From positions 6,050,001 through 6,114,000 of the forward strand of contig NZ_CP134605.1 of NCBI RefSeq assembly GCF_031844685.1: a stretch of DNA of 64,000 nt. The letters are read 5' to 3'. The notes under the pieces were generated by a model. That model did not search any database, had not been told where the DNA came from, and saw only the letters and a program-made list of their open reading frames with translations. Both the position numbers and the translations under genes were made by a program. This document shows, one piece after another, positions 1 through 64,000 of this stretch (its first letter is position 1; each line of letters starts with the position of its first letter). Source of the DNA: Streptomyces sp. ITFR-21 (GTDB lineage: Bacteria; Actinomycetota; Actinomycetes; Streptomycetales; Streptomycetaceae).

Positions 1-1420
1 CGACCTTCGCCCGGTCGACGACGCGGTGCCGCAGCCACTGCCAGATCTGCGCCCTGGCGATCTCGGCGGTGGCGGCGTCAGCCATCAGCCCGTACAGGGG
101 GACCGCTCCCCGCCCGTCCAGCCAGGCGGCGAAGTAGCGCAGGGCGACCGCGACGGTGGTGCGGACGCCCTCCGCCGAGGGCGGGGCGCCGGCGCGCCGC
201 ACCGACAGCAGGTCCGCGGCGGTCACCGCGACGTCGGCGCGGGTGCGTCCGAGCTGGTGCGGACGCTCGCCGAGAACGCCGTCGAAGACCTCCCGGCAGA
301 CGGGGACGAGGCCGGGGTGGGCGACCCAGGAGCCGTCGAAGCCGTCCTCGGCCTCGCGTTCCTTGTCCAGCCGCACCTCGGTGAGGGCGGCGCGGTCGGT
401 GTCGACGCTCCCGCCGGGCACATGGGCGGCCATGCCGCCGATGGCGTGGGCGCCGCGCCGGTGGCAGGTGCGGACCAGCAGATCGGTGTAGGCGCGCAGG
501 AACGGCGCGGACATGGTGATCCCGGCGCGGTCGGGCAGCAGGAAGTCCGCCCGGTGGCCGAACGTCTTGATCAGGCTGAAGAGGTAGTCCCAGCGGCCCG
601 CGTTGAGCCCGGAACTGTGCTCGCGGAGCTCGTGGAGGATCTCCTCCATCTCGACGGCCGCGGTGACGGTCTCGATCAGGACGGTGGCCCGCACGGTGCC
701 CCGCGGGATGCCGAGGAGGTCCTGGGCCAGGACGAACACGTCGTTCCACAGCCGTGCCTCGTGGCGGTTCTCCAGCTTCGGCAAGGAGAAGTACGGGCCG
801 CGGCCCGCGTCGATCTGCCGCTGCGCGCAGTGGAAGAAGTACAGCCCGAAGTCCACAAGGGAGGCGGGCGAGGGGCGGCCGTCGACCCGCAGGTGGTCCT
901 CGGCCAGGTGCCAGCCGCGGGGGCGGACGGCGATGGTCGCCGGATGCCCGCCGGGCCGGTACTCCCCGCTCTCCGGCGTGGTGAAGCCGATCCGTTGCCG
1001 GACGGCGTCGGCGAGGGTCAGCTGGCCGCCGACGATGTTGTGCCAGGTCGGAGAGGTGGCGTCCTCGAAGTCGGCCGTCCAGACGTTCGCGCCCGAAGTG
1101 AGGGCGTCGACGGCCGACCCGCGGTCCGCAGGGCCAATGATCTCCACCCGGCGGTCGACCAGCCCCGGCGCCGGGGCGGCGACCTGCCATGAGCCGTCCG
1201 CGCGGACGGCCGCGGTGGTCAGGGGGAAGTCCAGCACGGAGCCCGAGGCCAGCCGGTCCGCCACCCGCCTGCGCTCCTTGAGGACGCGGAGCCGGCGGTG
1301 CGCGAAGGCGTCGACGAGGCGGCCGACGAACTCCAGGGCTTCGGGGGTGAGGATCTCGTCGTGGCGGTCGCCGGGCGCGCCGAGGACCTGGACCCGGCCG
1401 GTGAGAGCGGTGGTGGACAT
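1..1420 (-). CDS. aceB: Malate synthase A (3' end outside window)
   Basis: Condenses glyoxylate with acetyl-CoA to malate, the second step of the glyoxylate shunt, in the cytosol. About 473 residues are visible; the family is usually about 530-540, so roughly the last 65 lie beyond base 1. The family signature is present near residues 263-278 (REHSSGLNAGRWDYLF). The ATG at 1420-1418 follows a GAGGAGA ribosome site. It lies 280 bp downstream of aceA on the same strand, so the two are probably co-transcribed, although a separate promoter in the repeat-rich gap cannot be excluded. Identity is confident; the C-terminus cannot be judged. Confidence 0.93.
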   Translation of the reverse strand, partial: MSTTALTGRVQVLGAPGDRHDEILTPEALEFVGRLVDAFAHRRLRVLKERRRVADRLASGSVLDFPLTTAAVRADGSWQVAAPAPGLVDRRVEIIGPADRGSAVDALTSGANVWTADFEDATSPTWHNIVGGQLTLADAVRQRIGFTTPESGEYRPGGHPATIAVRPRGWHLAEDHLRVDGRPSPASLVDFGLYFFHCAQRQIDAGRGPYFSLPKLENRHEARLWNDVFVLAQDLLGIPRGTVRATVLIETVTAAVEMEEILHELREHSSGLNAGRWDYLFSLIKTFGHRADFLLPDRAGITMSAPFLRAYTDLLVRTCHRRGAHAIGGMAAHVPGGSVDTDRAALTEVRLDKEREAEDGFDGSWVAHPGLVPVCREVFDGVLGERPHQLGRTRADVAVTAADLLSVRRAGAPPSAEGVRTTVAVALRYFAAWLDGRGAVPLYGLMADAATAEIARAQIWQWLRHRVVDRAKV

Positions 1421-1559
1421 GGGGGTTCTCCTCAGCGGGAGCGGCCGGAGGCCGGACGGGGGGAGCGGGGGGGCCCGGGCGGATCCCCGGCGCCGGGGGA
1501 ACGGGGGCGACCCGTCCCCCCGGCGCGGACGCGGGACCGGCCGGGGGAGTGTCGCCGGA

Positions 1560-1596
<37 letters not shown>

Positions 1597-1700
1597 TCGT
1601 GGACGGCGGACGGCGGACGGCGCGGTCGGCCGGTCGGGCGGTCCGGCGGCCGGGCGGCCGGGCGGCCGGGCGGGCGGGCGGGCGGCCGGGCGGCCGCGGC

Positions 1701-2990
<1,290 letters not shown>

Positions 2991-3040
2991 GAGCGTCTCC
3001 CGGGGTGTCGCGGACTGGGCGCGCGAACTGTGCGAATGAT

Positions 3041-3055
3041 TGACACTCAGTGCCA
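3041..3055 (-). promoter_or_regulatory. Palindromic operator 1 (aceA side)
   Basis: On the minus strand this reads TGGCACTGAGTGTCA, an imperfect palindrome matching site 2 at 13 of 15 positions. It lies about 50 bp upstream of the aceA start. It also overlaps a larger inverted repeat, CACTCAG-N7-CTGAGTG, at 3044-3064. The two matched sites on opposite strands of a divergent spacer suggest an operator for the adjacent regulator. The site does not resemble the AAACTTTGCAAA-type RamB box of Corynebacterium. Confidence 0.6.
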
Positions 3056-3216
3056 AACTGAGTGCGAGTGCGGCCTGCTGGCTCCGGTGCGAGTAGGGAG
3101 AGACGACGTCGCCGAGCCAGGCGGAAGGCCGAAATCTCCCACGTCAGAGCGGATTCATGACCGATGCCGGGTGCGTGGCCGCCGCAGTCCGGCGGGCCGC
3201 ACTACGACTGTGGCAG

Positions 3217-3231
3217 TGGCACGGAGTGCCA
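3217..3231 (+). promoter_or_regulatory. Palindromic operator 2 (ramB side)
   Basis: The sequence TGGCACGGAGTGCCA is a perfect 6+6 palindrome with a 3-bp centre. It is the plus-strand counterpart of site 1. A TATGAT -10-like hexamer lies at 3241-3246, nine bases downstream, so the palindrome covers the expected -35 position of a ramB promoter. That placement would suit autorepression. Confidence 0.6.
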
Positions 3232-3360
3232 TCAAGGCGGTATGATTGCCAACTTCGGCGGATCTTCCGGTGCCGATCGGCCAACGTTGCGAAGGGCCGG
3301 CACCGGGAGGCGCGGTGCGGATCACGAGCGGGTCCACGGCGGGCGGGACGGGAGTCCGGG

Positions 3361-4776
3361 ATGAGCAAGACGTACGCGGGAGCGCGACTGCGGCGGCTGC
3401 GCGAGGAGCGGCGGCTGAGCCAGGCCGAGCTGGCCCGGGTCCTCGCCGTCTCCCCCAGCTACCTGAACCAGATGGAGCACGACTCCCGCCCGCTGACCGT
3501 GCCGGTGCTGCTGAGGCTGACCGAGGCGTTCGGCATCGACCCGGGCTTCTTCTCCGAGCGCGATACCGGCCGGCTGGTGGCCGACCTGCGCGAGGCTCTG
3601 TCGGACGAGGTGGCCGCGGGCCGGGTGTCGGCGTCCGACCTGTCCGATCTGGCCTCCCGGACACCGGCGGTGGCGGCGCTGTTCGTGGACCTCGGCCGAC
3701 GCAACCAGCAGCTCACCGAGCGGCTCTCCGAGGCGGCGGAGGGCCGGGGGCGGAAGGCGGCGGCGGTGCCCCGCTCCGCGCACGAGGAGATCCGCGAGTT
3801 CTTCTACCGGCGGCAGAACTACCTGCACGACACCGACCTCGCGGCCGAACGCCTCGCCGCCGAGATCGGCGTGCGGCCGGGGGCGGTCCTCGCGGCGCTG
3901 GCCGCGCGGCTCGCCGACCGCCACGGGGTGCGGCTGGCCGCGGACTGCGAACTGCTCCACCGCTACGACCCCGCGACCCGGGTCCTCCACCTCTCCAGCC
4001 GGCTGCGCCCCGGCCAGCAGGCGTTCCGGATGGCCACCCAGCTCGCGCTGCTGGAGTACGCGGACGGCCTGTCCGCCCTGGCCGCCGAGGACTTCGCCCC
4101 CGACTCCGCCGCGTGGCCGCTGGCCCGTATCGGCGTGGCCACCTACTTCGCCGCCGCGCTGATCCTGCCGTACCGCCGCTTCCACCGGGCCGCGGAGGAG
4201 TTCCGCTACGACATCGAGCGACTGGCCGACCACTTCGGCCTCGGCTACGAGACCGTCTGCCACCGGCTCAGCACCCTTCAGCGCCCGAGGTCGCGCGGTG
4301 TGCCCTTCTCCTTCGTCCGTGTCGACCGGGCCGGCAACATGTCCAAACGCCAGTCCGCGACGGCGTTCCACTTCTCCCGCGCCGGCGGTACCTGCCCGCT
4401 GTGGAACGTCTACGAGGCGTTCGCCGTCCCGGGCCGGATCCAGGTCCAGATCGCCGCCATGCCCGACGGGCGACGCTATCTGTGGACCGCCCGCACGGTG
4501 ACCCGGCACCGCGGCAGCTGGGGCGAGCCCGGCAAGACCTTCGCCATCGGGCTCGGCTGCGAGATCAGGCATGCCTCCCGGCTCGTCTACTCCGACGGCC
4601 TCGACCTCGGCAACACCTCCGCCGCCGTTCCCATCGGCATGGGGTGCCGGCTCTGCGAACGCACCGACTGCCCCCAGCGGGCCCAGCCGCCGCTGGACCG
4701 GCGGCTGGCGATCGACGAGAACACCAGCACCTTCGTGCCCTATCCCGTCGCCGACGAGGACTCTCGTACCGACTGA
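3361..4776 (+). CDS. ramB: RamB/ScfR-type XRE-family regulator
   Basis: A 471-residue transcription factor, close to the 474 residues of corynebacterial RamB, which controls acetate and glyoxylate genes. Residues 5-60 form a Cro/C1-type helix-turn-helix. The middle (about 150-300) corresponds to the IrrE/ImmA-like domain without an obvious HExxH metal site. The C-terminal DUF2083-like region has a cysteine cluster, GCRLCERTDC, near residues 424-433. ATG 3361 is preceded by a purine-rich stretch and starts exactly at the conserved HTH; the frame is open upstream but carries no family sequence. Its position divergent from aceA supports a role as glyoxylate-shunt regulator. Confidence 0.88.
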   Translation: MSKTYAGARLRRLREERRLSQAELARVLAVSPSYLNQMEHDSRPLTVPVLLRLTEAFGIDPGFFSERDTGRLVADLREALSDEVAAGRVSASDLSDLASRTPAVAALFVDLGRRNQQLTERLSEAAEGRGRKAAAVPRSAHEEIREFFYRRQNYLHDTDLAAERLAAEIGVRPGAVLAALAARLADRHGVRLAADCELLHRYDPATRVLHLSSRLRPGQQAFRMATQLALLEYADGLSALAAEDFAPDSAAWPLARIGVATYFAAALILPYRRFHRAAEEFRYDIERLADHFGLGYETVCHRLSTLQRPRSRGVPFSFVRVDRAGNMSKRQSATAFHFSRAGGTCPLWNVYEAFAVPGRIQVQIAAMPDGRRYLWTARTVTRHRGSWGEPGKTFAIGLGCEIRHASRLVYSDGLDLGNTSAAVPIGMGCRLCERTDCPQRAQPPLDRRLAIDENTSTFVPYPVADEDSRTD

Positions 4777-4799
4777 CCGACTGACCGACTGACCGACTG
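4768..4799. repeat. Four tandem copies of ACCGACTG across the ramB stop
   Basis: Four exact 8-bp units begin inside the last codons of ramB, include its TGA, and run into the spacer. Unit-number changes would alter only the 3' flank. No function is known. Confidence 0.85.
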
Positions 4800-4847
4800 A
4801 CCGGGGCGCGGGCGCCGGACGCGCCGGACGCGCGGGGAGCGGGAAGC

Positions 4848-5177
4848 GGGGAGCAGCCGGCCGTCTTCGCGGCGGCCCGCCGCGCCTTCGAGGCGGCCCC
4901 GGACATCACCGGCAAGCAGCTCCACGCCGAGGTCGAGCGGCTCGCCGCCGACGCGGGCTGGGAGCTGGGCGGCTGGCACGCCGGCCACCTGGTGGGCGAG
5001 TTCCCGCCCGAGTACGACACCTGGGAGGACGTCGACTCCCACATCGTGCCCGCCAACGACAGACGGCTGCGGCGCACGGACGAGGCGGGGCGGCGGCTGC
5101 ACTGGATCCTGGAGATCCACCTTGTCGACCGCGGCCGGGGCTTCGGCGGCTTCTACGAGGAGCTGCTCGACCTCTGA
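4848..5177 (+). pseudogene. 3' remnant of an M24-family aminopeptidase
   Basis: An open frame of about 110 codons encodes only the C-terminal end of an M24 (Xaa-Pro dipeptidase-like) metallopeptidase. Recognisable pieces are GWELGGWHAGHLVGEFP near the start and HWILEIHLVDR before the end. The metal-binding aspartates of the N-terminal two-thirds are absent. There is no plausible start codon with a ribosome site; the frame opens at a stop in the tandem repeat region. It is most likely the leftover of a gene whose 5' part was replaced by the ramB flank. The family assignment is from motif recall. Confidence 0.6.
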
Positions 5178-5332
5178 CACCCGCGAGCGGGGGCCGGGGC
5201 GTGTCGCCCGGCCGGCGGCGGACCGGCGGCGGACCGGTGAGCGGCCCTGCCGGAGGCGGCGGCGCGCGCGGCCGGCGCAGCGCTTCACCGCCCCGGCCGC
5301 CGCGCACACCCCGCCGGGGGAGGTCCGCTGCC

Positions 5333-6200
5333 ATGACTCGCCTTCGTCTCACCGACGGCCGGACGCTGGACTACACGGTGGCCGGCCCCGCCGACGGGAT
5401 CCTCCTGGTGCTGCACAACGGCACGCCGTCGGCGGCGCGGCTCTACCGGTGGTCGCCACCGCCGCGCGGCACGGCTTGCGGGGGGTGGTCCACAGCCGGC
5501 CCGGCTACGCCGGTTCGACACCGATGCCGGCCGTACGGTCGCCTCGGTCGCCGCCGACGTCGCCGCGGTCCTGGACGTGTCGGGCGCCGACCGGTTCGTC
5601 AGCGCCGGCTGGTCCGGTGGCGCTCCGCACGCGCCGGCGTGCGCCGCCCTGCTGCCCGACCGGTGCCTGGCCGCGGCCACCGTGGCGGGCCCGGCGCCGT
5701 TCGCCGCCGAGGGCCTGGACTGGCTGGACGGCATGGGCCCGGAGAACATGGCGGAGTTCGGGGCGGCCGTGGCCGGAGCGGAGCCACTGACCGCCTTCCT
5801 GCACACGCAGCTCCCCGTCCTGGCCGAGGTGCGCGCCGACCAGATCGCGGCCGCGCTGGGCGGCCTGGTCTCGGACGTGGACCGCGCGGCGCTCACCGAG
5901 GAGTTCGCGGAGCACACGGCGGAGGCGTTCCGGACCGTGACGTCCGGCGGGATCGCCGGCTGGCGCGACGACGACCTGGCCTTCGTCGGCGACTGGGGCC
6001 TCGACCTCGGCGCCGTCCGGACACCCGTGTCCGTCCGGCACGGCGCGCAGGACCGGATGGTGCCCTTCGCCCACGGCCGCTGGCTGGCCGACCGGCTGCC
6101 CGCGGCCGCCGTCCACCTGGAACCCGCCGAAGGACACCTGAGCTTGCTGCTCAACGTGTTCGACGACAGCGTCGCCGAACTGACGACGCGCCTGAACTGA
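5333..6200 (+). pseudogene. Alpha/beta hydrolase, interrupted by two frameshifts
   Basis: Homology runs through three frames. The ATG at 5333 opens MTRLRLTDGRTLDYTVAG and reads to about 5450. The sequence then continues in the next frame (HGLRGVVHSRPGYAGS) to about 5520. The last frame runs to the stop at 6200. The catalytic triad survives in the last frame: nucleophile elbow GWSGG near 5608, the aspartate in HGAQDRMVP near 6045, and the histidine in EGHLSLL near 6133. The substrate is unknown. Two compensating single-base indels within 75 bp could be real decay or sequence error. Confidence 0.7.
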
Positions 6201-6275
6201 CGACGCGTCCGGCCTGACGCGTCCCGGCAGGACCGGCGCCGCGGGCCGGCCGCCGCCGGAGCGGGACGCCGGCGC

Positions 6276-6518
6276 TCAGGAGACGGGGGCACCGTCGGGG
6301 TGCCGGCCGTCACGAAGCCGTCTGAGCCGGGCGGTCAGCACCCTGATCACCGGCGTACGGCTCCTGTGCGCGCGTTCGTACCGCAGGACGGTCTCCACCT
6401 CCTCTTTGGCCAAGTCGTGGGAGAACCCCTCGATCGCCAGCTTGGGAAGGTGGTTGTAGTCCACTATGGGAAGTTCCCTGGTGGCAGGGCTCGGGCCCTC
6501 GCCGTCGGACAGCTCCAC
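6276..6518 (-). CDS. Small conserved acidic protein, 80 aa
   Basis: The protein begins MELSDGEGPSPATREL if the GTG at 6518 is used. GAGGTGAT lies just upstream on the minus strand and decides the start. The sequence contains a YNHLPKLAIEGF segment and an arginine-rich C-terminus. It resembles a family of short actinobacterial proteins with a DGEGP N-terminus and a DYDHLP-like core, of unknown function. No signal peptide or membrane segment is seen. It is isolated, with no same-strand partner. Confidence 0.6.
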   Translation of the reverse strand: MELSDGEGPSPATRELPIVDYNHLPKLAIEGFSHDLAKEEVETVLRYERAHRSRTPVIRVLTARLRRLRDGRHPDGAPVS

Positions 6519-7098
6519 TGAGATCACCTCGAAGGTCAACGGTTCGACTGCCCCGGCGCGAACGGGCAAAACCCCCGGAACGGCGACGCATCCGGCGGGA
6601 TCGCGCGGCGCGGCCCGAACGGGGGCAACGGATGGATCGGGCCGGCCCCGGTGCGGTTGTCCGGGTCGGCCGCGGCCGACCCGTCGCCGACGGCGTAGCG
6701 GTGTTCCGGAGCGGCACAGGGGCCGCCGAAACCGGGTGGTGGTCCGCGGACACCGGTCAGCGGCCGCGGGTGCCGGGTGCGGTGTCGTGGGAGCGCGGTG
6801 GACGGATCGTCCGACCCCGACCCCGACCCCGACCCCGGTGCGGGGGCGCCGCGGGTCCGGCGGGGCGGTCATGCCGCCGTCCCCACGGCGAGGTGCGTGC
6901 GTTCGGCCTCCTTGGCTGCCGACCTCCCGGCCGCCCGCCTCCCACCGGCCCCGCACAGCCGTCCCACAGCCTCCGCACTGCCTCCGACCTGCGCCGACCC
7001 GGGTCCGGCCGACCGGCCAACGCAGCATGCGGGACGCCCTGTTATTGCCGTTGCACGCTTATTGACGCTGCATACCCGCGATGATTCACTTCGTCCCT
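6519..7098. other. Intergenic region with a hexamer repeat
   Basis: About 580 bp without a supported gene. It holds four exact copies of CCGACC at 6811-6834. The end nearest the next gene is less GC-rich, with TTGACG at 7062-7067 as a possible -35 element, but no convincing -10 could be fixed. Confidence 0.6.
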
Positions 7099-7110
7099 GA
7101 GAGCGCTCTC
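7099..7110. promoter_or_regulatory. LacI-family-type operator
   Basis: GAGAGCGCTCTC is a perfect 12-bp palindrome with the central GCGC typical of LacI-family operators (compare the CebR box GGGAGCGCTCCC). It lies 53 bp upstream of the exported beta-helix protein start and probably makes that gene sugar-responsive. The cognate repressor is not in this window. Confidence 0.55.
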
Positions 7111-7163
7111 TCGCGGTTGAGGACCAGCCGCGGTCCTTCCATCCACCACCTCCAGGGAGAGCC

Positions 7164-8978
7164 GTGTCCGTGATTCCCACTCGCCGTGCCGTGCTCCGCG
7201 GGGCGGCCGTCGCCGCCGCCGTGCCACTGGTCGGCGGCATCTCCGCAGGATCCGCCCTTGCGTCGGCGCCCGCGTCCGCGGCGTCCGCACACGGCCACGA
7301 CGCCACCGGTCTCGGCCCGAACGTCCTGGTCTTCGAGCCGTCCATGGGCGACGCGGCGATCCAGGCCCGGGTCGACGCCGTCTTCGCCACCCAGCAGTCG
7401 AACCAGTTCGGCACCGAGCGGTACGCGCTGGCCTTCAAGCCGGGCACGTACCACGTCGACATCAACGTGGGGTTCTACACCCACGTCCTCGGACTCGGCG
7501 ACAGTCCCGACGACGTCGTGATCAAGGGCCATGTCACGGTCGACGCCCAGTGGCTGGAGGGCAACGGCACGCAGAACTTCTGGCGGGCGGCGGAGAACCT
7601 GAGCATCGAGCCGCCCGACGGGCTGGAGCGCTGGGCAGTCGCCCAGGCCGGCCCGATGCGCCGCGTCCACGTCAAGGGCAACATGACCCTGTGGCCGAGC
7701 CCGCCCGGCAACCAGTGGTCCAGCGGCGGATTCCTGGCCGACAGCGTGGTGGACGGGCAGGTGGAGTCGGGCTCGCAGCAGCAGTGGCTGTCGCGCAACG
7801 ACACCTTCGGCAGCTGGACCGGCGCCAACTGGAACATGGTCTTCGTCGGCGTCCAGGGCGCTCCGGCCCAGTCCTTCCCCACGCCCCCGTACACCACCGT
7901 CGACCGGACGCCCGTGGTGCGGGAGAAGCCGTTTCTGACCGTCGACCGGCACGGCTCGTACCAGGTCTTCGTGCCCGCGCTCCGCCGTCACAGCACCGGC
8001 ACCACCTGGGCCCAGGGGCGGGCCAAGGGCCGCAGCATCCCGCTGTCCGGCTTCCACGTGGCCCGGCCGGGCGACTCGGCCGCCACCCTCAACCAGGCCC
8101 TGGCCCGCGGCAAGCACCTCCTGGTCACCCCCGGCGTCTACCGCGTCTCCGCGCCCCTGCGCGTGACCCGCCCGGGTACCGTCGTCCTGGGCCTCGGGCT
8201 CGCCACGCTCCAGTCCACGCACGGCGACACCGTGCTGGAGGTCGCCGACGTCAGCGGCGTCACCGTCGCCGGTGTGCTCTTCGAGGCCGCCTCGGCCCAC
8301 ACCCCCGTGCTGCTCCGCGTCGGCCACGGCACGAGCCGGCTGCGGCACACGGCCGACCCCACCGCGCTCTTCGACGTCTACGCCCGTATCGGCGGCGCGC
8401 TGCCCGGTGGCGCGGGCGTCAGCGTCCAGGTCGACAGCAACGACGTGATCTGCGACAACCTGTGGCTCTGGCGCGCCGACCACGGCCTGGACGGCAGCGT
8501 GGGCTGGTCGGTCAACCCGGCCGAGACCGGCATCCTCGTCAACGGCGACCACGTCACCGCGTACGCGCTGGCCGTTGAGCACTACCAGAAGTACGAGGTG
8601 CTCTGGAAGGGCAACCACGGCAGCACCTACTTCTTCCAGAACGAGCACCCCTACGACGTCCCCACCCAGAGCGCGTGGGCGCACGGCGCCACCAGGGGGT
8701 ACGCCGCCTACAAGGTCGCCGACCACGTCACCGACCACCACGCCTGGGGCCTGGGCAGCTACTGCTTCTTCAACCTCAGCGCCGACATCTACACCGACCG
8801 CGCCTACGAGGTCCCCGACACCCGCGGCGTCGTCTTCACCGACCTGATGACCGTCTGCCTCAACGGCGCGGGCGGCGGCGGCATCCTGCACTGCATCAAC
8901 GACACCGGCGACCCGGTCCAGAACGGCTTCGGCACGTTCAACATGAAGTCCTACGCGAACGGCACCGGCACCGTCTGA
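7164..8978 (+). CDS. Tat-exported right-handed beta-helix protein, glycoside-hydrolase-like
   Basis: A 604-residue secreted protein. The N-terminus carries a twin-arginine signal (TRRAVLRG, residues 6-13), then a hydrophobic stretch and an Ala-rich cleavage region near residue 35. The mature part begins LGPNVLVFEPS and has repeated short beta-type turns and many Asn/Asp/Gly residues. This suits a parallel beta-helix of the pectate lyase/GH55-like superfamily; relatives are often mislabelled as adenylyl cyclase or factor 5/8 proteins. The GTG start follows AGGGAGA. The LacI-type operator upstream suggests polysaccharide-linked control. The substrate is not known. Confidence 0.7.
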   Translation: MSVIPTRRAVLRGAAVAAAVPLVGGISAGSALASAPASAASAHGHDATGLGPNVLVFEPSMGDAAIQARVDAVFATQQSNQFGTERYALAFKPGTYHVDINVGFYTHVLGLGDSPDDVVIKGHVTVDAQWLEGNGTQNFWRAAENLSIEPPDGLERWAVAQAGPMRRVHVKGNMTLWPSPPGNQWSSGGFLADSVVDGQVESGSQQQWLSRNDTFGSWTGANWNMVFVGVQGAPAQSFPTPPYTTVDRTPVVREKPFLTVDRHGSYQVFVPALRRHSTGTTWAQGRAKGRSIPLSGFHVARPGDSAATLNQALARGKHLLVTPGVYRVSAPLRVTRPGTVVLGLGLATLQSTHGDTVLEVADVSGVTVAGVLFEAASAHTPVLLRVGHGTSRLRHTADPTALFDVYARIGGALPGGAGVSVQVDSNDVICDNLWLWRADHGLDGSVGWSVNPAETGILVNGDHVTAYALAVEHYQKYEVLWKGNHGSTYFFQNEHPYDVPTQSAWAHGATRGYAAYKVADHVTDHHAWGLGSYCFFNLSADIYTDRAYEVPDTRGVVFTDLMTVCLNGAGGGGILHCINDTGDPVQNGFGTFNMKSYANGTGTV

Positions 8979-9149
8979 TCCCCCCGCCTCCGCCGAGACC
9001 GGTCGGGTGGGTCCCGCGGGCCCCGCCCGACCGGCGCGCGCCCCACACCGCGCCGGGCCCGGTCCCGCGGGGCCGGCCGGCCGCCGCAGCGCTCCCGCCG
9101 GCCGTGCCCGCCCGGTCCACGGATCCACGCGCTGCGCTACGGTGGCCAG

Positions 9150-9500
9150 GTGAGTCGGGATAGCGAACCAACGAACCCGGGGGCGCCCCGGGTCTGCTCC
9201 ATCGCCGACGCGCTCGAGGTCGTGGGCGAGCGGTGGATCCTGCTGGTACTCCGCAAGCTGGGCTTCGGCGTCAACCGGTTCAACGACATCCGGACCAACA
9301 CCGGCGCGCCCCGCGAGACCCTCGCGCCGCGGCTGCGCAAGCTCGAGGCGGCCGGACTCGTCGAGCGCCGCCAGTACTCGCGGCACCCGCCCCGCGACGA
9401 GTACCTGCTCACCCCCGCGGGCGAGGAGATCGCCCCCGTCCTCGGGTCCCTGCGGCAGTGGGGCGAGCGCCATGTCACCCCGCTGCTCGGTAGGTCCTGA
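9150..9500 (+). CDS. HxlR-family winged-helix regulator
   Basis: A 116-residue DNA-binding protein. The HxlR core is clear: CSIADALEVVGERWILLVLR at residues 14-33, the recognition-helix region, then LEAAGLVERRQYS and the terminal LTPAG. HxlR proteins bind as dimers and often control nearby oxidoreductases. It converges with the SDR gene at 9564-10318, whose upstream region carries a 16-bp palindrome that could be its target. The GTG start gives the expected length, although its ribosome site is weak. Confidence 0.85.
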   Translation: MSRDSEPTNPGAPRVCSIADALEVVGERWILLVLRKLGFGVNRFNDIRTNTGAPRETLAPRLRKLEAAGLVERRQYSRHPPRDEYLLTPAGEEIAPVLGSLRQWGERHVTPLLGRS

Positions 9501-9563
9501 GCCACCCGGCCCGCACCCGCGCGCCCGCGTTCCGGGCGGCGCCCGGCCCCGGCCGCCGTCCGG

Positions 9564-10318
9564 TCAGGATCCGGGAACGAAGGGGACGCCGTCGGGCGCC
9601 GCCGGCGGGCCGCGAGGATCGTGTCGGCCGCCTCGCCGATCGGCAGCCGCAGCGGCGGCGCGTCCGGCTCCGCGGCGTCGGCGACGGCGGTGGCGACCTG
9701 CTCCGGGGTGATGGCGGCACCGCGGTCCAGGCTGTCGGCGGCCAGCGCGGTGTAGGGGTCGTCCGGCAGCCGGTGGACCAGCGGGGCGTCGAGTGCGCCC
9801 GAGCTCACCGAACCCGGCTCCAGCAGGGTGGCGTGGATTCCGAACCGGCCGGTCTCGATGGCGAGCGACTCGGCCAGCGACTCCAGGGCCCACTTGCTGG
9901 CCGTGGAGGCGGCGTTCCCCGAGAAGACGATGCGGCCCACCACGCTGGACACGAACAGCAAATGCCCGCTGCGGCGCTCGCGCATCTGCGGCAGCAGCGT
10001 CTGCGCGACCCGGATCGATCCGGCGGTGTTCCGCGCGAACAGCCGCTCGATCTCGGCCACCGGGCTGGTCTCGACCGCGCCCAGGAAGATCACGCCCGCG
10101 GCGGCCACCGGGACGTCGACCTCGCCCGCGGCGGCCACCGCGTCGTCGACGGTGGTTTGGTCGGTGACGTCGAGGCGCAGCCGCTGCGCCACGTCGAGGC
10201 CCGCCAGCGCGCGGGGGTCGCGGGCGGTGGCGACGACGTGGCGGCCGCGGGCGGCGAACTCGGTGGCGGTGGCGCGGCCGATGCCCTTGGAAGTCCCGGT
10301 GATCAGGACGGACGGCAT
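9564..10318 (-). pseudogene. Short-chain dehydrogenase/reductase, probably inactive
   Basis: The N-terminal Rossmann motif TGTSKGIG (residues 7-14) is intact. Two hallmark motifs are not. The usual NNAG reads AAAG, and the catalytic YxxxK reads STASK, with serine in place of tyrosine. The frame shifts near 9600: the family-like ending APDGVPFVPGS, stopping at 9564, is one frame away from the rest. Without the shift the frame would run on to 9137 across the HxlR gene. Loss of the tyrosine plus the frameshift suggests decay. A non-catalytic NAD(P)-binding role remains possible. Confidence 0.72.
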
Positions 10319-10328
10319 GGACGCCCTG

Positions 10329-10344
10329 TCGGTTCGAGAACCGA
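10329..10344. promoter_or_regulatory. 16-bp palindrome upstream of the SDR gene
   Basis: TCGGTTC-GA-GAACCGA is a perfect inverted repeat ending 10 bp upstream of the SDR start. Position and size suit an operator, and the neighbouring HxlR regulator is the obvious candidate to bind it. Confidence 0.5.
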
Positions 10345-10453
10345 ACTTACATGACGCCGCCCACGCTAGTGCTGTGACCGGGATGGTTCACCGTGGTCGG
10401 GAGACGGCTCACGGGACGAGCGCGGTCCGCGAGGTGACTGGTATTACTGGTGC

Positions 10454-10831
10454 ATGCAGGAAGAAACCGCCCGGTCCGCGATCGACACGTTCATCTCCGC
10501 GTTCAATGCCTCGGACGACGGCTATGTGACTGCGCTGCTCTCCCAGGCCCTCACCTCGGACGTGGTCTTCTGGGGACCGTTGGGCCGCAGTGAGGGGATC
10601 GAGGCGGTCGAGCGGTTCGTGCTGGACATCCGGCGCCACCCCGCGGGGACCGGCACGATGGTGCGCTGTTCGGCGGTGGACATGCCGGACGAGTGGGCCC
10701 GGTACCGGTGGGTCTTCACGACGCCGGACGGAGGCCCCCGCCTGGCGGGAACGGACGTCGTCCATCTGCGGCGGAGCCTCATCGACCAGGTCATCGTCTT
10801 CGCGGGGGAGATCGAGCCGTCCGCCTCCTGA
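10454..10831 (+). CDS. SnoaL/NTF2-like protein
   Basis: A 125-residue protein with the cone-shaped NTF2/SnoaL fold signature: an N-terminal helix with FISAFNASDD, VVFWGPLGRSEG in the middle, and a beta-rich C-terminal half. Members range from polyketide cyclases to hydrolases and hydroxylase partners, so the function cannot be set from sequence. It is the first gene upstream of the 7-deazapurine cluster but is 600 bp away, so membership is uncertain. Confidence 0.7.
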   Translation: MQEETARSAIDTFISAFNASDDGYVTALLSQALTSDVVFWGPLGRSEGIEAVERFVLDIRRHPAGTGTMVRCSAVDMPDEWARYRWVFTTPDGGPRLAGTDVVHLRRSLIDQVIVFAGEIEPSAS

Positions 10832-11431
10832 GTCATTCTCCTCCGGCGCCGTCCTTCTCCTGAACCGGCCCCGTTCGGGGCTCCGGGTCTGCCCAGCCGA
10901 GATTATCCGCACAACGCTTCGGTCGTCCGCGCTTGGCCACGAGCGGACCGATTTCGCCCCTCGGCCGGGGTCGGGGTCGGGGCCGGAGTCGGGGTCGGGG
11001 TCGGTGGATTCCCCAGGTCTTGGTGTGCTGGAAGGTGACTCCACTTCGACCAGCGGTTTTCGTGTCCGCGGCTCGCCGTGGGGGGCGGTGGCGGGCGCGG
11101 TCCGCGGCGCCGCGCGCCGCCCGTCGGCGATCTTGCCGGGCCGGGCCCCGGAGGCGACGGCGGACAGGGCCGGCGCCCCGCCGGGCGGGACCTTCTTCGC
11201 GAGGTAGGGGTCGGCGGCGGCCGGGCCGCCCGGCGGATCGGCGAGCCCGGAGACGGAGGACCCGATCGCGCCCGCCGCACGGTAAAATGGCACGGCGTCC
11301 GCCGGCTTCCCGCGCACGGCGACCACGGGGACGCGCAGCCGCGGGGACGGTGGAGCCGCACGGATCCGGGCCGGGAAGGTCCCCTCGACTTCCGGTGCGG
11401 ACGGGCGCCCGTCGGAAGAAGGGGACCGATC
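10832..11431. other. Intergenic region with GGGGTC repeats
   Basis: About 600 bp with no supported gene. A run of GGGGTC-type hexamers with two variant units covers about 10968-11004. The 3' part probably carries the promoter of the sulfotransferase gene, but no clear -35/-10 pair is visible. Confidence 0.6.
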
Positions 11432-12184
11432 GTGTCTTCGAGGACCGGTGCCGACCGCCTGGTGCCGTCGCCCGTGTTCATCCTGAGCCCGATCCGTTCC
11501 GGGTCGACGCTCCTGCGGTGCATCCTGGACACGCACAGCAGGATCCGCGCGCCCCACGAACTGCATCTGGCCGACGTCGCGGTCCGGCTGTCCAGCCCGC
11601 ACGCCGAGTTGGCGGTGAAGACCTCCGGGCTCACCGTCCCGGAGATCGAGCACCTGCTGTGGGACCGCATGCTCCACCGCGAACTGGTCCTCAGCGGCAA
11701 GGACGTCGTCGTCGACAAGACGCCCGACAACCTGATGCTGTGGCGCCGGCTCGCCGAGTGCTGGCCGCGGGCCCGGTACGTCTTCCTGGTCCGCCACCCG
11801 CTGCACATCCTGGAGTCGGCCCTGGCCGGAATACCCGACCAGAGCCCGGCCGAGATCGAGAAAATGGTGGCGGCGTACCTGCGGGAGCTCGCGGCGGCCC
11901 GCCGTGAACTGCCCGGACCCACTGTGCGGTACGAGGACCTGACGGCCGACACGGAGACCGTGGTCCGCCGGGTCTGCGCCCACCTGGACGTGCCGTGGGA
12001 GCCCGGGATGCTCGCCTACGGCACCGTGGACCACGGTCCGTTCGTGCCGGGGATCGGCGACTTCACCGAGAAGATCAGGAGCGGTGTGGTGCTCCCGGGC
12101 CGCGGACTGCCCGCCGACTCCGAGGTGCCGCCGGGCCTGATCGCCGCGTGCCGGGCGTTCGGGTACCTGGCGGCCCCCGGCTGA
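11432..12184 (+). CDS. Sulfotransferase
   Basis: A 250-residue PAPS-dependent sulfotransferase. The 5'-phosphosulfate-binding loop PIRSGST is near residues 14-20 and the 3'-phosphate-binding segment RYVFLVRHP near residue 108, followed by conserved RYEDL near 164. The GTG start was chosen for GAAGAAGGGG just upstream and for the loop being close to the N-terminus, as in the family. It heads the gene run leading into GT8 and the preQ0 genes, suggesting that the cluster product, or a precursor sugar, is sulfated. The acceptor is unknown. Confidence 0.8.
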   Translation: MSSRTGADRLVPSPVFILSPIRSGSTLLRCILDTHSRIRAPHELHLADVAVRLSSPHAELAVKTSGLTVPEIEHLLWDRMLHRELVLSGKDVVVDKTPDNLMLWRRLAECWPRARYVFLVRHPLHILESALAGIPDQSPAEIEKMVAAYLRELAAARRELPGPTVRYEDLTADTETVVRRVCAHLDVPWEPGMLAYGTVDHGPFVPGIGDFTEKIRSGVVLPGRGLPADSEVPPGLIAACRAFGYLAAPG

Positions 12185-12310
12185 CCGTCCGGCCGGCGGC
12201 GCGCCCGGCTCCGGCGAGGACGCGGGGCATCCGCCCCGAGGCCGCCGGCTCCCGGCCGGCGCCGGGGTGACCTTCCGATCCGACAGGGCCTGTGCGATGG
12301 AGGACGACCG

Positions 12311-13219
12311 GTGGATGCGAGCGCTGACGGCGTGGTCCTGTGCTTCGACTCCGCCTACGTCTGGCCGGCGTGCGTGGCCGTCCACTCGGTCGTCCGCACC
12401 TGGTCGTCCCCCGGGCCCCTGAACATCTACTGCCTGTGCGACTCCGGCGTCACCGCGGCGGACCGGCTCGCCGTCGAGTCGGTGGCGCGAGGGGCGAACA
12501 CCCGGCTGCGGTTCATCGACGTGGAGATAGCGGTCCCGGAACTGCGCGTCGGGCACGTCAGCGCGATGACGTACGCGCGCCTCCTCGCCCCGGAACTGAT
12601 CGACGCCGCCCGACTGGTGTACCTCGACTGCGACATCGTCGCCTGCGCCAGCGTCTCCGCGCTGCTGCGCCCGATCGCCGCGGACTATCCGATCGCCGCG
12701 GCCCGGGACGTCTACGGACCCGAACTCGACGCACCGCACATCGCCGCCGCCCGGTTCCCCTTCGGGCGCCGGTCGGGGGCGTTCCCCTACTTCAACGCGG
12801 GCGTGCTGGTGGTCGACGTCGAACGATGGCGGCGGCAGGGGATCACCCGGCGGGCCACGGCCCTCATGCGCGACCCGGACTGGCGTCCGGTGCTGGAGGA
12901 CCAGGACACCCTCAACCACGTGGTCGACGGCCGGTTCGAGATGCTCGACCCGCGTTGGAACGTCGTACCGGTCGACTTCATCAAGCGGAGCTTCGGCCGG
13001 ACGGCCATCCCGGGGGACCGCTATGTGCCGGCGGAGTACCAGCGCGATCTTGAGGACGCTCCGTGGATCGTCCACTACCTGACCGACCGCAAGCCGTGGC
13101 TGGTGGACTTCGGGGACGACCCGCTGGGCCGGCTGTGGCACGAGACCGCGGCCGGGACGGCGGACGTGCTCGCCGGGGCCCGCGTCCCGCATCCGGCGCC
13201 GCGGTCGCGTGAGCGGTGA
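12311..13219 (+). CDS. GT8-family glycosyltransferase
   Basis: A 302-residue retaining GT-A enzyme using a nucleotide sugar. The metal-binding DxD appears as YLDCDIV near residues 103-109. FPYFNAGVLVVDVERW near 158 and HYLTDRKPW near 255 match the GT8 signature blocks. The GTG start has GGAGGA eight bases upstream. It lies between the sulfotransferase and queD and is in the same orientation, so it is a candidate glycosylating enzyme of the cluster. Donor and acceptor cannot be read from sequence. Confidence 0.85.
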   Translation: MDASADGVVLCFDSAYVWPACVAVHSVVRTWSSPGPLNIYCLCDSGVTAADRLAVESVARGANTRLRFIDVEIAVPELRVGHVSAMTYARLLAPELIDAARLVYLDCDIVACASVSALLRPIAADYPIAAARDVYGPELDAPHIAAARFPFGRRSGAFPYFNAGVLVVDVERWRRQGITRRATALMRDPDWRPVLEDQDTLNHVVDGRFEMLDPRWNVVPVDFIKRSFGRTAIPGDRYVPAEYQRDLEDAPWIVHYLTDRKPWLVDFGDDPLGRLWHETAAGTADVLAGARVPHPAPRSRER

Positions 13220-13223
13220 TGGT

Positions 13224-13263
13224 GTGACCGGTGACCGGTGACCGGTGACCGGTGACCGGTGAC
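13224..13263. repeat. Tandem GTGACCG, about 5.7 copies
   Basis: Exact 7-bp units start just after the GT8 stop. They are the first of two adjacent tandem arrays in the 313-bp spacer before queD. Confidence 0.9.
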
Positions 13264-13300
13264 AGCCCGGACCGCCGGCCACCGCCGTATCGCCCCGTCG

Positions 13301-13380
13301 CCGTACTGCCGTACTGCCGTACTGCCGTACTGCCGTACTGCCGTACTGCCGTACTGCCGTACTGCCGTACTGCCGTACTG
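13301..13380. repeat. Ten exact tandem copies of CCGTACTG
   Basis: Ten perfect 8-bp units (80 bp) without a mismatch. The array is flanked on both sides by the related CCGTATCG. Perfect identity points to recent expansion and likely length variation between strains. No spacers are present, so it is not a CRISPR. It sits 150 bp upstream of queD and could affect its promoter. Confidence 0.95.
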
Positions 13381-13532
13381 CCGTATCGCCGGGCGCCTCC
13401 GTGCCCGTCCCGGCGACGCGTGCCGCCCGGGGCCGGCGGTTCCCCCTTCGGAGGACGGTCGGCGCTGTCTCGGTCCGCACCGTGATGTGCGGTTCCGTCC
13501 CGCTCGCCACCATGGACGCGGGAGGTGCGGCG

Positions 13533-13898
13533 ATGACTTTTCGCATCAGCAAGGAGTTCCACTTCTCGGCCAGCCACCGGCTCGACGGACTCGCCGACGG
13601 GCACCCGTGCAGCCGGCTGCACGGCCACAACTACGTCGTGGAGCTGGAACTCTCCGCGGCGGCGGACGCTCTGAACGACGTCGGCTTCGTACGCGACTAC
13701 GGCGAGCTGGGCGAGTTCGGCGCATGGCTCGACCGCGAGGTCGACCACCGGCACCTCAACGACGTCCTGGCCGACCGCAACCCGTCGGCGGAGAACCTCT
13801 CGCGCTGGCTGTACGAGCGGTGGCAGCCGCGCTACCCCGAGCTGAGCTCCGTGCGGGTCTCCGAGACGCCGAAGACCTGGGCGGAGTACCGCCCGTGA
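13533..13898 (+). CDS. queD: 6-carboxy-tetrahydropterin synthase
   Basis: Converts 7,8-dihydroneopterin triphosphate to 6-carboxytetrahydropterin, the second step to preQ0. The 121-residue protein has the zinc-binding histidines in FHFSASHRL and LHGHNY and the catalytic cysteine in the PCSRLHGH segment, with DHRHLN further on. ATG 13533 was chosen for GGAGGT eight bases upstream; an upstream in-frame ATG at 13512 lacks one. Its stop overlaps the queE GTG (GTGA), so the two are translationally coupled. Confidence 0.93.
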   Translation: MTFRISKEFHFSASHRLDGLADGHPCSRLHGHNYVVELELSAAADALNDVGFVRDYGELGEFGAWLDREVDHRHLNDVLADRNPSAENLSRWLYERWQPRYPELSSVRVSETPKTWAEYRP

Positions 13899-14655
13899 CG
13901 GCGCGCCCGGCGGCGAACAGCGCGGGAGGTGATGCCGCCGCAGGACCGAAGCTCGTGGTGAACGAGATCTTCGGCCCCACTTGACCGTCCAGGGAGAGGG
14001 CCCCTCGGCCGGGCAGCGCTGCGCGTTCGTACGCCTCGGCGGCTGCAACCTGTCCTGCCGGTGGTGCGACACCCCGTACACCTGGGACTGGACCGGCGTC
14101 GGCGACTCCGGCGTGGCCTACGACCCGCGCCGGGAACTCCACCCGCTGCCCTGGCGCGAGGTGTTCGGACGGCTGCTGGCCTACCGGGTGCCGATGGTCG
14201 TCGTCTCCGGCGGCGAACCGCTCAGCCAGCAGAGCCGGCTGGTCCCGCTGGTGCGCGCGCTCGCCGGGACCGGGCACCGGATCGAGATCGAGACCAACGG
14301 GACCATCGCGCCCCGGCCGGAACTCGTCGGCGCCGTACGGTTCAACGTCTCGCCCAAACTGGCCCACTCCGGCGACCCGCAGGCACGCCGGCTGGTCCCC
14401 GGGGCACTCGCCGCGCTGGCCGCCGCACCCGGTACCGCGTTCAAGTTCGTCTGCCGGACCGCGGCCGACCTCGACGAAGTGGCCTCGATCGTCGAACGCC
14501 ACGGCATCGGCCCGGTGTGGATCATGCCCGAGGGGCGGGTACCGCAGGAGCTGGACCGCAACCTGCGCGCACTCGCCGACGAGGTGGTCGCCCGTGGCTG
14601 GAACCTGACGACCAGACTGCACATCGCCGCATGGGGAAACCGGAGGGGTATATGA
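13895..14655 (+). CDS. queE: 7-carboxy-7-deazaguanine synthase, frame interrupted near 13981
   Basis: A radical-SAM enzyme contracting the pterin ring to 7-carboxy-7-deazaguanine. The iron-sulfur motif is CNLSCRWC, followed by DTPYTWDW and the SAM-binding VVSGGEP. The conserved N-terminal strand KLVVNEIFGPT starts from the GTG at 13895 that overlaps the queD stop. It then meets a TGA at 13982-13984. The rest (TVQGEGPSAG onward) is one frame away and could restart at the TTG at 13981, which overlaps that stop as TTGA. Either the gene has an indel, or translation restarts or slips there. The remainder is intact and ends overlapping folE. Confidence 0.85.
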
Positions 14656-15236
14656 CAACGACGACGGGTGAGCCCGAGGAGGGGCGGCTGGCCCGCGACC
14701 CGCTGGAGGAGGTGGCCCGCCGACTCCTGGTGGAGATAGGCGAGGACCCGGACCGGGACGGCCTGAAGGAGACCCCCGGCAGGTTCGCCCGCTGGTGGCG
14801 GGAGTTCAGCCAGTACGACGCGGGCGCCGCCGACACCCGCTTCCCGCTGCACACCCAGGGGCAGATCGTCGTGGTCTCCGACATCAACGTCTGGTCGCTG
14901 TGCGAACACCACCTGCTGCCCTTCTCCTGCGCCCTCACCATCGCCTACAAACCGGACGGCGACGTGCTGGGCCTGTCCAAGTTCGCCCGTATCGCCCACC
15001 GCCACGCGCACCGGCTCCAGGTCCAGGAACGCCTCATCCAGGACATCGCCCAGGAGCTGACCGCCGTGACCGGCTCGCCCGATGTCGCGGTGATCGGCCA
15101 GGGCGAGCACCTGTGCATGAGCATGCGGGGCGTACGCACCCCGGCGCTGGTGACCTCCTCGGTGTTCAAGGGGATCTTCGAGGAGTACGGCCCGGCCCGC
15201 CAGGAACTCATCGCCACCGCCTTCCCGCGACGATGA
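14652..15236 (+). CDS. folE: GTP cyclohydrolase I
   Basis: Makes dihydroneopterin triphosphate from GTP, the entry step of the 7-deazapurine pathway. The 194-residue protein has the zinc site in CEHHLLPF, the second zinc cysteine in HLCMSMRG, and the conserved GVRTPALVTSS. It starts at an ATG that overlaps the queE TGA (ATGA). A copy placed in a que operon, as in toyocamycin-type clusters, is normally a pathway-dedicated paralogue of the housekeeping folate enzyme. Confidence 0.93.
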   Translation: MTTTTGEPEEGRLARDPLEEVARRLLVEIGEDPDRDGLKETPGRFARWWREFSQYDAGAADTRFPLHTQGQIVVVSDINVWSLCEHHLLPFSCALTIAYKPDGDVLGLSKFARIAHRHAHRLQVQERLIQDIAQELTAVTGSPDVAVIGQGEHLCMSMRGVRTPALVTSSVFKGIFEEYGPARQELIATAFPRR

Positions 15237-15252
15237 CGCGACAGGAGCGCCC

Positions 15253-16452
15253 GTGAAGCCCGTGACCATCGCCCTCGTCCTGCTGACCCACAACCCCGAC
15301 GAACCCGCCGGGGTGGAGCGCGCCGTCGCCTCCCTCGCCGAGGGACTGCGCGAACTCGGCCACCGCGCGGTGATCGTCGCCGCCGGTCCGGCCACCGCCT
15401 CCGACGGCCCCGACCTGGTCCGCCTGACCACCCTGTCGCTGCCCAGGCCGATGCTCTTCGACGACCTGCCACGGCTGCTGGCCGACCCCGAGCCCGTCCG
15501 GCGCGAGGTCCTCGGCCTGCTCACCGGCATCGGCGCCGACGTGGCCTGCTGGACCGACGCGGTGGTGGGCCTGGGATACCTCAACCCCGCCCCGCCCGGG
15601 ACGCGCACCGCGCTGATGCTCCACTTCCTGCGGGTCGACGAGCCCATCGCGCAGAGCCTGGCCCACCGTCCCGACACCGTCATCACCCCCAGCCCGTTCC
15701 TCACCGGGGAGGCGGCCCGCGCGGGACTGGACACCAACGGCTGGCACGCGCTGCCCAACGCCCTGCTGTGCCGTACCGCCCCGCCGGCCGCGGACGAGCG
15801 CGAACGGCTCCGGCGCACCGGCCCGGTACGGATCCTGGGGCGCGCCGACCCGTCGAAGGGCATCGCGGAACTGCTCAGGGCCTGCCCGCCGGACCTGGGG
15901 CGGCCGGTGGAGATCGTGCTCGCGGCGGCCGGATTCGAGCTGTGGCCCGGTATGCAGGACGAAGTGCTGCGCGAATGCCGGGCGCTGGCCGCGCGGCTGG
16001 CGAACGTCGAGATCCTGCCCGCCGTCCCGTGGTCCGAGGTGCAGCCCTTCCTCGCGGGCGCCGCCCTCGCCCTGGTCCCCTCCACCAGCCCGGAGACGTT
16101 CGGCAACGTCGCCGCCGAGGCGCTGTCGGTGGGCACCCCCGTCGTCGGCTACGGCTTCGGCCACCTCCCCGTGCTCACCGGCACGGCGGGACGTATGGTC
16201 CCCCTGGACGTGGCCGGCGGCTTCGGCCATCTGCCGCCGCTCACCGGCTCCACCCGGAAGGTGATCGACTTCGAGGAAGGCGCGGCCCGGCTGTGGCGGG
16301 CCACGACGGATCTGCTCGCCGACGCCGACGCCTACCACGCCGCCGCGCGGCAGGCGCCCCTGCAGGTCGCCGCGCACACACCCGCCGAGGTGGCGCGGGA
16401 GTTCCTCCGGATCACCCTCGGCCCGGAGGAACGGCCGGCCGCCGACGCGTGA
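15253..16452 (+). CDS. GT4-family glycosyltransferase
   Basis: A 399-residue GT-B glycosyltransferase. The N-terminal half has an early Rossmann-type strand (LVLLTHNPDEPAGVERA). The C-terminal donor-binding half has RILGRADPSKGI near residue 193 and the E-x7-E motif in SPETFGNVAAEA near 280. It starts 16 bp after folE, so it belongs to the preQ0 operon. It is the best candidate for attaching a sugar to the deazapurine, as clusters of this type without a phosphoribosyltransferase must do. Sugar and position are unknown. Confidence 0.85.
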   Translation: MKPVTIALVLLTHNPDEPAGVERAVASLAEGLRELGHRAVIVAAGPATASDGPDLVRLTTLSLPRPMLFDDLPRLLADPEPVRREVLGLLTGIGADVACWTDAVVGLGYLNPAPPGTRTALMLHFLRVDEPIAQSLAHRPDTVITPSPFLTGEAARAGLDTNGWHALPNALLCRTAPPAADERERLRRTGPVRILGRADPSKGIAELLRACPPDLGRPVEIVLAAAGFELWPGMQDEVLRECRALAARLANVEILPAVPWSEVQPFLAGAALALVPSTSPETFGNVAAEALSVGTPVVGYGFGHLPVLTGTAGRMVPLDVAGGFGHLPPLTGSTRKVIDFEEGAARLWRATTDLLADADAYHAAARQAPLQVAAHTPAEVAREFLRITLGPEERPAADA

Positions 16453-16468
16453 CCGGGGCGCCCGCTCG

Positions 16469-16500
16469 CCGCGGGTCCTCCCGCCCCCGGCGGGCCGCGG
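16469..16500. terminator. Bidirectional hairpin between GT4 and queC
   Basis: The inner stem CCCGCC-CCC-GGCGGG (16480-16494) is nested in outer CCGCGG arms. It lies between two convergent genes, which suits a shared factor-independent-type terminator without a clear U-tract. Confidence 0.55.
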
Positions 16501-17232
16501 TCAGCGTGTCTCGCCGGGAGCGGTGAACACCGTCACGTCGTCGCGGTACTCCGTCGGATCGGTCAGCCCCGCCAGCTGGAAGGCCTCGCGCCGCTCGTAA
16601 CAGGTCCCGCACACCCCGCAGTGCACCTCACCGCCCTTGTAGCACGACCAGCTGCGCTCCAGCGGCGCCCCCAGCCGGGTGCCGTGCGTGGCGATGTCGG
16701 CCTTGGACCAGTCCATGAACGGCGCCTGGACCAGCGGGGTGGCGAAGCCCTCGTTGGCCACCGCGACCAGCTCCCGCAGCGCGGCCACGAAGGGCGGGCG
16801 GCAGTCGGGGTAGATGAAGTGGTCACCGGAGTGCATCCCCAGCGCCACCGTGCCCGCCCGCACCGCGACCCCGACCGACACCGCGACGCTGGCCAGTACC
16901 GCGTTCCTGTTGGGTACGACCGTGGCCCGCATCGACTGCTCCGCGTAGTGCCCGTCGGGAACCGAGACGCTGTCGTCGGTCAGCGCCGATCCGCCGAGCA
17001 GCGCCCCGAACCCGCTGAAGTCGACGACATGGTGCGCGGCGCCGTAGTGCGCCGCGATCTGCCGGGCCGAGTCGATCTCCCGGCGGTGCCGCTGCCCGTA
17101 GTCCACGGTCACGGCGACGAGAGCGAACCGCAGTGCCGCGTAGTGCGCCATCAGCACGGTGGAGTCCATGCCTCCGGACAGGACCACCACAGCGGTGAAC
17201 GGATCCGACGTACTGGTGTCGTGCTGCTCCAT
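16501..17232 (-). CDS. queC: 7-cyano-7-deazaguanine (preQ0) synthase
   Basis: Converts 7-carboxy-7-deazaguanine to preQ0 with ATP and ammonia. The 243-residue protein has the PP-loop SGGMDST near residue 20 and the four-cysteine zinc site CYKGGEVHCGVCGTC near 205-219. The ATG at 17232 has GGAGG six bases upstream; an adjacent GTG at 17235 is less well spaced. It is convergent with the queD-queE-folE-GT4 operon and completes the GTP-to-preQ0 set in one locus. Confidence 0.95.
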   Translation of the reverse strand: MEQHDTSTSDPFTAVVVLSGGMDSTVLMAHYAALRFALVAVTVDYGQRHRREIDSARQIAAHYGAAHHVVDFSGFGALLGGSALTDDSVSVPDGHYAEQSMRATVVPNRNAVLASVAVSVGVAVRAGTVALGMHSGDHFIYPDCRPPFVAALRELVAVANEGFATPLVQAPFMDWSKADIATHGTRLGAPLERSWSCYKGGEVHCGVCGTCYERREAFQLAGLTDPTEYRDDVTVFTAPGETR

Positions 17233-17413
17233 CACAGGCCTCCGGGGTGAGTTCCGGGTGGGTGCGGTGTCGGGGACGGCCGCCGGCCCGACGCGCGCGC
17301 CCAGTGTGCCGCCGGGCGTGCCGCCCGCACATCCCGGCCGGATGCCGAAGGATGCCGGGCGGCGGTCCGAAGCGCGGGCGCCCGGCCTCGGACCGCCGCC
17401 CGGCGGGCCGGCG

Positions 17414-20341
17414 TCACCGGGCGACCGGGGTCCCGTCGGTGAGCAGCGTCCACAGCCCCGGGTTGCGGAACGCCAGCGGGAAGTCGCCGCGTCCGCCGAT
17501 GCCGAGCTTGCGGTACGCGCTGGACAGGTGCAGCTCGACCGTGCGGCGGGTGATCTGCCGGGTCGCGGCGATCCGCTTGTTGGTCAGGCCGCGCATCGCG
17601 TCGACCAGGATCTGCCGCTCGCGCGGGGTCAGCGCCAGCACACCGCGCAGCGAGACGTACTGCGGGGCGCGCTCGTCCGTGCTGAGCAGCTGCTGTCTGA
17701 CCCGGGCGGCCAGGGCGCCGGCCCCGCACCGCTCGGCCAGCCGCGCGGCCCGGGTCAGGGCGGCCACCGCCTCCCGGGGCCGGTCCAGCGCGGTCAGCAG
17801 GCAGCCCAGGTCGCCCAGGGCGTGCGCCAGGTCGTACGGGCCCGGCACCGTTTCGAGCAGTTCGACCGCCTCGCGCAGCAGCCGCTCGCCCTCGGCGCCG
17901 CCCGACACGCCCCCCAGAACCCGCAGGGCCCGGCCGCGTTCGTACGCGGACTCCGTCGCCTCGGCGTACCGCAGCTGCTCTAAGGCCAGCCGCCGGGCCT
18001 CCTCGGCCCGGCCCACCTGGTCGAGCAGCTGGACCCCGTGCATCCGCCACGCCACGGTGCCGGTGGCCCGCAGCCCCGCCTCCTCGCCGCGGGCGCGCAG
18101 CTCGGCCAGATCCCGCCCGGCGGCCGGGAGGTCGCCGGCGGCGGCCCACAGCCGGGCCCTGGCCAGCAGCACGCTCCGGTAGTACCACCCGGCCGGCAGC
18201 TCACCCAGCTGCCGGTGGCGGCGCAGCAGCGCCTCGGCCCCAGGGGCGTCGCCCCGGCTGAGCAGGGTGTCGGCCAGCAGCCCCACGGCGCTCACCAGCA
18301 GCGGGTCGTGCGGGTGCGCCCCCCGGACTGCGGTGGTCTCCAGTGCTTCGGCCAGGAGCCGCTGGGCGGCGGGCAGACCTCCCTCGGCCAGTGCGATCCG
18401 CGCCCGCGCCAGCAGCAGCGCCGTGCGCCGGGGCTCGGGCCGGCCGTGCGCGGCGGCGCCGAGGCGGCGCGCCTGGGCGGCGGCCTCCGCATGCCGGCCG
18501 GCTTCCGCGAGTACGGTCAGCGCGGCCGGCAGCGCGGGCGGCTGCAGGTCCAGTTCGTCGATATCCCGGCCGAGCGCCCACCGCGCCCGGCGTACGGACT
18601 CCCGCGGGTCCTCGTCGACGAGCCAGTGACAGAAGGCACCGACGGCGGTCGCCGCCGCGTGCAGTTCACCGCCGCCGGCGGGAACGTGCCCGGTGCCGGT
18701 GCCGGTGCCGGTGCCGGTGGCGGTGGCGGTGGCGGGAGTGTGCCCGTCGGGCGGCGGGGGGAGCGCGGGCAGGTCCTCGACGAGCTTGGCGGTGGAGGCC
18801 GGCGGTGACTCGAACAGCCGCGAGACGACGTCGTGCAGCCGCGGCCAGCCGTGGAACCCCGTCCCCTCGACGACCGCCGCCACCCGGTCCAGTACCCGCT
18901 GCCCGTTCCCGGCCGGACCCACCCCGTACAGGGCGTCGCTGATCCGGCCCAGCAGACGGCGGCGCGTGGTGTCGTCGGTGGCGCGCGCGAGCATGGCGAC
19001 GGCCGAGCCGAGTCCGGCCGCCGGGTCGATACAAATGTGGACGTCGGCGAGTTCGAGGGCGGCCCGCAGGTGCTCGGCGCCGGAGGCCGTCTGCACGGCG
19101 AGCCGGAGGCAGCGCAGCGCGCGGGCGTCGTCGCCGGCGGCCCGCGCGGACCCGGCGGCCCGCCGCAGCACCCCGGCGGCCCACGCGCCCTCCGGCGGGA
19201 CGGTCGAGGCGACCAGGTGGTCGGCGATCCACTCCGCCGGCGCCTGGCGCTCGTACAGGTACGCGGCGGTGGCCAGGTGCGCCGCGTTGCGGGCCATCAG
19301 CGTCATGCCCCCGGTGAGGGCGTTGCGCAGCAGCGGGTGGCGCAGCCGCAGCGCGTTGTCGTCCTCCACCAGCCGCATCCGCACCAGCAGGTCGAGGGCG
19401 GCCAGCGTGCCGGTCAGCTCGACGCCGCTGAGCCGCGCGACCAGCGGGGTGTCCGCGCTGCCGTGGGTCTGCGCCACCGCGATCGTCCCGGCCAGTCGCG
19501 CGGCGGCCGGGTCCAGCCGGCCGGCCCGCCCGGTCATGAGGCCGGCCACGGCGGGCAGCACGGCCGTCTCCAGCCGCGCCGGGTCCCGGGCCTCGTGCGG
19601 GTGCTCCCGCATCCAGCCGGCCAGTTCGCCCAGCAGGAACGGGTTTCCGGCCGTCAGCCGGTGACACGCGGCGGCGAGTCCGGCCGCCGGTCCGCGCGGC
19701 AGCACGGTACGCAGCAGCAAAGCCGTCTCCCGCTCCGACAGCCCGCTGAGCGCCGCCTGATCCGCGTCCAGCAGCAACTCGGCCAGTTCCGCCGGTGCTT
19801 CTGGCGGCTCACCGAGCCGCAGCGACACCGCCAGCACCACCGGGTGCTGCGCGCACACCTCCACCACCCGCTGCAGGAAGGCCAGCGACCCCGCGTCCGC
19901 CCAGTCGGCGTCGTCCACGGTCAGAACCAGGGGCGCGCCGGACGTCAGCGCCGCGACCGCGCCGCCCACCGCCGCCAGCAGCCCGGGATCCGGCTCCGGG
20001 CGGGCGTCCGGGGTCCGCAGCCGGTCACGGGCGTGGCGCAGGCGCGCCTCCTGCGGGCTGCCCGGCGCAAGCCGGCCGGCGAGCGCCCCGGCCAGCTGGC
20101 CGACCAGCGCCGCCGGGGTGTGGCGGTCCTGCCTGCGGCACACCAGCGCGACAGTGGCGCTTCCCCGCTCGCGCGACGCGCGGGCGAAGGCGCCGAGCAG
20201 GGCGGTACGGCCCACCCCCGGCTCGCCCGTCACCACGTACCGGACCGGGCCGGCCTGGGTGCTCACCCGGCAGGCGTCGTGCAGCGCGCGCAGCTGTTCG
20301 AGCCGGCCCACGAACGGCGGCCTCGTCCCGGCGCGCGTCAC
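17414..20341 (-). CDS. LAL-family LuxR transcriptional regulator
   Basis: A 975-residue large ATP-binding LuxR regulator. A degenerate Walker A (GEPGVGRT, arginine for lysine) is near residue 43 and Walker B LVLTVDDADWAD near 140. A long helical TPR-like middle follows. The C-terminal LuxR helix-turn-helix is LTPRERQILVDAMRGLTNKRIA near residues 905-925. The middle holds a Gly-Thr run coded by GCCGGT-type repeats near 18690-18725. The GTG start overlaps the methyltransferase stop (GTGA). LAL regulators are typical cluster-situated activators; ToyA of toyocamycin is one known parallel. Start and boundaries are well supported by the overlap. Confidence 0.88.
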   Translation of the reverse strand: MTRAGTRPPFVGRLEQLRALHDACRVSTQAGPVRYVVTGEPGVGRTALLGAFARASRERGSATVALVCRRQDRHTPAALVGQLAGALAGRLAPGSPQEARLRHARDRLRTPDARPEPDPGLLAAVGGAVAALTSGAPLVLTVDDADWADAGSLAFLQRVVEVCAQHPVVLAVSLRLGEPPEAPAELAELLLDADQAALSGLSERETALLLRTVLPRGPAAGLAAACHRLTAGNPFLLGELAGWMREHPHEARDPARLETAVLPAVAGLMTGRAGRLDPAAARLAGTIAVAQTHGSADTPLVARLSGVELTGTLAALDLLVRMRLVEDDNALRLRHPLLRNALTGGMTLMARNAAHLATAAYLYERQAPAEWIADHLVASTVPPEGAWAAGVLRRAAGSARAAGDDARALRCLRLAVQTASGAEHLRAALELADVHICIDPAAGLGSAVAMLARATDDTTRRRLLGRISDALYGVGPAGNGQRVLDRVAAVVEGTGFHGWPRLHDVVSRLFESPPASTAKLVEDLPALPPPPDGHTPATATATGTGTGTGTGHVPAGGGELHAAATAVGAFCHWLVDEDPRESVRRARWALGRDIDELDLQPPALPAALTVLAEAGRHAEAAAQARRLGAAAHGRPEPRRTALLLARARIALAEGGLPAAQRLLAEALETTAVRGAHPHDPLLVSAVGLLADTLLSRGDAPGAEALLRRHRQLGELPAGWYYRSVLLARARLWAAAGDLPAAGRDLAELRARGEEAGLRATGTVAWRMHGVQLLDQVGRAEEARRLALEQLRYAEATESAYERGRALRVLGGVSGGAEGERLLREAVELLETVPGPYDLAHALGDLGCLLTALDRPREAVAALTRAARLAERCGAGALAARVRQQLLSTDERAPQYVSLRGVLALTPRERQILVDAMRGLTNKRIAATRQITRRTVELHLSSAYRKLGIGGRGDFPLAFRNPGLWTLLTDGTPVAR

Positions 20342-21222
20342 GAGGCCGTGCCCGGACGGGCGACCAGCACCGTGCCCTGGTCGCCGACGGCGTGCGGGCG
20401 GTGCGCGAAGTGCCGGCGCAGCTCGGGCCGGAGCGCGTCGCGCATCTCCGCGACGCGGGGATGGTCCGCGTACCAGAAGTCGGCCATCATCGTGGCCGCG
20501 GCGTTGATCCTGGCGTCCGGCGAGACCTCGGGAAAGTGCAGAGCGGCCTCCGTCCGGTACAGCGAGAAACGACCGAACCCGTTTTCGGACAGTGTTGTCG
20601 CCGCGGCCGAGAGGAGATACCCCTGGTGGTCCTCGGGCTCGCCGGCGACCGGCACGCAGGCGCGGTTGAGCAGGCTCACCAGTTCGTTGCCGGGGCCGCC
20701 GCCGATCAGCAGGATCCTGGCCCGCGGGCTGGCGGCGTCGCACACCCGGGCCAGCTCGCGCACGGATGCCTCCAGGTCGTCCACGTAGGGCAGCACCCAC
20801 GCCGCGAAGACCGCGTCGAACGACGCGTCGGGAAACGGCAGCGACTCGGCGTGGCCGGGGATGACGTCGATCGAGCCCGTTCCGCCGGTCTCCGCCCCGG
20901 TGGCCAGCGTGGCGACCCGGCTGCCGTGGGGCTCGATCGTCGTGCAGTGCCCCACCTCGGCCGCCACGGCGCGGGTCAGCTCGCCCGTCCCGCCGCCGAC
21001 GTCCAGCACCCGGCGGTTGGCGGCGGTCGCGCCGCGCACCAGGGCGATCTCCTCGCGGCGCTCCAGCCGGCCGGTGAAGTTCAGCCACCCGTCGTGGCTC
21101 AGCCGGTGCGGCCCCCGGTACCGGGTGGGCATGCGGTCGGCCGGCCCGCATAACGGGTGGTTGCGCACCTGGAGTGCGTCGAGTGCCGGTGTGCCGTCGG
21201 TCGGGCTGGTTTTCCCTGTCAC
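20338..21222 (-). CDS. Class I SAM-dependent methyltransferase
   Basis: A 294-residue methyltransferase. Motif I is VLDVGGGTGELTRA near residues 71-84, the acidic post-I region is TTIEPHG near 95, and motif III lies around ARILLIGGGPG near 168. The GTG start has AAGGA seven bases upstream. Its stop overlaps the LAL regulator start, so both are translated together. Whether it modifies the deazapurine product, for example by O-methylation, or is unrelated cannot be told from sequence. Confidence 0.8.
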   Translation of the reverse strand: MTGKTSPTDGTPALDALQVRNHPLCGPADRMPTRYRGPHRLSHDGWLNFTGRLERREEIALVRGATAANRRVLDVGGGTGELTRAVAAEVGHCTTIEPHGSRVATLATGAETGGTGSIDVIPGHAESLPFPDASFDAVFAAWVLPYVDDLEASVRELARVCDAASPRARILLIGGGPGNELVSLLNRACVPVAGEPEDHQGYLLSAAATTLSENGFGRFSLYRTEAALHFPEVSPDARINAAATMMADFWYADHPRVAEMRDALRPELRRHFAHRPHAVGDQGTVLVARPGTAS

Positions 21223-21935
21223 AGCGATGTCCTTAGGCGGGAGGGGTATGCCTGGCCGCGCTGCCGGGCGGGCCCGGCGCGAACGGTCAAGATGGCATGG
21301 TCATGACATGAATGGCGTCGGTCGGCACCGGGTCCCACGGGGCTGTTCGCGGCGCCCGGAACTTCGCCGCTCGACGCGTACGGGCGGGGCCTTCCCCGGT
21401 ACCGGAGGGCGGCCTACGGGAGCCGGCGGGCCCGCGCGGCGCCCGGGAGGACGTCCGGCGTGCGGGGAGGGCCGGGCGGTACGGCGGCGCCTGCGGGACG
21501 TCCGGGGATTCTTCGTTGGCGGCGCAGACCGCCGCCGGGTGACCGCCGAGGAATCCGCATATCCACTTCCATTCCGCCTCTGCCGGCTCCACGGCTGAAC
21601 CGGGCCGGGGCCCGGTTCGCAGCCCTGGCCCGGCAGCCGAACCGTCGCGGCACGTTCTCCCATGTCAGCGCCCTGATCAAGCGGGCTCGCGGGTGCGCCG
21701 ACCCGCGAACGCGAACGAGGCACGGCGTACCCAATGGGAGCTACCCAGGCACCACGGCATCAAACTTCCATAACACCCGTCCCACGGCCACCCGCGGGAC
21801 GGGCCGGCGGCGGGCGATCCGGTCCGCGGGCCGGACGCACCGGCCCCCGTGGCCCGCCCTCCGCACCGCCCGGCCCGGAGGACGGCCGGGCGCGGGCCGG
21901 GCGGCTGATCGGGCGTCAGGCCCCCTCGGACGGGC
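21223..21935. other. Intergenic region, no gene recognised
   Basis: About 710 bp between the 5' end of the methyltransferase gene and the 3' end of the transcobalamin-like gene. Frames here are short or lack codon bias. It should contain the methyltransferase/LAL promoter near 21240-21320, but no convincing hexamers were found. Confidence 0.5.
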
Positions 21936-23409
21936 TCAACCCCCGTAGCGCGGACAAACGGTGTCGCGCCGAGATGGACCGTGGTGCCGCGGGCGGGCGT
22001 GACGGCCGTGGAGCCGTCGAGAGCGGACTTCCAGGTCGTGGTACCGGTGTCGGCCTTGCCGTTCAGCGCCGTGACGGTGCCGGTGCCGGACGCGGGGGTG
22101 ACGGCGGTGACGCAGCCGCCCGGGGTCGCGGAGGCCGTGGCCGCGTCCGGCACCGCGCCCAGGGTCGTGGTGGCGCCGGTCGCGGTGACGGGCACGGAGC
22201 ACACCTTCAGCGAGCCGCTGCCGTCGTCGACGACAAGCGCGAACTTGCCGGTGGTGCCGCTGGTGAGGCCGGTCGTGGTCACCCAGGCGGGCGCGCCGGG
22301 GGTGACCGGGACCGGGGGAGCGGCGGTGAAGCCGCCGCCGGTGACGGTGCGGAGGGCGTCGATGGAGGCGTACGCCGAGGGACCGGTGTCGGTGGGCAGG
22401 TAGCGCAAGCCGCCGCCGGGGCTGAACTGCTGGGCGATCAGGAAGTCGATCGGCGTCTTGTGCGCCGCGCTGGTGAAGTCGGTGCCCGGCGGGTTGAGTC
22501 CGCAGGCGTTCAGACCGGAGACGGCCCAGGCGTTGGAGTCGGTGTCGGCGCCCAACAGCGAGTTGAAGCGCTGGTGGCGTTGACCGGTTTGCCCTTGAGG
22601 AAGTTCTTTCCCGCCTCCACCGCCGGGTCGGTGCCCGGCACCCCGGCGGCGCACAGCGAGGTCAGGGTGGCGCCGGTCATGTCGATGCCGCCGGCAGCGG
22701 CGGGCTGGGTCGGGTTGCCCGCGGCCCGGGAGTAGTCCCAGCCGCCGTCGGTGTGCTCGTTGGCGCGCACCGCGGCGATGGAGGAGTCGGGCAGGGACTG
22801 GGGCACGCGCTGACCGCCGTCCTGGGTCTTCGCCCCCGCCAGGGCGAGCAGCGCGAAGACCGTGCCGTTGCAGTCGGCGGGCGGCCCGTAGCAGCCGGGG
22901 GAGGCGGGCTGCCAGTACGAGGCGATGTCCGCGATCAGGTTGCGGCCGGTGCCGACCCGGGCCGGGTCGATGCCGGCCGCGTAGGCGTTGAGCGTGCCGC
23001 GCTCGTAGTCGGTGACGACCGGGGAGGCGGACGGCCGGCCCGAGGAGGCCAGCAGGTCGCGGTAGACGGTGCGGGCGTTCTTGGCGGTGTCGCCGCCGGG
23101 GTGGACGTCGACGGCCGCGGTACCGGCGGCGGCGAAGGCGCTGAACGCCCATTCGCCGGACCGTCTGCCGCCCGTGTGAGAGCCGTCGGCCGCCTGAAGG
23201 GTCTTCAGGTAGGCGACACCGCTGGCCTTGGCGGTGGCGATCCGCGCCAGGGCCGAGGTCGCCCGCGCAAACGAGGTCGCGGCGAACAGCAGGGCGCCGG
23301 CGGCCAGGGGTACGGTCAGGGCCAGGGCCCGCCTGCGGTGGTTGCGTGCGGTCGGGGGTATCGAAGTCGCCGGGGGGGTCACGGGGGTCACGGGGGTCAC
23401 GGGAATCAC
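21936..23409 (-). pseudogene. Transcobalamin-like secreted protein, frameshifted
   Basis: A predicted exported protein with an N-terminal signal-like segment (RRRALALTVPLAAGALLFAA). It is followed by terpenoid-cyclase-type alpha/alpha repeats (GVAYLKTLQAADGS, SIAAVRANEHTDGGWDY, SNAWAVSGLNACG). A C-terminal beta domain resembles DUF4430 (LVVDDGSGSLKVCSVPV, CVTAVTP, LNGKAD, TTVHLG). An alpha-barrel followed by such a beta domain is the architecture of vertebrate intrinsic factor and transcobalamin. A missing base near 22573 shifts the frame, and the last codons also suggest a second shift; the stop chosen gives a DTVCPRYGG-like end. The GTG start follows GAGGAGAG. A cobalamin riboswitch lies upstream on the same strand. 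Confidence 0.68.
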
Positions 23410-23524
23410 GGGACGAGGACTCTCCTCGGGTGGGACGGCTCGCGCCCCGGACCCCGGGTGTCCTGGTGACCGGTCCGTGCCGGAGCGGTCGCCGCCCGAT
23501 CGCGTGCTCAGGCTTCCGCACGTG

Positions 23525-23690
23525 CTGTGTCGCCGAACCGGTGATCGGGCTCGGACCGCGGGGAAGGGCGGTCCACACCGTTGCGCGTCAGTCCCGGAAG
23601 CCCACCGGGTTCCCCGGTCGACGACATGGATGAGGCTGAGGTCCGTCGCTCCGGGATCCCCGGTCCACCGTCTACGGGAGATCCGAACGA
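23525..23690 (-). ncRNA. Cobalamin riboswitch (minus strand)
   Basis: On the minus strand the conserved core is clear: GGGGAACCCGGTGGGCTTCC, then GGGACTGACGCGCAACGGTG. This closely follows the E. coli btuB element (GGGAATCC...GCTGACGCGCAGCGGT). The 3' box appears as GAGCCCGATCACCGGTT before about 23528. Outer ends are approximate. It would repress the transcobalamin-like gene beginning at 23409 when adenosylcobalamin is abundant. Confidence 0.85.
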
Positions 23691-23764
23691 CCGACCCCAG
23701 CGCAGGACGCGAGTTCCGTAAGGGGCGCGCGCGAGTGGCGAAGGCAACTGCGCACGGCGTTGAC

Positions 23765-23910
23765 GCCACGGCGGGTGACGTGGTGCCATGAACCCGCAAT
23801 CCGACGCATTTCCGATTCAGCAGCCAGGGGAAGCCGGTCGAAGTCCGGCGCTGACCCGCAACCGTAGGCCCGCCGCCCGGCGGGCGAGCCGGACCGCCTG
23901 CGCTGAACGC
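23765..23910 (+). ncRNA. Cobalamin riboswitch (plus strand)
   Basis: The core GGGGAAGCCGGTCGAAGTCC then GGCGCTGACCCGCAACCGTA lies at 23827-23866, with the 3' box GAGCCGGACCGCCTGC at 23885-23900. Ends are approximate. It precedes the four-gene operon starting at 24030 and is divergent from the other riboswitch about 75 bp away. Confidence 0.9.
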
Positions 23911-24029
23911 GCAAGTCACGATCGCCGTCGAGGACTACGGCACGGACGACAGGACGGCCCGCGCCACCCGCCCGGCCGCCCCGACCTCCGCGGCCCGCCC
24001 TCCCCGCCGGCCGACCCGGGGGGCCACCC

Positions 24030-26786
24030 GTGCTTCGTCCCGCCCCGCGCCGCCGTCACCGACAGCCGCGCGCCGCCGCCCTGCTCACCGCCGCGGCTCT
24101 GGTCCTCGCCGGCCTCGCGGCGGGGCTGTTCCCGGTGGCGGCGCCGGCCCACGCGGACCCGATCGGCGCCTGTACGCCGACGACCGGGGCGATCGTCGCG
24201 GTGGACTTCGGCCACTGGGGCGGGCCCGTGCTGCGCGGCTGCGACGCGCACCCCACCACCGGGATGAACCTGCTGCACAACGCCGGGTTCACCACCACCG
24301 GCACCGTGCACGACGGCCCCGGCTTCGTCTGCCGGATCGGCGACGACGGCTTCGACGGCGGCACCCCGTACCCCACCACGGCCGACGAGGCGTGCGTACC
24401 GACCCCGTCGGCGGACGCCTACTGGTCCTTCTGGACAGCCCCCGCCGGCCAGGACACCTGGAGCCACAGCCCGCTCGGCGCGCAAGGCGACCAGCCGCGC
24501 GACGGCGAGGTCGAAGCCTGGACCTACGGCTCCACCGACGCCGGCGGCACCACCGGCGGCCCGGCCTTCACTCCCGGCTCGGTCCGCGCGCAGGGAACTC
24601 CCACCACGCCGCCCACCACGCCTGCCACCACCGGGCCGACGACCCCGCCCACCCCACCCGGCGGCGGACCGGCCGACGTGCCCGCGGCGGCGGCCCCGAC
24701 CACCCCCGCGGACAGCGGCCCGCCGGAACCGGCCGCGACGACGCCCGACCTGGCCAAGGGCGTCGCCTACCTGATCAACCGCGGCAACCTGGTGGGCGGC
24801 CGCTACTACTCCGCCGCGGGGCAGCACACCGGCTTCGCCGACTTCGGCCTGACCGTCGACGGCCTCTTCGCCCTGGCCGCGACCGGCGGCGCGGACACCA
24901 CCCTGGCCGCCGTCACCGACTTCCTCCAGCACGGCAAGGACGGCACCGGCCGTACCGCCGACGACTGGACCCTGATCGGGACCTCCTCCGCGCAGGGCGG
25001 CTCGCTGGCCAAGGAAGCGCTGGCGGCCGAGGTCACCGGCGGCGACCCGCGCTCCTTCGGCGGGCACGACCTCATCAGGGCGCTGGACGGCACGGTCTGC
25101 GCGGCGGCGGACACCGCCAAGGGATGCGCGGCCAAGGGCAACTACGCCTACGCGGGCTCGGTGTTCTCCCAGTCCCTCGGTGTCATAGCCCAACTGCGCG
25201 CCGCCGACTCCGCCGGGGCCGCAGGACCGCTCGCGTACCTGGAGAGCCTCCAGGACCCCGACGGCGCCTGGCCGAGCCTGATCCCCTCCGGCAAGGACCA
25301 GGACGTCGACAGCACCGCCATGGCGATGATGGCCCTCGACCTGGTGCCGGGCGACGCCGCCGCCCGCGCGGTGGCCAAGGGCGCGGCCTGGATCGCCGGC
25401 CGGCAGCTCGCCGACGGCGGCTTCCACGGCGCGGCCGGCGATTCCGTCACCTCCGCCGCCCTCGCCGTCCAGGGCCTCGGCCTGGACGCGGTGCGGTACC
25501 GGGACCGGATCGCCGCGGCACGCCGCTTCCTGGCGGAGCAGCAGAACCCCGACGGCGGCTTCCGCGTCGCCTCCGACAGCGACCAGACGCTGTCCGACGT
25601 CCGCGCCTCCGCCCAGGCCGTCGGCGGCAGCACCGGCACCTCCTTCGGCACGCTGCTGCGGGACCTCGCCGACCAGAAGGCCGCCGCCGCCGGATCCGCG
25701 TACCTGGTCGGTCGGCTCGCCGGCGGCGACCACCTGTCCAACGCCTACGGCCCGGACTACGGCCTGACCGCCGACCTCGCACTCGCGCTGGCCGCGACCG
25801 GCCGCCAGGACACCGCGCTGACGAAGGTGACCGGCTACCTCGCCGGACACACCGCCGACTACGCCGACCCGGCCGGCACCTCCGACTACCCCGGCCCGTA
25901 CAGCGGCGCCACCGCCAAACTCGCCCTGCTCGCCGAGGTGATGGGCCAGGACCCGCACCGCTTCGGCGGCTTCGACCTGCTCGCGACCCTCACCGGCCAC
26001 GTCTGCGCGACCGCCACCGACGACGGCGCCTGCACCGCGCCGGGCGACTTCAGCCAGGCGTACTCCACCGTCTCCCAGGCCCTGGGCGTCCTCGCCCTGG
26101 CACGGGCCGGCCAGACCCCGCCGCCCGCCGCCGTCGACCGGCTGCTCCATCTCCAGTGCGCCGACGGCGGCTTCTCCTCCACCCTCGCCGCCGCGGGCGC
26201 CGACTGCGCCTCGGACGTCGACACCACCGGCTACGCCCTCCAGGCCATCACCCTCGTCCCCGGCCACGCGGACGCCGTGGCCGCGGCCCGCGCCTATCTG
26301 GTCGGGGCCCAGCAGAAGAACGGCGGTTACCGGGGCGCGGCAGGCGTCAGCAGCAACTCCACCGCCCTGGCCGCCCAGGCCCTGCTGGCCACCGACCGGA
26401 TCCGCCCCGCGGCGGCCCGCGGCGGACAGGAGTTCCTGCGCTCGGCGCAGAACAGGGACGGCGGCTTCCGGATCACCGACACGGCCGGCGCCTCCGACAC
26501 CCGCTCCACCACCCAGGCCGTCCCGGCGCTGGCCGGCACCCCGCTGACGACCCTCACCCACGCACTCGCCCCCATCGCCCCGACCGGCAGCGGCGGCACC
26601 GGACCCTCCTCGGGCGGCTCGCCGGGCACCCCGCCGGGCGGTTCGGACTCCGGCGGCGGCTCGCTGGCCGCCACCGGCAGCGACGCGCTGACCGCGGCCG
26701 GTGGCGCCGTACTCCTGCTGGCCGCGGGCGGCGTGCTCACCGCGGCGCGGCGCCGCACCGGACAGGGCACCGGGAGGCACCAGTGA
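24030..26786 (+). CDS. Sortase-anchored alpha/alpha-barrel protein, candidate cobalamin binder
   Basis: A 918-residue exported surface protein. The signal peptide ends near AHADP (residue 44). Residues 47-170 form a four-cysteine domain (VAVDFGHWGGPVLRGC ... YWSFW) shared with the next gene. A Pro/Thr linker follows, then about 600 residues of terpenoid-cyclase-like alpha/alpha repeats (QNPDGGFR, QKNGGYRG, ADGGFHGAA). The repeats lack the DxDDT motif of squalene-hopene cyclases, so cyclisation is unlikely. The C-terminus has LAATG, then a membrane helix and an arginine-rich tail, a class E sortase signal. Control by a cobalamin riboswitch and the ECF genes downstream suggest vitamin B12 capture at the cell wall. 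Confidence 0.78.
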   Translation: MLRPAPRRRHRQPRAAALLTAAALVLAGLAAGLFPVAAPAHADPIGACTPTTGAIVAVDFGHWGGPVLRGCDAHPTTGMNLLHNAGFTTTGTVHDGPGFVCRIGDDGFDGGTPYPTTADEACVPTPSADAYWSFWTAPAGQDTWSHSPLGAQGDQPRDGEVEAWTYGSTDAGGTTGGPAFTPGSVRAQGTPTTPPTTPATTGPTTPPTPPGGGPADVPAAAAPTTPADSGPPEPAATTPDLAKGVAYLINRGNLVGGRYYSAAGQHTGFADFGLTVDGLFALAATGGADTTLAAVTDFLQHGKDGTGRTADDWTLIGTSSAQGGSLAKEALAAEVTGGDPRSFGGHDLIRALDGTVCAAADTAKGCAAKGNYAYAGSVFSQSLGVIAQLRAADSAGAAGPLAYLESLQDPDGAWPSLIPSGKDQDVDSTAMAMMALDLVPGDAAARAVAKGAAWIAGRQLADGGFHGAAGDSVTSAALAVQGLGLDAVRYRDRIAAARRFLAEQQNPDGGFRVASDSDQTLSDVRASAQAVGGSTGTSFGTLLRDLADQKAAAAGSAYLVGRLAGGDHLSNAYGPDYGLTADLALALAATGRQDTALTKVTGYLAGHTADYADPAGTSDYPGPYSGATAKLALLAEVMGQDPHRFGGFDLLATLTGHVCATATDDGACTAPGDFSQAYSTVSQALGVLALARAGQTPPPAAVDRLLHLQCADGGFSSTLAAAGADCASDVDTTGYALQAITLVPGHADAVAAARAYLVGAQQKNGGYRGAAGVSSNSTALAAQALLATDRIRPAAARGGQEFLRSAQNRDGGFRITDTAGASDTRSTTQAVPALAGTPLTTLTHALAPIAPTGSGGTGPSSGGSPGTPPGGSDSGGGSLAATGSDALTAAGGAVLLLAAGGVLTAARRRTGQGTGRHQ

Positions 26787-27805
26787 CACGGCTCCTCCGG
26801 CTCACCGCCCGGCGCGCCGAACTCCCCCCGCCGGCCCGGTCCGCCGACCGGGCGGCCGGGCGGAGCAGGCGGTCGGCCGCCGGCCGCGCCGCCGCCGCGT
26901 CGGCCCTGCTGCTCGCCGCGGTGTGCGGCGGCCTCAGCACGGGCGCCGGCCGCGCCGCCGCCGCCCCGCAGCCGATGAGCGCGTGCACGACCACCTCCGG
27001 GGTCGTGCTCGCGGTGGACTTCAGCCACTGGGGCGGCCCGCTGCTGCGCTCCTGCGGCACCACGCCCACCACCGGCTACACCCTGCTCAACCAGGGCGGC
27101 TGGACCACCACCGGCACCCAGCACGACGGCCCGGCCTTCATCTGCCGCATCGGTTACGCCGGCTACCAGGGCGGCAGGCAGTACCCCGCGGCCAAGGACG
27201 AGCCCTGCGTGGTGACCCCGCCGACGACCGCGTACTGGTCGTACTGGCACGCGGACGCGGGGAAGAACACCTGGTCCTACAGCCAGCTCGGCGCCATGAG
27301 CTACCGCCCGAGGCCCGGCAGCGTGGACCTGTGGACCTTCGGCGCCACCGACGTCGCCGGCGGCCGGGGACGGCCGACCGTGTCCCCTGACACCGTCCGG
27401 GCCCGCAACACGGCCCCCGGCCCCGGCACCTCACCGCCGCTCAGGCACGGCGGGCCGAGCCCCCACAAGACGGCGGGCACGGCGCCGGGCACGCCCGCCC
27501 CCACCACGGCCCCGGGCGCCCCCGCCCCGGCGACGACGCCCCCCGCTCCCGCGACCCCCGCTCCCGCGACCACCGCTCCCGCGACCACCGCTCCGGCGAC
27601 CACCGGGACACCGGCCGGCGCGGCCGCCACGACCGCGGCGCCGACATCGCCGGCCGCCGGGCCGACCGCCCAGGACGCCGAACCGGCCGCGGCCGCCGGC
27701 CACTCCTCGGGGTCGGTCCTCCCGTTCGCCGTCACCGCCGCCGTCCTCGCCGTCATCGCGGGACTGATCGTTCTGCGGGCCCGGCAGCGGCGACGTGCGG
27801 AGTAG
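26783..27805 (+). CDS. SCO2322-family membrane-anchored protein
   Basis: A 340-residue exported protein with a signal peptide ending near AAAAP (residue 60). Next comes the same four-cysteine domain as the upstream protein (VLAVDFSHWGGPLLRSC, HDGPAFICRIGY, TAYWSYWHADAG). A long Pro/Ala/Thr linker with ATTAP repeats and a single C-terminal transmembrane helix with a basic tail complete it. It has no sortase motif, so it is membrane-tethered. The GTG start overlaps the upstream stop (GTGA). Its duplicated domain and operon position suggest that it hands ligand from the wall protein to the transporter. Confidence 0.78.
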   Translation: MTRLLRLTARRAELPPPARSADRAAGRSRRSAAGRAAAASALLLAAVCGGLSTGAGRAAAAPQPMSACTTTSGVVLAVDFSHWGGPLLRSCGTTPTTGYTLLNQGGWTTTGTQHDGPAFICRIGYAGYQGGRQYPAAKDEPCVVTPPTTAYWSYWHADAGKNTWSYSQLGAMSYRPRPGSVDLWTFGATDVAGGRGRPTVSPDTVRARNTAPGPGTSPPLRHGGPSPHKTAGTAPGTPAPTTAPGAPAPATTPPAPATPAPATTAPATTAPATTGTPAGAAATTAAPTSPAAGPTAQDAEPAAAAGHSSGSVLPFAVTAAVLAVIAGLIVLRARQRRRAE

Positions 27806-29228
27806 GCCGGCGCCCACGGGTCCGCCCGGCACCGGCGGCGACACCCAGGGCGGCCCGCGCGGGCCCCGGCCGGGGCCCGCGCGCCGACCGCTCGGGAGCC
27901 CGGGGCGCGGGCTGCCGCGCACCCTGCACCCGGTCGCCTGGTGGATCTGGGGCATCGGCCTGGCCACCGCGGTCAGCCGCACCACCAACCCGCTGCTGCT
28001 CGCCCTGGTCCTGGCCGTCCTCGGCTACGTCGTCACCGAACGCCGCACCGACGCGCCCTGGGCCAAGGGCTTCACGTACTACCTGTGGCTCGCCCTGACC
28101 GTCGTCGCCGTCCGGGTCGTCTTCCGCTGCGTGTTCGCCTCCGGCATCACCCCCGCGGACCACATCCTGTTCTCCCTGCCGCGGATCCCCACCCCGCACT
28201 GGTACGCGGGGATCCGGCTCGGCGGCCCGGTCTCCCTGGAGGCGGCCCTGTCCGCCGCCGTCGACGGACTGCGGCTGGCCTGCCTGCTGTGCTGCGTCGG
28301 CGCCGCCAACACCCTCGCCAACCCCAAGCGGGCGCTGCGGGTGCTGCCCGGCGCGCTGTACGAACTCGGCGTCGCCGTCACCGTGTCCATGAGCGTCGCC
28401 CCCCAACTCGTCGAGAGCGTCCAGCGCGTCGCCCGCGCCCGGCGGCTGCGGGCGGACCGGGCCGCCGGGCCGCGGGCGGTACGGGCGCTGGGCGCTCCGC
28501 GGGCGCTGCGCAGCATCCTCGTCCCCGTCCTCGAAGACGCCCTGGAGCGCTCGCTCCACCTGGCCGCCGCCATGGACTCGCGCGGCTACGGCCGGGCGGG
28601 CACCGCCACCCGCGCCTCGCGCCGGACCACCGCGGCGCTGATGCTGGGCGGCATGCTCGGCCTGTGCACCGGCGTCTACGGACTGCTCGACGGCACCACC
28701 CCCCGCGCCCTCGGCCTGCCCGCCCTGCTCGGCGGATCGCTGCTGTGCTGCGCCGGGCTCGCCCTCGGCGGACGCCGGGTGCGGCGCACCAGCTACCGCC
28801 CCGACCCCTGGCGGGCCCCGGAGTGGGCGGTAGCGCTGTGCGGCGGCGTCACGGCCACCGTGTTCTTCCTGACCGCCGGCTACGACGCGGCCGACCTGAA
28901 CCCCGGCCTGTATCCGCTGAGCTGGCCGTCCCTTCCGTGGCTGCCCGCCGCGGCGATCCTGCTGGCCGGCACGGCCGCCTTCGCCGCGCCGCCCCCGGTC
29001 CGTACCCCGGCACCCACCCCGGCACCCACCCCGGCACCCACCCCGGCACGCACGCCGGTCGCGCGGACGGCCGCGCCGCCGCGTGCCGCCGGGGCGGCCG
29101 GCGTGCGTGCCGGGGCCATCAGGGTCGCCGGGGCCGCCCGGGCAGCTGAGGTCACCGGGGCAGCTGAGACTGCCGGGGCTGCCGATGCCGCCGGGGCCGC
29201 CGACCAGCCCGGCGAGGTCCCGCCGTGA
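27795..29228 (+). CDS. ECF transporter T component (CbiQ family)
   Basis: A 477-residue membrane protein. The CbiQ/EcfT fold spans about residues 50-270 and ends with the coupling motif AMDSRGYGRAG near 256. EcfT proteins are usually 230-270 residues. This one carries about 200 more, with further hydrophobic segments and a Pro-Ala-Thr repeat (12-bp DNA units near 29008-29045) and an Ala-rich tail. The GTG start overlaps the upstream gene by 11 bp. No EcfA ATPase gene is adjacent, so the ATPase must be encoded elsewhere or be shared. Confidence 0.82.
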   Translation: MRSRPAPTGPPGTGGDTQGGPRGPRPGPARRPLGSPGRGLPRTLHPVAWWIWGIGLATAVSRTTNPLLLALVLAVLGYVVTERRTDAPWAKGFTYYLWLALTVVAVRVVFRCVFASGITPADHILFSLPRIPTPHWYAGIRLGGPVSLEAALSAAVDGLRLACLLCCVGAANTLANPKRALRVLPGALYELGVAVTVSMSVAPQLVESVQRVARARRLRADRAAGPRAVRALGAPRALRSILVPVLEDALERSLHLAAAMDSRGYGRAGTATRASRRTTAALMLGGMLGLCTGVYGLLDGTTPRALGLPALLGGSLLCCAGLALGGRRVRRTSYRPDPWRAPEWAVALCGGVTATVFFLTAGYDAADLNPGLYPLSWPSLPWLPAAAILLAGTAAFAAPPPVRTPAPTPAPTPAPTPARTPVARTAAPPRAAGAAGVRAGAIRVAGAARAAEVTGAAETAGAADAAGAADQPGEVPP

Positions 29229-30187
29229 TCCGACCCCGCCGGGCCGGCCTCCGCGGTGACGGCCCCGCCCCGGCCCGAGCCCGAGCCGGGCAGCCCGCCG
29301 ACACCGGCCGGGCGTCCGGTCCGGCCGGCGCCGGCGCCGACCGCGGGACCCGGCGTGCCACCGCCGCCCGGATGCACGCCGCGGCCGTGGCCACCGTCGT
29401 GCTAGCCGCCTTCATCGGACTGGTCGCGTTCTTCTGGCCGTTCGTCGTCGCCCCCGGCCGCTTCGGTTCGTCCTACGCGCCCCCGCTGATCTTCGGCGTC
29501 CTGCTCGTCCTCGTCCTGGCCGTCGTCCTCGCCCAGATCGCCGACGGCGGCATCGACGCCAAGGCCCTGGCCATGCTCGGCGTCCTGTCCGCCGTCAACG
29601 CCGCCCTGCGCCCGCTCGGCGCCGGAACCGCCGGCATCGAGACCGTCTTCTTCGTCCTGGTGCTGGCCGGCCGCGTCTTCGGCCCCGGCTTCGGCTTCAC
29701 CCTCGGCTGCACGTCCCTGTTCGCCTCCGGCCTGCTCACCGGCGGCGTCGGCCCCTGGATGCCGTACCAGATGTTCGGCTGCGCCTTCGTCGGCATGCTC
29801 GCCGGGCTGCTCCCGCGCGCCCGGGGCAAGGCCGAGATCCTGCTGCTGGCCGCCTACGGCTCCGCCTCCGGCTACCTCTTCGGCTTCCTGCTCAACCTCT
29901 CCTTCTGGCCCTTCTCCCTCGACCCGGGCAGCTCCATCGCCTACCTCCCCGGCCTCCCCTTCACCGAGCAGTGGCACCGCTACCTCGCCTTCGACGCCGC
30001 CACCTCCCTGGGCTGGGACACCGGCCGCGCCGTCACCAACTTCGCCGCCGTCCTCGTGGCCGGCCCCGCCGCCCTCACCACTTTCCGCCGCGCCGCCCGC
30101 CGCGCCAACTTCACCGCCCCCGTTGTCTTCACCCCCGCCGCCGGGCAGCCGGCGCAGCCCCGGAACAACCCCGACCCGCCGCGCTGA
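29225..30187 (+). CDS. ECF transporter S component, probable cobalamin specificity
   Basis: A 320-residue integral membrane protein starting at a GTG that overlaps the T-component stop (GTGA). A 60-residue Arg/Ala/Pro-rich N-terminal tail precedes six or more hydrophobic segments. Conserved-looking loops include SAVNAALRPLGAG, GFGFTLGCTSLFASG and WMPYQMFGCAFVGML, as in the S-component superfamily. Substrate assignment to cobalamin rests on the riboswitch and operon partners, not on a known specificity motif. Confidence 0.78.
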   Translation: MIRPRRAGLRGDGPAPARARAGQPADTGRASGPAGAGADRGTRRATAARMHAAAVATVVLAAFIGLVAFFWPFVVAPGRFGSSYAPPLIFGVLLVLVLAVVLAQIADGGIDAKALAMLGVLSAVNAALRPLGAGTAGIETVFFVLVLAGRVFGPGFGFTLGCTSLFASGLLTGGVGPWMPYQMFGCAFVGMLAGLLPRARGKAEILLLAAYGSASGYLFGFLLNLSFWPFSLDPGSSIAYLPGLPFTEQWHRYLAFDAATSLGWDTGRAVTNFAAVLVAGPAALTTFRRAARRANFTAPVVFTPAAGQPAQPRNNPDPPR

Positions 30188-30201
30188 ACCGGCCTCCGCG
30201 G

Positions 30202-30243
30202 CCACCCGCCTCCGCGCACCGCCGAGCCGGCTGCGGCGGGTGG
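30202..30243 (+). terminator. Hairpin after the cobalamin operon
   Basis: CCACCCGCC (30202-30210) pairs exactly with GGCGGGTGG (30235-30243), starting 15 bp after the S-component stop. The loop is 24 nt with internal GC pairing. There is no U-tract, as is usual in this kind of genome. Confidence 0.5.
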
Positions 30244-30387
30244 CGGAGGTGGCGGGTTCGGCGCCGTTGCCCCCGGCCAACCGCCGGTGCCATGGTCTCA
30301 TCAGCCCGCCCTCCGGCGGGCACCTGCGCCACCACAGCACGCCCAGCCCGCGAACGGTCCTATCCGATCGGCGACAAGGACGTCATC

Positions 30388-31029
30388 ATGCGAAGCAGAA
30401 TCCCCGGCCTCAGGGCCCTCGTGATCCCCGCAGCCATCGCTGCCGGCTTGTCCGGTCTGGCCACCGCCGGGCCGGCGCAGGCCGAGACCGCGGCGAACGC
30501 CGCCCCCTCGGTCTCGACGCGCGTGGCGGCGTACCAGACGGAACCGGGCGAGCCCGACGTGACCAGCCCGAACCTGTTGAGCGCAGGATCCTTCGAGCAG
30601 AGCATCGCCGGCTGGCAGCGGCTGGCCCCCTCCGGCGGGACCGTCAACTGGGCCGACTACAACACGGCGTTCGGCGCCCCGGCGCCGGCCTACGACGGCA
30701 CCGGGTACCTGGCCGTCAACACCGACACCGCCGGCGGCTCCGTCTATCAGGATGTGCCGGCCTACGGCGCCGGCGGGGTGTACCAGGCTTCGGTGTGGCT
30801 CTCCTCGCAGTCCGGCTCCGCAAGCGGCGTCTTCTGCCTCTGGAGCCTGAGCAGCACCAATACCAGCCTCTGCAGCCCCTACAGCGTCGACTCCGCGACC
30901 GGCTACCAGAATTACGTGCTGATCTTCGGCGTGCCGCTGCAGGCGGGCACGCTGCGGTTCCAGGTCTACCCGACGGCGAACGGCGGGACCACCGACATGG
31001 ACGCCGCGAGCCTCGTCCGGATCGCCTGA
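30388..31029 (+). CDS. Secreted protein with jelly-roll-like domain
   Basis: A 213-residue exported protein. The signal peptide MRSRIPGLRALVIPAAIAAG ends near AQAE (residue 33). The mature part has NLLSAGSFEQSIAGWQRL near residue 65, the usual opening of CBM4/9-like or discoidin-like carbohydrate-binding beta sandwiches. It ends with DMDAASLVRI, a typical last strand. ATG 30388 has AAGGA eight bases upstream. No catalytic domain is present. The ligand is unknown. Confidence 0.65.
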   Translation: MRSRIPGLRALVIPAAIAAGLSGLATAGPAQAETAANAAPSVSTRVAAYQTEPGEPDVTSPNLLSAGSFEQSIAGWQRLAPSGGTVNWADYNTAFGAPAPAYDGTGYLAVNTDTAGGSVYQDVPAYGAGGVYQASVWLSSQSGSASGVFCLWSLSSTNTSLCSPYSVDSATGYQNYVLIFGVPLQAGTLRFQVYPTANGGTTDMDAASLVRIA

Positions 31030-31739
31030 CCCGTCGAGCGGCCGTGGTGCACCGCGCCACGGCCGCAGCCGCGCTCCGCAGCCGCGCTCCGCGGCCTCGC
31101 GGTGGCCGACCGGATCACCGGTGCCTCCGACTCCGTCGAACCGCTCGTCGAGCACGTCCGCATTTCCGTTCGCCTTTCCGTTGTCTTCCACCGAGCCGGC
31201 CGGCCGCCGCGCACCCCCGCACCGCCGTCCCGGGCGTCCGCGACTGCTCCGCCGGTCCCACCACCGGTCCGGCGCCGCCGCGTCTCCCGTGCGCCGACGG
31301 CAACAGCCGCCCACCGGGCCCCCGTTCGCGCGGGTTGTGGCACCGGCCGCTGGTTCTGCGCCGTCACCGGGGCCTTGCGGCAAGCCCCCCGCCGCGCTAT
31401 AACGTGAAAGTGGCGAGGAGCGGATTCTCCTTGCCTCTGTCTTTTCGCCGCCCCGTCGAACCGACACCCTTCCCGCGAAGCGGTGGCGCGGTGGGACGCT
31501 TCGCCCTGGGGGCGAGCGCGCCCTGCGGCCCGGCCGGCCCTGCTCCCAGCGGGAACTCCTTGTCGCCGCGTGCCTCCAGCGGCTGCGGGTCTGGTCTTTC
31601 GCGTACCGGCGCGCCTTTGACACCATGGCTTGCCCGTACGTTCGAGCAGGCCGCCGAACACCATCGCACGGAGCCGGGAGACGCCGTTGCACGGATCCGA
31701 GTTCGCAACCGCCGGCGCGTCAGGCGGCGGTGACGGCTG
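31030..31739. other. Intergenic region, no gene recognised
   Basis: About 710 bp. Frames are open by GC bias but have no recognisable family or ribosome site. The middle (31390-31440) is less GC-rich. Confidence 0.5.
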
Positions 31740-33345
31740 ATGGCCGTGTCGGCGGTGCTGGAAGCGGTGGCGGGGATCGCCACGCCGGGGGCCGTGGTGT
31801 GGCAGACACGGATCCAGGCCGCGGCGCGGCGCGGGCGCCTTCGGGACGCTTCGGCCGGCGGCCCGATGACATCGGTGGCACCGCCGGTCGGTGCGGTCCC
31901 GGAACTGGTGCGCGGCCGGGGCCAGGTGATGGGTCAACTGAAGCGGTGGCACCGCAGGCCGCCAAGCGCCGTGGTCGTACTCGCCGGCATGGGCGGTGCG
32001 GGGAAGCCGACCGTGGCGGCGGCGCTGGCCCGCCACACCGCGCGAAGGCGGAGGGTCTCACGCCCGCCGGGGCGTGTGTGGTGGATCTGGGCCGCCGACC
32101 GCCTCAGCCTTGCCGCGGGACTGGCTTCGGTGGCCCGGCAACTGGGCGCCGGACGCGTCGACCTGGAGGCGATCCCACCGGCGCCGCCGACGGCCCGGAC
32201 CGCTTCTGGGAGCTTCTGGACAAGGCGCCGCCGGGCTGGCTGCTGGTCTTCGACAACGCCGACACCCTTGAGGTCCTGGCCGGCCCCCGCCGTGACGCCG
32301 ACCAGAAGACGTGGGGATGGCACGCGCGGGTGGTGTACCTCAGACCCCTCGACCCGGCCGACGCCGCCCTCGTCCTGCGGGACCTCGCCCCCGGGGCGGG
32401 CGACGGGGCCAAGGCGCGCGCGCTCGCCCAGGACCTGGGCGGACTGCCGCTGGCACTCCACCTGGCCGGGATGTACCTGAGGTCCACCGTCGTCCGCCGG
32501 TCGACCTTCGCCGCCTACGGCGAGGCACTCGCCGGCGGCGGGCTGCACCTGCTCGACGAGCCGGGGGCACCGACCGGGCACTCGTGACGCGGACCTGGGA
32601 GATCTCGCTGGACGACCTGGTCCGGGACGGCATACCGCACGCGAGGACTGTGCTGCGCCTGCTGTCGTGCTACGCGGCCGACGCCGCGATCCCGCGGTAC
32701 CTGCTCGACGACCACCGCCTCTCCGGGCTGCTGGCGCCATCACAGCCGTCGGAGTCGTCGGGCCGTACCGGCGGGCCACCCGGACCTCCTGCTGGACCAC
32801 GCATTGCGGGGGCTGGAAAGGCTCGGCCTGATCGAGAGCCGGCCGGCCCGGAGCGGGCCGTCATACTCCACCCACTGGTGGTGGAGACGAACCGGATGTA
32901 CCTGCGGGCGGGGACCGCGCGGCCCGCCGAACTCATGGTCGGCGCGCTGTCCGGTCTGCCCGTCGACTCGCACGCCGCCTGGCCGCGCTACCGGATGCTC
33001 GGCGTCCATCTGCACGCCCGGCTCGACACCGTGGCCGCCCACCTCGACCAGGACTGTCTGACGGCGCTCCGCGATCCGACGTGGATGACGGTTTGCGCCC
33101 TGGACGAGAGCGGAGCGTACGACGCCGCCGAACGCCTGTGCCGCGCCGCGCTGGCCCGCGTGCCCGGTCCGGACCACCGGGCCGGCCTCCGCCTGCGCCG
33201 CCAGCTCGCCTGGGAGCTCGCCGTGCAAGGCGAGTTCACGGGCGCCGAGGCGATGTTCGCCGAAGTGGCGGCGCGCCGCGCGCGACTACTGGGTGACGAC
33301 CATCCGTCCGCCTGCTGGCCGAGCGCGGCGGCGCCGCCCTGCTGA
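31740..33345 (+). pseudogene. Decayed NTPase/TPR (STAND-type) gene
   Basis: Pieces of one STAND-like protein are spread over all three frames. The N-terminus has a degenerate P-loop, GMGGAGKPT, with proline after the lysine. A second frame from about 32190 has WLLVFDNADTLEVL and GGLPLALHLAGMYL. A third from about 32580 has TWEISLDDL. Further shifts near 32765 and 32850 precede TPR-like helices (AERLCRAALARV, FTGAEAMFAEV) that stop abruptly at LLGDDHPSA. At least four shifts plus a damaged P-loop mean true decay. Intact relatives act as signalling NTPases in actinomycetes. Confidence 0.72.
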
Positions 33346-33365
33346 TCGGGGTCGGACTGAACCGG

Positions 33366-33692
33366 ATGACCGCGCTGCACCACGCCGAGCAGCTGTCCGG
33401 CCGGCGGCTTCTCGTCCGGTGGGCACGGGACGCGGGCGGCCGGGTGTTGATGGTGAAGACAGGGTCGTGCTTCGAGGGGTTCCCACGGCTGGAGCCGGCG
33501 CTGCGGCCGCTGGTCCGCACCGCGCGGGTGGGGGAGTCCCGCTGGACGGCCTACCCGGTCGAGGAGGCGCTCTCGGCCGCGTGCGGGGCCATGTCCGCCG
33601 ACCAGCCGGTGACCCACTGCGCCGACGAGGGCTGCCCGCGCTGCCGTGACTCGATAGCCGGCGGTCCGATCGGCCCCGCCCCGCTCCGCTGA
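33366..33692 (+). CDS. Hypothetical protein with C-terminal cysteine motif
   Basis: A 108-residue protein starting MTALHHAEQLSGRRLLVRWA, with codon bias typical of genes here. The C-terminus has THCADEGCPRC, whose cysteines could bind a metal. No signal or membrane segment is seen. It follows the decayed NTPase and may be an old partner of it. I do not recognise the family; the start is chosen by length, as no good ribosome site is visible. Confidence 0.5.
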   Translation: MTALHHAEQLSGRRLLVRWARDAGGRVLMVKTGSCFEGFPRLEPALRPLVRTARVGESRWTAYPVEEALSAACGAMSADQPVTHCADEGCPRCRDSIAGGPIGPAPLR

Positions 33693-33983
33693 CCGGCCCG
33701 GTGCCGGGGGCGGCGCGTTCCCGGTCGGCGGTGGAATCCCTGCGGCGGTGTCCGGCCGGCCCGGTGCGGGATCGCGCTCGGCCCGGTGCGGCGCCGGGGA
33801 GGCGAAGGCGGTACGGTTTCGCGACGTTCACACCCCGGACACGGGTGACGCCCTGCGCGGACGCCGTTGTGTGCGATGGTGTGGACCGGACCGCCGGGCG
33901 CACCCGAAAGCGCGCCTACGCACGCGTGGTCCCGGTCGGTACGGCACCACGTCCGAAATGGCTTGAGCACCGGCGAGGAACCG

Positions 33984-34985
33984 ATGAACCCGAGGGACGC
34001 CGACCGCCTCGAACAGGCGGCCACCACCAACGACGCCGACACCGCCGGCGGGATCAAACCGATGCTGGACGCGCCGCAGACGGCCGCCGCCGCGGCGACG
34101 ATGTGGGCCTTCGTCGTCGGCCCACCGCTCGGCCTGATCGCCGCGGTGCCGTTCGTGTGGGGATGGGGCCTGTCCGCGTTGGACGTCGGCATGGCGGTGA
34201 CCGCCTACCTCGTGTCCGGCTTCGGCCTCACGGTCGGCTACCACCGTCTCTTCACGCACCGCTCGTTCAAGGCGCGGCGGGGCCTGCGGATCGCGCTGGC
34301 CGTCGCGGGTTCGCTGGGCGTCGAGGGCTCCCCGGTCCAGTGGGTGGCCAACCACCGCCGGCACCACGCCTTCGCCGACCGCGAGGGCGACCCGCACTCG
34401 CCCTGGCGCTACGGGACCGACACCCGCGCGCTGCTCAAGGGGCTGCTGCACGCGCACGTGGGGTGGATGCTGAAGCGCGAGCTGAGCAACCGCGCCAGGT
34501 TCGCGCCCGACATCGCCGCCGATCCCGACCTGCGGCTCGTCGGCCGGCTCTTCGGGCCGCTGACGGCCGTCTCGCTGCTGTTCCCGGCGCTGGCCGGCGG
34601 CCTCGTCACCGGCAGTTGGGCCGGGGCGCTGACCGGGTTCTTCTGGGCCGGTGTGATCCGGATGGCGCTGCTGCACCACGTCACCTGGTCGGTGAACTCG
34701 GTCTGCCACGTCGCCGGCCGGCGCCCGTTCGCCAGCCGCGACAAGGCCACCAACTTCTGGCCGCTCGCGCTGCTGTCCTTCGGCGAGAGCTGGCACAACT
34801 CGCACCACGCCGACCCCACGGGCGCGCGCCACGGCGTGCTGCCGGGCCAGTTGGACCCGGCCGCCCGCCTCATCTGGGTGTTCGAGAGGCTGCGCTGGGT
34901 CCACGACGTGCGCTGGCCGAGTGCGGAGCGGCTCGTCGCCCGAGCGCTGCCCGAACCGGCCGCGTCGCAGGAGTCCGCCGCCTGA
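33984..34985 (+). CDS. Acyl-CoA delta-9 fatty-acid desaturase
   Basis: A 333-residue membrane di-iron desaturase. Three histidine boxes are present: HRLFTH near residue 86, HRRHH near 123 and HNSHH near 273. An extra conserved SPVQWVANH precedes box two. Hydrophobic pairs near 35-75 and 185-225 suit four transmembrane helices. ATG 33984 follows GAGGAA; the long open frame upstream lacks family sequence. It inserts a double bond in acyl chains and probably tunes membrane fluidity. It appears monocistronic, with a strong hairpin just after the stop. Confidence 0.92.
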   Translation: MNPRDADRLEQAATTNDADTAGGIKPMLDAPQTAAAAATMWAFVVGPPLGLIAAVPFVWGWGLSALDVGMAVTAYLVSGFGLTVGYHRLFTHRSFKARRGLRIALAVAGSLGVEGSPVQWVANHRRHHAFADREGDPHSPWRYGTDTRALLKGLLHAHVGWMLKRELSNRARFAPDIAADPDLRLVGRLFGPLTAVSLLFPALAGGLVTGSWAGALTGFFWAGVIRMALLHHVTWSVNSVCHVAGRRPFASRDKATNFWPLALLSFGESWHNSHHADPTGARHGVLPGQLDPAARLIWVFERLRWVHDVRWPSAERLVARALPEPAASQESAA

Positions 34986-34988
34986 CAT

Positions 34989-35028
34989 GCCGGCCGGCGG
35001 CGGACCGCCGCGGGTCCCGCCGGCCGGC
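34989..35028. terminator. Bidirectional terminator hairpin
   Basis: A perfect 12-bp stem, GCCGGCCGGCGG with CCGCCGGCCGGC, and a 16-nt loop lie between the convergent desaturase and expansin-like genes. Confidence 0.75.
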
Positions 35029-35035
35029 GGCGGCC

Positions 35036-35899
35036 TCAGCAGGCGCCGTTGTCGGCCCAGACCGCCCAGGACGCGGGATCGCCGGGTACGGCGCCGGTCG
35101 AGTAGTAGCTGGCGGTGTACCGGTGGCCTCCGTACGCCGCGGTGTCGCCCGGGACGTAGGACGTGGCGGCGTTCCAGGGGGCGGGGCAGCCCGTACCGCC
35201 CCCGCCGCCGGCGGTCGTCGCGGGGACGGCCGCCGAGGGCGCGCCGACCGTACCGGCGGAGTCGGCTGCGGCCACCGTGTAGCTGTAGGCGGTGCCCGCG
35301 GCGAGGCCGGTGTCGGTCAGCGAGGTGGCCGCGGTGGAGCCGACACGGGCGCCGCCCCGGTAGACGACGTACGACGCCGCGCCGCTGACGCCCGACCAGG
35401 ACAGCGAGACCGAGGTCTGCGTGGTGCCGGTGGCCCGCAGACCGGTGGGCGCGGGCAGCGGCGGGGGTGTGCCGCCCGATCCGGTGAACTGCCAGCTGAT
35501 ACCGGTGACGACGCCGACGGTGAGCGGGGCGAACTCGGCGAAGGCCGGCTGGCTCAGGTCGATGTGGGTCGCGTCGCAGACGGGGCACTTGTCCACCACC
35601 GGCAGGGTGAGGGTCCTGCCGTTGTAGGTGACCTGGACAAAGGTCCCCTTGCACAGGTCGTCGTTGTTGGGGTTGGCGGCCGTCCACCACTGGTGGGACA
35701 CCGCGACGAGATACTGCGTGGACGCGTCAATAGGGGTTCCGCACGCCCCGTAGCCGACGTCGTTGTAGTAGGTCATCTCGCCGGCCATGGGCCGGCCGAT
35801 CGGAACGGCCGCGGCAGTCGGTCCGCCGGCGAGCAGGACGAGCGCCGACGCGCCCGCCGCACCGCCGATCCAGCGCCCGACACGTCGTGGGATGCGCAC
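35036..35899 (-). CDS. Secreted expansin-like protein with FnIII and chitin-binding modules
   Basis: A 287-residue exported protein. The signal peptide VRIPRRVGRWIGGAAGASALVL is cleaved near residue 33. A double-psi beta-barrel follows (EMTYYNDVGYGACGTPI, PVVDKCPVC, THIDLSQPAFAEFAPL), as in RlpA/expansin/EG45-like proteins, with the conserved DLS aspartate. Then comes a fibronectin-III domain (PTGLRATGTTQTSVSLSW) and a C-terminal CBM5/12-type module (APWNAATSYVPGDTAAYGGHRYTA). The GTG start has GGAGG six bases upstream. It probably binds or loosens chitin or cell-wall polysaccharide. Confidence 0.82.
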   Translation of the reverse strand: MRIPRRVGRWIGGAAGASALVLLAGGPTAAAVPIGRPMAGEMTYYNDVGYGACGTPIDASTQYLVAVSHQWWTAANPNNDDLCKGTFVQVTYNGRTLTLPVVDKCPVCDATHIDLSQPAFAEFAPLTVGVVTGISWQFTGSGGTPPPLPAPTGLRATGTTQTSVSLSWSGVSGAASYVVYRGGARVGSTAATSLTDTGLAAGTAYSYTVAAADSAGTVGAPSAAVPATTAGGGGGTGCPAPWNAATSYVPGDTAAYGGHRYTASYYSTGAVPGDPASWAVWADNGAC

Positions 35900-36083
35900 G
35901 GTGCCCCTCCTGTACGACAGCGCAGCGGGAATAACTGAGCAGGACGGTGCTGAGCAGGGCATGCGAAAATGACGGTACACGAACAAGTCTGCGTGAGTGA
36001 GGGGCGCGCGGGCCGTTCCCGGTCGATGGCCGGGAAGGCCCGGCCGGCGGTAGCCCGACGGGGGCGACGGAGGGGGCCGCGCG

Positions 36084-36830
36084 ATGGTGCTCTGGAACGG
36101 CGTCAACTTCACCGCGGACGGCCGGGAGCCGGCCACGGCGGACGAGTTCTACCAGATCGGCCTGCGCTGCTGGAAGAGCTCGCAGTACCGCCCGGCGGCG
36201 CCGTTCTTCCTGGAGCACGCCGCGGTCGCCGGCCACGCCCTGGCGGCGGAGTTCCTCGGGCATGTGTGCTTCCTGCAGGGGGACCACGCCAAGGCCGTAC
36301 CGTGGTTGCGGCGGAGCACCGCCTCGCCCAGGGCCGGGTACTACCTGGGATGCCTCTGCCAGCGGGGCTTCCCGGAGGCCGGCATCGCGCAGTCCTTCGA
36401 CGCCGCAGCCCAGTGGTACCGGCACGCCGTCTCGCTCGGCGAACCGGAGGCGATGCTGGCGCTGGGCGACCTGTACCTGGAACGGCTGCTGCCGGTCAGC
36501 CGCGCCCCGATGGCGCACGCGCTGGAGTACTTCCTGCTGGCCGCCGGGCAGGGGCACTCCTACGGGGCAGTTCCGGGCCGCCGAGGTGTACCGGACGCTG
36601 TACGAGGACCTCGACCGTGCCGCGCTGTACTACGAGCAGTGCCTGGCCAACCCCGGCCGGCACAGCCACGCGCTGAACACCTTGATGACCCTGGAGAGCG
36701 AGGCGGCCCTCAGCCGGATCAGATGGACCCTGGCCCAGCGGAACCTGCACCTGCGGCGCGACACGGCCAACCCCCCGCCGCCGCACAACCCCGCCTACCA
36801 GGACCGGCCGCCGGCGCCGCCGTCAGCTGA
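36084..36830 (+). pseudogene. Sel1-repeat protein, frameshifted at a G4 run
   Basis: The first 160 codons encode helical Sel1/TPR-like repeats (FFLEHAAVAGHALAAEFLG, AQWYRHAVSLGEPEAMLALGDLY). At 36564-36567 a GGGG run shifts the frame. Removing one G gives HSYGQFRAAEVYRTLYEDLDRAALYYEQCL, a clean continuation. The true 3' end is unclear: the original frame stops at 36830, while the continued frame runs over the convergent gene. The ATG follows GGAGG. A homopolymer sequencing error is a serious alternative to a real mutation. Confidence 0.6.
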
Positions 36831-37041
36831 GGGTCGGCTCGCGGAGGAGCTCCGACCGGTGGATCCTGATGACCCTGCACGCGGGCCCGACCCGGCTGAT
36901 CCGCATGCCCGGGTCGCTGGCGACCCAGAGGGCCACCGTCCGGGTGGACGCCCCGTAGTGGTCGGCGAACTCCTGGAGCGTCAGCCACTCGGGCCGCGCC
37001 GCATCCTGCGGGTCCTGGAGATCCTGGCCCTGTTCCTCCAC
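36823..37041 (-). CDS. Small MerR/excisionase-like DNA-binding protein
   Basis: A 72-residue protein with WLTLQEFADHYGASTRTVALWVASDPGMRISRVGPACRVIRI, the pattern of an excisionase or BldC-type winged helix-turn-helix. The GTG at 37041 was chosen for AGGA six bases upstream and for placing the HTH after a short polar N-terminus. No integrase or att site is nearby, so it is more likely a regulator than a prophage excisionase. Confidence 0.65.
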   Translation of the reverse strand: MEEQGQDLQDPQDAARPEWLTLQEFADHYGASTRTVALWVASDPGMRISRVGPACRVIRIHRSELLREPTLS

Positions 37042-37247
37042 CAGCGTCCTTTCTGTGTCGGACCGGGTGACGGGACGGACCCGCTGGGGCCGGTGGGCAG
37101 CACGGGACGCCGTGTCCCGTGGACGACGGGCCCATGGGTGACGGGCCGGGGGACGAGGATCCGGGCAGACGGGTCCGGCCGCGCTCCGGCCGCACCGGCC
37201 GGCACCGGACGCGCCGCCGGCGTGCCACCGCCTGCGCCGCGGCGCGC

Positions 37248-37862
37248 TCAGAGCGCCGCGATGACCTCGGCCGACCCCATGGGCAGCGAGAACATCGGGT
37301 AGTCGTAGGTAATCGCGTTGTCGTGCTCCTCCTGGGAGGTGGCGGCGACGCAGTCCGGCACGGTGATGACGCGGAAGCCGTTCTCGTACCCCGTGCGCAT
37401 CGTCGACTCCACGCAGCAGTTGGTGAGGAAGCCGCTGAGGACGATCGTGTCGATCCCTTTGCTCCGCAGGATGAAGTCGAGGTTCGTGCTCGCGAACGTG
37501 TCGAGGCCGCGCTTGCCCTCGATCACGATGTCGCCCTCGGCCGGGGCGAGTTCGTCCACGATCGCCGCACCCCAGGTGTTCTTGACGAAGGCCGAGCCCT
37601 CCACGACCCCCTTGAGGATGCCGTACGGGTGCCGTGTCAGTTCGCCGTAGCCGGGGGCGAAGGTGATGGGCGCGTGCATGACGGTGACGCCGGCAGCGCG
37701 GGCGGCGTCGGCCAGGGCCACGGTGTTCGCGAGCATTCCGGTCTTCGCCATCACCCCGGCCACGGCGCCGTGGAGCACTCCGCCCTCGCTGGCGAACTCG
37801 TTCTGGTACTCGATCAGGACGAGTGCGGTCTTCGCCGGATCGAGGCGGAAAGTCTCGGACAT
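37248..37862 (-). CDS. Isochorismatase-family cysteine hydrolase
   Basis: A 204-residue hydrolase. The catalytic triad positions are visible: the N-terminal strand VLIEYQNEF, where the usual VDMQNDF aspartate is replaced by glutamate; lysine in EGKRGLDTF near residue 116; and the nucleophile in SGFLTNCCVESTMR near 148. Such enzymes hydrolyse amides or vinyl ethers, for example nicotinamide or N-carbamoyl compounds. Glu for Asp in the first motif is unusual and may lower or alter activity. The gene stands alone. Confidence 0.82.
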   Translation of the reverse strand: MSETFRLDPAKTALVLIEYQNEFASEGGVLHGAVAGVMAKTGMLANTVALADAARAAGVTVMHAPITFAPGYGELTRHPYGILKGVVEGSAFVKNTWGAAIVDELAPAEGDIVIEGKRGLDTFASTNLDFILRSKGIDTIVLSGFLTNCCVESTMRTGYENGFRVITVPDCVAATSQEEHDNAITYDYPMFSLPMGSAEVIAAL

Positions 37863-38749
37863 GGCGGCTCCTCGGTGAGCTGGGACACATCAACGGCATT
37901 GAACAGTCTGCCCGACAGGGGAGTCAATCGGCCGCCCGGAAACGGCAACACGCATGGTGACCACCGTGTCCGCGCGGGACAAACGGCAGGCGCGGACCGG
38001 TGGCGGGAACCCGCCGGGCGCGGATCAGTACGAAGCTGGGTTGCGGGGCCGGATTTCCGGACGCGACGGACGGCATAGGCGAGGGACCGGGTCCGGCGGC
38101 CGATAGCGCGAATGCGGGTGGCACGCACCACGCGATAACAGGGCACGGTCCCAGGACAGAACCCACCACCCCCCGGAGTGCACGCCGCTTTCGCTTTCCC
38201 GTTCACGATCCGGACACCCGGCCCGCCGAAACGCGGGGGAGAAGGCAACATCAAACTGCCGGTCGCCCGGGTCGCGCGCGCCGTTAGGCCGCTGCGCCGG
38301 TCGGCGCGAAGCGGCACACGTGAAGTGAACTCTGTGTCGCTGTCATCTGTCGCTGTCGGAAAGGCACAGGTCAGGGGCGCAGAAGAGAAAAAGTCGCGAC
38401 GGGCGGCGACTTTGGCCGGTCAGGGTTCCGGGAGTGGTCGCGGGCGCGGTCGGCGGCAGCCGGCGGGACCGGCGCGTGCATCACATCTGGCCATGATCGC
38501 CACGGACGTCCCCGCTTCTCCGTGAAACTCCGCTGACCAGCACCGATACGGCCGGGAAAGCACATCGCGGCTGCTCGCAGCCCCGGCCCCGGCGACCTGG
38601 CGTATTCCCTGCGCCCCCAGAGGTCGCCTTCCTGAACTCGGGTAACATCCGCTTTCCCTCCCTTCCTGACCAGGTCACATGCCTCGGCTGGGGCTTTGGT
38701 GCATGATCGGGAAGGTTTGTGGCGGCTTTGTGACGCGGTTGCGACAGGG
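37863..38749. other. Long intergenic region, no gene recognised
   Basis: About 890 bp that is visibly less GC-rich than its surroundings. Frames are short and lack codon bias. It separates the isochorismatase gene from the NRPS cluster and may hold regulatory sequence for the latter. Confidence 0.5.
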
Positions 38750-38779
38750 ATTTACAGCGGGCCGCATCTGGCTTAGAGT
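38750..38779 (+). promoter_or_regulatory. Predicted HrdB-type promoter
   Basis: TTTACA (38750-38755), an 18-bp spacer, and TAGAGT (38774-38779) fit the Streptomyces vegetative consensus TTGACN-N17/18-TAGRNT well. Transcription would begin near 38786 and run toward the NRPS gene, leaving a leader of about 420 nt. Confidence 0.5.
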
Positions 38780-38806
38780 CGCGGCCGGTGAGAGGTAGCT
38801 GGACCT

Positions 38807-38962
38807 ATGTCGGCAGTCAGTGGCCTGTGCTTTCACCAGGCGTGGCTGTCCCGACGCAAGGCCAAACCGGCCGATAGAGAATCAGAGGCGTTGAAGGTGT
38901 ACCTGCACGGGGAACGTCGGCCGCTCTGTTGCCGGATGCTCGCATGCCAAGAGTGTCCGTAG
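38807..38962 (+). CDS. Possible 51-aa cysteine-rich small ORF in the NRPS leader
   Basis: ATG 38807 opens a 51-codon frame ending in a cysteine-rich tail (CCRMLACQEC). It starts about 20 nt after the predicted transcription start, with AGAGG upstream at a long spacing. Codon use is not typical of genes here, so this is weak. It may be chance, or a leader peptide. Confidence 0.25.
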   Translation: MSAVSGLCFHQAWLSRRKAKPADRESEALKVYLHGERRPLCCRMLACQECP

Positions 38963-39205
38963 GACACTGTCCGGCGATGCGCAATTCATGAGGGACAACA
39001 GCCGCTCGGGTAACCGTCACGCGATTCCTGTCGTCTGCGCGTAAGATCCCTCTCATTATTCTGCTGTCCTGCTCGCCCATGTTCGCTGCCTTGCCGCGGT
39101 AAATGCGCGGCGGGCGGTCAGCTATGGTCGCTGCCTGTTGTGTCGGTCGGATCAGCGGTAAACCCTTACTGGCGATGCACTCGAAAAAAATGAATTCGAG
39201 GGGTG

Positions 39206-42200
39206 ATGATGGCGAAATTCGTGGTGCCCGGCGACCTTGACTTAACCCTGTCGGACATGCTGCGCGCGGCCACGCTCGCCAGCCCGACCGGACCGCCGTC
39301 TCGTGCGGCACGGAGCGTCTGACCTTCCGCCAGCTCGACGAGCGCAGCACGGACATAGCCGACCACCTGCGGCGACTCGGGGTGCTGCCCGATGAGCCGG
39401 TCGGCATCTTCATGGAGCCGTCCGTCGATCTCATGACCGGGGTCTGGGGCGTCCTGCACGCGGGTGCCGCCTATCTGCCGCTGTCGCCCGAGTACCCGGA
39501 AGACCGCGTGCGCTACATGGTGCTGGACTCGCACGCCGCGGTCATCCTGGCCGACGAGGCCCTGGTGCCCCGGCTGGCCGCGATGACGCCACCGGAAACG
39601 CGCATCGTCACGCTCGCCCAGGCGCGCGCCCACCGGGCGGACACCCGCGGGGGACGGGCCCGCCGGGATACCGGGCAGGACGAGCGGCGCGGGCGGGCCG
39701 CCGACGGCGCACCGGCCCACGCCCGGTCGGACAGCCTCGCGTACGTCATCTACACCTCCGGGAGCACGGGCAACCCGAAGGGCATCGGCATCGAGCACCG
39801 CAGCATCGTCAACCAGATGCGCTGGCTGGCCGACGCGCAGGGGCTGGACCGGCGCCGGACGGTGCTGCAGAAGACACCGCTCAGTTTCGACGCCGCCCAG
39901 TGGGAGGTCCTCGCGCCGGCCGTCGGCAGCGGCGTCGTGATGAGCGAGCCGGGTGCCTACGGCGACCCCGGCCGGATCGTCGAACTGGTCGTGGCACACG
40001 AGGTGACCACCCTTCAGGGCGTGCCCACCTTGCTCCAAGCCCTCGTCGACACCGGCGAGTTGTCCCGCTGCACCTCGCTCACCCAGCTGTTCAGCGGTGG
40101 TGAGGCGCTCACCAGGAGCCTGGCGGTCGAGCTGCTGGCGGCCCTGCCCGGCTGCGAACTGGTCAACCTGTACGGCCCGAGCGAGTGCACGATCAACGCC
40201 TCGGCCCACCCGGTCGACCGGGACACCGTCGGGCAGGGACCGGACATCGTCCCGATCGGACGCCCGGTGCGGGAGACGAGCCTGCACATCCTCGACGCCG
40301 CCCTGCGGCCGGTCGCACCCGGCGAGTCCGGCGAGCTCCACATCGCCGGCCGCCAGGTCGCCCGCGGCTATCTGCACCGCCCCGACCTGACCGCCGAACG
40401 GTTCGTCGCCAACCCGTTCTCCACCGATCCCGGGCACGCCCGCCTCTACCGCACCGGCGACCTGGCCCGCTGGAACGAGGACGGCACCGCGCAGTTCCTC
40501 GGCCGTACCGACAGCCAGGTCAAGCTGCGCGGCTTCCGGGTCGAGCTGGACGAGATCAAGGTGGCCATCGAGGCCCGCGACTGGGTCAAGCGCGCCGCCG
40601 TCCTGGTCCGGGACGACCCGAGAACCGGCGCCAACCTGATCGCCTTCGTCGAACTCGATCCGAACGAGGCCGCGCTGATGGACCAGGGCAACCACGGCGC
40701 CCACCATCAGTCGAAGCAGAGCAAACTGCAACTACGGGCACAGCTGGCCAACCTGGGAGTGCGCGAGGAGGCCGGGCTGCCGGCCGTCGACCTGCCGGGA
40801 CGGTCGCCGACCGCCGAGCAGCGGAGCACGGTGTTCGCCCGCAAGACGTACCGGTTCTTCGAGGGCGGCGAGGTCACCCGGGACGACATCCTGCGCCTGC
40901 TCGCCCAGCCCACCGGGCAACCGGCCGCGCCCCGCCGCCCGCAGACCCTGACCCGGGCCGAGCTCGGCTCACTGCTCCGCTACTTCGGCCAGTTTCCCAG
41001 CGCCGAGCGGCTGTTGCCCAAGTACGGTTACGCCTCGCCCGGTTCGCTGTACAGCACCCAGCTGTACCTGGAGCTGTCCGGTGTCGCGGACCTCGACCCC
41101 GGCTACTACTACTACCACCCGATCGGCCACCGGCTCACGCTGATCAGCCCCGCCCCGGCCGGCGCGCCCAGGCTCCGCATCCACTTCGTCGGGCGCAGGT
41201 CGGCCATCGAGCCGGTCTACCGCAACAACATCCGCGAGGTGCTGCAGTTCGAGGCCGGGCACATGGTCGGCCTGTTCGACGCGGTGCTGCCCCGGTACGG
41301 GCTGCGGATCGGCGCCCCCGTCCCGGCACCGGCGGCCAAGGACGCCCTGCGCTGCCCGGACGAGGACTACTACCTGGCCGCGTACGAGGTGGAGACCTCC
41401 GCCGCCCCGGCCCGGCCGGACCCGGTCGAGACGTACGTGCAGGCCCACCCGGGCCGGATCGCCGACCTGCCCGGCGGCCAGTACCGCTATACCGGCGCCG
41501 ACCTGGTGCGCGTCTCCGACGAGCTGGTCCGCAAGCGGCACGTCATCGCCATCAACCAGGAGGTCTACCAGCGGGCGAGCTTCGGGATCAGCCTGATCGG
41601 CGGCGCGGCCGACCCGTGGCAGCGCTACACCGACCTCGGCCGGGAACTGCAACGCCTCCAGATGAACGACATCGGCCTCGGGCTGATGTCCTCCGGCTAC
41701 AGCTCGGAGACCGGCAACGACCTGCCGTCGGCCCGGCGCATCGCGGAGATCGCCGCCCTCGGCCCCGGCACCGCCTCCTACTTCGCCGTCGGCGGCCGGA
41801 CCAGCGCGGACCAGCGACTGAGCGAGGGCATGAAGGAGGACTCCGTCCACATGCGCGGCCCGGCCGAGATGATCAAGGACGACCTCGCCGACGGCCTGCC
41901 GCGCTACATGCTGCCCAACCGGATCGCCGTACTGGACTCCTTCCCGCTCACCCCCAACGGCAAGATCGACCACCAGGCGTTGCGGGCGATGGACGAGGCC
42001 ACCGTGGACGACACCGAAACACCGGTCGTCGCGCCGCGCACGCCCACCGAGGAAGCGATCGCCGCGCTGTGGCAGAAGGCGCTGCGGCGGCCGACGGTCT
42101 CCACCCAGGAGGACTTCTTCGCCGTCGGCGGCCACTCGCTGACCGCGGTCAACCTGGTCAGCCGGATCAACCGGGAACTCGGCAGCTCCCTGCCGCTCCA

Positions 42201-43311
42201 GGTGCTGTTCGAGTCGCCGACCATCGCCGGGCTGGCCCGGCGCGTGGACCGCGAACCCACGACCGCGCTGTCCCGGCTGGTGCGGCTGCGCGGCGACGGC
42301 GGCGGCCGGCCGAGCTTCTGCTGGCCGGGGCTGGGCGGCTACCCGATGAGCCTGCGGCTGCTGGCCAGCAGGCTGCACCTGGAGCGGCCGTTCTTCGGCG
42401 TCCAGGCGCACGGCATCAACGCGGGCGAGGTGGCGTACCCGACCTTCGACGAGATGGTCGCCAGGGACATCGACATCATCAGACGGGTCCAGCCGGCCGG
42501 CCCCTACGTGCTGTGGGGGTATTCCTTCGGCGCCCGGGTCGCCTTCGAGGCGGCCTACCAACTGGAGCGCGCCGGCGAACAGGTCGAGGAAGTGGTCCTG
42601 ATCGCGCCGGGCAAACCGCGGGTGGAGGTCCGCGAGGCCGGGCGGGCCGGCGCGGCGGTCAGTTTCGCCGACACCACCTTCGTGTCGATCCTGTACTCGG
42701 TGTTCGCCGGAAACCTCGCCCAGGAGGCGGTCGACGCCTGCCTGGAAGCCACCCACGACGAGGACTCCTTCGTCGACTTCGTCTGCGGCCGGTTCGAGCA
42801 CCTGGACCGTGAACTGGTCCGCAGGATCGTCGGCGTGGTGTGGCGGACGTTCCTGTTCGAGTACGCGCCCGGCGAACTGGCCGAACGCAGCATCAAGGCA
42901 CCGATCACCGTGTTCCGGGCCGCGGGGGACCAGGACTCCTTCCTCGACTCCGGCCACGCGCTGTCCCGTACGCCGCCCACGACCACCCGGCTCGCGGCCG
43001 ACCACTACGGTCTGCTGCGCGCGTCCGGAATAGACGAACTCGTCACCGCCATCCAGTCCGCACGGCTCACCAGAAAGGCCACCGAAGTGCCGCACGTCAA
43101 CATCAAGCATTTCCCGAGCGACCTCGACGCCGCCCAGATCTCCACCCTGGTCGACGCGATCACCAGCGCGGTCCGTACCGCCTTCTCCGTCGACGACGGG
43201 GCCGTGTCGATAGCCCTCGAACCGGTGGCCCAGGAGGTCTGGAATGAGCGGGTGTACATCCCGGAGATCGTCAAGGGCACCGGGAACCTGGTCAAGGTCC
43301 CCAACTACTGA
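39206..43311 (+). CDS. Indigoidine-synthetase-like NRPS (A-Ox-T-TE) with tautomerase domain; 5' frameshift
   Basis: About 1,368 residues, strongly like BpsA/IndC. The adenylation core YTSGSTG is near residue 181; my reading of the pocket gives D-A-W-Q-F-G-L-I-N-K, as in glutamine-activating indigoidine synthetases. An FMN oxidase domain (residues about 580-890: PGYYYYHP, YRNNIREVL, MSSGYSSETGN) is inserted before A10 (NGKIDH, 918). A carrier serine (GGHSLTA, 974) and thioesterase (GYSFG, 1105) follow. From residue 1293 comes PHVNIKHFP, a 4-oxalocrotonate-tautomerase-like domain. The start is ATG 39206 after GAGGGG, but one base is missing near 39276 between this N-terminus and RQPDRTAVSCG. 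Codon 13 is TTA. Confidence 0.9.
43087..43311 (+). CDS. Possible separate tautomerase from internal GTG start
   Basis: In frame with the NRPS, GTG 43087 is followed directly by CCG. Initiation here would give Met-Pro-His-Val-Asn-Ile, and Met removal would expose the N-terminal proline needed by 4-oxalocrotonate tautomerases. AGAAAGG lies eight bases upstream. The 74-residue product has the PptA/YdcE-like pattern, with VSIALEPV and a C-terminal VYIPEI. As part of the fusion this proline would be blocked. Whether it is made separately is unproven. Confidence 0.4.
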   Translation: MPHVNIKHFPSDLDAAQISTLVDAITSAVRTAFSVDDGAVSIALEPVAQEVWNERVYIPEIVKGTGNLVKVPNY

Positions 43312-43372
43312 GCCGGCCCACCGCATCCGACGGGGCCACCGGTCGACCACGCCGCCACAGAAGGAGGACCGC

Positions 43373-43981
43373 ATGCGCAGGACGATCGCCAGGGCGAAGG
43401 AGGATCTCGCCATGATCGTCGCGCGAGACCCGTCCATCGGCAATCGCGCGGAGGCACTGCTGCACCCGGCGCTGCCGGCGCTGTGGACCCACCGGCTGGC
43501 CCACGGCCTGCACACCCGTGGCCACCGCCGGATCGCGCGGCTCCTGGCCTACCTGGCGCGCGCCGCGACCGGCGGCATCGAGATCCATCCGGGCGCGAGC
43601 CTGGGCCGCCGCGTGTTCATCGACCACGGGGCCGCGGTGGTGATCGGGGAGACCGCCGAGATCGGCGACGACGTCACGATCTTCCACCAGGTCACGCTCG
43701 GGGCGGTCGGCTGGTGGCGGGACAACCGGCGCGAGCCCGCCGCCCGCCGGCACCCCAGGGTCGGCGACCGGGTGGTGATCGGCACCAACGCGATCGTGCT
43801 CGGCCCGGTCACCGTCGGCGACGACGCGCTGGTCGGCGCCGGTTCGCTGGTCGTCACCGATGTCCCGGCCGGCGCCCGGGTGCTGGCCCCCGTCGCCGAG
43901 ATCGTGCCGCGGCCGGCCCCCGAGGACCGCGTGGAGCCGGCGCCATCGCTCCGCGCCCTGGCCACCTTCGGGTGCTGGTAA
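43373..43981 (+). CDS. Serine O-acetyltransferase (EpsC/CysE type)
   Basis: Makes O-acetylserine from serine and acetyl-CoA. The 202-residue protein has the left-handed beta-helix hexapeptide repeats (GIEIHPGASLGRRVFIDHG, GDDVTIFHQVTLG, VVIGTNAIVLGPVTVGDDALVGAGS). The catalytic histidines in IDHG and FHQVT are present. The start has AAGGAGG. The N-terminal helical part is shorter than in E. coli CysE, as in EpsC-type enzymes. Lying between the NRPS and a cysteine-synthase-like gene, it most likely supplies O-acetylserine for the cluster. Confidence 0.9.
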   Translation: MRRTIARAKEDLAMIVARDPSIGNRAEALLHPALPALWTHRLAHGLHTRGHRRIARLLAYLARAATGGIEIHPGASLGRRVFIDHGAAVVIGETAEIGDDVTIFHQVTLGAVGWWRDNRREPAARRHPRVGDRVVIGTNAIVLGPVTVGDDALVGAGSLVVTDVPAGARVLAPVAEIVPRPAPEDRVEPAPSLRALATFGCW

Positions 43982-44049
43982 CGACCGCCCCGTCCCTAGT
44001 CCGTCGCAGCTCAGCCCGGCCGCGTGCCGGTACGCCATTGGAGATACAG

Positions 44050-46290
44050 ATGATCCACGTCGGTGTCCTGGAGAGCAATCTCTCCGGTTCCGGGTTCGAA
44101 GGTCTGCAGATCATCAAGGAACTCGACTGCCGCGTCACCTTCTTCACCCGTGACCTGGACCGCTACCTCGAAGTGCCGGGCGGCCCGGCCTACTTCGACG
44201 CCTACGTCGACGAGATCGTGCACTGCGAGACGAACATCCTTGAGGAACTCCTCCCGCATGTACACGAGATCGCGGCCAAGCAGCCCTTCGACGCGTTCCT
44301 GACCCTGGCCGAGTACGACGTCGTGGTGGCCGCCGAGGTGGCGGTCCTGCTCGGACTGCCCACGGTCAGCGTCGACGGCGTCGCGCAGGCCCGCAACAAG
44401 GCCTTCATGCGCCGCCGCTGCGCCGCGGCCGGCGTGCCGATGCCGGCGTTCCGCGCGGTGCAGACCCCGGCCCAGGCGGAGTCGGCCGCGCTGGAGATCG
44501 GCCTGCCCTGCGTGGTGAAGCCGGCCGACGAGACCAGCAGCGCCGACGTCCGGCGGGTGGCGACCGCGGCGCAGGCCGCCGAGCACGTCGCGCTGATCCG
44601 GTCCCGAGTGGAGAACACCCGCGGCCAGAGCCGCTACCACGAGCTGCTGGTCGAGGAATACCTGAGCGGCCCCGAGGTCAGCGTCGAGGTGCTCGCCGAG
44701 GGCGACCGGTTCGAGGTGCTCGGCGTGACCGACAAGTCGGTGGGCGGCCAGGGCTACTTCGTCGAGATGGGCCACAGCTTCCCCTCCGGCCTGCCCGAGC
44801 CGGTCGTACGCGCCTGCGGCGAACTGGCGGTGGACGCGCTGCGCGCGGTCGGGTTCGACCTCGGCATGGCCCATGTCGAGATCAAGGTGACCGGGTCGGG
44901 ACCCAAGCTCATCGAGATCAACCCGCGGCCCGCCGGCGGCAAGATCACCTACCTGGTCGACCGCGCCCTCGGCATCAGCTCGCTGGAGTTCGTGATCCGG
45001 CAGTACCTCGGCCAGCCGCTGCCGGCCGAGGTGGTGCCCGCCGAGCCGGTCGGCGGCGCCGCCATCCGCTACCTGACCGCCCCGCCCGGCCGGGTGGTGT
45101 CCGTCAGCGGCCAGGACCGGGCCGCCGCGCTGCCGGGCGTACTGGAGGTCACCCTCAAGCCCAAGCCGGGCGACGTGCTGCGGGAACTGCGGCGCAACGG
45201 CGACCGGGCCGGGCACGTGCTCGTGGTGGCCGAGACCGCCCAGCTGGCCCAGCGCACCGCGGAGGCCGCCGCGCACGAGATCGTCATCGCGACCGAGCCG
45301 GTCCGCCGGCGCCCGGTCGCCGACGCGCTGGTCGACCTGATCGGCGGTACGCCGCTGCTGCGGCTGCCGCTGGACCGGGTCCTGGACGAGGCACTCGGCG
45401 ACGCCACCGTGCTGGCGAAGCTGGAGCTGTTCAACCCGTGGTCCAGCAGCAAGGACCGGGCCGCCCTGTCGATGCTGCGCGGCGCCGAGGAGAACGGGCT
45501 GCTCACCCCGGGCAGCGGCACCGTCATCGAGGCGACCTCGGGCAACACCGGTATCTCGCTCGCTGCGTTGGCGGCGGCCCGCGGCTACCGGTGCCTCATC
45601 GTGCTGCCGGACAACGCCACCCCCGAGCGGGTGGGCATCCTGCGCTCGCTCGGCGCCGAGGTGGTGCGGACACCGCACACCGGAGGGTACGCCGCCGCGG
45701 TCGAGAAGGCCGAGGAGATCCACCGGGAGACCCCCGGGTCGTGGTTCTGCCGCCAGCACGACAACCCGGACAACGTACGGGCGCACTACGAGTCGACCGG
45801 CCCGGAGATCTGGGCGGACGCCGAGGGGCGGATCGACGTGTTCGTCTGCGGGGTCGGTACCGGCGGCACGCTCAGCGGCGCGGGCCGGTTCCTGCGCGAG
45901 CGCAACCCCGCGGTCCGCATCGTGGCGGTCGAACCCGAGGGGTCGCCGCTGCTGTCCGGCGGCGACCCCGGCCCGCACGGCATCCCCGGGTTCAACGGCG
46001 GCTTCATCGCGCCGACCACCGACCGGGACCTCATTGACGAGGTGATCACGGTCTCCGACGCCGACGCGCTGCACACCACCCGGCGGCTCGCGCTGCGGGC
46101 CGGCCTCATGGTCGGTGTCTCGGCCGGCGCGGCCGTGCACGCGAGCGGTGTCGTGGCCGGCCGTCCCGAGTACCGGGGCAAGCGTGTGGTGACCCTGCTG
46201 CCCGACACCGGCGAGCGCTACCTGAGCCTGCTGGGCCGCGAGGCCGAGCCGGTGCTGACCGGCGCCACCGACAGCGGCGGCGCCCGGTGA
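44050..46290 (+). CDS. ATP-grasp ligase fused to a cysteine-synthase-like PLP enzyme
   Basis: A 746-residue two-domain protein. Residues 1-420 form a carboxylate-amine ATP-grasp ligase (CVVKPADETSSADV near 160, LLVEEYLSGPEVSVEV near 198, IEINPRPAGG near 290). Residues 425-735 resemble O-acetylserine sulfhydrylase: PLP lysine in SSSKDRA near 468, substrate loop EATSGNTGI near 496, and phosphate loop GTGGTLSGAG near 605. The PLP domain would replace the acetyl group of O-acetylserine with a nucleophile; the ligase domain would couple the product. The fusion implies direct transfer. GGAG seven bases upstream fixes ATG 44050. Confidence 0.88.
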   Translation: MIHVGVLESNLSGSGFEGLQIIKELDCRVTFFTRDLDRYLEVPGGPAYFDAYVDEIVHCETNILEELLPHVHEIAAKQPFDAFLTLAEYDVVVAAEVAVLLGLPTVSVDGVAQARNKAFMRRRCAAAGVPMPAFRAVQTPAQAESAALEIGLPCVVKPADETSSADVRRVATAAQAAEHVALIRSRVENTRGQSRYHELLVEEYLSGPEVSVEVLAEGDRFEVLGVTDKSVGGQGYFVEMGHSFPSGLPEPVVRACGELAVDALRAVGFDLGMAHVEIKVTGSGPKLIEINPRPAGGKITYLVDRALGISSLEFVIRQYLGQPLPAEVVPAEPVGGAAIRYLTAPPGRVVSVSGQDRAAALPGVLEVTLKPKPGDVLRELRRNGDRAGHVLVVAETAQLAQRTAEAAAHEIVIATEPVRRRPVADALVDLIGGTPLLRLPLDRVLDEALGDATVLAKLELFNPWSSSKDRAALSMLRGAEENGLLTPGSGTVIEATSGNTGISLAALAAARGYRCLIVLPDNATPERVGILRSLGAEVVRTPHTGGYAAAVEKAEEIHRETPGSWFCRQHDNPDNVRAHYESTGPEIWADAEGRIDVFVCGVGTGGTLSGAGRFLRERNPAVRIVAVEPEGSPLLSGGDPGPHGIPGFNGGFIAPTTDRDLIDEVITVSDADALHTTRRLALRAGLMVGVSAGAAVHASGVVAGRPEYRGKRVVTLLPDTGERYLSLLGREAEPVLTGATDSGGAR

Positions 46291-47669
46291 CCGCCTCCGC
46301 CCCCGCACCTGACTCCGCTCTCGCCCCCACACCTGCCCCCGTCCCCGCCCCGACCCCCGCCTCCGTCCCCGCCTCTGTCCCCGCCCCGACCCCCGCCTCC
46401 GTCACCGCCTCCGCCGACGACCGGCCCCGCCTGCTCATGGTGATGCCGTACCGGCAGTTCGTACGGAAGGCGAAGGCGGCGGGCTTCTGGGTCGGCGCGA
46501 TCTGGGACACCCGACTGGAGACCCCCGACTACCTCGACGACGTACGCGAACTGGCGGACGTCTTCGTACTGACCGACTTCCGGGACGAGGAACTCCTGCG
46601 GGACACCGTCCGGACGGTGGCGACCGAGCACCACGCCTCGGTGATCTACCACATCGGCCGCGAGGAGACCATGGTCAGCGCCTACGAGGTCGCCGAGGAA
46701 CTGCACGCCGAGCTCAACCCGTCCGCCGCGATCCGGCTGCTGGCCGACAAGCACGCCATGCGCGAACTCCTCGCCGAGCACGGCCTGTCCGCGGTGTCGT
46801 ACGCGCTGGCGCCGACCCGGGACGAGGTGCCGGACGCCGTCCTGCGGGTCGGCTGCCCGGTCGTCGTCAAGCCCACCGCGCTCGCCGGCAGCCGCGGGGT
46901 GTTCCTGTGGCGGGGGCCGCAGGACCGCGCCGCCTGGACCGAACTGGTCGACCGGTACGGGTACGACGGCCCGTTCCTGGTCGAGGAGTACCTGCGCGGC
47001 CCCGAGTACAGTGTGGAGACGCTGAGCAGGGACGGCGGGCACCGGGTCGTCGGTATCACCGAGAAGCTGCTCGGACCGCCGCCGCTGTTCGTGGAGATCG
47101 GCCACGTCCATCCGGCGCCGCTGCCGGCCGACCGCGAGCGCGCCATCGCCGACCTGACGACCCGGTTCCTCACCGTGTGCGGGTACCGGTTCGGCCCCGC
47201 GCACACGGAGGTGATCTGGACGCCGCGGGGCCCGCGCATCGTCGAGTCGCAGGCCCGGCTCGGCGGGGACCGGATACCCAGGCTCGTCGAACTGGCCACC
47301 GGTCTTGACATCGAGCAGGCGATCTTCACCGGCCTGGCCGGCAGGCCCGCCGAGCCGCCCGCGCCGACGGCGACGGCCATCGTACGGTTCTTCACCTTCC
47401 CGCCCGGCCGGGTCGACGAGCTGCGCGGCCTGGAGGCGGCCGGTCGGCTCGGCTACGTCGACGAGCTGACCGTACGGCTGCGGCCCGGTGACACCGCGCC
47501 GGCGGTCGTCGACTCCAAGAGCAGGCACGGGCACGTCATCGTCTCCGGCGCCTCCGCGCAGGAGGCGCGGGCCCGCTGCGAGCAGGTGCTCACCACCATC
47601 GAGGCCGTCATCGACGGAACGCCCGCACGGGCGGACGGCCGGGCCGAGCCGCTCAGGACACCCGCGTAG
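46287..47669 (+). CDS. ATP-grasp amino-acid ligase with Pro/Ala N-terminal tail
   Basis: A 460-residue ligase. The first 45 residues are a low-complexity Ala/Pro/Thr/Ser tail coded by CCCGCCCCGACC-like DNA repeats. The ATP-grasp core has CPVVVKPTALAGSRGV near 195, FLVEEYLRGPEYSVE near 231 and RIVESQARLGGDRIP near 315, similar to carnosine-synthase or BacD-like ligases. The GTG start overlaps the previous stop (GTGA). It probably forms one amide bond in the cluster product, with ADP and phosphate released. The partner amino acids are unknown. Confidence 0.85.
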   Translation: MTASAPAPDSALAPTPAPVPAPTPASVPASVPAPTPASVTASADDRPRLLMVMPYRQFVRKAKAAGFWVGAIWDTRLETPDYLDDVRELADVFVLTDFRDEELLRDTVRTVATEHHASVIYHIGREETMVSAYEVAEELHAELNPSAAIRLLADKHAMRELLAEHGLSAVSYALAPTRDEVPDAVLRVGCPVVVKPTALAGSRGVFLWRGPQDRAAWTELVDRYGYDGPFLVEEYLRGPEYSVETLSRDGGHRVVGITEKLLGPPPLFVEIGHVHPAPLPADRERAIADLTTRFLTVCGYRFGPAHTEVIWTPRGPRIVESQARLGGDRIPRLVELATGLDIEQAIFTGLAGRPAEPPAPTATAIVRFFTFPPGRVDELRGLEAAGRLGYVDELTVRLRPGDTAPAVVDSKSRHGHVIVSGASAQEARARCEQVLTTIEAVIDGTPARADGRAEPLRTPA

Positions 47670-47713
47670 GCCGTCAGCCGCGAGGTTCCCCACCACGGAG
47701 AAAGGCAGTGATC

Positions 47714-47752
47714 ATGCAGTGGTCCGTCCCATCAACCAGGAGGTCGGCATGA
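47714..47752 (+). CDS. Possible 12-aa peptide ORF coupled to the next ligase
   Basis: ATG 47714 encodes MQWSVPSTRRSA and ends in a TGA overlapping the next gene's ATG (ATGA). GGAGAAAGG lies upstream at suitable spacing. It could be a translation-coupling leader; a peptide substrate for the ATP-grasp enzymes is conceivable but unsupported. The frame is short enough to arise by chance. Confidence 0.25.
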   Translation: MQWSVPSTRRSA

Positions 47753-49005
47753 CCGCCCCCGGCACGGACGCACAGGTGCTGTTCGTCGGCTACAACGCGG
47801 CCTACCTGCGCGCGATCGACGGGAGGGTGCCCAGCGGATCCGTCGTGGTGATCGAGGAACCCGACATCATCCGCAAGCGGAACCTGCGCGACGCGCCGAC
47901 CGGCTTCGACTGCCTGGAGCGGATCGTCCCGGCCCGGTACCAGCAGTCGGCCGAAGCCCTCGACACCGCCGTCGAACTGGCCGCCGTACGGCCGGTGGCC
48001 GCCGTCGTCCCGGGGCTGGAGTACGCGGTGCCGGCGACGGCCGCACTGGCCGCGAAGCTCGGGCTGCCCGGCGCGACCGAGCCGGCCGCGCAGGCGCTGC
48101 GGGACAAGGTGCGGCTGCGCGAGGTCGCCGGGGCCGGCGGTGTCCGCAACCCGCGCTGGCGGGAGGTGCACGGGCCCGAGGACATCCTCGCCTTCGCCGG
48201 CGACGGCCCGGTGGTGGTCAAGCCGGCCAACCGGCAGGCGAGCGTCGGCGTACAGCTGCTGGACTCCGTGGACGCCGAGACCGCCGCGCGGGCGTGGGCG
48301 CGGACCTCGACGGCCGCCGAGTACGAACAGGTGCCCGACCGGGAGCTGACGTGGCGGTTCCTGGCCGAGGAACGCCTGCGCGGCCCCGAGTACAGCGTCG
48401 AGGCACTGGTGCGGCGCGGCGAGATCATCTTCGAGAACGTCACGGCCAAGACGGTCATCGAGGGGCCGTACCCGGTCGAACTCGGCCATCTGCTGCCCGC
48501 CCCGCTCGACCGGGACGCGCAGGAGGCCTTCGGGACGGCCATCCGGGCGCTGGTCACCGCGATCGGCTTCCGGACCGGCATCCTGCACGCCGAGTGGATC
48601 CTGACCGACGCCGGCCCGACGCTGGTCGAATGCGCCGGCCGCTGCCCCGGCGACTACCTGATCGACCTGATCGACCTGGCCTACGACACCCGGATCAGGG
48701 TGGACCTGATCGACCTGCTCGCCGACCGCCCGGTCACGCTGCCCCGCTCGCCGCGGCGGACATCCGCGATCCGGTTCCTGGCCGCCGCGCCGGGCACGGT
48801 GACCGAGGTGGCCGGCGTGGACACCGCGCAGGCGCTGCCCGGGGTCCACGCCGCCGAGGTGGACGTCGAGGCCGGGCAGGAGGTCCGGCCGTGGGCGTCC
48901 TCCTGGGACCGGGCCGGCCACGTCATCGCGACCGGGCCGGACGCGGCCGCCACCCGGCAGCGCGTCCTGGACGCCGACGCGGCCATCCGCATCACCACCG
49001 GCTGA
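47749..49005 (+). CDS. ATP-grasp amino-acid ligase
   Basis: A 418-residue ligase, the third ATP-grasp domain of the cluster. Visible are GPVVVKPANRQASVGV near 160, FLAEERLRGPEYSVEAL near 205 and TLVECAGRCPGDY near 290. The last has a cysteine-rich variant of the usual E-x-N/A-R metal-binding segment. AGGAGG upstream of ATG 47749 is strong. It is less similar to the other two than they are to each other, which suggests a different acceptor or a cyclising role. Confidence 0.85.
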   Translation: MTAPGTDAQVLFVGYNAAYLRAIDGRVPSGSVVVIEEPDIIRKRNLRDAPTGFDCLERIVPARYQQSAEALDTAVELAAVRPVAAVVPGLEYAVPATAALAAKLGLPGATEPAAQALRDKVRLREVAGAGGVRNPRWREVHGPEDILAFAGDGPVVVKPANRQASVGVQLLDSVDAETAARAWARTSTAAEYEQVPDRELTWRFLAEERLRGPEYSVEALVRRGEIIFENVTAKTVIEGPYPVELGHLLPAPLDRDAQEAFGTAIRALVTAIGFRTGILHAEWILTDAGPTLVECAGRCPGDYLIDLIDLAYDTRIRVDLIDLLADRPVTLPRSPRRTSAIRFLAAAPGTVTEVAGVDTAQALPGVHAAEVDVEAGQEVRPWASSWDRAGHVIATGPDAAATRQRVLDADAAIRITTG

Positions 49006-49014
49006 GGAGGACCT

Positions 49015-50280
49015 GTGTCTGCTCTGTGGCAGCGCGTCCGCGGTCTGCGCGGATCCATACCGGGCGGCCCGGTCGGACTGCGGCTGGCCGTCATGGCGAT
49101 CATCGACGCGGTGGGCACGGGCGCCTTCCTGGCCGTCTCGGTGCCCTTCGTCACCACGTCGGTCCACCTGTCGTCGGGTGACCTCGGCGCCGGCCTGGCG
49201 CTGGCCGCCGCCATCGCCCTCGGCACCGCGATCCCGATCGGGATGGTGGCCGACCGGATCGGCCCGAAGAAGGTCCTGATCGGGGTGAGCCTGTGGCGCT
49301 GCGGCTGCTTCCTGGCGTACCCGTTCATCCGGAACCTGTGGCAGTTCCTGCTGGTGGTGTGCCTGCTCGGCCTGGTCGACAAGGCGGCGGCGCCGATGGA
49401 ACAGGCCCTGGTCGGGCAGGCGGTGCCCACCACGGAACGGGTCAAGGTGATCGCGGTGCTGCGCTCGATGCGCAACGTCGGCTTCACCCTCGGCGCCCTG
49501 CTGGGCGGCGTCGGGCTGCTGATCGGCACCAGGACCGGGTACGCGGTGATCCTGCTGCTCAACGCGGCCTCGTTCGCCGTGCTCGCGACGCTGGCCTCCC
49601 GGCTGCCGCTGCTCAACGCCCCGGCGGCGAACCTGCGCCGGCGCTTCTCGGCCAGCGTGCTGCGCGACGGGTCGTTCCTGTCGTTCTCCGGGATCAACGC
49701 CGTACTCACCATGCACATGACCCTGCTCAGTATCGGCATCCCGCTGTGGATCGTCGGACACACCGACGTCTCGGCCGCGCTGATCGCCCCGCTGCTGGCG
49801 GTCAACACCGTGCTCGCGGTGGTCCTGCAGGTGCGGGCCAGCCGGGGGACCGAGACCATCCCCGGCGCCGCGCGGGCACTGGTGCGGGCCGGGGTCTCGC
49901 TGGCGGCCTGCTGCCTGCTGCTCGTCGCGGCGCCGAAACTGCCGGTCGCCGCCGCGGTCGGGGTGCTGCTGCTGGCCATGATCGCGCTGACCGGCGGCGA
50001 GCTGTGGCAGTCCGCCGGCGGCTGGGGCGGGTCCTATCTGCTCGCGGTGCCCGGCCAGGAGGGGGTGTACCTCTCGGTCTTCTGGCTCGGGGTGAGCGTG
50101 CAGCAGATCGCGGCACCGGTGGTGCTCAGCCTGGTGGTCACCGTCGGTACCACGGCGTGGATCGTGCTGGCCGCGGTGTTCGCCGCCAGCGGCCTGGTGG
50201 CGCCGGCCATCGGCCGGTGGGCGCAGGCACAGGAAGCCGGCCGGGCGGAGCAGGATCCGAGCCTGACGCCCGCCTCGTAA
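49015..50280 (+). CDS. MFS transporter, probable product exporter
   Basis: A 421-residue membrane protein with 12 hydrophobic segments. The MFS loop 2-3 motif appears as GMVADRIGPKKVL near residue 75. The GTG start has GAGGAGG and lies nine bases after the ligase stop, so it is part of the same operon. In this setting it most likely exports the cluster product or gives self-resistance. Confidence 0.85.
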   Translation: MSALWQRVRGLRGSIPGGPVGLRLAVMAIIDAVGTGAFLAVSVPFVTTSVHLSSGDLGAGLALAAAIALGTAIPIGMVADRIGPKKVLIGVSLWRCGCFLAYPFIRNLWQFLLVVCLLGLVDKAAAPMEQALVGQAVPTTERVKVIAVLRSMRNVGFTLGALLGGVGLLIGTRTGYAVILLLNAASFAVLATLASRLPLLNAPAANLRRRFSASVLRDGSFLSFSGINAVLTMHMTLLSIGIPLWIVGHTDVSAALIAPLLAVNTVLAVVLQVRASRGTETIPGAARALVRAGVSLAACCLLLVAAPKLPVAAAVGVLLLAMIALTGGELWQSAGGWGGSYLLAVPGQEGVYLSVFWLGVSVQQIAAPVVLSLVVTVGTTAWIVLAAVFAASGLVAPAIGRWAQAQEAGRAEQDPSLTPAS

Positions 50281-50337
50281 CCGCCGGCGTACGCAGACCC
50301 GTCGCCGGCCGCCGCTTGTCAACAACCAAGGAGAGAC

Positions 50338-50790
50338 ATGTCGATTCCACTGTTCGTTCCGCCGGGCGAGGGCGAGTTCGTCAACATCCGCGACACCAAG
50401 CGGACCTACCTCAAGCTCACCACGCCCGACAGCGACGGCGAGTTCGGCTTCTTCGAGCACCACATGGCCCCGGAGGCGTCCGGCGCCAGCCCGCACGTGC
50501 ACAAGAAGGCCACCGAGATGTTCTACGTGGTCCAGGGCGAGATCGAGTTCACCATCGGGGACCGCAAGGAGGTGGGCACGCCGGGCGCGTTCGCCTACGT
50601 CCCCAAGAACGCGCCGCACGGTTTCACGAACGTGGGCTCGGAGGCCGCGACGCTGCTCATCATGTTCTACCCGATGAACAACCGCGACGACTACTTCCGC
50701 GGTCTGGAGCGCCTCACCCGCAACGGGCGCAACCCGAGCCTGGAGGAGCTGCAGGAGCACATGGCCACGTACGACCAGTACATGGTCTGA
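50338..50790 (+). CDS. Cupin-domain protein
   Basis: A 150-residue single-cupin protein. Motif 1 is SPHVHKKATEMFYVVQGEIEF near residues 55-75, and motif 2 is FAYVPKNAPHGFTNVG near 85-100. The metal-binding His, Glu and His positions are present. AAGGAGAG precedes the ATG. It closes the cluster and could be an oxygenase, an isomerase acting on the pyridone, or a non-enzymatic binder. Confidence 0.8.
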   Translation: MSIPLFVPPGEGEFVNIRDTKRTYLKLTTPDSDGEFGFFEHHMAPEASGASPHVHKKATEMFYVVQGEIEFTIGDRKEVGTPGAFAYVPKNAPHGFTNVGSEAATLLIMFYPMNNRDDYFRGLERLTRNGRNPSLEELQEHMATYDQYMV

Positions 50791-50838
50791 TCCGCCAGGG
50801 GCCTGATCCGCCGATCCGCGCCACCGCACGAACAGGGT

Positions 50839-50873
50839 CCGGGCCCGGCCGCGACAACCGCCGCCGGGCCCGG
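50839..50873. terminator. Hairpin terminator at the end of the NRPS cluster
   Basis: CCGGGCCCGGC pairs exactly with GCCGGGCCCGG over 11 bp with a 13-nt loop. It lies between the convergent cupin and deaminase genes and marks the cluster border. Confidence 0.7.
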
Positions 50874-50893
50874 GTGCCGCGCGCTCGGCGCGG

Positions 50894-51442
50894 TCAGTCG
50901 GCCGTAACCGCCCCGGTACGGAACCGGCGGTGCAACGCACGGATTTCGTCGGCGAGTTCGGGGACGGGACCGGCCACATCGAGGCCGGGGGCGACCTCCT
51001 GGACGGACAGCGCGGCAACCGGCGAGCCGCCGGACACGCCCAGTTCGGCCAGCCAGCCGCGGGCCTGCCGGGACGAGCTCACGTACACGATCCGGCCCAG
51101 GCCCACCCATCCGTGCGCCGCCGCGCACATCGGGCAGTGCTCACCCGAGGTGTAGACGGTCGCCTGGGCCCGCTCCTTCGGGCCCAGGTTGGTCGCCGCC
51201 CACCGGGCGAGTTCGAACTCCGGGTGGCGGGTGGGGTCTCCGCTGGTACGTTCGCGGTTGCGCTCCTCGGCCAGGACCGTGCCGTCCGCGTCGACCAGCA
51301 CGGAACCGAACGGCTCGTCCCCGGCGTCCACCGCCTCGGCCGCCAGCTCCACACAGCGGCGCAGATACGGCAGGTCGGCCTCGCTGACGGCGGCCGCGCG
51401 GTCGGCGTCGCCCTGGGAAAGGTCGTGGTCGTCGAGGGTCAC
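50894..51442 (-). CDS. Zinc-dependent nucleoside/guanine deaminase
   Basis: A 182-residue member of the cytidine-deaminase superfamily. The catalytic motif is RHPEFELARWAA near residue 72 and the zinc-binding cysteines are in EHCPMCAAAHGW near 103. GDEPFGSVLVD is typical of guanine deaminase/TadA relatives. The GTG start has GGAGCAG. It is convergent with the cluster and more likely a housekeeping or salvage enzyme. HPE in place of the common HAE motif is a variant also seen in relatives. Confidence 0.83.
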   Translation of the reverse strand: MTLDDHDLSQGDADRAAAVSEADLPYLRRCVELAAEAVDAGDEPFGSVLVDADGTVLAEERNRERTSGDPTRHPEFELARWAATNLGPKERAQATVYTSGEHCPMCAAAHGWVGLGRIVYVSSSRQARGWLAELGVSGGSPVAALSVQEVAPGLDVAGPVPELADEIRALHRRFRTGAVTAD

Positions 51443-51880
51443 TGCTGCTCCGTATCTCTGCGTGTCTCCGTGTGTCCCCGCGGATCCCGTCGGATCTGTG
51501 GGGCGCCGGCGCGCCCGGCGCTCGGCCGCGGCGGCAAGGCGCCCACCGGGCCGCCGCGGGAGCGCCGGTCGGGCCGTTCCGGGCCCGGGGGAGACTCTAG
51601 GGCCTGTCGCTCGGATTTGCGGGGGGCGGCGGAGCGGGGTCCGGTGCGTTCGGCTGCACGGTGGAGGAGGGCGGCGGTGTGGTGTGTCGCCGACCGGCGC
51701 GAACGCGGCGGACGCGCGGGCCGGGGCCCGCGACGCCGCGCGGATCCCGCCGGCAGACCCTGGGCCCCGCTTGCGGCCGGGGACCTGCTGTCGGCCGGGC
51801 TGCGGCCGGCCCCCGGGGCCGGGCCGCTCCGGCCCGCGGGACTCGGGCGACCGGAGCGGCTCCGCGGCGGGCCCGCGGGA
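51443..51880. other. Intergenic region, no gene recognised
   Basis: About 440 bp of very GC-rich sequence upstream of the deaminase and downstream of the GNAT gene. No terminator or promoter could be fixed. Confidence 0.5.
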
Positions 51881-52441
51881 TCAGTGCGCCCGGCCGGCGT
51901 CGACCGGCGGAGCGGGGCGGAAGTCCGTCAGGTGCAGGGGGCCGTCACCCGTCAGCCGTTTGGCGAAGGGGAGCGGACCGCCCAGGGACTCCGGGTCGGC
52001 GGCGAGGTCGAACAGCGCGGTGTAACCGGTGGACAGGTACAGCGCCTTGGCCTCCGGCTGGCGCGGCCCGGTGGTCAGGAAGACCCGTGTGTATCCGGCC
52101 GCGGCGGCGGCCTGCTCCAACTCGGTGACGACCCGGCGGGCCAGACCGCCGCGGCGGTGCGCGCTGTGCGTCCAGATCCGCTTCAGCTCGGCGGTCTGCC
52201 CGTCGAACCGGCGGTACGCGCCGCCCGCGACCGGCTCGCCGTCCCGCAGCAGCAGGAGCAGCAGCCCGCCGCCCCGCGGCTCGAACTCCTCGGCGGGGTA
52301 GCGGGCCATCTCCCGGCCGACCCCGTCGAACGAGGGGTAGCGGGTGCTGTACTCGTATTCCAGTTCACGCAGCAGCGGCTGCGTCAGCGGATCGGTCAGC
52401 GTGGCCGTCCGCACCTCGTAGCGGGGGGTCGTGGTGGTCAT
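51881..52441 (-). CDS. GNAT-family N-acetyltransferase
   Basis: A 186-residue acetyl-CoA-dependent acetyltransferase. Motif A is IWTHSAHRRGGLARRVVTELEQ near residues 85-106, with the acyl-CoA pyrophosphate-binding RRGGLA. The following strand VFLTTGPRQPEAKALYLSTGY is typical. Its ATG overlaps the stop of the flavin monooxygenase gene upstream (ATGA), so the two are co-translated. The substrate is unknown. Confidence 0.85.
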   Translation of the reverse strand: MTTTTPRYEVRTATLTDPLTQPLLRELEYEYSTRYPSFDGVGREMARYPAEEFEPRGGGLLLLLLRDGEPVAGGAYRRFDGQTAELKRIWTHSAHRRGGLARRVVTELEQAAAAAGYTRVFLTTGPRQPEAKALYLSTGYTALFDLAADPESLGGPLPFAKRLTGDGPLHLTDFRPAPPVDAGRAH

Positions 52442-53535
52442 CGGCGGGTTCCCTCCGCGTCGCGCTTGGCGACCTCCTCGCGGACCAGCGGGATGACGTG
52501 CCGGCCGAAGTCGATGGCGTCGCCCAGCAGGTCGTAGCCGCGGGCGGAGATGATGTCCACGCCCAGGTCGTAGTAGTCCAGCAGGGCCTGCGCCACCGTC
52601 TCGGGGGTGCCGACCAGGGCGTTGGAGTTGCCGGCGCCGCCGGTCGCCGCGGCGGTCGGGGTCCACAGCGCGCGGTCGTAGCGCTCGCCCCGCTCCGCGA
52701 TGGCGATCAGCCGCTGCGAGCCGGTGTTCTCCGGCGCCGCGCCGGCCCGGCGCTTCCAGGCGCCGGACGCGCGGCGCTCCCCGATGGCGGCGACCGTGCG
52801 GTGCGCCTTCTCCCAGGCCAGTTCCTCGGTGGCGGCGATGATCGGCCGGAAGGCCACCTGGATACGCGGCGGGGTGTCGCGCCCGGCGGCGAGCGCCGCC
52901 GCCTTGACCGCCTCGATCTGCCGCGCGGTCTCGGCCAGCGGCTCGCCCCACAGCGCGTAGATGTCGGCCACGGCGCCGCCCGCCGCGTAGGCGGCGGGGG
53001 AGGAGCCGCCGAAGGAGATGTCCGGCCAGGGCTGCCGCACCGGGAAGACGTCGGACACGTAGTCGTTGAAGCGGTAGTGGGCGCCCTCGTGGTCGAAGGG
53101 CTCGTGCTCGGTCCACACCCGCTTGACGATCTCGATGTACTCCCGGGTGCGGGAGTAGCGCTCGTCCTTGGTCAGGAAGTCGCCCTCGCGCTGCTGCTCG
53201 TGGTCGTTGCCGCCGGTGATGAAGTGGACGGCGAGCCGGCCGTCGCTGATCCGGTCGAGGGTGGCGAACTCCCGTGCGGCGAACGTCGGATACGACACGT
53301 TCGGCCGGTGCGCCAGCAGGATCTGCAACCGTGCGGTGTGCGCGGCGATGTACGCGGCGGCGGTGCCCGGTTCGGGCGAGCCGGAACCGTAGGCGAACAG
53401 CACCCGGTCCCAGCCGTGGTCCTCGTGGGCGCGGGCGAGCTTGAGCGTGTACTCCTTGTCGAAGGACGCCCCGCTGCGGGGGCTGGTCTCCGAGCCGTCG
53501 TTGGTGGCGGCGATACCGAGGAACTCGATGGGCAT
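52438..53535 (-). CDS. LLM-class flavin-dependent monooxygenase (SsuD-like)
   Basis: A 365-residue TIM-barrel FMNH2-dependent oxidoreductase. It opens MPIEFLGIAATNDGSE and has the SsuD-like FITGGNDHEQQREGDF near 105, RTREYIEIVKRVW near 130 and FGGSSPAAY near 173. Relatives desulfonate alkanesulfonates or oxidise related substrates. GGAAAGG six bases upstream fixes ATG 53535; the longer frame is noise. Sulfur-compound use fits the nearby methionine-type importer, but no direct link is seen. Confidence 0.85.
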   Translation of the reverse strand: MPIEFLGIAATNDGSETSPRSGASFDKEYTLKLARAHEDHGWDRVLFAYGSGSPEPGTAAAYIAAHTARLQILLAHRPNVSYPTFAAREFATLDRISDGRLAVHFITGGNDHEQQREGDFLTKDERYSRTREYIEIVKRVWTEHEPFDHEGAHYRFNDYVSDVFPVRQPWPDISFGGSSPAAYAAGGAVADIYALWGEPLAETARQIEAVKAAALAAGRDTPPRIQVAFRPIIAATEELAWEKAHRTVAAIGERRASGAWKRRAGAAPENTGSQRLIAIAERGERYDRALWTPTAAATGGAGNSNALVGTPETVAQALLDYYDLGVDIISARGYDLLGDAIDFGRHVIPLVREEVAKRDAEGTRR

Positions 53536-53635
53536 GACGGGCCTTTCCGTGCGGAGACGGTGTCGGAAGCGCGGGTGGCGGGCTCGGGGCGGGGGCGGGC
53601 GTGCGGTGCGGTGGCGGACGGCGGGCGCGGCACGG

Positions 53636-55021
53636 TCACTCATGGCCGGCCCGCCGGGTCGGGAGCCGGTCGCCGCCGGGCGGCTCAGCCGCGGGCCGCT
53701 CGGCCGCAGCCCGGTCGCCCGCGACCGCACGGCCCACCGAAGCCGCCGGGGGCGCGGCGGTCCGGCCGGCCACCGCCCGTGGCGGCGACAGCGCCGGCAG
53801 CGGCCCGGCGGCGGGCCGGCGCCGCAGCCAGAGCGCCACGGCCAGGGCCGACAGCACCGCCGCGCCCCCGCCCGCCGCCAGCCCCCAGCGCACCCCCGCG
53901 TGCTGGCTGAGCCAGCCGATCACCGGGCCGCCGAGCGGCGTACCGCCCATGGAGATCACCGTGTAGACGGCCATCACCCGGCCCCGCACACCGTCGCGCA
54001 CCTCCGTCTGGACGAAGGCGCTGACCGCCGTGTTGAGGATCATCAGGGTGAACCCGACCGGTACCAGCAGGGCCAGATACGTCAGGTAGGACGGCGACAG
54101 CGCGGTCAGCGCCTCGCTCGCCCCGAACAGCACCGCCCCGGCCACCACGGTCCGCACCCGCGGCGCGACCCGCCGGGTGGCCACGATCGTGCCGGCGATG
54201 GTGCCCACCGACAGGGCCGTCGACATCAGGCCGAGCCCGCCGGCCCCGACATCGAAGACCCGGCCGGCGAAGAGCGTCATCGTGGTCGGGAAGTTCACCG
54301 CGAAGGTCGAGACCATGCCGAAGATCGCGAACGCGCCGAGCAGTTCGGGCCGCTGGGCGACGTACCGCAGCCCGTCGGCGCCGGCCCCGGCCCACGGCGT
54401 CCGTACGGCGGGCGCCGGCCGCCGCCGCGGACGGATCGACAGCAGGCCGATCAGGACCACCAGGAAGGACACCGCGTTCACCGCGAACACCCAGCCGGTG
54501 CCGACCGCGCCGATCAGCACACCGGCGACGGCCGGCCCGACCAGCCGGGCCACGTTCAGCGACAGGATGTTCAGCCCGGCCGCCTTCGGGATCAGCCGGA
54601 CGCCGACGAGTTCGGTCACGAAGGACAGCCGGGCCGGGTTCTCCACCGTGAACACGCAGCCCAGGCAGAACGCCAGGGTGTACAGCAGCCACAGCGGCGG
54701 GTGTCCTGCCAGTACCGCGACGGCGAGCACCAGCGCCTGCACCGCGTACAGCGACTGCGCCACCAGCAGCAGCCTGCGCCGGTCGCAGCGGTCGGCGAGC
54801 ACACCGCCCCACAGGCCGAACAGCAGCACCGGAGCGAACTGCAGCCCCGCGGTCCAGCCGACCGCGGTCCCGCTGCCGGTGACGGTGAGCACCAGCCAGT
54901 CCAGCGCCACCCCCTGCATCGCGCTGCCGGTGTTGGAGACCAGGCCCGTACTCCAGTAGACCCGGTAGTCGCGCACCCGCAGCGCGGCGAACACCCCTTG
55001 CGGGGCGGTGCTCTCGAACAC
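53636..55021 (-). CDS. MFS transporter
   Basis: A 461-residue MFS protein of the DHA3-like type (transmembrane-rich, GVLADRCDRRRLL in the loop 2-3 motif near residue 68, 10-12 hydrophobic segments). The last 65 residues are a soluble Ala/Pro/Arg-rich tail. The GTG start at 55021 follows GAGAGGGG. It ends 100 bp before the flavin monooxygenase gene on the same strand, so a shared transcript is possible. Substrate unknown. Confidence 0.82.
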   Translation of the reverse strand: MFESTAPQGVFAALRVRDYRVYWSTGLVSNTGSAMQGVALDWLVLTVTGSGTAVGWTAGLQFAPVLLFGLWGGVLADRCDRRRLLLVAQSLYAVQALVLAVAVLAGHPPLWLLYTLAFCLGCVFTVENPARLSFVTELVGVRLIPKAAGLNILSLNVARLVGPAVAGVLIGAVGTGWVFAVNAVSFLVVLIGLLSIRPRRRPAPAVRTPWAGAGADGLRYVAQRPELLGAFAIFGMVSTFAVNFPTTMTLFAGRVFDVGAGGLGLMSTALSVGTIAGTIVATRRVAPRVRTVVAGAVLFGASEALTALSPSYLTYLALLVPVGFTLMILNTAVSAFVQTEVRDGVRGRVMAVYTVISMGGTPLGGPVIGWLSQHAGVRWGLAAGGGAAVLSALAVALWLRRRPAAGPLPALSPPRAVAGRTAAPPAASVGRAVAGDRAAAERPAAEPPGGDRLPTRRAGHE

Positions 55022-55568
55022 CGTACGTCCCCTCTCGTCGAGTTCCGCCGGACGCCGTCGAGCGGCGCCGGATCCGGGCGGGGCGGTGCGCCGCGGGGCG
55101 GGGATGCCCGGCGGGCGGTCCCCGCGGTCGCGGTGACCTGGTGGCAGGGGAGAGGGCACACCACCGGGCCGTCACGGCGACGGTGCGGCGATGAGCCGGG
55201 GGGAGGGTGCGGCGGGGGCGGGCGACCGGCCTCAGCGGGTCCGGCGCGCCCCGGGACACAGCGCGCTGCTCACCCGGAGCAGATCGACGTGGATCCGCGC
55301 GGCGCCCAGTTCGAAGGACCCGTACGGGCGACACGCGCTGCCGGAGCGTCGTACCCGCACGTACCCACCTCGCGCTCATCCGGTCCGGTGGGCCTGGTGT
55401 CCACCGGACGGTCCGTCCTGTCCTGTCGGGCCGTCACCTGGCGGACAGCGGCCACACCGGGGGCGGGGAACCGCCGGTCAGCGGGCCGGGGCCGGGCGTC
55501 GACACGCACAGCCGTCGATCACGCTAACCGCTCGGCGGATATTGGGCAATGCCTGCCGCGGGGTGGAC
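55022..55568. other. Intergenic region, no gene recognised
   Basis: About 550 bp upstream of the MFS gene. A minus-strand frame of 14 codons (V-I-D-G-C-A-C...) near 55480-55525 is cysteine-bearing but lacks a ribosome site and the usual leader-peptide pattern. Confidence 0.45.
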
Positions 55569-55601
55569 GGGGGCGCCCCCGGTGTCGCCGGGGGCGCCCC
55601 C
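55569..55601 (-). terminator. Strong hairpin terminator after metI
   Basis: GGGGGCGCCCCCGG and CCGGGGGCGCCCCC form a perfect 14-bp stem with a 5-nt loop (TGTCG), 20 bp after the permease stop. Confidence 0.85.
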
Positions 55602-55620
55602 GCCGGGGCTCACGGGCGGT

Positions 55621-56280
55621 TCAGCGGCGCAGCGCCCGGCGCGCGAGCCAGTTGCCGAGGAACTGGCCGGCCTGCACGATCACCACGATCGTGGCGACGG
55701 TGATGTACACGACCGGCCAGTTGTACCGCTGGGAGCCGTAGGTGATGGCGAAGTCGCCGAGCCCGCCGCCGCCGAACAGGCCGGCCTGCGCGGACATGTC
55801 GACGACGGCGACGAAGATGAACGTGTAGCCGAGGATGATCGGGCCCAGCGCCTCGGGGATCAGCACGGTCACCAGGATGCCGAGCCGCCGGGCGCCGGCC
55901 GCGCGGGCCGCCTCGATGACCCCGGGGTCGACGGTGAGCAGGCTCTGCTCGACGATCCGGCTGACCGCGAAGGCGGCGGCCAGCGACAGCGCGAAGGTCA
56001 CGGCGTTGGTGCCGATCGTGGTGCCGATGGTGTGCAGCATCACCGGCTGGATGGCGGTGAGGAAGATCACGAACGGCACCGGGCGCACCACGTTGACCAG
56101 GACGTTGACCGCGATGAACACCGCGCGGTTGGCCAGCAGGTTCCCCGGCCTGGTCGCGTACAGCACCAGGCCGAGGCCGAGACCGAGCACGCCGCCGGCC
56201 AGCACGGAGATGAGGACGATGTAGAACGTCTGCCGGATCGCCTCCCGGTAGACCGGCAGGTTGGTGACGAACTCGTGCAT
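55621..56280 (-). CDS. metI: Methionine-type ABC importer permease
   Basis: A 219-residue permease with five or six transmembrane helices. The ATPase-coupling EAA loop is IEAARAAGARRLGILVTVLIPEALG near residues 123-147, as in MetI. It starts one base after the metN stop, so translation is coupled. It forms the membrane channel of a D/L-methionine or related sulfur amino-acid importer. Confidence 0.9.
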   Translation of the reverse strand: MHEFVTNLPVYREAIRQTFYIVLISVLAGGVLGLGLGLVLYATRPGNLLANRAVFIAVNVLVNVVRPVPFVIFLTAIQPVMLHTIGTTIGTNAVTFALSLAAAFAVSRIVEQSLLTVDPGVIEAARAAGARRLGILVTVLIPEALGPIILGYTFIFVAVVDMSAQAGLFGGGGLGDFAITYGSQRYNWPVVYITVATIVVIVQAGQFLGNWLARRALRR

Positions 56281-56281
56281 G

Positions 56282-57349
56282 TCAGGAGTCCTCCTCGATC
56301 AGGTCGACGCCGTCGGCGCGCAGCGCCGCCAGTGCCGCGTCCACGGCGGCGGCCGTGCCGACGAGGTCGAAGGTGAGACTGCCGACAGGCCGTTCCTGGA
56401 GTTCGCCGATGCCGCCGAAGACGATCTCGGCGGCCACCTTGTGGTCCAGGAACACCCGGGCGAGGTCGGTCTGGAACCCGGTACGGTCCTGGACCCGGAC
56501 GGAGACGATCCGGCCGGTGTGCCGCTGGCGCAGCCGGGCCAGCGTCGCCGCGGAGGGGCGTTCGCGCAGAGCGGCGCCGATCAGCCGCGCGGCGGCGCCG
56601 CTCTGCGGATGGGCGAACACGTCGTAGACGCTGCCGTGCTCGACGACACGTCCGGCGTCGAGCACGGCCACCCGGTCGGCGACCGCCCGGATCACGTCCA
56701 GCTCGTGGGTGATGATCACCACCGTGACGCCGAGGTCGCGGTTGACCCGGCGCAGCAGCGCCAGCACCTCGCCGGTGGTCTGCGGATCCAGCGCGCTGGT
56801 CGCCTCGTCCACCAGCAGCAGCGAGGGCTCGGTGGCCAGCGCGCGGGCGATGCCCACCCGCTGCTTCTGCCCGCCGGACAGCTGTTCGGGGTGGTCGTGC
56901 GCCCGGTCGAGCAGGCCCACGAAGTCCAGCAGCACCGCGACCCTGCGGTCCCGCTCGGGCTGGCCGACCCCGGCCACCTTGAGCGGGTAGGCGACGTTGC
57001 CGGCCACCGTGCGGGACCGGAACAGGTTGAACTGCTGGAAGACCATCCCGATGTCGCGCCGCACCTGCCGGCGGTCCCGCTCGGCCAGCGCGGTGAGATC
57101 GTGGTCGCCCACCCGCACCGTGCCGGACGTCGGCGTCTCCAGGCCGTTGATGAGCCGCACCAGGGTGCTCTTGCCGGCGCCCGAGTGCCCGATGATCCCG
57201 AAGACCTCCCCCTTCCTGATCTCCAGGTCGACGCCGTCGAGCGCGACGAAGGGGGTGCCGCGCCGGCCCTTGCCGGGGAAGGTCTTGCGCACGCCGTCCA
57301 GCCGGACGTGCACCTTCCCCGGCGTGCCCGACGACTCGCTGCCGGCCAT
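56282..57349 (-). CDS. metN: Methionine-type ABC importer ATPase
   Basis: A 355-residue ATPase. Walker A is GHSGAGKST near residue 42, the signature LSGGQKQRVGIARALA near 150, and Walker B LLVDEATSALD near 170. A C-terminal NIL/ACT-like domain (residues about 270-350) is the regulatory ligand-binding domain of MetN proteins. ATG 57349 was preferred over a GTG 18 bp upstream because GGGAAAGGGAG lies directly before it. It lies between metQ and metI in one operon. Confidence 0.92.
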   Translation of the reverse strand: MAGSESSGTPGKVHVRLDGVRKTFPGKGRRGTPFVALDGVDLEIRKGEVFGIIGHSGAGKSTLVRLINGLETPTSGTVRVGDHDLTALAERDRRQVRRDIGMVFQQFNLFRSRTVAGNVAYPLKVAGVGQPERDRRVAVLLDFVGLLDRAHDHPEQLSGGQKQRVGIARALATEPSLLLVDEATSALDPQTTGEVLALLRRVNRDLGVTVVIITHELDVIRAVADRVAVLDAGRVVEHGSVYDVFAHPQSGAAARLIGAALRERPSAATLARLRQRHTGRIVSVRVQDRTGFQTDLARVFLDHKVAAEIVFGGIGELQERPVGSLTFDLVGTAAAVDAALAALRADGVDLIEEDS

Positions 57350-57369
57350 CGACTCCCTTTCCCGCACGG

Positions 57370-58323
57370 CTACTTCTTCGCCGCCTCGGCCTGCTTCTGC
57401 ACCGTCGCCAGCTCGGCCTGCAACTCCGCGGGGGACACCGTGCGGAACACCGCGGTGCCGCTGTTGGAGGTCTGCACGCCCTTCTCCACCGAGGGGTCGT
57501 GGTAGAGCGCGGCGAGCTTGAGGTACGTCTCGTTGTCCTTGTCGGCGGCGCGGGAGACGAAGATGTTCACGTACGGCGCGGCGGCGGAGCTCGCCGGGTC
57601 GTCCTGGAAGATCGCGTTGGACTGGGCGAGCTTCGCGCTGGTGGCGTAGTTGTTGTTCACGATCGCGGCGGCGACCGAGCCGCTCTGCAGCGCGCCCGCG
57701 GTCTGCGAGGCGTCCAGGGTCACCACGTCGACCTTGTGCGTCTCGATGTCCGAGGTGCTGGAGAACGCCGTTCCGCCGTCCTTGAGCGTCAGCAGCTTCG
57801 CCGCCTGGAGCACCAGCAGGCCGCGGGCCTCGTTGATCGCGTCGTTCGGGATCGCCACCTTCACCCCGTCCGGCAGCGCCGACGGCGAGCTGTACTTGAG
57901 CGCGTACAGCGGCAGCGGGTAGACGGCGGTCGCGCCGATCGGCTGGAGGTCGTCGTGCGCCGTGACGTTGTAGTTCGCCAGGTACTGGATGTGCTGGAAC
58001 TCGTTGAGGTCGAGCTGCTTCTCCTTCAGCGCCGGGTTCGGCTGGCTGTAGTCGTTGAAGTTGACGTACTTCACGGTCACGCCCAGCTTCTTCTTCGCCA
58101 GCGACGCGAACGTCTTCCAGTACGGCTGGGAGGCGTCGGTGACACCGATGCTCACCGTCTTGGCGTCCGACCCGCCGCCGAACGACAGCACCAGGCCGAC
58201 GACCAGTCCGGCGACCAGGACCACCGCGACGGACGCCAGCCAGGTGACCCGCCGACGGTTCCAGCGGCGCGGCGGCAGCTGCGGCTCGTTCGACGGCTCA
58301 TCCGCTACGGACGATTCGGACAT
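57370..58323 (-). CDS. metQ: MetQ/NlpA-type substrate-binding protein without lipobox
   Basis: A 317-residue NlpA-family binding protein (SIGVTDASQPYWKTFASLAKKKLG, LNEFQHIQYLANYN, VDVVTLDASQTAGAL). MetQ is normally a lipoprotein with a lipobox cysteine. Here the N-terminus is a 40-residue polar tail, RRRVTW, and a single transmembrane helix (VAVVLVAGLVVGLVLSF) with no cysteine. It is therefore probably anchored by that uncleaved helix. ATG 58323 has GGAGG. A cysteine-bearing leader peptide and hairpin lie upstream. Confidence 0.9.
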   Translation of the reverse strand: MSESSVADEPSNEPQLPPRRWNRRRVTWLASVAVVLVAGLVVGLVLSFGGGSDAKTVSIGVTDASQPYWKTFASLAKKKLGVTVKYVNFNDYSQPNPALKEKQLDLNEFQHIQYLANYNVTAHDDLQPIGATAVYPLPLYALKYSSPSALPDGVKVAIPNDAINEARGLLVLQAAKLLTLKDGGTAFSSTSDIETHKVDVVTLDASQTAGALQSGSVAAAIVNNNYATSAKLAQSNAIFQDDPASSAAAPYVNIFVSRAADKDNETYLKLAALYHDPSVEKGVQTSNSGTAVFRTVSPAELQAELATVQKQAEAAKK

Positions 58324-58506
58324 GACAAAACCTCCAGAGAAACGCACTGGTGCGCAGAAGGGGGAAGGACGGGGAAAGGGCGGAGCGGAGGAACCGGACG
58401 GTGCGGATGGGGACGCCGACCGGACCACGGCGCCGGGCACGCGGGCGCGGGCCGGGACCGGGGCTGTCGGCTATGGGTTGCGGCGATCCGCGCACGCGGC
58501 GGCCGG

Positions 58507-58523
58507 GACCCCCTCAGGGGGTC
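58507..58523 (-). terminator. Attenuator-like hairpin between leader peptide and metQ
   Basis: GACCCCC-TCA-GGGGGTC is a perfect 7-bp stem with a 3-nt loop, beginning 35 nt after the leader-peptide stop. Its position suits transcription or translation attenuation driven by ribosome stalling in the leader. Confidence 0.5.
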
Positions 58524-58557
58524 GACGCCTCAGTGAGCGGTCCGCGGTGACTGCTCG

Positions 58558-58629
58558 TCAGTGACAGAGACAGCTGGCGACTCGCGCGTAGTCGATCGTG
58601 CGTCGACTCGTCAGATACGCGGTGTCCAT
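58558..58629 (-). CDS. Cysteine-containing leader peptide of the met importer
   Basis: A 23-residue peptide reading MDTAYLTSRRTIDYARVASCLCH. It matches the actinobacterial leader-peptide pattern (M...LLTRRxHIDLxRVASALC) found before sulfur-assimilation genes. The near-terminal Cys-Leu-Cys makes it a likely sensor of cysteinyl-tRNA supply. AGGGTGA lies before the ATG. The stop is 235 nt upstream of metQ, with a hairpin between. Confidence 0.75.
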   Translation of the reverse strand: MDTAYLTSRRTIDYARVASCLCH

Positions 58630-59217
58630 GCCATCACCCTAACAGCCCAGCGACGTGGAACGGGACGCGTTGGGTAGCCGCGCGGTCACGGCGGGGCGGC
58701 AGAAACGCCGAAACAGGCAAGTAGCGGGTCCGGCCCGAGGTGCCGGGCGGCTCCGGGCGGCAGCCCGGATGGCTGGACCGGTGGCCGGACCGGTAACTAG
58801 ACCGGTGCCCGGGTCAGGGGATCGGCGGGGGACCGGCGGGGGACCGGCGCCCGACCCGCCGGACCGCATCCCGGTGCCGGATCCCCGGCCCGGAGGTCTC
58901 CCGGAAGCCGGCTTCTGCCGAACGCATCGGGCGAGCCTGCGGGGCGGTGGCTCGGAAATCAGCTCGGGCCCTACTGCTTCACATCCGGTGTCCCACGGGG
59001 GGGCGCCGTGGAGTGATATCCAGGGAAGGCCCCGTATGAGCTCGCGTAAGGCTCTCAAAATGAGCCCAAGTGCCGTTCGCCGCCACCCAATCCGGGTCGA
59101 CCCGAACGTGGGTGTGATATACCATTTTCATAGCCTATGTACGTCACATGATGATTCCTGTCCAGGTTCGTATCGGCCGGACGGCACGGCCCACGGCACT
59201 GATCGAATGAGTACCGC
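58630..59217. other. Divergent promoter region between met and PP2C genes
   Basis: About 590 bp. The part nearest the phosphatase gene (59090-59170) is clearly AT-richer and probably contains its promoter. No SAM riboswitch core was found on the minus strand before the leader peptide. Confidence 0.45.
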
Positions 59218-61341
59218 ATGGACTCCTCTTCACCGGGCGGCACCCCCGGCACCCCCGGGCTCGACATGAACGCGGTCAGCGAGGCACTCGCCGGCCTGAT
59301 CCCGAGGCCCGGCCGGGAGTCGGAGGACAAGGAGCAGATCCTGGGGGCGATCACCGTCGACCGGGACCTGCGGATCGTCAGCGCCAACCTCGCCCCCCGC
59401 TGCTTCGACGGGCTCAACGCCGTCCCGGGCACACCGTTCGTGGATTTGCTCCCGCCGAGCGACGTGCCCGCGGTCACCCGCCGGCTGCGCCGCGTCGTCC
59501 AGACCCGCGACCCGCATGTGGCCCGCCTCCAGCGGCTTCCCAGGTCGGACGGCTCGGAACTGCTCGTCTCGCTGAGCATCCTGCCGTCCCCGCCGCCCGA
59601 CGAGGGCCTCACCATCTCCTTCATCGACATGGCACGGCGCTTCCACCTCTACGCCGCCGCCTCGTCCATCGGCACCACGCTCGACATCGGGGACACCGCC
59701 CGCGCGCTCGCGACCTCGCTGCTGCCGTGGGGCGACGTCGTGGCGGTCTCCCTGGACTACAACGTCTGGACCGGGGAGCAGGTCGAGGACCGTATGCGGC
59801 TGCGCCGCGCCGCGCTGGCCCCCGAGCGCGACTGGCCGCCGGGATTCCTGACCCCCGGCGAGGAGCTGCCGCAGCAGGCCCGGGTGTTCCTGGGCCAGAG
59901 CGAGGGAAGCCACGACGTGCAGGGCACCGTCGTGCTGCCCGACCGGGCCGCGATCGAGCGGGCCCTGGGCGGGGACGCCGAACTGGTACGGGCCCTGGTG
60001 CCCGAGGACGGCCCGCTGTGCATGGCCGGCGTCCCGCTGGTCGTGGACGGGCCGGACGGGGAGGGCCCGATCGTGCTGGGCGTGGCGGAGACCTGGCGGC
60101 GCCCGGACGGGCCGCTGGGCCCGTTCGCCGAGGACCTGATCGACATGCAGGAGCTGGTCTCCAGAACGGCCGGGAGCGTCGACAACGCGCGCCGGCACCA
60201 GCGCGAGCACGCCCAGGTGCTGGCTCTTCAGCCCCGGCTGCTGCCGCCGTCGACGACCGGCACGATAGAGGTCGCCAGCGCCTACGAGCCCACCGCTCCC
60301 GACAGCGCCGGGGTGGGCGGGGACTGGGTCTCCAGTTTCCCGCTGCCCGGCGGCCGTACCGCGCTGGTGGTCGGCGACGTGGTCGGGCACGGTCTCGGCG
60401 CGGCGGCGGCCATGGGCCAGCTCAGCATGGAGGCGCGCGCCCACCTGTCGGCCGGTCTGCCGCCGGACCAGGTGCTGGCCCGCCTGGACGAGACGGTGGC
60501 GCTCCTGGACGACTCCGAGGCGGGTCTGCCGGACGGCTACAGCGCGCTGAACAGCACGTGCTGCATCGTGTGCTACGACCCGGTGGCGCACCGGTGCGTC
60601 ATGAGCAGCGCCGGGCACATGCCCCCGGTCCTCGTGCACCCCGACGGCCGGGTGGAGATCGTCAACCCCCGCCCGCACCCGGGGCTCGGCACCGCCTTCG
60701 TCTCCGAAGAGCCGTTCGAGGCCAGCGCGTTCACCGCGGAACCCGGTTCGCTGATGGCGCTGTACACCGACGGGCTGGTCGAGAGCGCCTCGGTGTCGAT
60801 CGAGGAGGGCATCGGCGCGCTGGCGCGGGCGCTCGCCCGGATACGTCCCGGGGACGACCTCAAGGCGGCGGTCGCCCGCACCGTGGCCGGCCTCGACCCG
60901 CGGGGGCAGGGCCCGCGCGACGACGTGACGCTGATGATCGCCCGGCTGGTCGGCAGGCCCGTCCGGGACGTGGCCACGCTGCCGCTGTCCCAGGGCGACG
61001 TGCGCGGCGTCCGCCGCGCACGGTCCCTGGTGTCCGCCCGGCTGCGCGGCTGGGGGCAGCCCGGGCGGGTGGACGACGCCATGCTGGTGGCCGACGAGCT
61101 GGTCGCCAACGCCCTGCGCCACGGCGGCGGGCAGGTCACGCTGCGGCTGATCCGCACCGGACCCGGCAGCGTCGTGTGCGAGGTCGGCGACGGCGGCAAC
61201 GCCCGGCCGTGGCGGCGCCGCACCGGCTCCCTGGACGAGCGCGGGCGCGGTCTGTCGGTCGTGGAGACGGTCGCCGACCGGTGGGGCGTCCGCTGGGAGG
61301 ACGACGGCGGCAAGACCGTCTGGGCCGAACTGAACTCCTGA
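59218..61341 (+). CDS. PAS-GAF-SpoIIE phosphatase with C-terminal HATPase domain
   Basis: A 707-residue cytosolic regulator. A PAS-like domain (residues 40-140) and a GAF-like domain (about 150-325) precede an RsbU/SpoIIE-type PP2C phosphatase (GVGGDWVSSFPLPGGRTALVVGDVVGHG near 361-388, DGLVESASV near 517). The last 130 residues are an anti-sigma-factor-type kinase (ADELVANALRHGGG near 625, RGLSVVETVADRWGV near 680). Phosphatase and kinase in one chain could switch an anti-anti-sigma factor both ways. ATG 59218 lacks a strong ribosome site. Confidence 0.9.
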   Translation: MDSSSPGGTPGTPGLDMNAVSEALAGLIPRPGRESEDKEQILGAITVDRDLRIVSANLAPRCFDGLNAVPGTPFVDLLPPSDVPAVTRRLRRVVQTRDPHVARLQRLPRSDGSELLVSLSILPSPPPDEGLTISFIDMARRFHLYAAASSIGTTLDIGDTARALATSLLPWGDVVAVSLDYNVWTGEQVEDRMRLRRAALAPERDWPPGFLTPGEELPQQARVFLGQSEGSHDVQGTVVLPDRAAIERALGGDAELVRALVPEDGPLCMAGVPLVVDGPDGEGPIVLGVAETWRRPDGPLGPFAEDLIDMQELVSRTAGSVDNARRHQREHAQVLALQPRLLPPSTTGTIEVASAYEPTAPDSAGVGGDWVSSFPLPGGRTALVVGDVVGHGLGAAAAMGQLSMEARAHLSAGLPPDQVLARLDETVALLDDSEAGLPDGYSALNSTCCIVCYDPVAHRCVMSSAGHMPPVLVHPDGRVEIVNPRPHPGLGTAFVSEEPFEASAFTAEPGSLMALYTDGLVESASVSIEEGIGALARALARIRPGDDLKAAVARTVAGLDPRGQGPRDDVTLMIARLVGRPVRDVATLPLSQGDVRGVRRARSLVSARLRGWGQPGRVDDAMLVADELVANALRHGGGQVTLRLIRTGPGSVVCEVGDGGNARPWRRRTGSLDERGRGLSVVETVADRWGVRWEDDGGKTVWAELNS

Positions 61342-61342
61342 C

Positions 61343-61360
61343 GCCGCCGCACACGGCGGC
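61343..61360. terminator. Short hairpin after the phosphatase gene
   Basis: GCCGCCG-CACA-CGGCGGC, a perfect 7-bp stem two bases after the stop, lies between convergent genes. Confidence 0.6.
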
Positions 61361-61419
61361 CGGAGGCGGGAACCCACCGGGAGGGGTGGGGAAGGGGCGG
61401 AGGGCGGCGGCAGGGAGGG

Positions 61420-62595
61420 CTACAGCCACTCCGCCTCCAGGGCCGTGGCCGTCAGTCCGGGCGCGGCCGCGTAGAGCACGGTACGGGAGCCGGCTTTGGG
61501 GCCGGAGCGGTGGGCCCGCTCGACGATGTCGAACACGGCGGCGCCGCCGCGGTTGCCGGTGCCGTAGCTGTCCCGGCTGTGCGCCAGCAGGCCGGCGGGC
61601 CAGCTTTCGGGCATGGTCTGCTGCATGTACTCCAGCACCCGGGTCCCGCCGGGGTGCGCGAGCAGCAGGTCGGGGTGCCAGTCCGGATCCGGGTGCCGGG
61701 CGCGCAGCCACTCCCACATGGCCAGGACCGTACGCTGCACGGCCCGCGGCCCGGACCGGTCCATCAGGAAGTGCACGCCGTCGTGGCGGGTCTCCAGCCG
61801 GTGCAGGCCCATGGTGTCGGGCAGCGTGTGGTGCCAGGCGGCGTCCAGCCGCAGGCACACGCCGGGGCGCGGGCGGCCGGTGACCACCGCGGCGACCGCG
61901 GTGTCCGCGAACAGCAGCCGGGTGATCAGCGACTCCAGGGTGTCGTCGGCCGACTGGTAGGTGGTGCTCAGCGCCTCGGATACGACCACCAGCACCTTGC
62001 GGTCGGGGTCCGCGGCCACCAGGTCGGCGGCCAGCGCGAGCGACCGGGTGCCGGCTATGCAGGCCCACTGGCTGGCCGGCAGCAGCAGGACGTCGTCCCT
62101 CAGCCGCAGCCGGTTGGACAGCGCCACGTCCAGGCCGGGCAGCGCGGGGGTGGTGGAGTGGCTGGTGATCAGGCAGTCCACGTCGGCCGGCGCCAGCCCG
62201 GCCACCTCCAGCGCCTGACGGGCCGCGCGTTCCCCGTACGCCTGCACCGCCTCCCACGCGGGGGCGTTGCGTTCCTCGATGGTGCGGGGCGCGGGTATGG
62301 CGCTCAGCGCGGCCACGGCCCGGTCGACGTCGCCGTCGGTGAAGCCGCCGGCGGCCAGCGCGTGCCGGGCCAGGGGCTCGTCCGGCATCCGCAGTCCGGT
62401 GGCGGCCGGTGCGGACGCCTCTTCCAGGCTGCGCATCCAGCGGCGGGTACGGATCCCGGTGGCGGCGGCGATCGATTCGATCCGCGACAGCCAGGGCGCG
62501 AGCGGGTGGCGGGCCCGCACCTCCGCGAGGATGTCGACGGTTTCCACGGTGTGTTCCCCGGCGACCACGGCCGGAGGAAAGAGATAAGCAGGCAC
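61420..62595 (-). CDS. Type III polyketide synthase
   Basis: A 391-residue chalcone-synthase-superfamily enzyme. The catalytic triad is visible: cysteine in SQWACIAGTRSLALAADL near residue 176, histidine in LLAHPGGTRVLEYM near 313, and asparagine in SYGTGNRGGAAVFDIV near 345. It extends an acyl-CoA starter with malonyl units and cyclises the product. The GTG start has GGAGGG. No tailoring genes such as a methyltransferase or P450 lie beside it in the window. The starter unit cannot be predicted from sequence alone. Confidence 0.88.
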   Translation of the reverse strand: MPAYLFPPAVVAGEHTVETVDILAEVRARHPLAPWLSRIESIAAATGIRTRRWMRSLEEASAPAATGLRMPDEPLARHALAAGGFTDGDVDRAVAALSAIPAPRTIEERNAPAWEAVQAYGERAARQALEVAGLAPADVDCLITSHSTTPALPGLDVALSNRLRLRDDVLLLPASQWACIAGTRSLALAADLVAADPDRKVLVVVSEALSTTYQSADDTLESLITRLLFADTAVAAVVTGRPRPGVCLRLDAAWHHTLPDTMGLHRLETRHDGVHFLMDRSGPRAVQRTVLAMWEWLRARHPDPDWHPDLLLAHPGGTRVLEYMQQTMPESWPAGLLAHSRDSYGTGNRGGAAVFDIVERAHRSGPKAGSRTVLYAAAPGLTATALEAEWL

Positions 62596-62885
62596 AGAAC
62601 CCTCCAGATTGCCCGGCCATGGTACGGCCGATGTGGGGCAGCGTAATACCGTATGACGCGATTGTTCCGCCGCGTGCGGGGTCGGGGCCCGGTGCCGGCG
62701 GACGCCCGGCGGCCGGGCCGGGCACCGGACGGGCCGGAACGGCGCGGACGCGGGCGCCGGACCGGCCCGTGCACCCGATCGGTCCCGCGGGGGTGGCATC
62801 GCCCGCCGCGGCGGGCACCGATCAGCTGTCCGCCGGCCGCCGGCACCGTCGCGGCCCGCCATCGCAGCAGCAGGAGGAGTACGCC

Positions 62886-63263
62886 GTGACCGCATGGACG
62901 AACGACGAGCTGTCCCGGATCGAGCACGCCGACGAACTGGAGATCGCCCCGCTGGGCGGTGACGGCACACCGGGCCGGCCGGTGCCGATCTGGGTGGTCC
63001 GTGACGGAGACCACCTCTATGTCCGCTCCTACCGGGGCGAGGGCGGCGCCTGGTTCCGCGCCGCGCGGGCGAGCCGCGCCGGCCGCATCCGGGCCGGCGG
63101 CGTCGCCAAGGACGTCGCCCTCGTCGAGGAGAACGACCCGGCCCTCGGCGACCGCCTGGACGCGGCCTATCGCACCAAGTACAGCCGCTACGACGCCACG
63201 TACGTGGACCCGATGGTCGCCGAGGGCGCCCGCCACGCCACCCTCAGGCTCCTCCCGCGCTGA
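62886..63263 (+). CDS. DUF2255 family protein
   Basis: A 125-residue protein with WTNDELSRIEHADELEIAPL at the start and GTPGRPVPIWVVRDGDHLYVRSYRG, the hallmark of DUF2255. It resembles the split-beta-barrel F420/flavin-binding deazaflavin-dependent nitroreductase-like group. The GTG start follows GGAGGAG. It is divergent from the type III PKS. Function unknown. Confidence 0.82.
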   Translation: MTAWTNDELSRIEHADELEIAPLGGDGTPGRPVPIWVVRDGDHLYVRSYRGEGGAWFRAARASRAGRIRAGGVAKDVALVEENDPALGDRLDAAYRTKYSRYDATYVDPMVAEGARHATLRLLPR

Positions 63264-63442
63264 ACCGCTGCCGCGACCCGCCCGCCCGCGCGTGGGGGCG
63301 GGCGGGCGGTGGCCCGGGGCGAGGCCGGGACGGGGACGGAAGAAGGATCCGGGGGGACCCGGGAGGACCCGGGGGAGGGATGGAAAGCGGCCGGTACAGC
63401 CCCGCGGGTGCGGGGCCGCCGGCCGAGCGGGTGGACGAGGGG

Positions 63443-64000
63443 TCAGAGTGCGACGGCCGGGGGCTGGGCCGGCTCGACGACCTGGGGGGGCAGCTCCTTG
63501 AGCCGGGTGACCGGCGACAGGACGAGCGCCACGATGACGGCGGCCGAGAAGACCGCCGCCACGATCAGGGCGTTCCTGGCGCCGATGGCGCCGGCGATGA
63601 GGCCGGCGGCCAGACCGCCGAGCGAGCCGCCGCCGAAGAGCAGCGTGCGGAAGCACGCGGTCATCCGGCTCATCATCGACTGCGGGGTCGTGGTCTGCCG
63701 CAGGCTGACGATGATGACGTTGGCGATGCCCAGGCCCAGGTAGGTGGTGAAGAACGACACGACGGCCAGCACGACCGCCACCGCTTTGTGGGACGTGCCG
63801 GCCACCACGATGACCGTCGGGCCCAGCAGCAGCGCGGTCTGCGCCACGAAGTAGGTGCGGCCCAGGTGGAAGCGGGCGATCACCCGGTGCGAGAGCATCG
63901 CGCCGATCAGCCCGCCGATGGAGGACATCGCGAAGATGGCGCCCAGCGTGGACGAGCTCAGGTGCAGGTCGTGCGTCCCGTACAGCAGGAACATGGTCCA
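63443..64000 (-). CDS. MFS transporter, C-terminal part (5' end outside window)
   Basis: Six hydrophobic segments make up the C-terminal half of an MFS protein of the enterobactin-exporter (EntS-like) type. Recognisable pieces are IFAMSSIGGLIGAMLSHRV and SRMTACFRTLLFGGGSLGGL. The frame stays open to base 64000, so the true start lies beyond the window. Substrate unknown; it is not clearly linked to the type III PKS. Confidence 0.8.
   Translation of the reverse strand, partial: WTMFLLYGTHDLHLSSSTLGAIFAMSSIGGLIGAMLSHRVIARFHLGRTYFVAQTALLLGPTVIVVAGTSHKAVAVVLAVVSFFTTYLGLGIANVIIVSLRQTTTPQSMMSRMTACFRTLLFGGGSLGGLAAGLIAGAIGARNALIVAAVFSAAVIVALVLSPVTRLKELPPQVVEPAQPPAVAL

Follow-up and report, generated by a model that had tools for sequence, protein, structure and literature searches.

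The huimycin (hui) cluster published from Kutzneria albida comprises genes of seven classes, namely a LAL regulator, QueC, a methyltransferase (MT), QueD, QueE, FolE and a glycosyltransferase (GT), with the last four in the order D-E-F-G (PMC7439116). Dapiramicins A and B are known as products while their cluster is unpublished (PMC7439116). The tubercidin cluster of S. tubercidicus was described with nine proteins of 125, 139, 199, 385, 194, 422, 168, 314 and 374 residues, and S. coelicolor M1154 produced tubercidin when given a cosmid containing it, the negative control being the empty-vector strain (PMC6112128).

Natural ribosomal bypassing was listed in a 2016 review of recoding for T4 gene 60, a candidate from a Streptomyces phage and yeast mitochondria; no natural in-frame stop-hop was known, and wider interest was expected there should a regulatory use come to light (PMC5009743). 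Queuosine or radical SAM genes are not mentioned in the main text of a survey of frame transitions in 1106 prokaryotic genomes (PMC3711429), and no earlier report of a queE frameshift, of a queE bypass or of the tubB break was found in the open-access literature.

In this work a window of 64,000 nucleotides from Streptomyces sp. ITFR-21 was analysed, in which the interval 10454-21222 contains a deazapurine cluster. The more important result, as judged from sequence, concerns not the cluster itself but a conserved candidate translational bypass in its queE gene.

Gene content and class of the cluster

The run opens on the + strand with a gene for a SnoaL-like small protein (10454-10831; Pfam PF12680, a weak match with E 2.4e-5), followed by a PAPS-type sulfotransferase (about 11462-12184, the start being approximate; Sulfotransfer_3, E 8.8e-26) with both the PIRSGSTLL and the VRHPLHILES motif in its translation, and by a GT8 family glycosyltransferase (12311-13219; PF01501, E 2.4e-32). 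The same strand carries QueD, a 6-carboxytetrahydropterin synthase (13533-13898; PTPS, E 3e-32; TIGR03367), the queE gene described below, FolE, a GTP cyclohydrolase I (14652-15236; PF01227, E 3.6e-49), and a GT4 family glycosyltransferase in the position of HuiG (15253-16452; PF13692 and PF00534). On the - strand are placed QueC, a preQ0 synthase (16501-17235; PF06508, E 3.9e-59; TIGR00364 above the cut-off), a LAL-type LuxR regulator in the position of ToyA/HuiA (17414 to about 20323; AAA_16 and GerE) and a class I methyltransferase in the position of HuiC (20338-21222; generic UbiE-like matches). Every gene named in a previous, sequence-only reading of this DNA was recovered by Pfam and NCBIfam matches and translations, and its statement that phosphoribosyltransferase and nitrile hydratase are missing held for the interval 10454-21222, where no match to these two proteins or to GMP reductase was obtained with Pfam. 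No Rfam elements were found in the window at 9-22 kb. Two perfect tandem repeats, GTGACCG x5.7 (13224-13263) and GCCGTACT x10.8 (13300-13385), lie between the GT8 gene and queD and could be phase-variable or regulatory.

Compared by class and order, all seven hui gene classes are present in the interval, the queD-queE-folE-GT order is identical, and both sets are free of a phosphoribosyltransferase (PMC7439116). The window differs in having additional GT8, sulfotransferase and SnoaL-like genes, and in the queC, LAL and MT genes, which are located on the opposite strand at the far end. Enzymes related to the GT4 protein (40-71% identity) adjoin preQ0 genes in most loci found, close relatives of the cluster possess the same core without ribosyl-transfer genes, and the methyltransferase is 62-67% identical to those that neighbour the LAL or the GT4 gene in loci L021, L024, L025 and L138. 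The GT8 enzyme has a relative (72-74% identity) in one related cluster, the huimycin-like L141, the gene order of which is MT-LAL-QueC-GT8-QueD-QueE-FolE-GT4-epimerase. The tubercidin cluster (tubA-I) has the queD-queE-folE core in common with the window, and its tubB-type queE has the break at the identical residue (L122); it also includes GMP reductase, phosphoribosyltransferase, UbiD and Nudix genes, all four of which are missing from the window (PMC6112128). A cluster of the toyocamycin/tubercidin type was rejected, as GMP reductase and phosphoribosyltransferase, present in L121-L133, are absent from the interval. The predicted membership of the interval in the huimycin-type 7-deazapurine glycoside clusters is well supported as a class, and the same can be said of a huimycin/dapiramicin-like glycoside as the class of its product.

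From the gene content, FolE, QueD, QueE and QueC would convert GTP to preQ0, which would then probably receive an O-methyl group as well as a sugar, the latter from the GT4 enzyme; a second sugar may come from GT8, and perhaps a sulfate is added. Dapiramicins A and B have the same expected chromophore, with the sugar on the 2-amino group, and the two glycosyltransferases of the window would fit a disaccharide; no sulfate is known in them, the comparison being one of products only. In L025, L021 and L024 an FkbM-like methyltransferase, judged by sequence, is placed between GT4 and QueC, accompanied in L025 by a GT2-like enzyme recognised in the same way, an arrangement that would fit a dapiramicin-like O-methylated disaccharide.

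For neither the sulfotransferase nor the SnoaL-like gene was a relative found in the other deazapurine loci examined. Sulfotransferase relatives from elsewhere (about 50%) occur in mixed, unrelated contexts; an APS-kinase-like gene accompanies two of them. Since the sulfotransferase recurs in no related locus, sulfation of the product is a guess from colinearity; a sulfotransferase beside a huimycin-type core is an unusual product lead, though unproven. The product proposed in the sequence-only reading stood as a preQ0-derived secondary metabolite (there is no TGT, see below) with kinship to huimycin (gene set and order), whereas a sulfate and a second sugar on it are putative. Apparent internal stops noticed in relatives of the sulfotransferase fall outside the conserved match. 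In L155 and L159 such relatives are part of a conserved run together with genes for an APS-kinase-like and a radical-SAM-like protein; this looks like another sulfated natural product locus.

The interrupted queE gene

TGT (PF01702) is absent from the whole 7.36-Mb genome in a search that matched 14/14 positive controls, and a queuosine or tRNA role is excluded thereby. The sequence-only reading had called a tRNA role unlikely and had named tgt/queA elsewhere as the finding that would speak against this view; the empty genome-wide search for TGT agrees with it. Its complete GTP-to-preQ0 set was correct as far as the presence of folE, queD, queE and queC is concerned, however queE is split over two frames. 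This interruption, the most unusual feature of the interval, was missed there.

The first part of queE (13895-13984, + strand; coordinates checked) begins with a GTG that overlaps the queD stop and is an ORF ending in PKLVVNEIFGPT before TGA. It holds the conserved QueE start KLVVNEIFGPT in one frame, ended by the TGA at 13982-13984. The proposed take-off codon ACT (Thr; 13979-13981, +) is followed directly by this TGA, and relatives are arranged alike; the interruption reads TGACC (13982-13986, +), and its last three bases, ACC, form the proposed landing triplet. The QueE sequence resumes 5 nt after NEIFGPT in the other frame, with the second part (13987-14655, +; frame -1 to the first) starting VQGEGPS and containing the radical-SAM motif CNLSCRWCDT. 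This part has a Radical_SAM match and is matched by TIGR03365 from profile position 12 only. A TTG overlaps the stop (TTGA), which makes coupled re-initiation formally possible for the window gene. The break falls within the first beta strand of the QueE model (residues 4-15; mean pLDDT 94.5). The E, F, G, P and T of this strand are invariant in 27 diverse QueEs, and the strand belongs to the match with solved QueE chains.

A second complete preQ0 set was found in the same genome at about 3.085 Mb (L051, G000:C1:3085918-3086589), and its queE is interrupted too. With a profile built from 27 full-length QueEs, the whole genome yielded only two QueE genes, each matched only over the part of the profile that begins at position 14. 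The genome of the window and that of G006, its nearest relative within the genus, have two separate complete preQ0 sets each, with every queE interrupted. The L051 set consists of QueC, QueD, interrupted QueE, FolE, a class III aminotransferase and a 2OG-Fe(II) oxygenase, and is conserved in G006 and G008.

The interrupted queE family and its selection

In this QueE clade 33 genes with the interruption and 18 without it were collected by searching the genus, the family, the class and a sample of Streptomyces; two near-duplicate pairs among the former leave 31 distinct. A 34th, with the insert TAGGGCT, is located on a Streptomyces chartreusis plasmid, where RefSeq annotates it from a GTG after the gap. 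All 34 genes are broken at the identical residue, with a gap of 5, 6, 7 or 8 nt (5 nt n=7, 6 nt n=5, 7 nt n=16, 8 nt n=5 in the 33), and G006 has the same break as the window with a different gap. The more distant QueE clade, of FQGEG type, is intact and shows no interruption. Sequencing error was ruled out, as the break recurs in many species and in both queE copies of two genomes.

In the 11 codons before the break pN/pS amounts to 0.126 in interrupted vs 0.171 in intact genes, and in the 20 codons after the gap to 0.178 vs 0.167. No other stop is present in any of the 31 interrupted genes tested (31/31), and the Fe-S motif CNxxCxWCDT is kept in all of them. Purifying selection on both sides and the lack of a second lesion argue that the genes are not in decay. 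On the protein tree the intact/interrupted character needs 4 changes and the frame class (intact, or gap mod 3) at least 12, so it can be said that the frame drifts and the protein is kept. Both protein sides are in register with intact QueE in every interrupted gene despite these changes, which indicates that the joining is indifferent to frame; when the gap is skipped, the canonical FGPT-VQGEG length results every time. For the G-E of QGEG just after the gap (window 13993-13998), the codons GGA and GAA are used in 16/31 and 20/31 interrupted vs 1/17 and 1/17 intact genes, a preference that is a possible mRNA signal.

The tubercidin cluster as a natural experiment

Eleven tubercidin-type loci were found with queD, queE, folE, GMP reductase, phosphoribosyltransferase, UbiD and Nudix genes, often together with a kinase and an MFS gene, and queE is interrupted in all 11. 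One of them, L122 (G192), reproduces all nine published tub lengths, which none of the other tub-type loci does (n=11), and it appears to be the published tubercidin cluster, the identification being based on the nine matching lengths and not on deposited sequence. The insert in its queE is TAGCGCC, and the published TubB of 139 aa equals the longest ATG/GTG ORF left after this break. Such a TubB is without CxxxCxxC, the motif required for radical SAM enzyme function. Since the fragment has no Fe-S motif and the cluster is nevertheless productive, the simplest reading, host S. coelicolor QueE aside, is that in vivo the cell gets past the break.

How the two parts of QueE may be joined

In 31/33 genes a stop (15 TGA, 14 TAG, 2 TAA) occupies the A site directly behind the take-off Thr codon; the remaining two have AGA or ATA, with frequencies of about 2.1 and 0.6 per 1000 codons in their loci. 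With a stop or a rare codon in 33/33, a slow A site is implied for all of them. The triplet preceding resumption fits NC[C/G/T] without exception (18 GCC, 11 ACC, 2 TCC, 1 GCG, 1 GCT), of which GCC (18) and TCC (2) are imperfect matches to the Thr anticodon; in the window take-off at ACT would be paired with landing at ACC. When 12 downstream positions were scored for pairing with the tRNA reading the take-off codon, this triplet came out alone at the top for re-pairing with tRNA-Thr in 28/31 genes, compared with a mean of 3.4 for shuffled inserts (max 10 in 2000) and of 11.4 with the first three bases kept (max 17), these counts being non-independent and inflated by the shared ancestry of the genes, which the shuffles ignore. 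No clear stimulatory RNA structure or nascent-peptide signal was seen, and folding z-scores differ little. Two hairpins were discarded as signals: the 5' hairpin CTCGT..ACGAG rests on codons common to intact genes, and GGCCC..GGGCC around the gap is formed with some inserts only.

It is quite probable that QueE is made by a short ribosomal bypass across 5-8 nt, here called a stop-hop. In the window the ribosome would read NEIFGP and the Thr codon ACT and then meet UGA in the A site; peptidyl-tRNA-Thr would release the mRNA, slide 5 nt and re-pair at ACC, and reading would resume at GUC to give the canonical FGPT-VQGEG protein. The joined QueE would yield the tryptic peptide LVVNEIFGPTVQGEGPSAGQR.

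Stop-start translational coupling is frequent in Streptomyces operons. It is exemplified by drrAB, cited in PMC3711429, and on such a basis QueE could be composed of two chains, the first ORF ending at its stop, the second chain starting by coupling at an overlapping NTG (ATGA, TTGA or CTGA), and the peptide and the chain assembling afterwards. An NTG in the right frame within 12 nt is indeed present in 9/33 genes (TTGA in the window and in L024, ATGA in L044), however in 20/33 the second frame has no ATG, GTG, TTG or CTG after its previous stop, for which reason re-initiation is rejected as a general explanation. Moreover, in the 16 genes with a 7-nt gap the overlap is out of frame, beta strand 1 is the site of the break, and L045 and L108 are without a stop after FGPT, so that two-chain QueE is unlikely. 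Stop readthrough is excluded by most second parts being in a different frame, and gaps of 5, 6, 7 and 8 nt do not agree with a constant frame relation. Ordinary programmed frameshifting, by -1 or in another single frame, would account for the -1 relation of the window and the other genes with 5- or 8-nt gaps, but 6- and 7-nt gaps need other frames inside the same clades, no slippery heptamer was seen and the frame class changes at least 12 times on the tree. It is scarcely credible as an explanation, and because of the 6- and 7-nt gaps it is rejected for the window and G006.

By standard decoding these genes are broken, and a second, rearranged cluster of S. iranensis (L028) looks degenerate, as would be expected if queE were a pseudogene and the clusters silent relics. 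Against this stand the strong purifying selection before and after the break, the lack of any second lesion, the constant position of the break at one residue and the productivity of a tubercidin cluster with this break (PMC6112128). Both clusters in one genome would also have to be dead, and the pseudogene reading is very improbable. Joining at the transcript level, by polymerase jumping or excision of 5-8 nt, would be blind to frame as well, and a hairpin around the gap is possible with some inserts, such as TAGGGCC after GGCCC. Nevertheless, such joining would need neither a stop or rare codon after Thr (33/33) nor a triplet pairing with tRNA-Thr (28/31), inserts such as TGACC make no hairpin with GGCCC, and it is considered quite improbable. 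The interruption is thus an observed and conserved feature, and from the codons around it we infer that the skipping takes place at translation and not in the transcript. The stop-hop would serve a whole queE clade, the members of which occur in deazapurine clusters from the Streptomycetaceae and from one other family of actinomycetes.

Comparison with known bypassing and significance

T4 gene 60 resembles queE in the stop directly after the take-off codon and in resumption past a matching triplet in another frame, but its gap has 50 nt and a nascent-peptide signal takes part (PMC5009743), whereas in queE the gap of 5-8 nt is variable in length and is conserved in a family of chromosomal enzyme genes. 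In Magnusiomyces mitochondria, as in queE, the skipped insert restores the canonical protein, the A-site codon is slow or unused, and imperfect take-off/landing matches are tolerated; there many genes of one mitochondrion are concerned, in contrast to one gene family in many bacteria (PMC5009743). A stop-hop might gate the committed radical-SAM step at the level of translation, with QueE tuned to the translational state, a tentative suggestion that is regarded as possible rather than probable. If gating were true, the stop-hop, long kept and free in length and frame, would represent conserved and possibly regulatory bypassing in bacterial chromosomal genes.

Natural bypassing is known from very few cases, and here dozens of candidate genes are offered. 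They belong to Streptomyces that can be cultured and to antibiotic pathways that are easily read out chemically, and the cluster of one family member is already functional in a laboratory host. The stop-hop would explain the publication of TubB as a 139-aa fragment. Annotation pipelines mis-start the interrupted genes, and the result is relevant to the refactoring of deazapurine clusters with a recoded queE.

An interrupted queE was also observed in L123 and L124 (TAGCACC, TAGCGCC), toyocamycin/sangivamycin-like clusters with LAL, queD-queE-folE, GMP reductase, PurB-like, PurA-like, phosphoribosyltransferase and QueC genes and a protein with a nitrile-hydratase-like VCTLCSC motif. Their genomes carry a second queE, which is intact (L105, L104).

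Follow-up and report, generated by a model that had tools for sequence, protein, structure and literature searches.

A Streptomyces gene cluster in which a cysteine synthase-like enzyme probably takes the place of the C-glycosynthase beside a minimycin-type synthetase

Background

What is made by a synthetase of the indigoidine/minimycin type when its neighbours are a serine acetyltransferase, a cysteine synthase-like enzyme and three ATP-grasp ligases? The question is raised by seven genes, all on the + strand, at positions 39206-50790 of a 64,000-nt stretch of the genome of Streptomyces sp. ITFR-21 [NZ_CP134605.1], which is here called the window. In order, they encode an NRPS, a serine acetyltransferase, a fusion of an ATP-grasp ligase with a PLP domain, two further ATP-grasp proteins, an MFS protein and a cupin.

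The synthetase of minimycin (oxazinomycin) has the domain order A-Ox-T-TE-Tau, and its glutamine-derived ring is captured by a partner enzyme [PMC8724604]. That partner, IndA/MinB, is a C-glycosynthase [PMC8724604] and takes up the NRPS ring into a C-nucleoside. A first-pass annotation of the window, made from the sequence alone, had instead compared the locus with mimosine synthesis, and had proposed that a beta-(pyridonyl)alanine is formed and coupled into a small peptide. Is this the pathway, or do the acetyltransferase and the PLP enzyme serve another purpose? Here we investigate the cluster through its orthologs, and through the other loci that carry an NRPS of this type.

Results and discussion

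The cluster and its conservation

The genes that the first-pass annotation had listed beside the NRPS (serine acetyltransferase, PLP/ATP-grasp fusion, two further ATP-grasp proteins, exporter and cupin) are each borne out by domain matches. The search for the same gene order in other genomes, also suggested there, found it in 15; 14 of these records bear the name Streptomyces and the other is listed as 'Actinobacteria bacterium OV320'. The order is complete in 13, breaks off in L011 where the contig ends behind the second ATP-grasp gene, and is without the cupin in L014; in L013 a reverse ORF separates the second ATP-grasp gene from the third. Recurrence of the same order in 15 genomes is more than chance, and confirms that the cluster is real and conserved. 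A divergent gene for a deaminase with a cytidine/TadA-type fold (50894-51442, - strand) probably belongs to the cluster as well: 14 ortholog loci have DNA covering this position, and in 13 of them the gene adjoins the cupin. No publication on the cluster was found in the open-access PMC literature. It is not unique to this genome. The reported absence of indA also holds: none of the 16 window-type loci gave a match to IndA, UPRT, HAD or MinC. One IndA-family gene is located elsewhere in the genome, about 252 kb from the cluster.

In the window itself the NRPS gene is interrupted near its start. ATG 39206 corresponds to the start position in the orthologs, yet the gene is 1 nt short near 39273-39278 when compared with 15 of 15 orthologs, which are open there. 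This places ATG 39206 and the A domain in different frames; the frame of the A domain is free of stops at least from 39382 onwards. The break is either a sequencing slip or a recent mutation, and the NRPS of the sequenced strain may be broken. Decay of the cluster in this strain, with a real frame break and nothing made, would explain the shortfall against every ortholog. We consider it very unlikely, because the missing base sits in a short C run, which is typical of assembly error, and the remaining genes are open and 72-89% identical to their orthologs. Decay would in any case bear on this strain alone and not on the pathway.

A minimycin-like synthetase

The NRPS (39206-43311, +) is read from domain matches and alignment to relatives as A-Ox-T-TE with a C-terminal tautomerase. 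Pfam matches place the adenylation domain (AMP-binding stretch 39388-40374, +, E = 5.8e-69), the thiolation domain (PP-binding, 42055-42246, +, E = 1.9e-15) and the thioesterase (42316-42660, +, E = 2.8e-23, the domain running further). Over 93% of the protein there is 55% identity to the BpsA/IndC-like NRPS of Streptomyces lavendulae pSA3239. This identity extends to the stretch used as the query for relatives (40576-42000, +), which contains the Ox region, assigned solely by alignment since it has no Pfam match at 1e-3. At the positions of the selectivity code, which we take to be those of GrsA, comparison with the S. lavendulae, Streptomyces clavuligerus and Streptomyces mirabilis relatives revealed residues that are glutamine-like and near-identical to those of the pSA3239 NRPS. 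An indigoidine/minimycin-type synthetase with a predicted glutamine-like pocket is supported by these comparisons. The earlier likening to BpsA/IndC was right about the type and the pocket, but missed the C-terminal tautomerase, which makes the NRPS MinA-like and not a plain indigoidine synthetase. In the window the tautomerase is in the NRPS frame, whereas pSA3239 has a stand-alone tautomerase gene, with a PsuG-family gene next to it.

Neither known type of cluster fits the locus. Against a plain indigoidine cluster speak the tautomerase and the partner genes. The minimycin cluster, minA-minB-minC-minD-minT, has the Tau on its synthetase in common with the window; this identity is rejected because MinB/IndA, MinC (HAD plus questin-oxidase-like) and MinD (UPRT) are all missing. 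The window cluster instead has the acetyltransferase, the PLP enzyme, three ligases, the cupin and the deaminase. A plasmid cluster of S. mirabilis (NRPS-Tau, IndA, HAD/questin-oxidase and UPRT) is read as a minimycin-type example.

A putative internal start before the tautomerase

Tautomerases of this family require a free N-terminal proline, which is impossible for a domain fused internally. The PptA-like tautomerase at the NRPS C-terminus (43087-43311, +) matches Escherichia coli YdcE with E = 7.6e-7, the PptA model with E = 6.2e-19 (68.3 bits, below the cut-off of 83) and the Pfam Tautomerase model with 21 bits (cut-off 22). Directly before its Pro-1 is a GTG (43087), and 8 nt before this GTG is the Shine-Dalgarno-like AGAAAGG (43072-43078, +). 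A start codon immediately precedes the catalytic proline in 30 of 30 Pro-bearing fused copies, usually behind a Shine-Dalgarno-like sequence. These 30 leave out L110 and L123, and include L010, in which a frame break in the TE region puts the tautomerase in another frame as deposited. For the 15 orthologs, continuity of the frame was judged from gene calls. In 28 copies the upstream duplex energy is -8.3 kcal/mol, versus -3.25 kcal/mol at the 1,180 in-frame start codons elsewhere. L123 is an exception: its fused tautomerase, beside IndA, has neither Pro-1 nor the start codon. This pattern suggests that the fused tautomerase is a nested gene with an internal start in the NRPS frame, from which a separate small protein would be made with its proline amine free. 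If this is true, the nested start would change the understanding of the Tau domain in synthetases of this kind.

The acetyltransferase and the PLP enzyme

The putative source of O-acetylserine is the serine O-acetyltransferase (43373-43981, +), which scores 174.5 bits against the cysE model (E = 1.6e-51, cut-off 210.65) and 157.3 against EpsC, above that model's cut-off of 150. A comparison of acetyltransferase tails took in 14 of the 15 orthologs, L018 having been missed. The next gene (44050-46290, +) fuses an ATP-grasp/LAL_C2 ligase (ATP-grasp_4, E = 5.3e-19; LAL_C2, E = 4.7e-24) to a PLP domain of about 45298-46287 (PALP, E = 5.6e-74). This domain has the fold, the PLP Lys motif and the TSGNTG loop of CysK and the beta-substituted alanine synthases. 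Unlike CysK, it is fused to an ATP-grasp ligase, carries NPxSS and Q-H motifs and falls below the NCBIfam cut-offs for cysK (333.8 bits, cut-off 350.95) and cysKM (340, cut-off 344.15). Diaminopropionate formation by way of SbnA was set aside on the score against the SbnA equivalog, 216.7 bits with a cut-off of 349.95.

The active site also differs. Next to the active-site Gln the window PLP domain has His where two solved cysteine synthases have Phe; 51 of 53 PLP rows of this kind have His there (four rows being second copies of the same DNA), and all four own-genome paralogs have Tyr. In the CysK tree, from which those four second copies were removed (the motif table keeps them), the PLP domain forms a clade separate from the genome's own housekeeping paralogs. 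A structure model (mean pLDDT 79, 14 sequences) confirmed the cysteine-synthase fold only. Its fold neighbours include beta-cyanoalanine synthase, which has the same fold and uses a carbon nucleophile, and the nearest solved relatives are plant enzymes.

Exchange of partner enzymes between loci

Among 67 other loci with this NRPS type, excluding the window type, IndA/MinB is present in 16, the PLP enzyme in 15, neither in 36 and both in none (exclusion p = 0.009, treating loci as independent). Three of 70 non-orthologous Ox loci had been left out: G212:C366, a second contig giving identical match values, and the fragments G133:C162 and G188:C173. L117, L153 and L155 are counted as PLP loci with the PLP gene 12-14 kb away (seen in L051, L052 and L058), and the regions of L120, L138 and L141 are short, a contig end being close by, so that the assignment to neither is less sure for L138 and L141. 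Searching from the other side, 55 matches to the fusion or its PLP domain were obtained at E<=1e-100; 25 of them, from 22 genomes, have an Ox match no more than 20 kb away. In the best NRPS tree the PLP and IndA labels swap 6 times among the partner-bearing rows. UPRT accompanies IndA in 16 of 16 loci and is found in 0 of the remaining 51.

A PptA-type tautomerase is present in 15 of the 16 IndA loci and 12 of the 15 PLP loci, against 6 of the 36 with neither partner. For the 3 remaining PLP loci, the overlapping regions L053, L058 and L064 contain a tautomerase of the 4-OT type. The link between tautomerase and partner has a Fisher p of 5e-9 with loci treated as independent; a sign test that takes relatedness into account, with no more than 3 to 5 independent pairs, shows no significant link (median p of 1). 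In S. clavuligerus and in G098 the clusters comprise NRPS-tautomerase, EamA, SAT, the PLP enzyme and a questin-oxidase-like protein that shares 55% identity across 407 aa with the C-terminal portion of the S. mirabilis MinC-like protein. Within 20 kb, however, a questin oxidase is found at only 3 of the 16 IndA loci and 1 of the 15 PLP loci, to which S. clavuligerus can be added, and the window cluster has none. SAT, too, is seen in only 10 of the 15 PLP loci as far as the fetched DNA reaches. Both counts speak against the scheme. From the mutual replacement of PLP enzyme and IndA, together with the homologue of a MinC-type ring oxidase in S. clavuligerus, we conclude that the PLP enzyme probably replaces MinB, adding an O-acetylserine-derived alanine unit to the ring.

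Could the acetyltransferase and the PLP domain merely supply cysteine or another known amino acid, for example diaminopropionate, to be ligated to the NRPS product? By fold and sequence the PLP domain ranks with the cysteine synthases, as the cysK score illustrates, and a module of acetyltransferase, PLP enzyme, cupin and EamA also occurs without an NRPS (L060-L062 and L069), so the nucleophile of the PLP enzyme is not always this ring. Such a separate building block nevertheless seems quite unlikely, given scores short of both the cysK and the SbnA cut-offs, the change from Phe/Tyr to His, and the mutual exclusion of PLP enzyme and IndA. In addition, the PLP loci L102, L108, L166 and L167 have no ATP-grasp match in about 20 kb, which indicates that the PLP enzyme does not need an adjoining ligase.

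Ligases, exporter and cupin

The first ligase domain matches the L-amino acid ligases BL00235 (E = 1e-19) and BacD (E = 6e-9). The second ATP-grasp/LAL_C2 ligase (46287-47669, +) has a GTG start that overlaps the stop of the preceding gene, and the third (47749-49005, +) has its likelier start at ATG 47749, behind aggagg. ATP-grasp_4 and LAL_C2 are above the Pfam cut-offs in all three, as in BL00235 and BacD, from which the window differs in having three in a row, one of them fused to the PLP domain. The three look like L-amino acid ligases, a predicted function that suits the coupling into a small peptide proposed in the first-pass annotation. They are followed by a predicted MFS exporter (49015-50280, +; Pfam E = 1.8e-22) and a single-domain cupin (50338-50790, +; Cupin_2 E = 2.6e-18) with a His-x-His, Glu, His metal motif. 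In a profile search of solved structures the nearest relative of the cupin was quercetin 2,3-dioxygenase; its structure model is poor (mean pLDDT 62.6).

A proposed pathway

From these gene families we infer the reactions, the position of the bond and the product. The NRPS would load glutamine, oxidise and cyclise it and release an aminopyridinedione, which left alone would dimerise to indigoidine. The separate tautomerase would shift the ring to the tautomer used in minimycin synthesis. From O-acetylserine made by the acetyltransferase, the PLP domain would form an enzyme-bound aminoacrylate to be attacked by the ring. Acting in the position of MinB/IndA, it would most likely link the aminoacrylate by a C-C bond to the ring carbon that MinB/IndA uses (C4 of glutamine), the adduct being a 3-(aminodioxopyridyl)alanine. 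The cupin, perhaps with the deaminase, might then trim or oxidise the ring; the three ligase-like enzymes would join the new amino acid to others, and the MFS protein would export the peptide. That the cluster makes an exported short peptide containing a beta-heterocyclyl-alanine, from a glutamine ring and a serine-derived unit, is the reading we favour, with moderate confidence.

With the same partners, the bond might instead be formed to a nitrogen (or oxygen) of the ring, as happens in mimosine, and the product would then be an N-linked pyridonyl-alanine. In favour of this, N-linked products are known from the plant beta-substituted alanine synthases of this fold, the solved structures closest to the PLP domain are of plant enzymes, and the ring offers several nucleophilic atoms. 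N-linkage appears unlikely to us, as the retained tautomerase and the ring oxidase homologue of S. clavuligerus point to a ring carbon, and the exchanged partner is a C-glycosynthase [PMC8724604], none of which is decisive. Of the earlier beta-(pyridonyl)alanine proposal, the core has gained from the exchange of PLP enzyme and IndA across the 67 loci, the separate PLP clade and the His change, but the mimosine analogy gives way to minimycin, which is closer in its tautomerase and its capture at a ring carbon and makes a C-linked adduct at least as likely as an N-linked one.

More broadly, and tentatively, as a claim that could well fail, a cysteine-synthase relative may have repeatedly replaced the minimycin-type C-glycosynthase to give C-linked heterocyclyl-alanines that are ligated into peptides, with the Tau 'domain', that of MinA-type synthetases included, being a nested gene. 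Heterocyclyl-alanines are the amino acid counterparts of C-nucleosides. If true, indigoidine/minimycin synthetases would be linked to a new route to non-standard amino acids, in which a cysteine-synthase-family PLP enzyme joins an NRPS product through a C-C bond. Many Streptomyces, including the well-studied S. clavuligerus, would then be expected to hold related amino acids and peptides that have so far gone unseen, and for which simple masses are predicted.

Azatyrosine was set aside as the product; the word is absent among the literature matches listed. The D-cycloserine pathway, with the O-ureidoserine synthase DcsD and the ATP-grasp enzyme DcsG, likewise brings together O-acetylserine, a CysK-like enzyme and an ATP-grasp protein, with no NRPS and a different nucleophile. 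The structure 3x43, used for the D-cycloserine comparison, is a weaker match to the PLP domain.

Gene content and reading frame of the cluster

The cluster is a run of seven genes on the + strand at 39206-50790 of the window, which itself corresponds to C1:6050001-6114000 of the 7.36-Mb genome (G000). The run encodes an NRPS, a serine acetyltransferase, a fusion of an ATP-grasp ligase with a cysteine-synthase-like PLP domain, two further ATP-grasp proteins, an MFS transporter, and a cupin; the gene list of the first-pass annotation is correct. Two features of the NRPS had been overlooked. The protein extends beyond the thioesterase, with a PptA-like tautomerase in its final 75 codons. In addition, the ATG at 39206, homologous to the start used by the orthologs, is not in the reading frame of the A domain: in a C run near 39273-39278, at the 5' end of the gene, the assembly is 1 nt shorter than 15 of 15 orthologs. 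This is either a sequencing slip or a recent frameshift mutation. In Streptomyces fulvorobeus (L010, near 8755) there is a frame break in the TE region of the NRPS, and the tautomerase is in a different frame as deposited. Just downstream of the window (G000 C1:6115218-6124060) are NRPS pieces and a PLP enzyme of SbnA-like appearance. Within the window, the tRNA called by ARAGORN at 25528-25616 (-), with an odd four-base anticodon (ctgg), is probably a false call.

Conservation of the cluster

With the fusion protein as query and one genome per species, 22 loci were matched. True orthologs account for 15 of these (82–87% identity); the remaining seven match one domain only, at 28–43%. The search for the same gene order elsewhere, as the first-pass annotation had proposed, found it kept at all 15 ortholog loci, 13 of them complete, one cut by a contig end (L011) and one without the cupin (L014). 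Of the 14 loci whose sequence reaches far enough, 13 have a divergent deaminase gene after the cupin, as does the window. Next after the deaminase position, again in 13 of 14 ortholog loci, is an F420-type LLM oxidoreductase; no such gene was found downstream of the window cupin and deaminase. The fusion is present at 84–100% identity in 8 of 394 family genomes, counting the window's own. Among 396 genomes sampled from the whole phylum, a PLP domain of the cluster kind was found at 1e-100 in only three, and these all belong to that family. In Streptomyces phaeofaciens a reverse ORF separates the second and third ligase genes (L013, 13424-14629, -), and in Streptomyces atriruber these two ligases are called as a single 843-aa reading frame (L022, 12142-14670).

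In the available portions of the open-access literature we found no description of this cluster, nor of an indigoidine-type synthetase paired with a cysteine-synthase-like enzyme, and the available part of PMC12892944 contains nothing bearing on it. An indigoidine-like cluster has been reported in Streptomyces clavuligerus (PMC4640377, in part), and PMC5702194 (in part) names a 'cysteine synthase' gene of pSCL4; either may correspond to the cluster seen here.

Partner enzymes of the indigoidine-type synthetases

Relatives of the Ox region, the oxidation-domain stretch of the NRPS, occur at 78 loci in 69 of 394 family genomes. Eight loci are of the window type, and 67 of the other 70 were fetched for a count of partners. 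Near the NRPS of these 67 loci, IndA (scored as the Pfam Indigoidine_A family) is present at 16, the special PLP enzyme at 15 (three of them counted from a PLP gene 12–14 kb away), neither at 36, and both at none. UPRT, which PMC8724604, as far as its text was available, describes as the self-resistance gene of minimycin producers, is present at all 16 IndA loci and at no other of the 67. A quick tree built from 86 Ox regions places the window type in a single clade (100); across the rows that have a partner, PLP and IndA swap places six times. The two enzymes thus stand in for each other next to a single kind of synthetase.

IndA/MinB is described as capturing the tautomerised NRPS ring through a C-C bond to ribose phosphate (PMC8724604, in part). 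By analogy, and on the simplest reading, the PLP enzyme would capture this ring with aminoacrylate derived from O-acetylserine. Acetyltransferases are present at only 10 of the 15 PLP loci within the fetched DNA, and the acetyltransferase-PLP module also occurs without an NRPS, which counts against this scheme. Also weighing against it, the association of the tautomerase with a partner gene is lost in a test that allows for relatedness, and the NRPS of this assembly is out of frame.

The PLP domain and the acetyltransferase

The fold of the PLP domain is that of cysteine synthase, according to its predicted structure and solved relatives. The genome holds four further members of the family (38–47% identity), one of which is, by inspection, a CBS-domain protein and another CysM-like. 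In a tree, the cluster-type domains group separately from these paralogs, but long branches meet there. At a site next to that of the nucleophile, Gln-His is present in 16 of 16 window-type domains and 51 of 53 cluster-type rows, the same site being Gln-Tyr in the four paralogs and Gln-Phe in two solved cysteine synthases. An altered residue here would fit an altered nucleophile, but is no proof of one. Beta-cyanoalanine synthase, whose nucleophile is carbon, is among the nearest folds.

Housekeeping acetyltransferases dock by a terminal isoleucine. The cluster acetyltransferase (43373-43981) instead ends in Gly-Cys-Trp, as do 14 of 14 orthologs examined, and this is possibly a docking tail for the PLP domain.

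Links to minimycin chemistry and the proposed pathway

The S. clavuligerus megaplasmid carries, in order, an NRPS-tautomerase, an EamA transporter, an acetyltransferase, a PLP enzyme (67% identity) and, last, a protein resembling questin oxidase (PF14027, the present-day entry for DUF4243). A Streptomyces mirabilis plasmid cluster encodes an NRPS-tautomerase, IndA, UPRT, and a HAD/questin-oxidase protein, the C-terminal half of which is 55% identical over 407 residues to the S. clavuligerus protein. MinC is likewise a HAD phosphatase joined to DUF4243 (PMC8724604, in part). The presence of a C-nucleoside ring-modifying enzyme beside a PLP enzyme argues that both pathways run through similar C-substituted rings. 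Unlike the S. clavuligerus cluster, the window cluster has no questin-oxidase-like gene.

The window cupin keeps the full metal motif, and its closest solved structure is quercetin dioxygenase. Similar cupins adjoin the PLP enzyme in three ligase-free NRPS loci (L102, L108, L166) and are also found in four NRPS-free clusters (L060-L062, L069), a distribution that may tie the cupin to the PLP product and not to the ring. These four clusters, which bring together an acetyltransferase, PLP enzyme, cupin, and EamA transporter, perhaps represent another heterocyclyl-alanine family. By inspection, their neighbours resemble asparagine synthetase, PrpF, acyl-CoA dehydrogenase, and dihydroorotase/allantoinase.

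From the gene families and the minimycin precedent we infer that a glutamine ring would be formed, tautomerised, captured on aminoacrylate, trimmed, ligated, and exported. Four PLP loci are without any ATP-grasp match and have an EamA-like transporter (L102, L108, L166, L167); their product may be the amino acid in its free form, and the window type would then be a variant in which it is built into a peptide.

A probable start codon within the NRPS gene

The tautomerase superfamily uses an N-terminal proline, although some members lack it, and tautomerase motifs are appended to NRPSs such as indigoidine synthetase (PMC5818174, in part). Within a fusion, the amine of this proline would not be free. 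The window has GTG before the tautomerase proline codon, with AGAAAGG eight nucleotides upstream. The preceding codon is GTG in 14 and ATG in one of the 15 orthologs; ATG in seven, GTG in three, and TTG in two of 12 diverged fused copies; ATG in S. clavuligerus; and GTG in S. mirabilis. A possible start codon is thus found directly before the proline in 30 of 30 copies, a count that overstates independence as many are close relatives. The residue varies (Val, Met, Leu) and the codon stays a possible start throughout. Such codons make up 3.6% of codons in these NRPS genes, where GTG is 33% of valine codons and TTG 2% of leucine codons.

The upstream duplex with the 16S tail has a mean energy of -8.3 kcal/mol, versus -3.25 for 1,180 in-frame start codons elsewhere in these genes; 5.8% of the latter are as favourable as the median for the 28 copies tested. 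Arginine in the upstream motif is encoded by AGA in 11 of 16 window-type genes, a codon that accounts for 1.1% of arginines in the genes compared. The sole fused copy without the proline (L123) is also without a start codon there. We conclude from these codon patterns that the fused tautomerases are probably nested genes that have retained their own start.

Among separately coded tautomerases, ATG or GTG precedes the proline at 19 of 20 loci, the twentieth being a misplaced match. A plasmid of the proteobacterium Rhizobium sp. CB3171 (L170) carries an indigoidine-type NRPS gene, followed 3 nt downstream by a separate tautomerase gene, together with an MFS gene.
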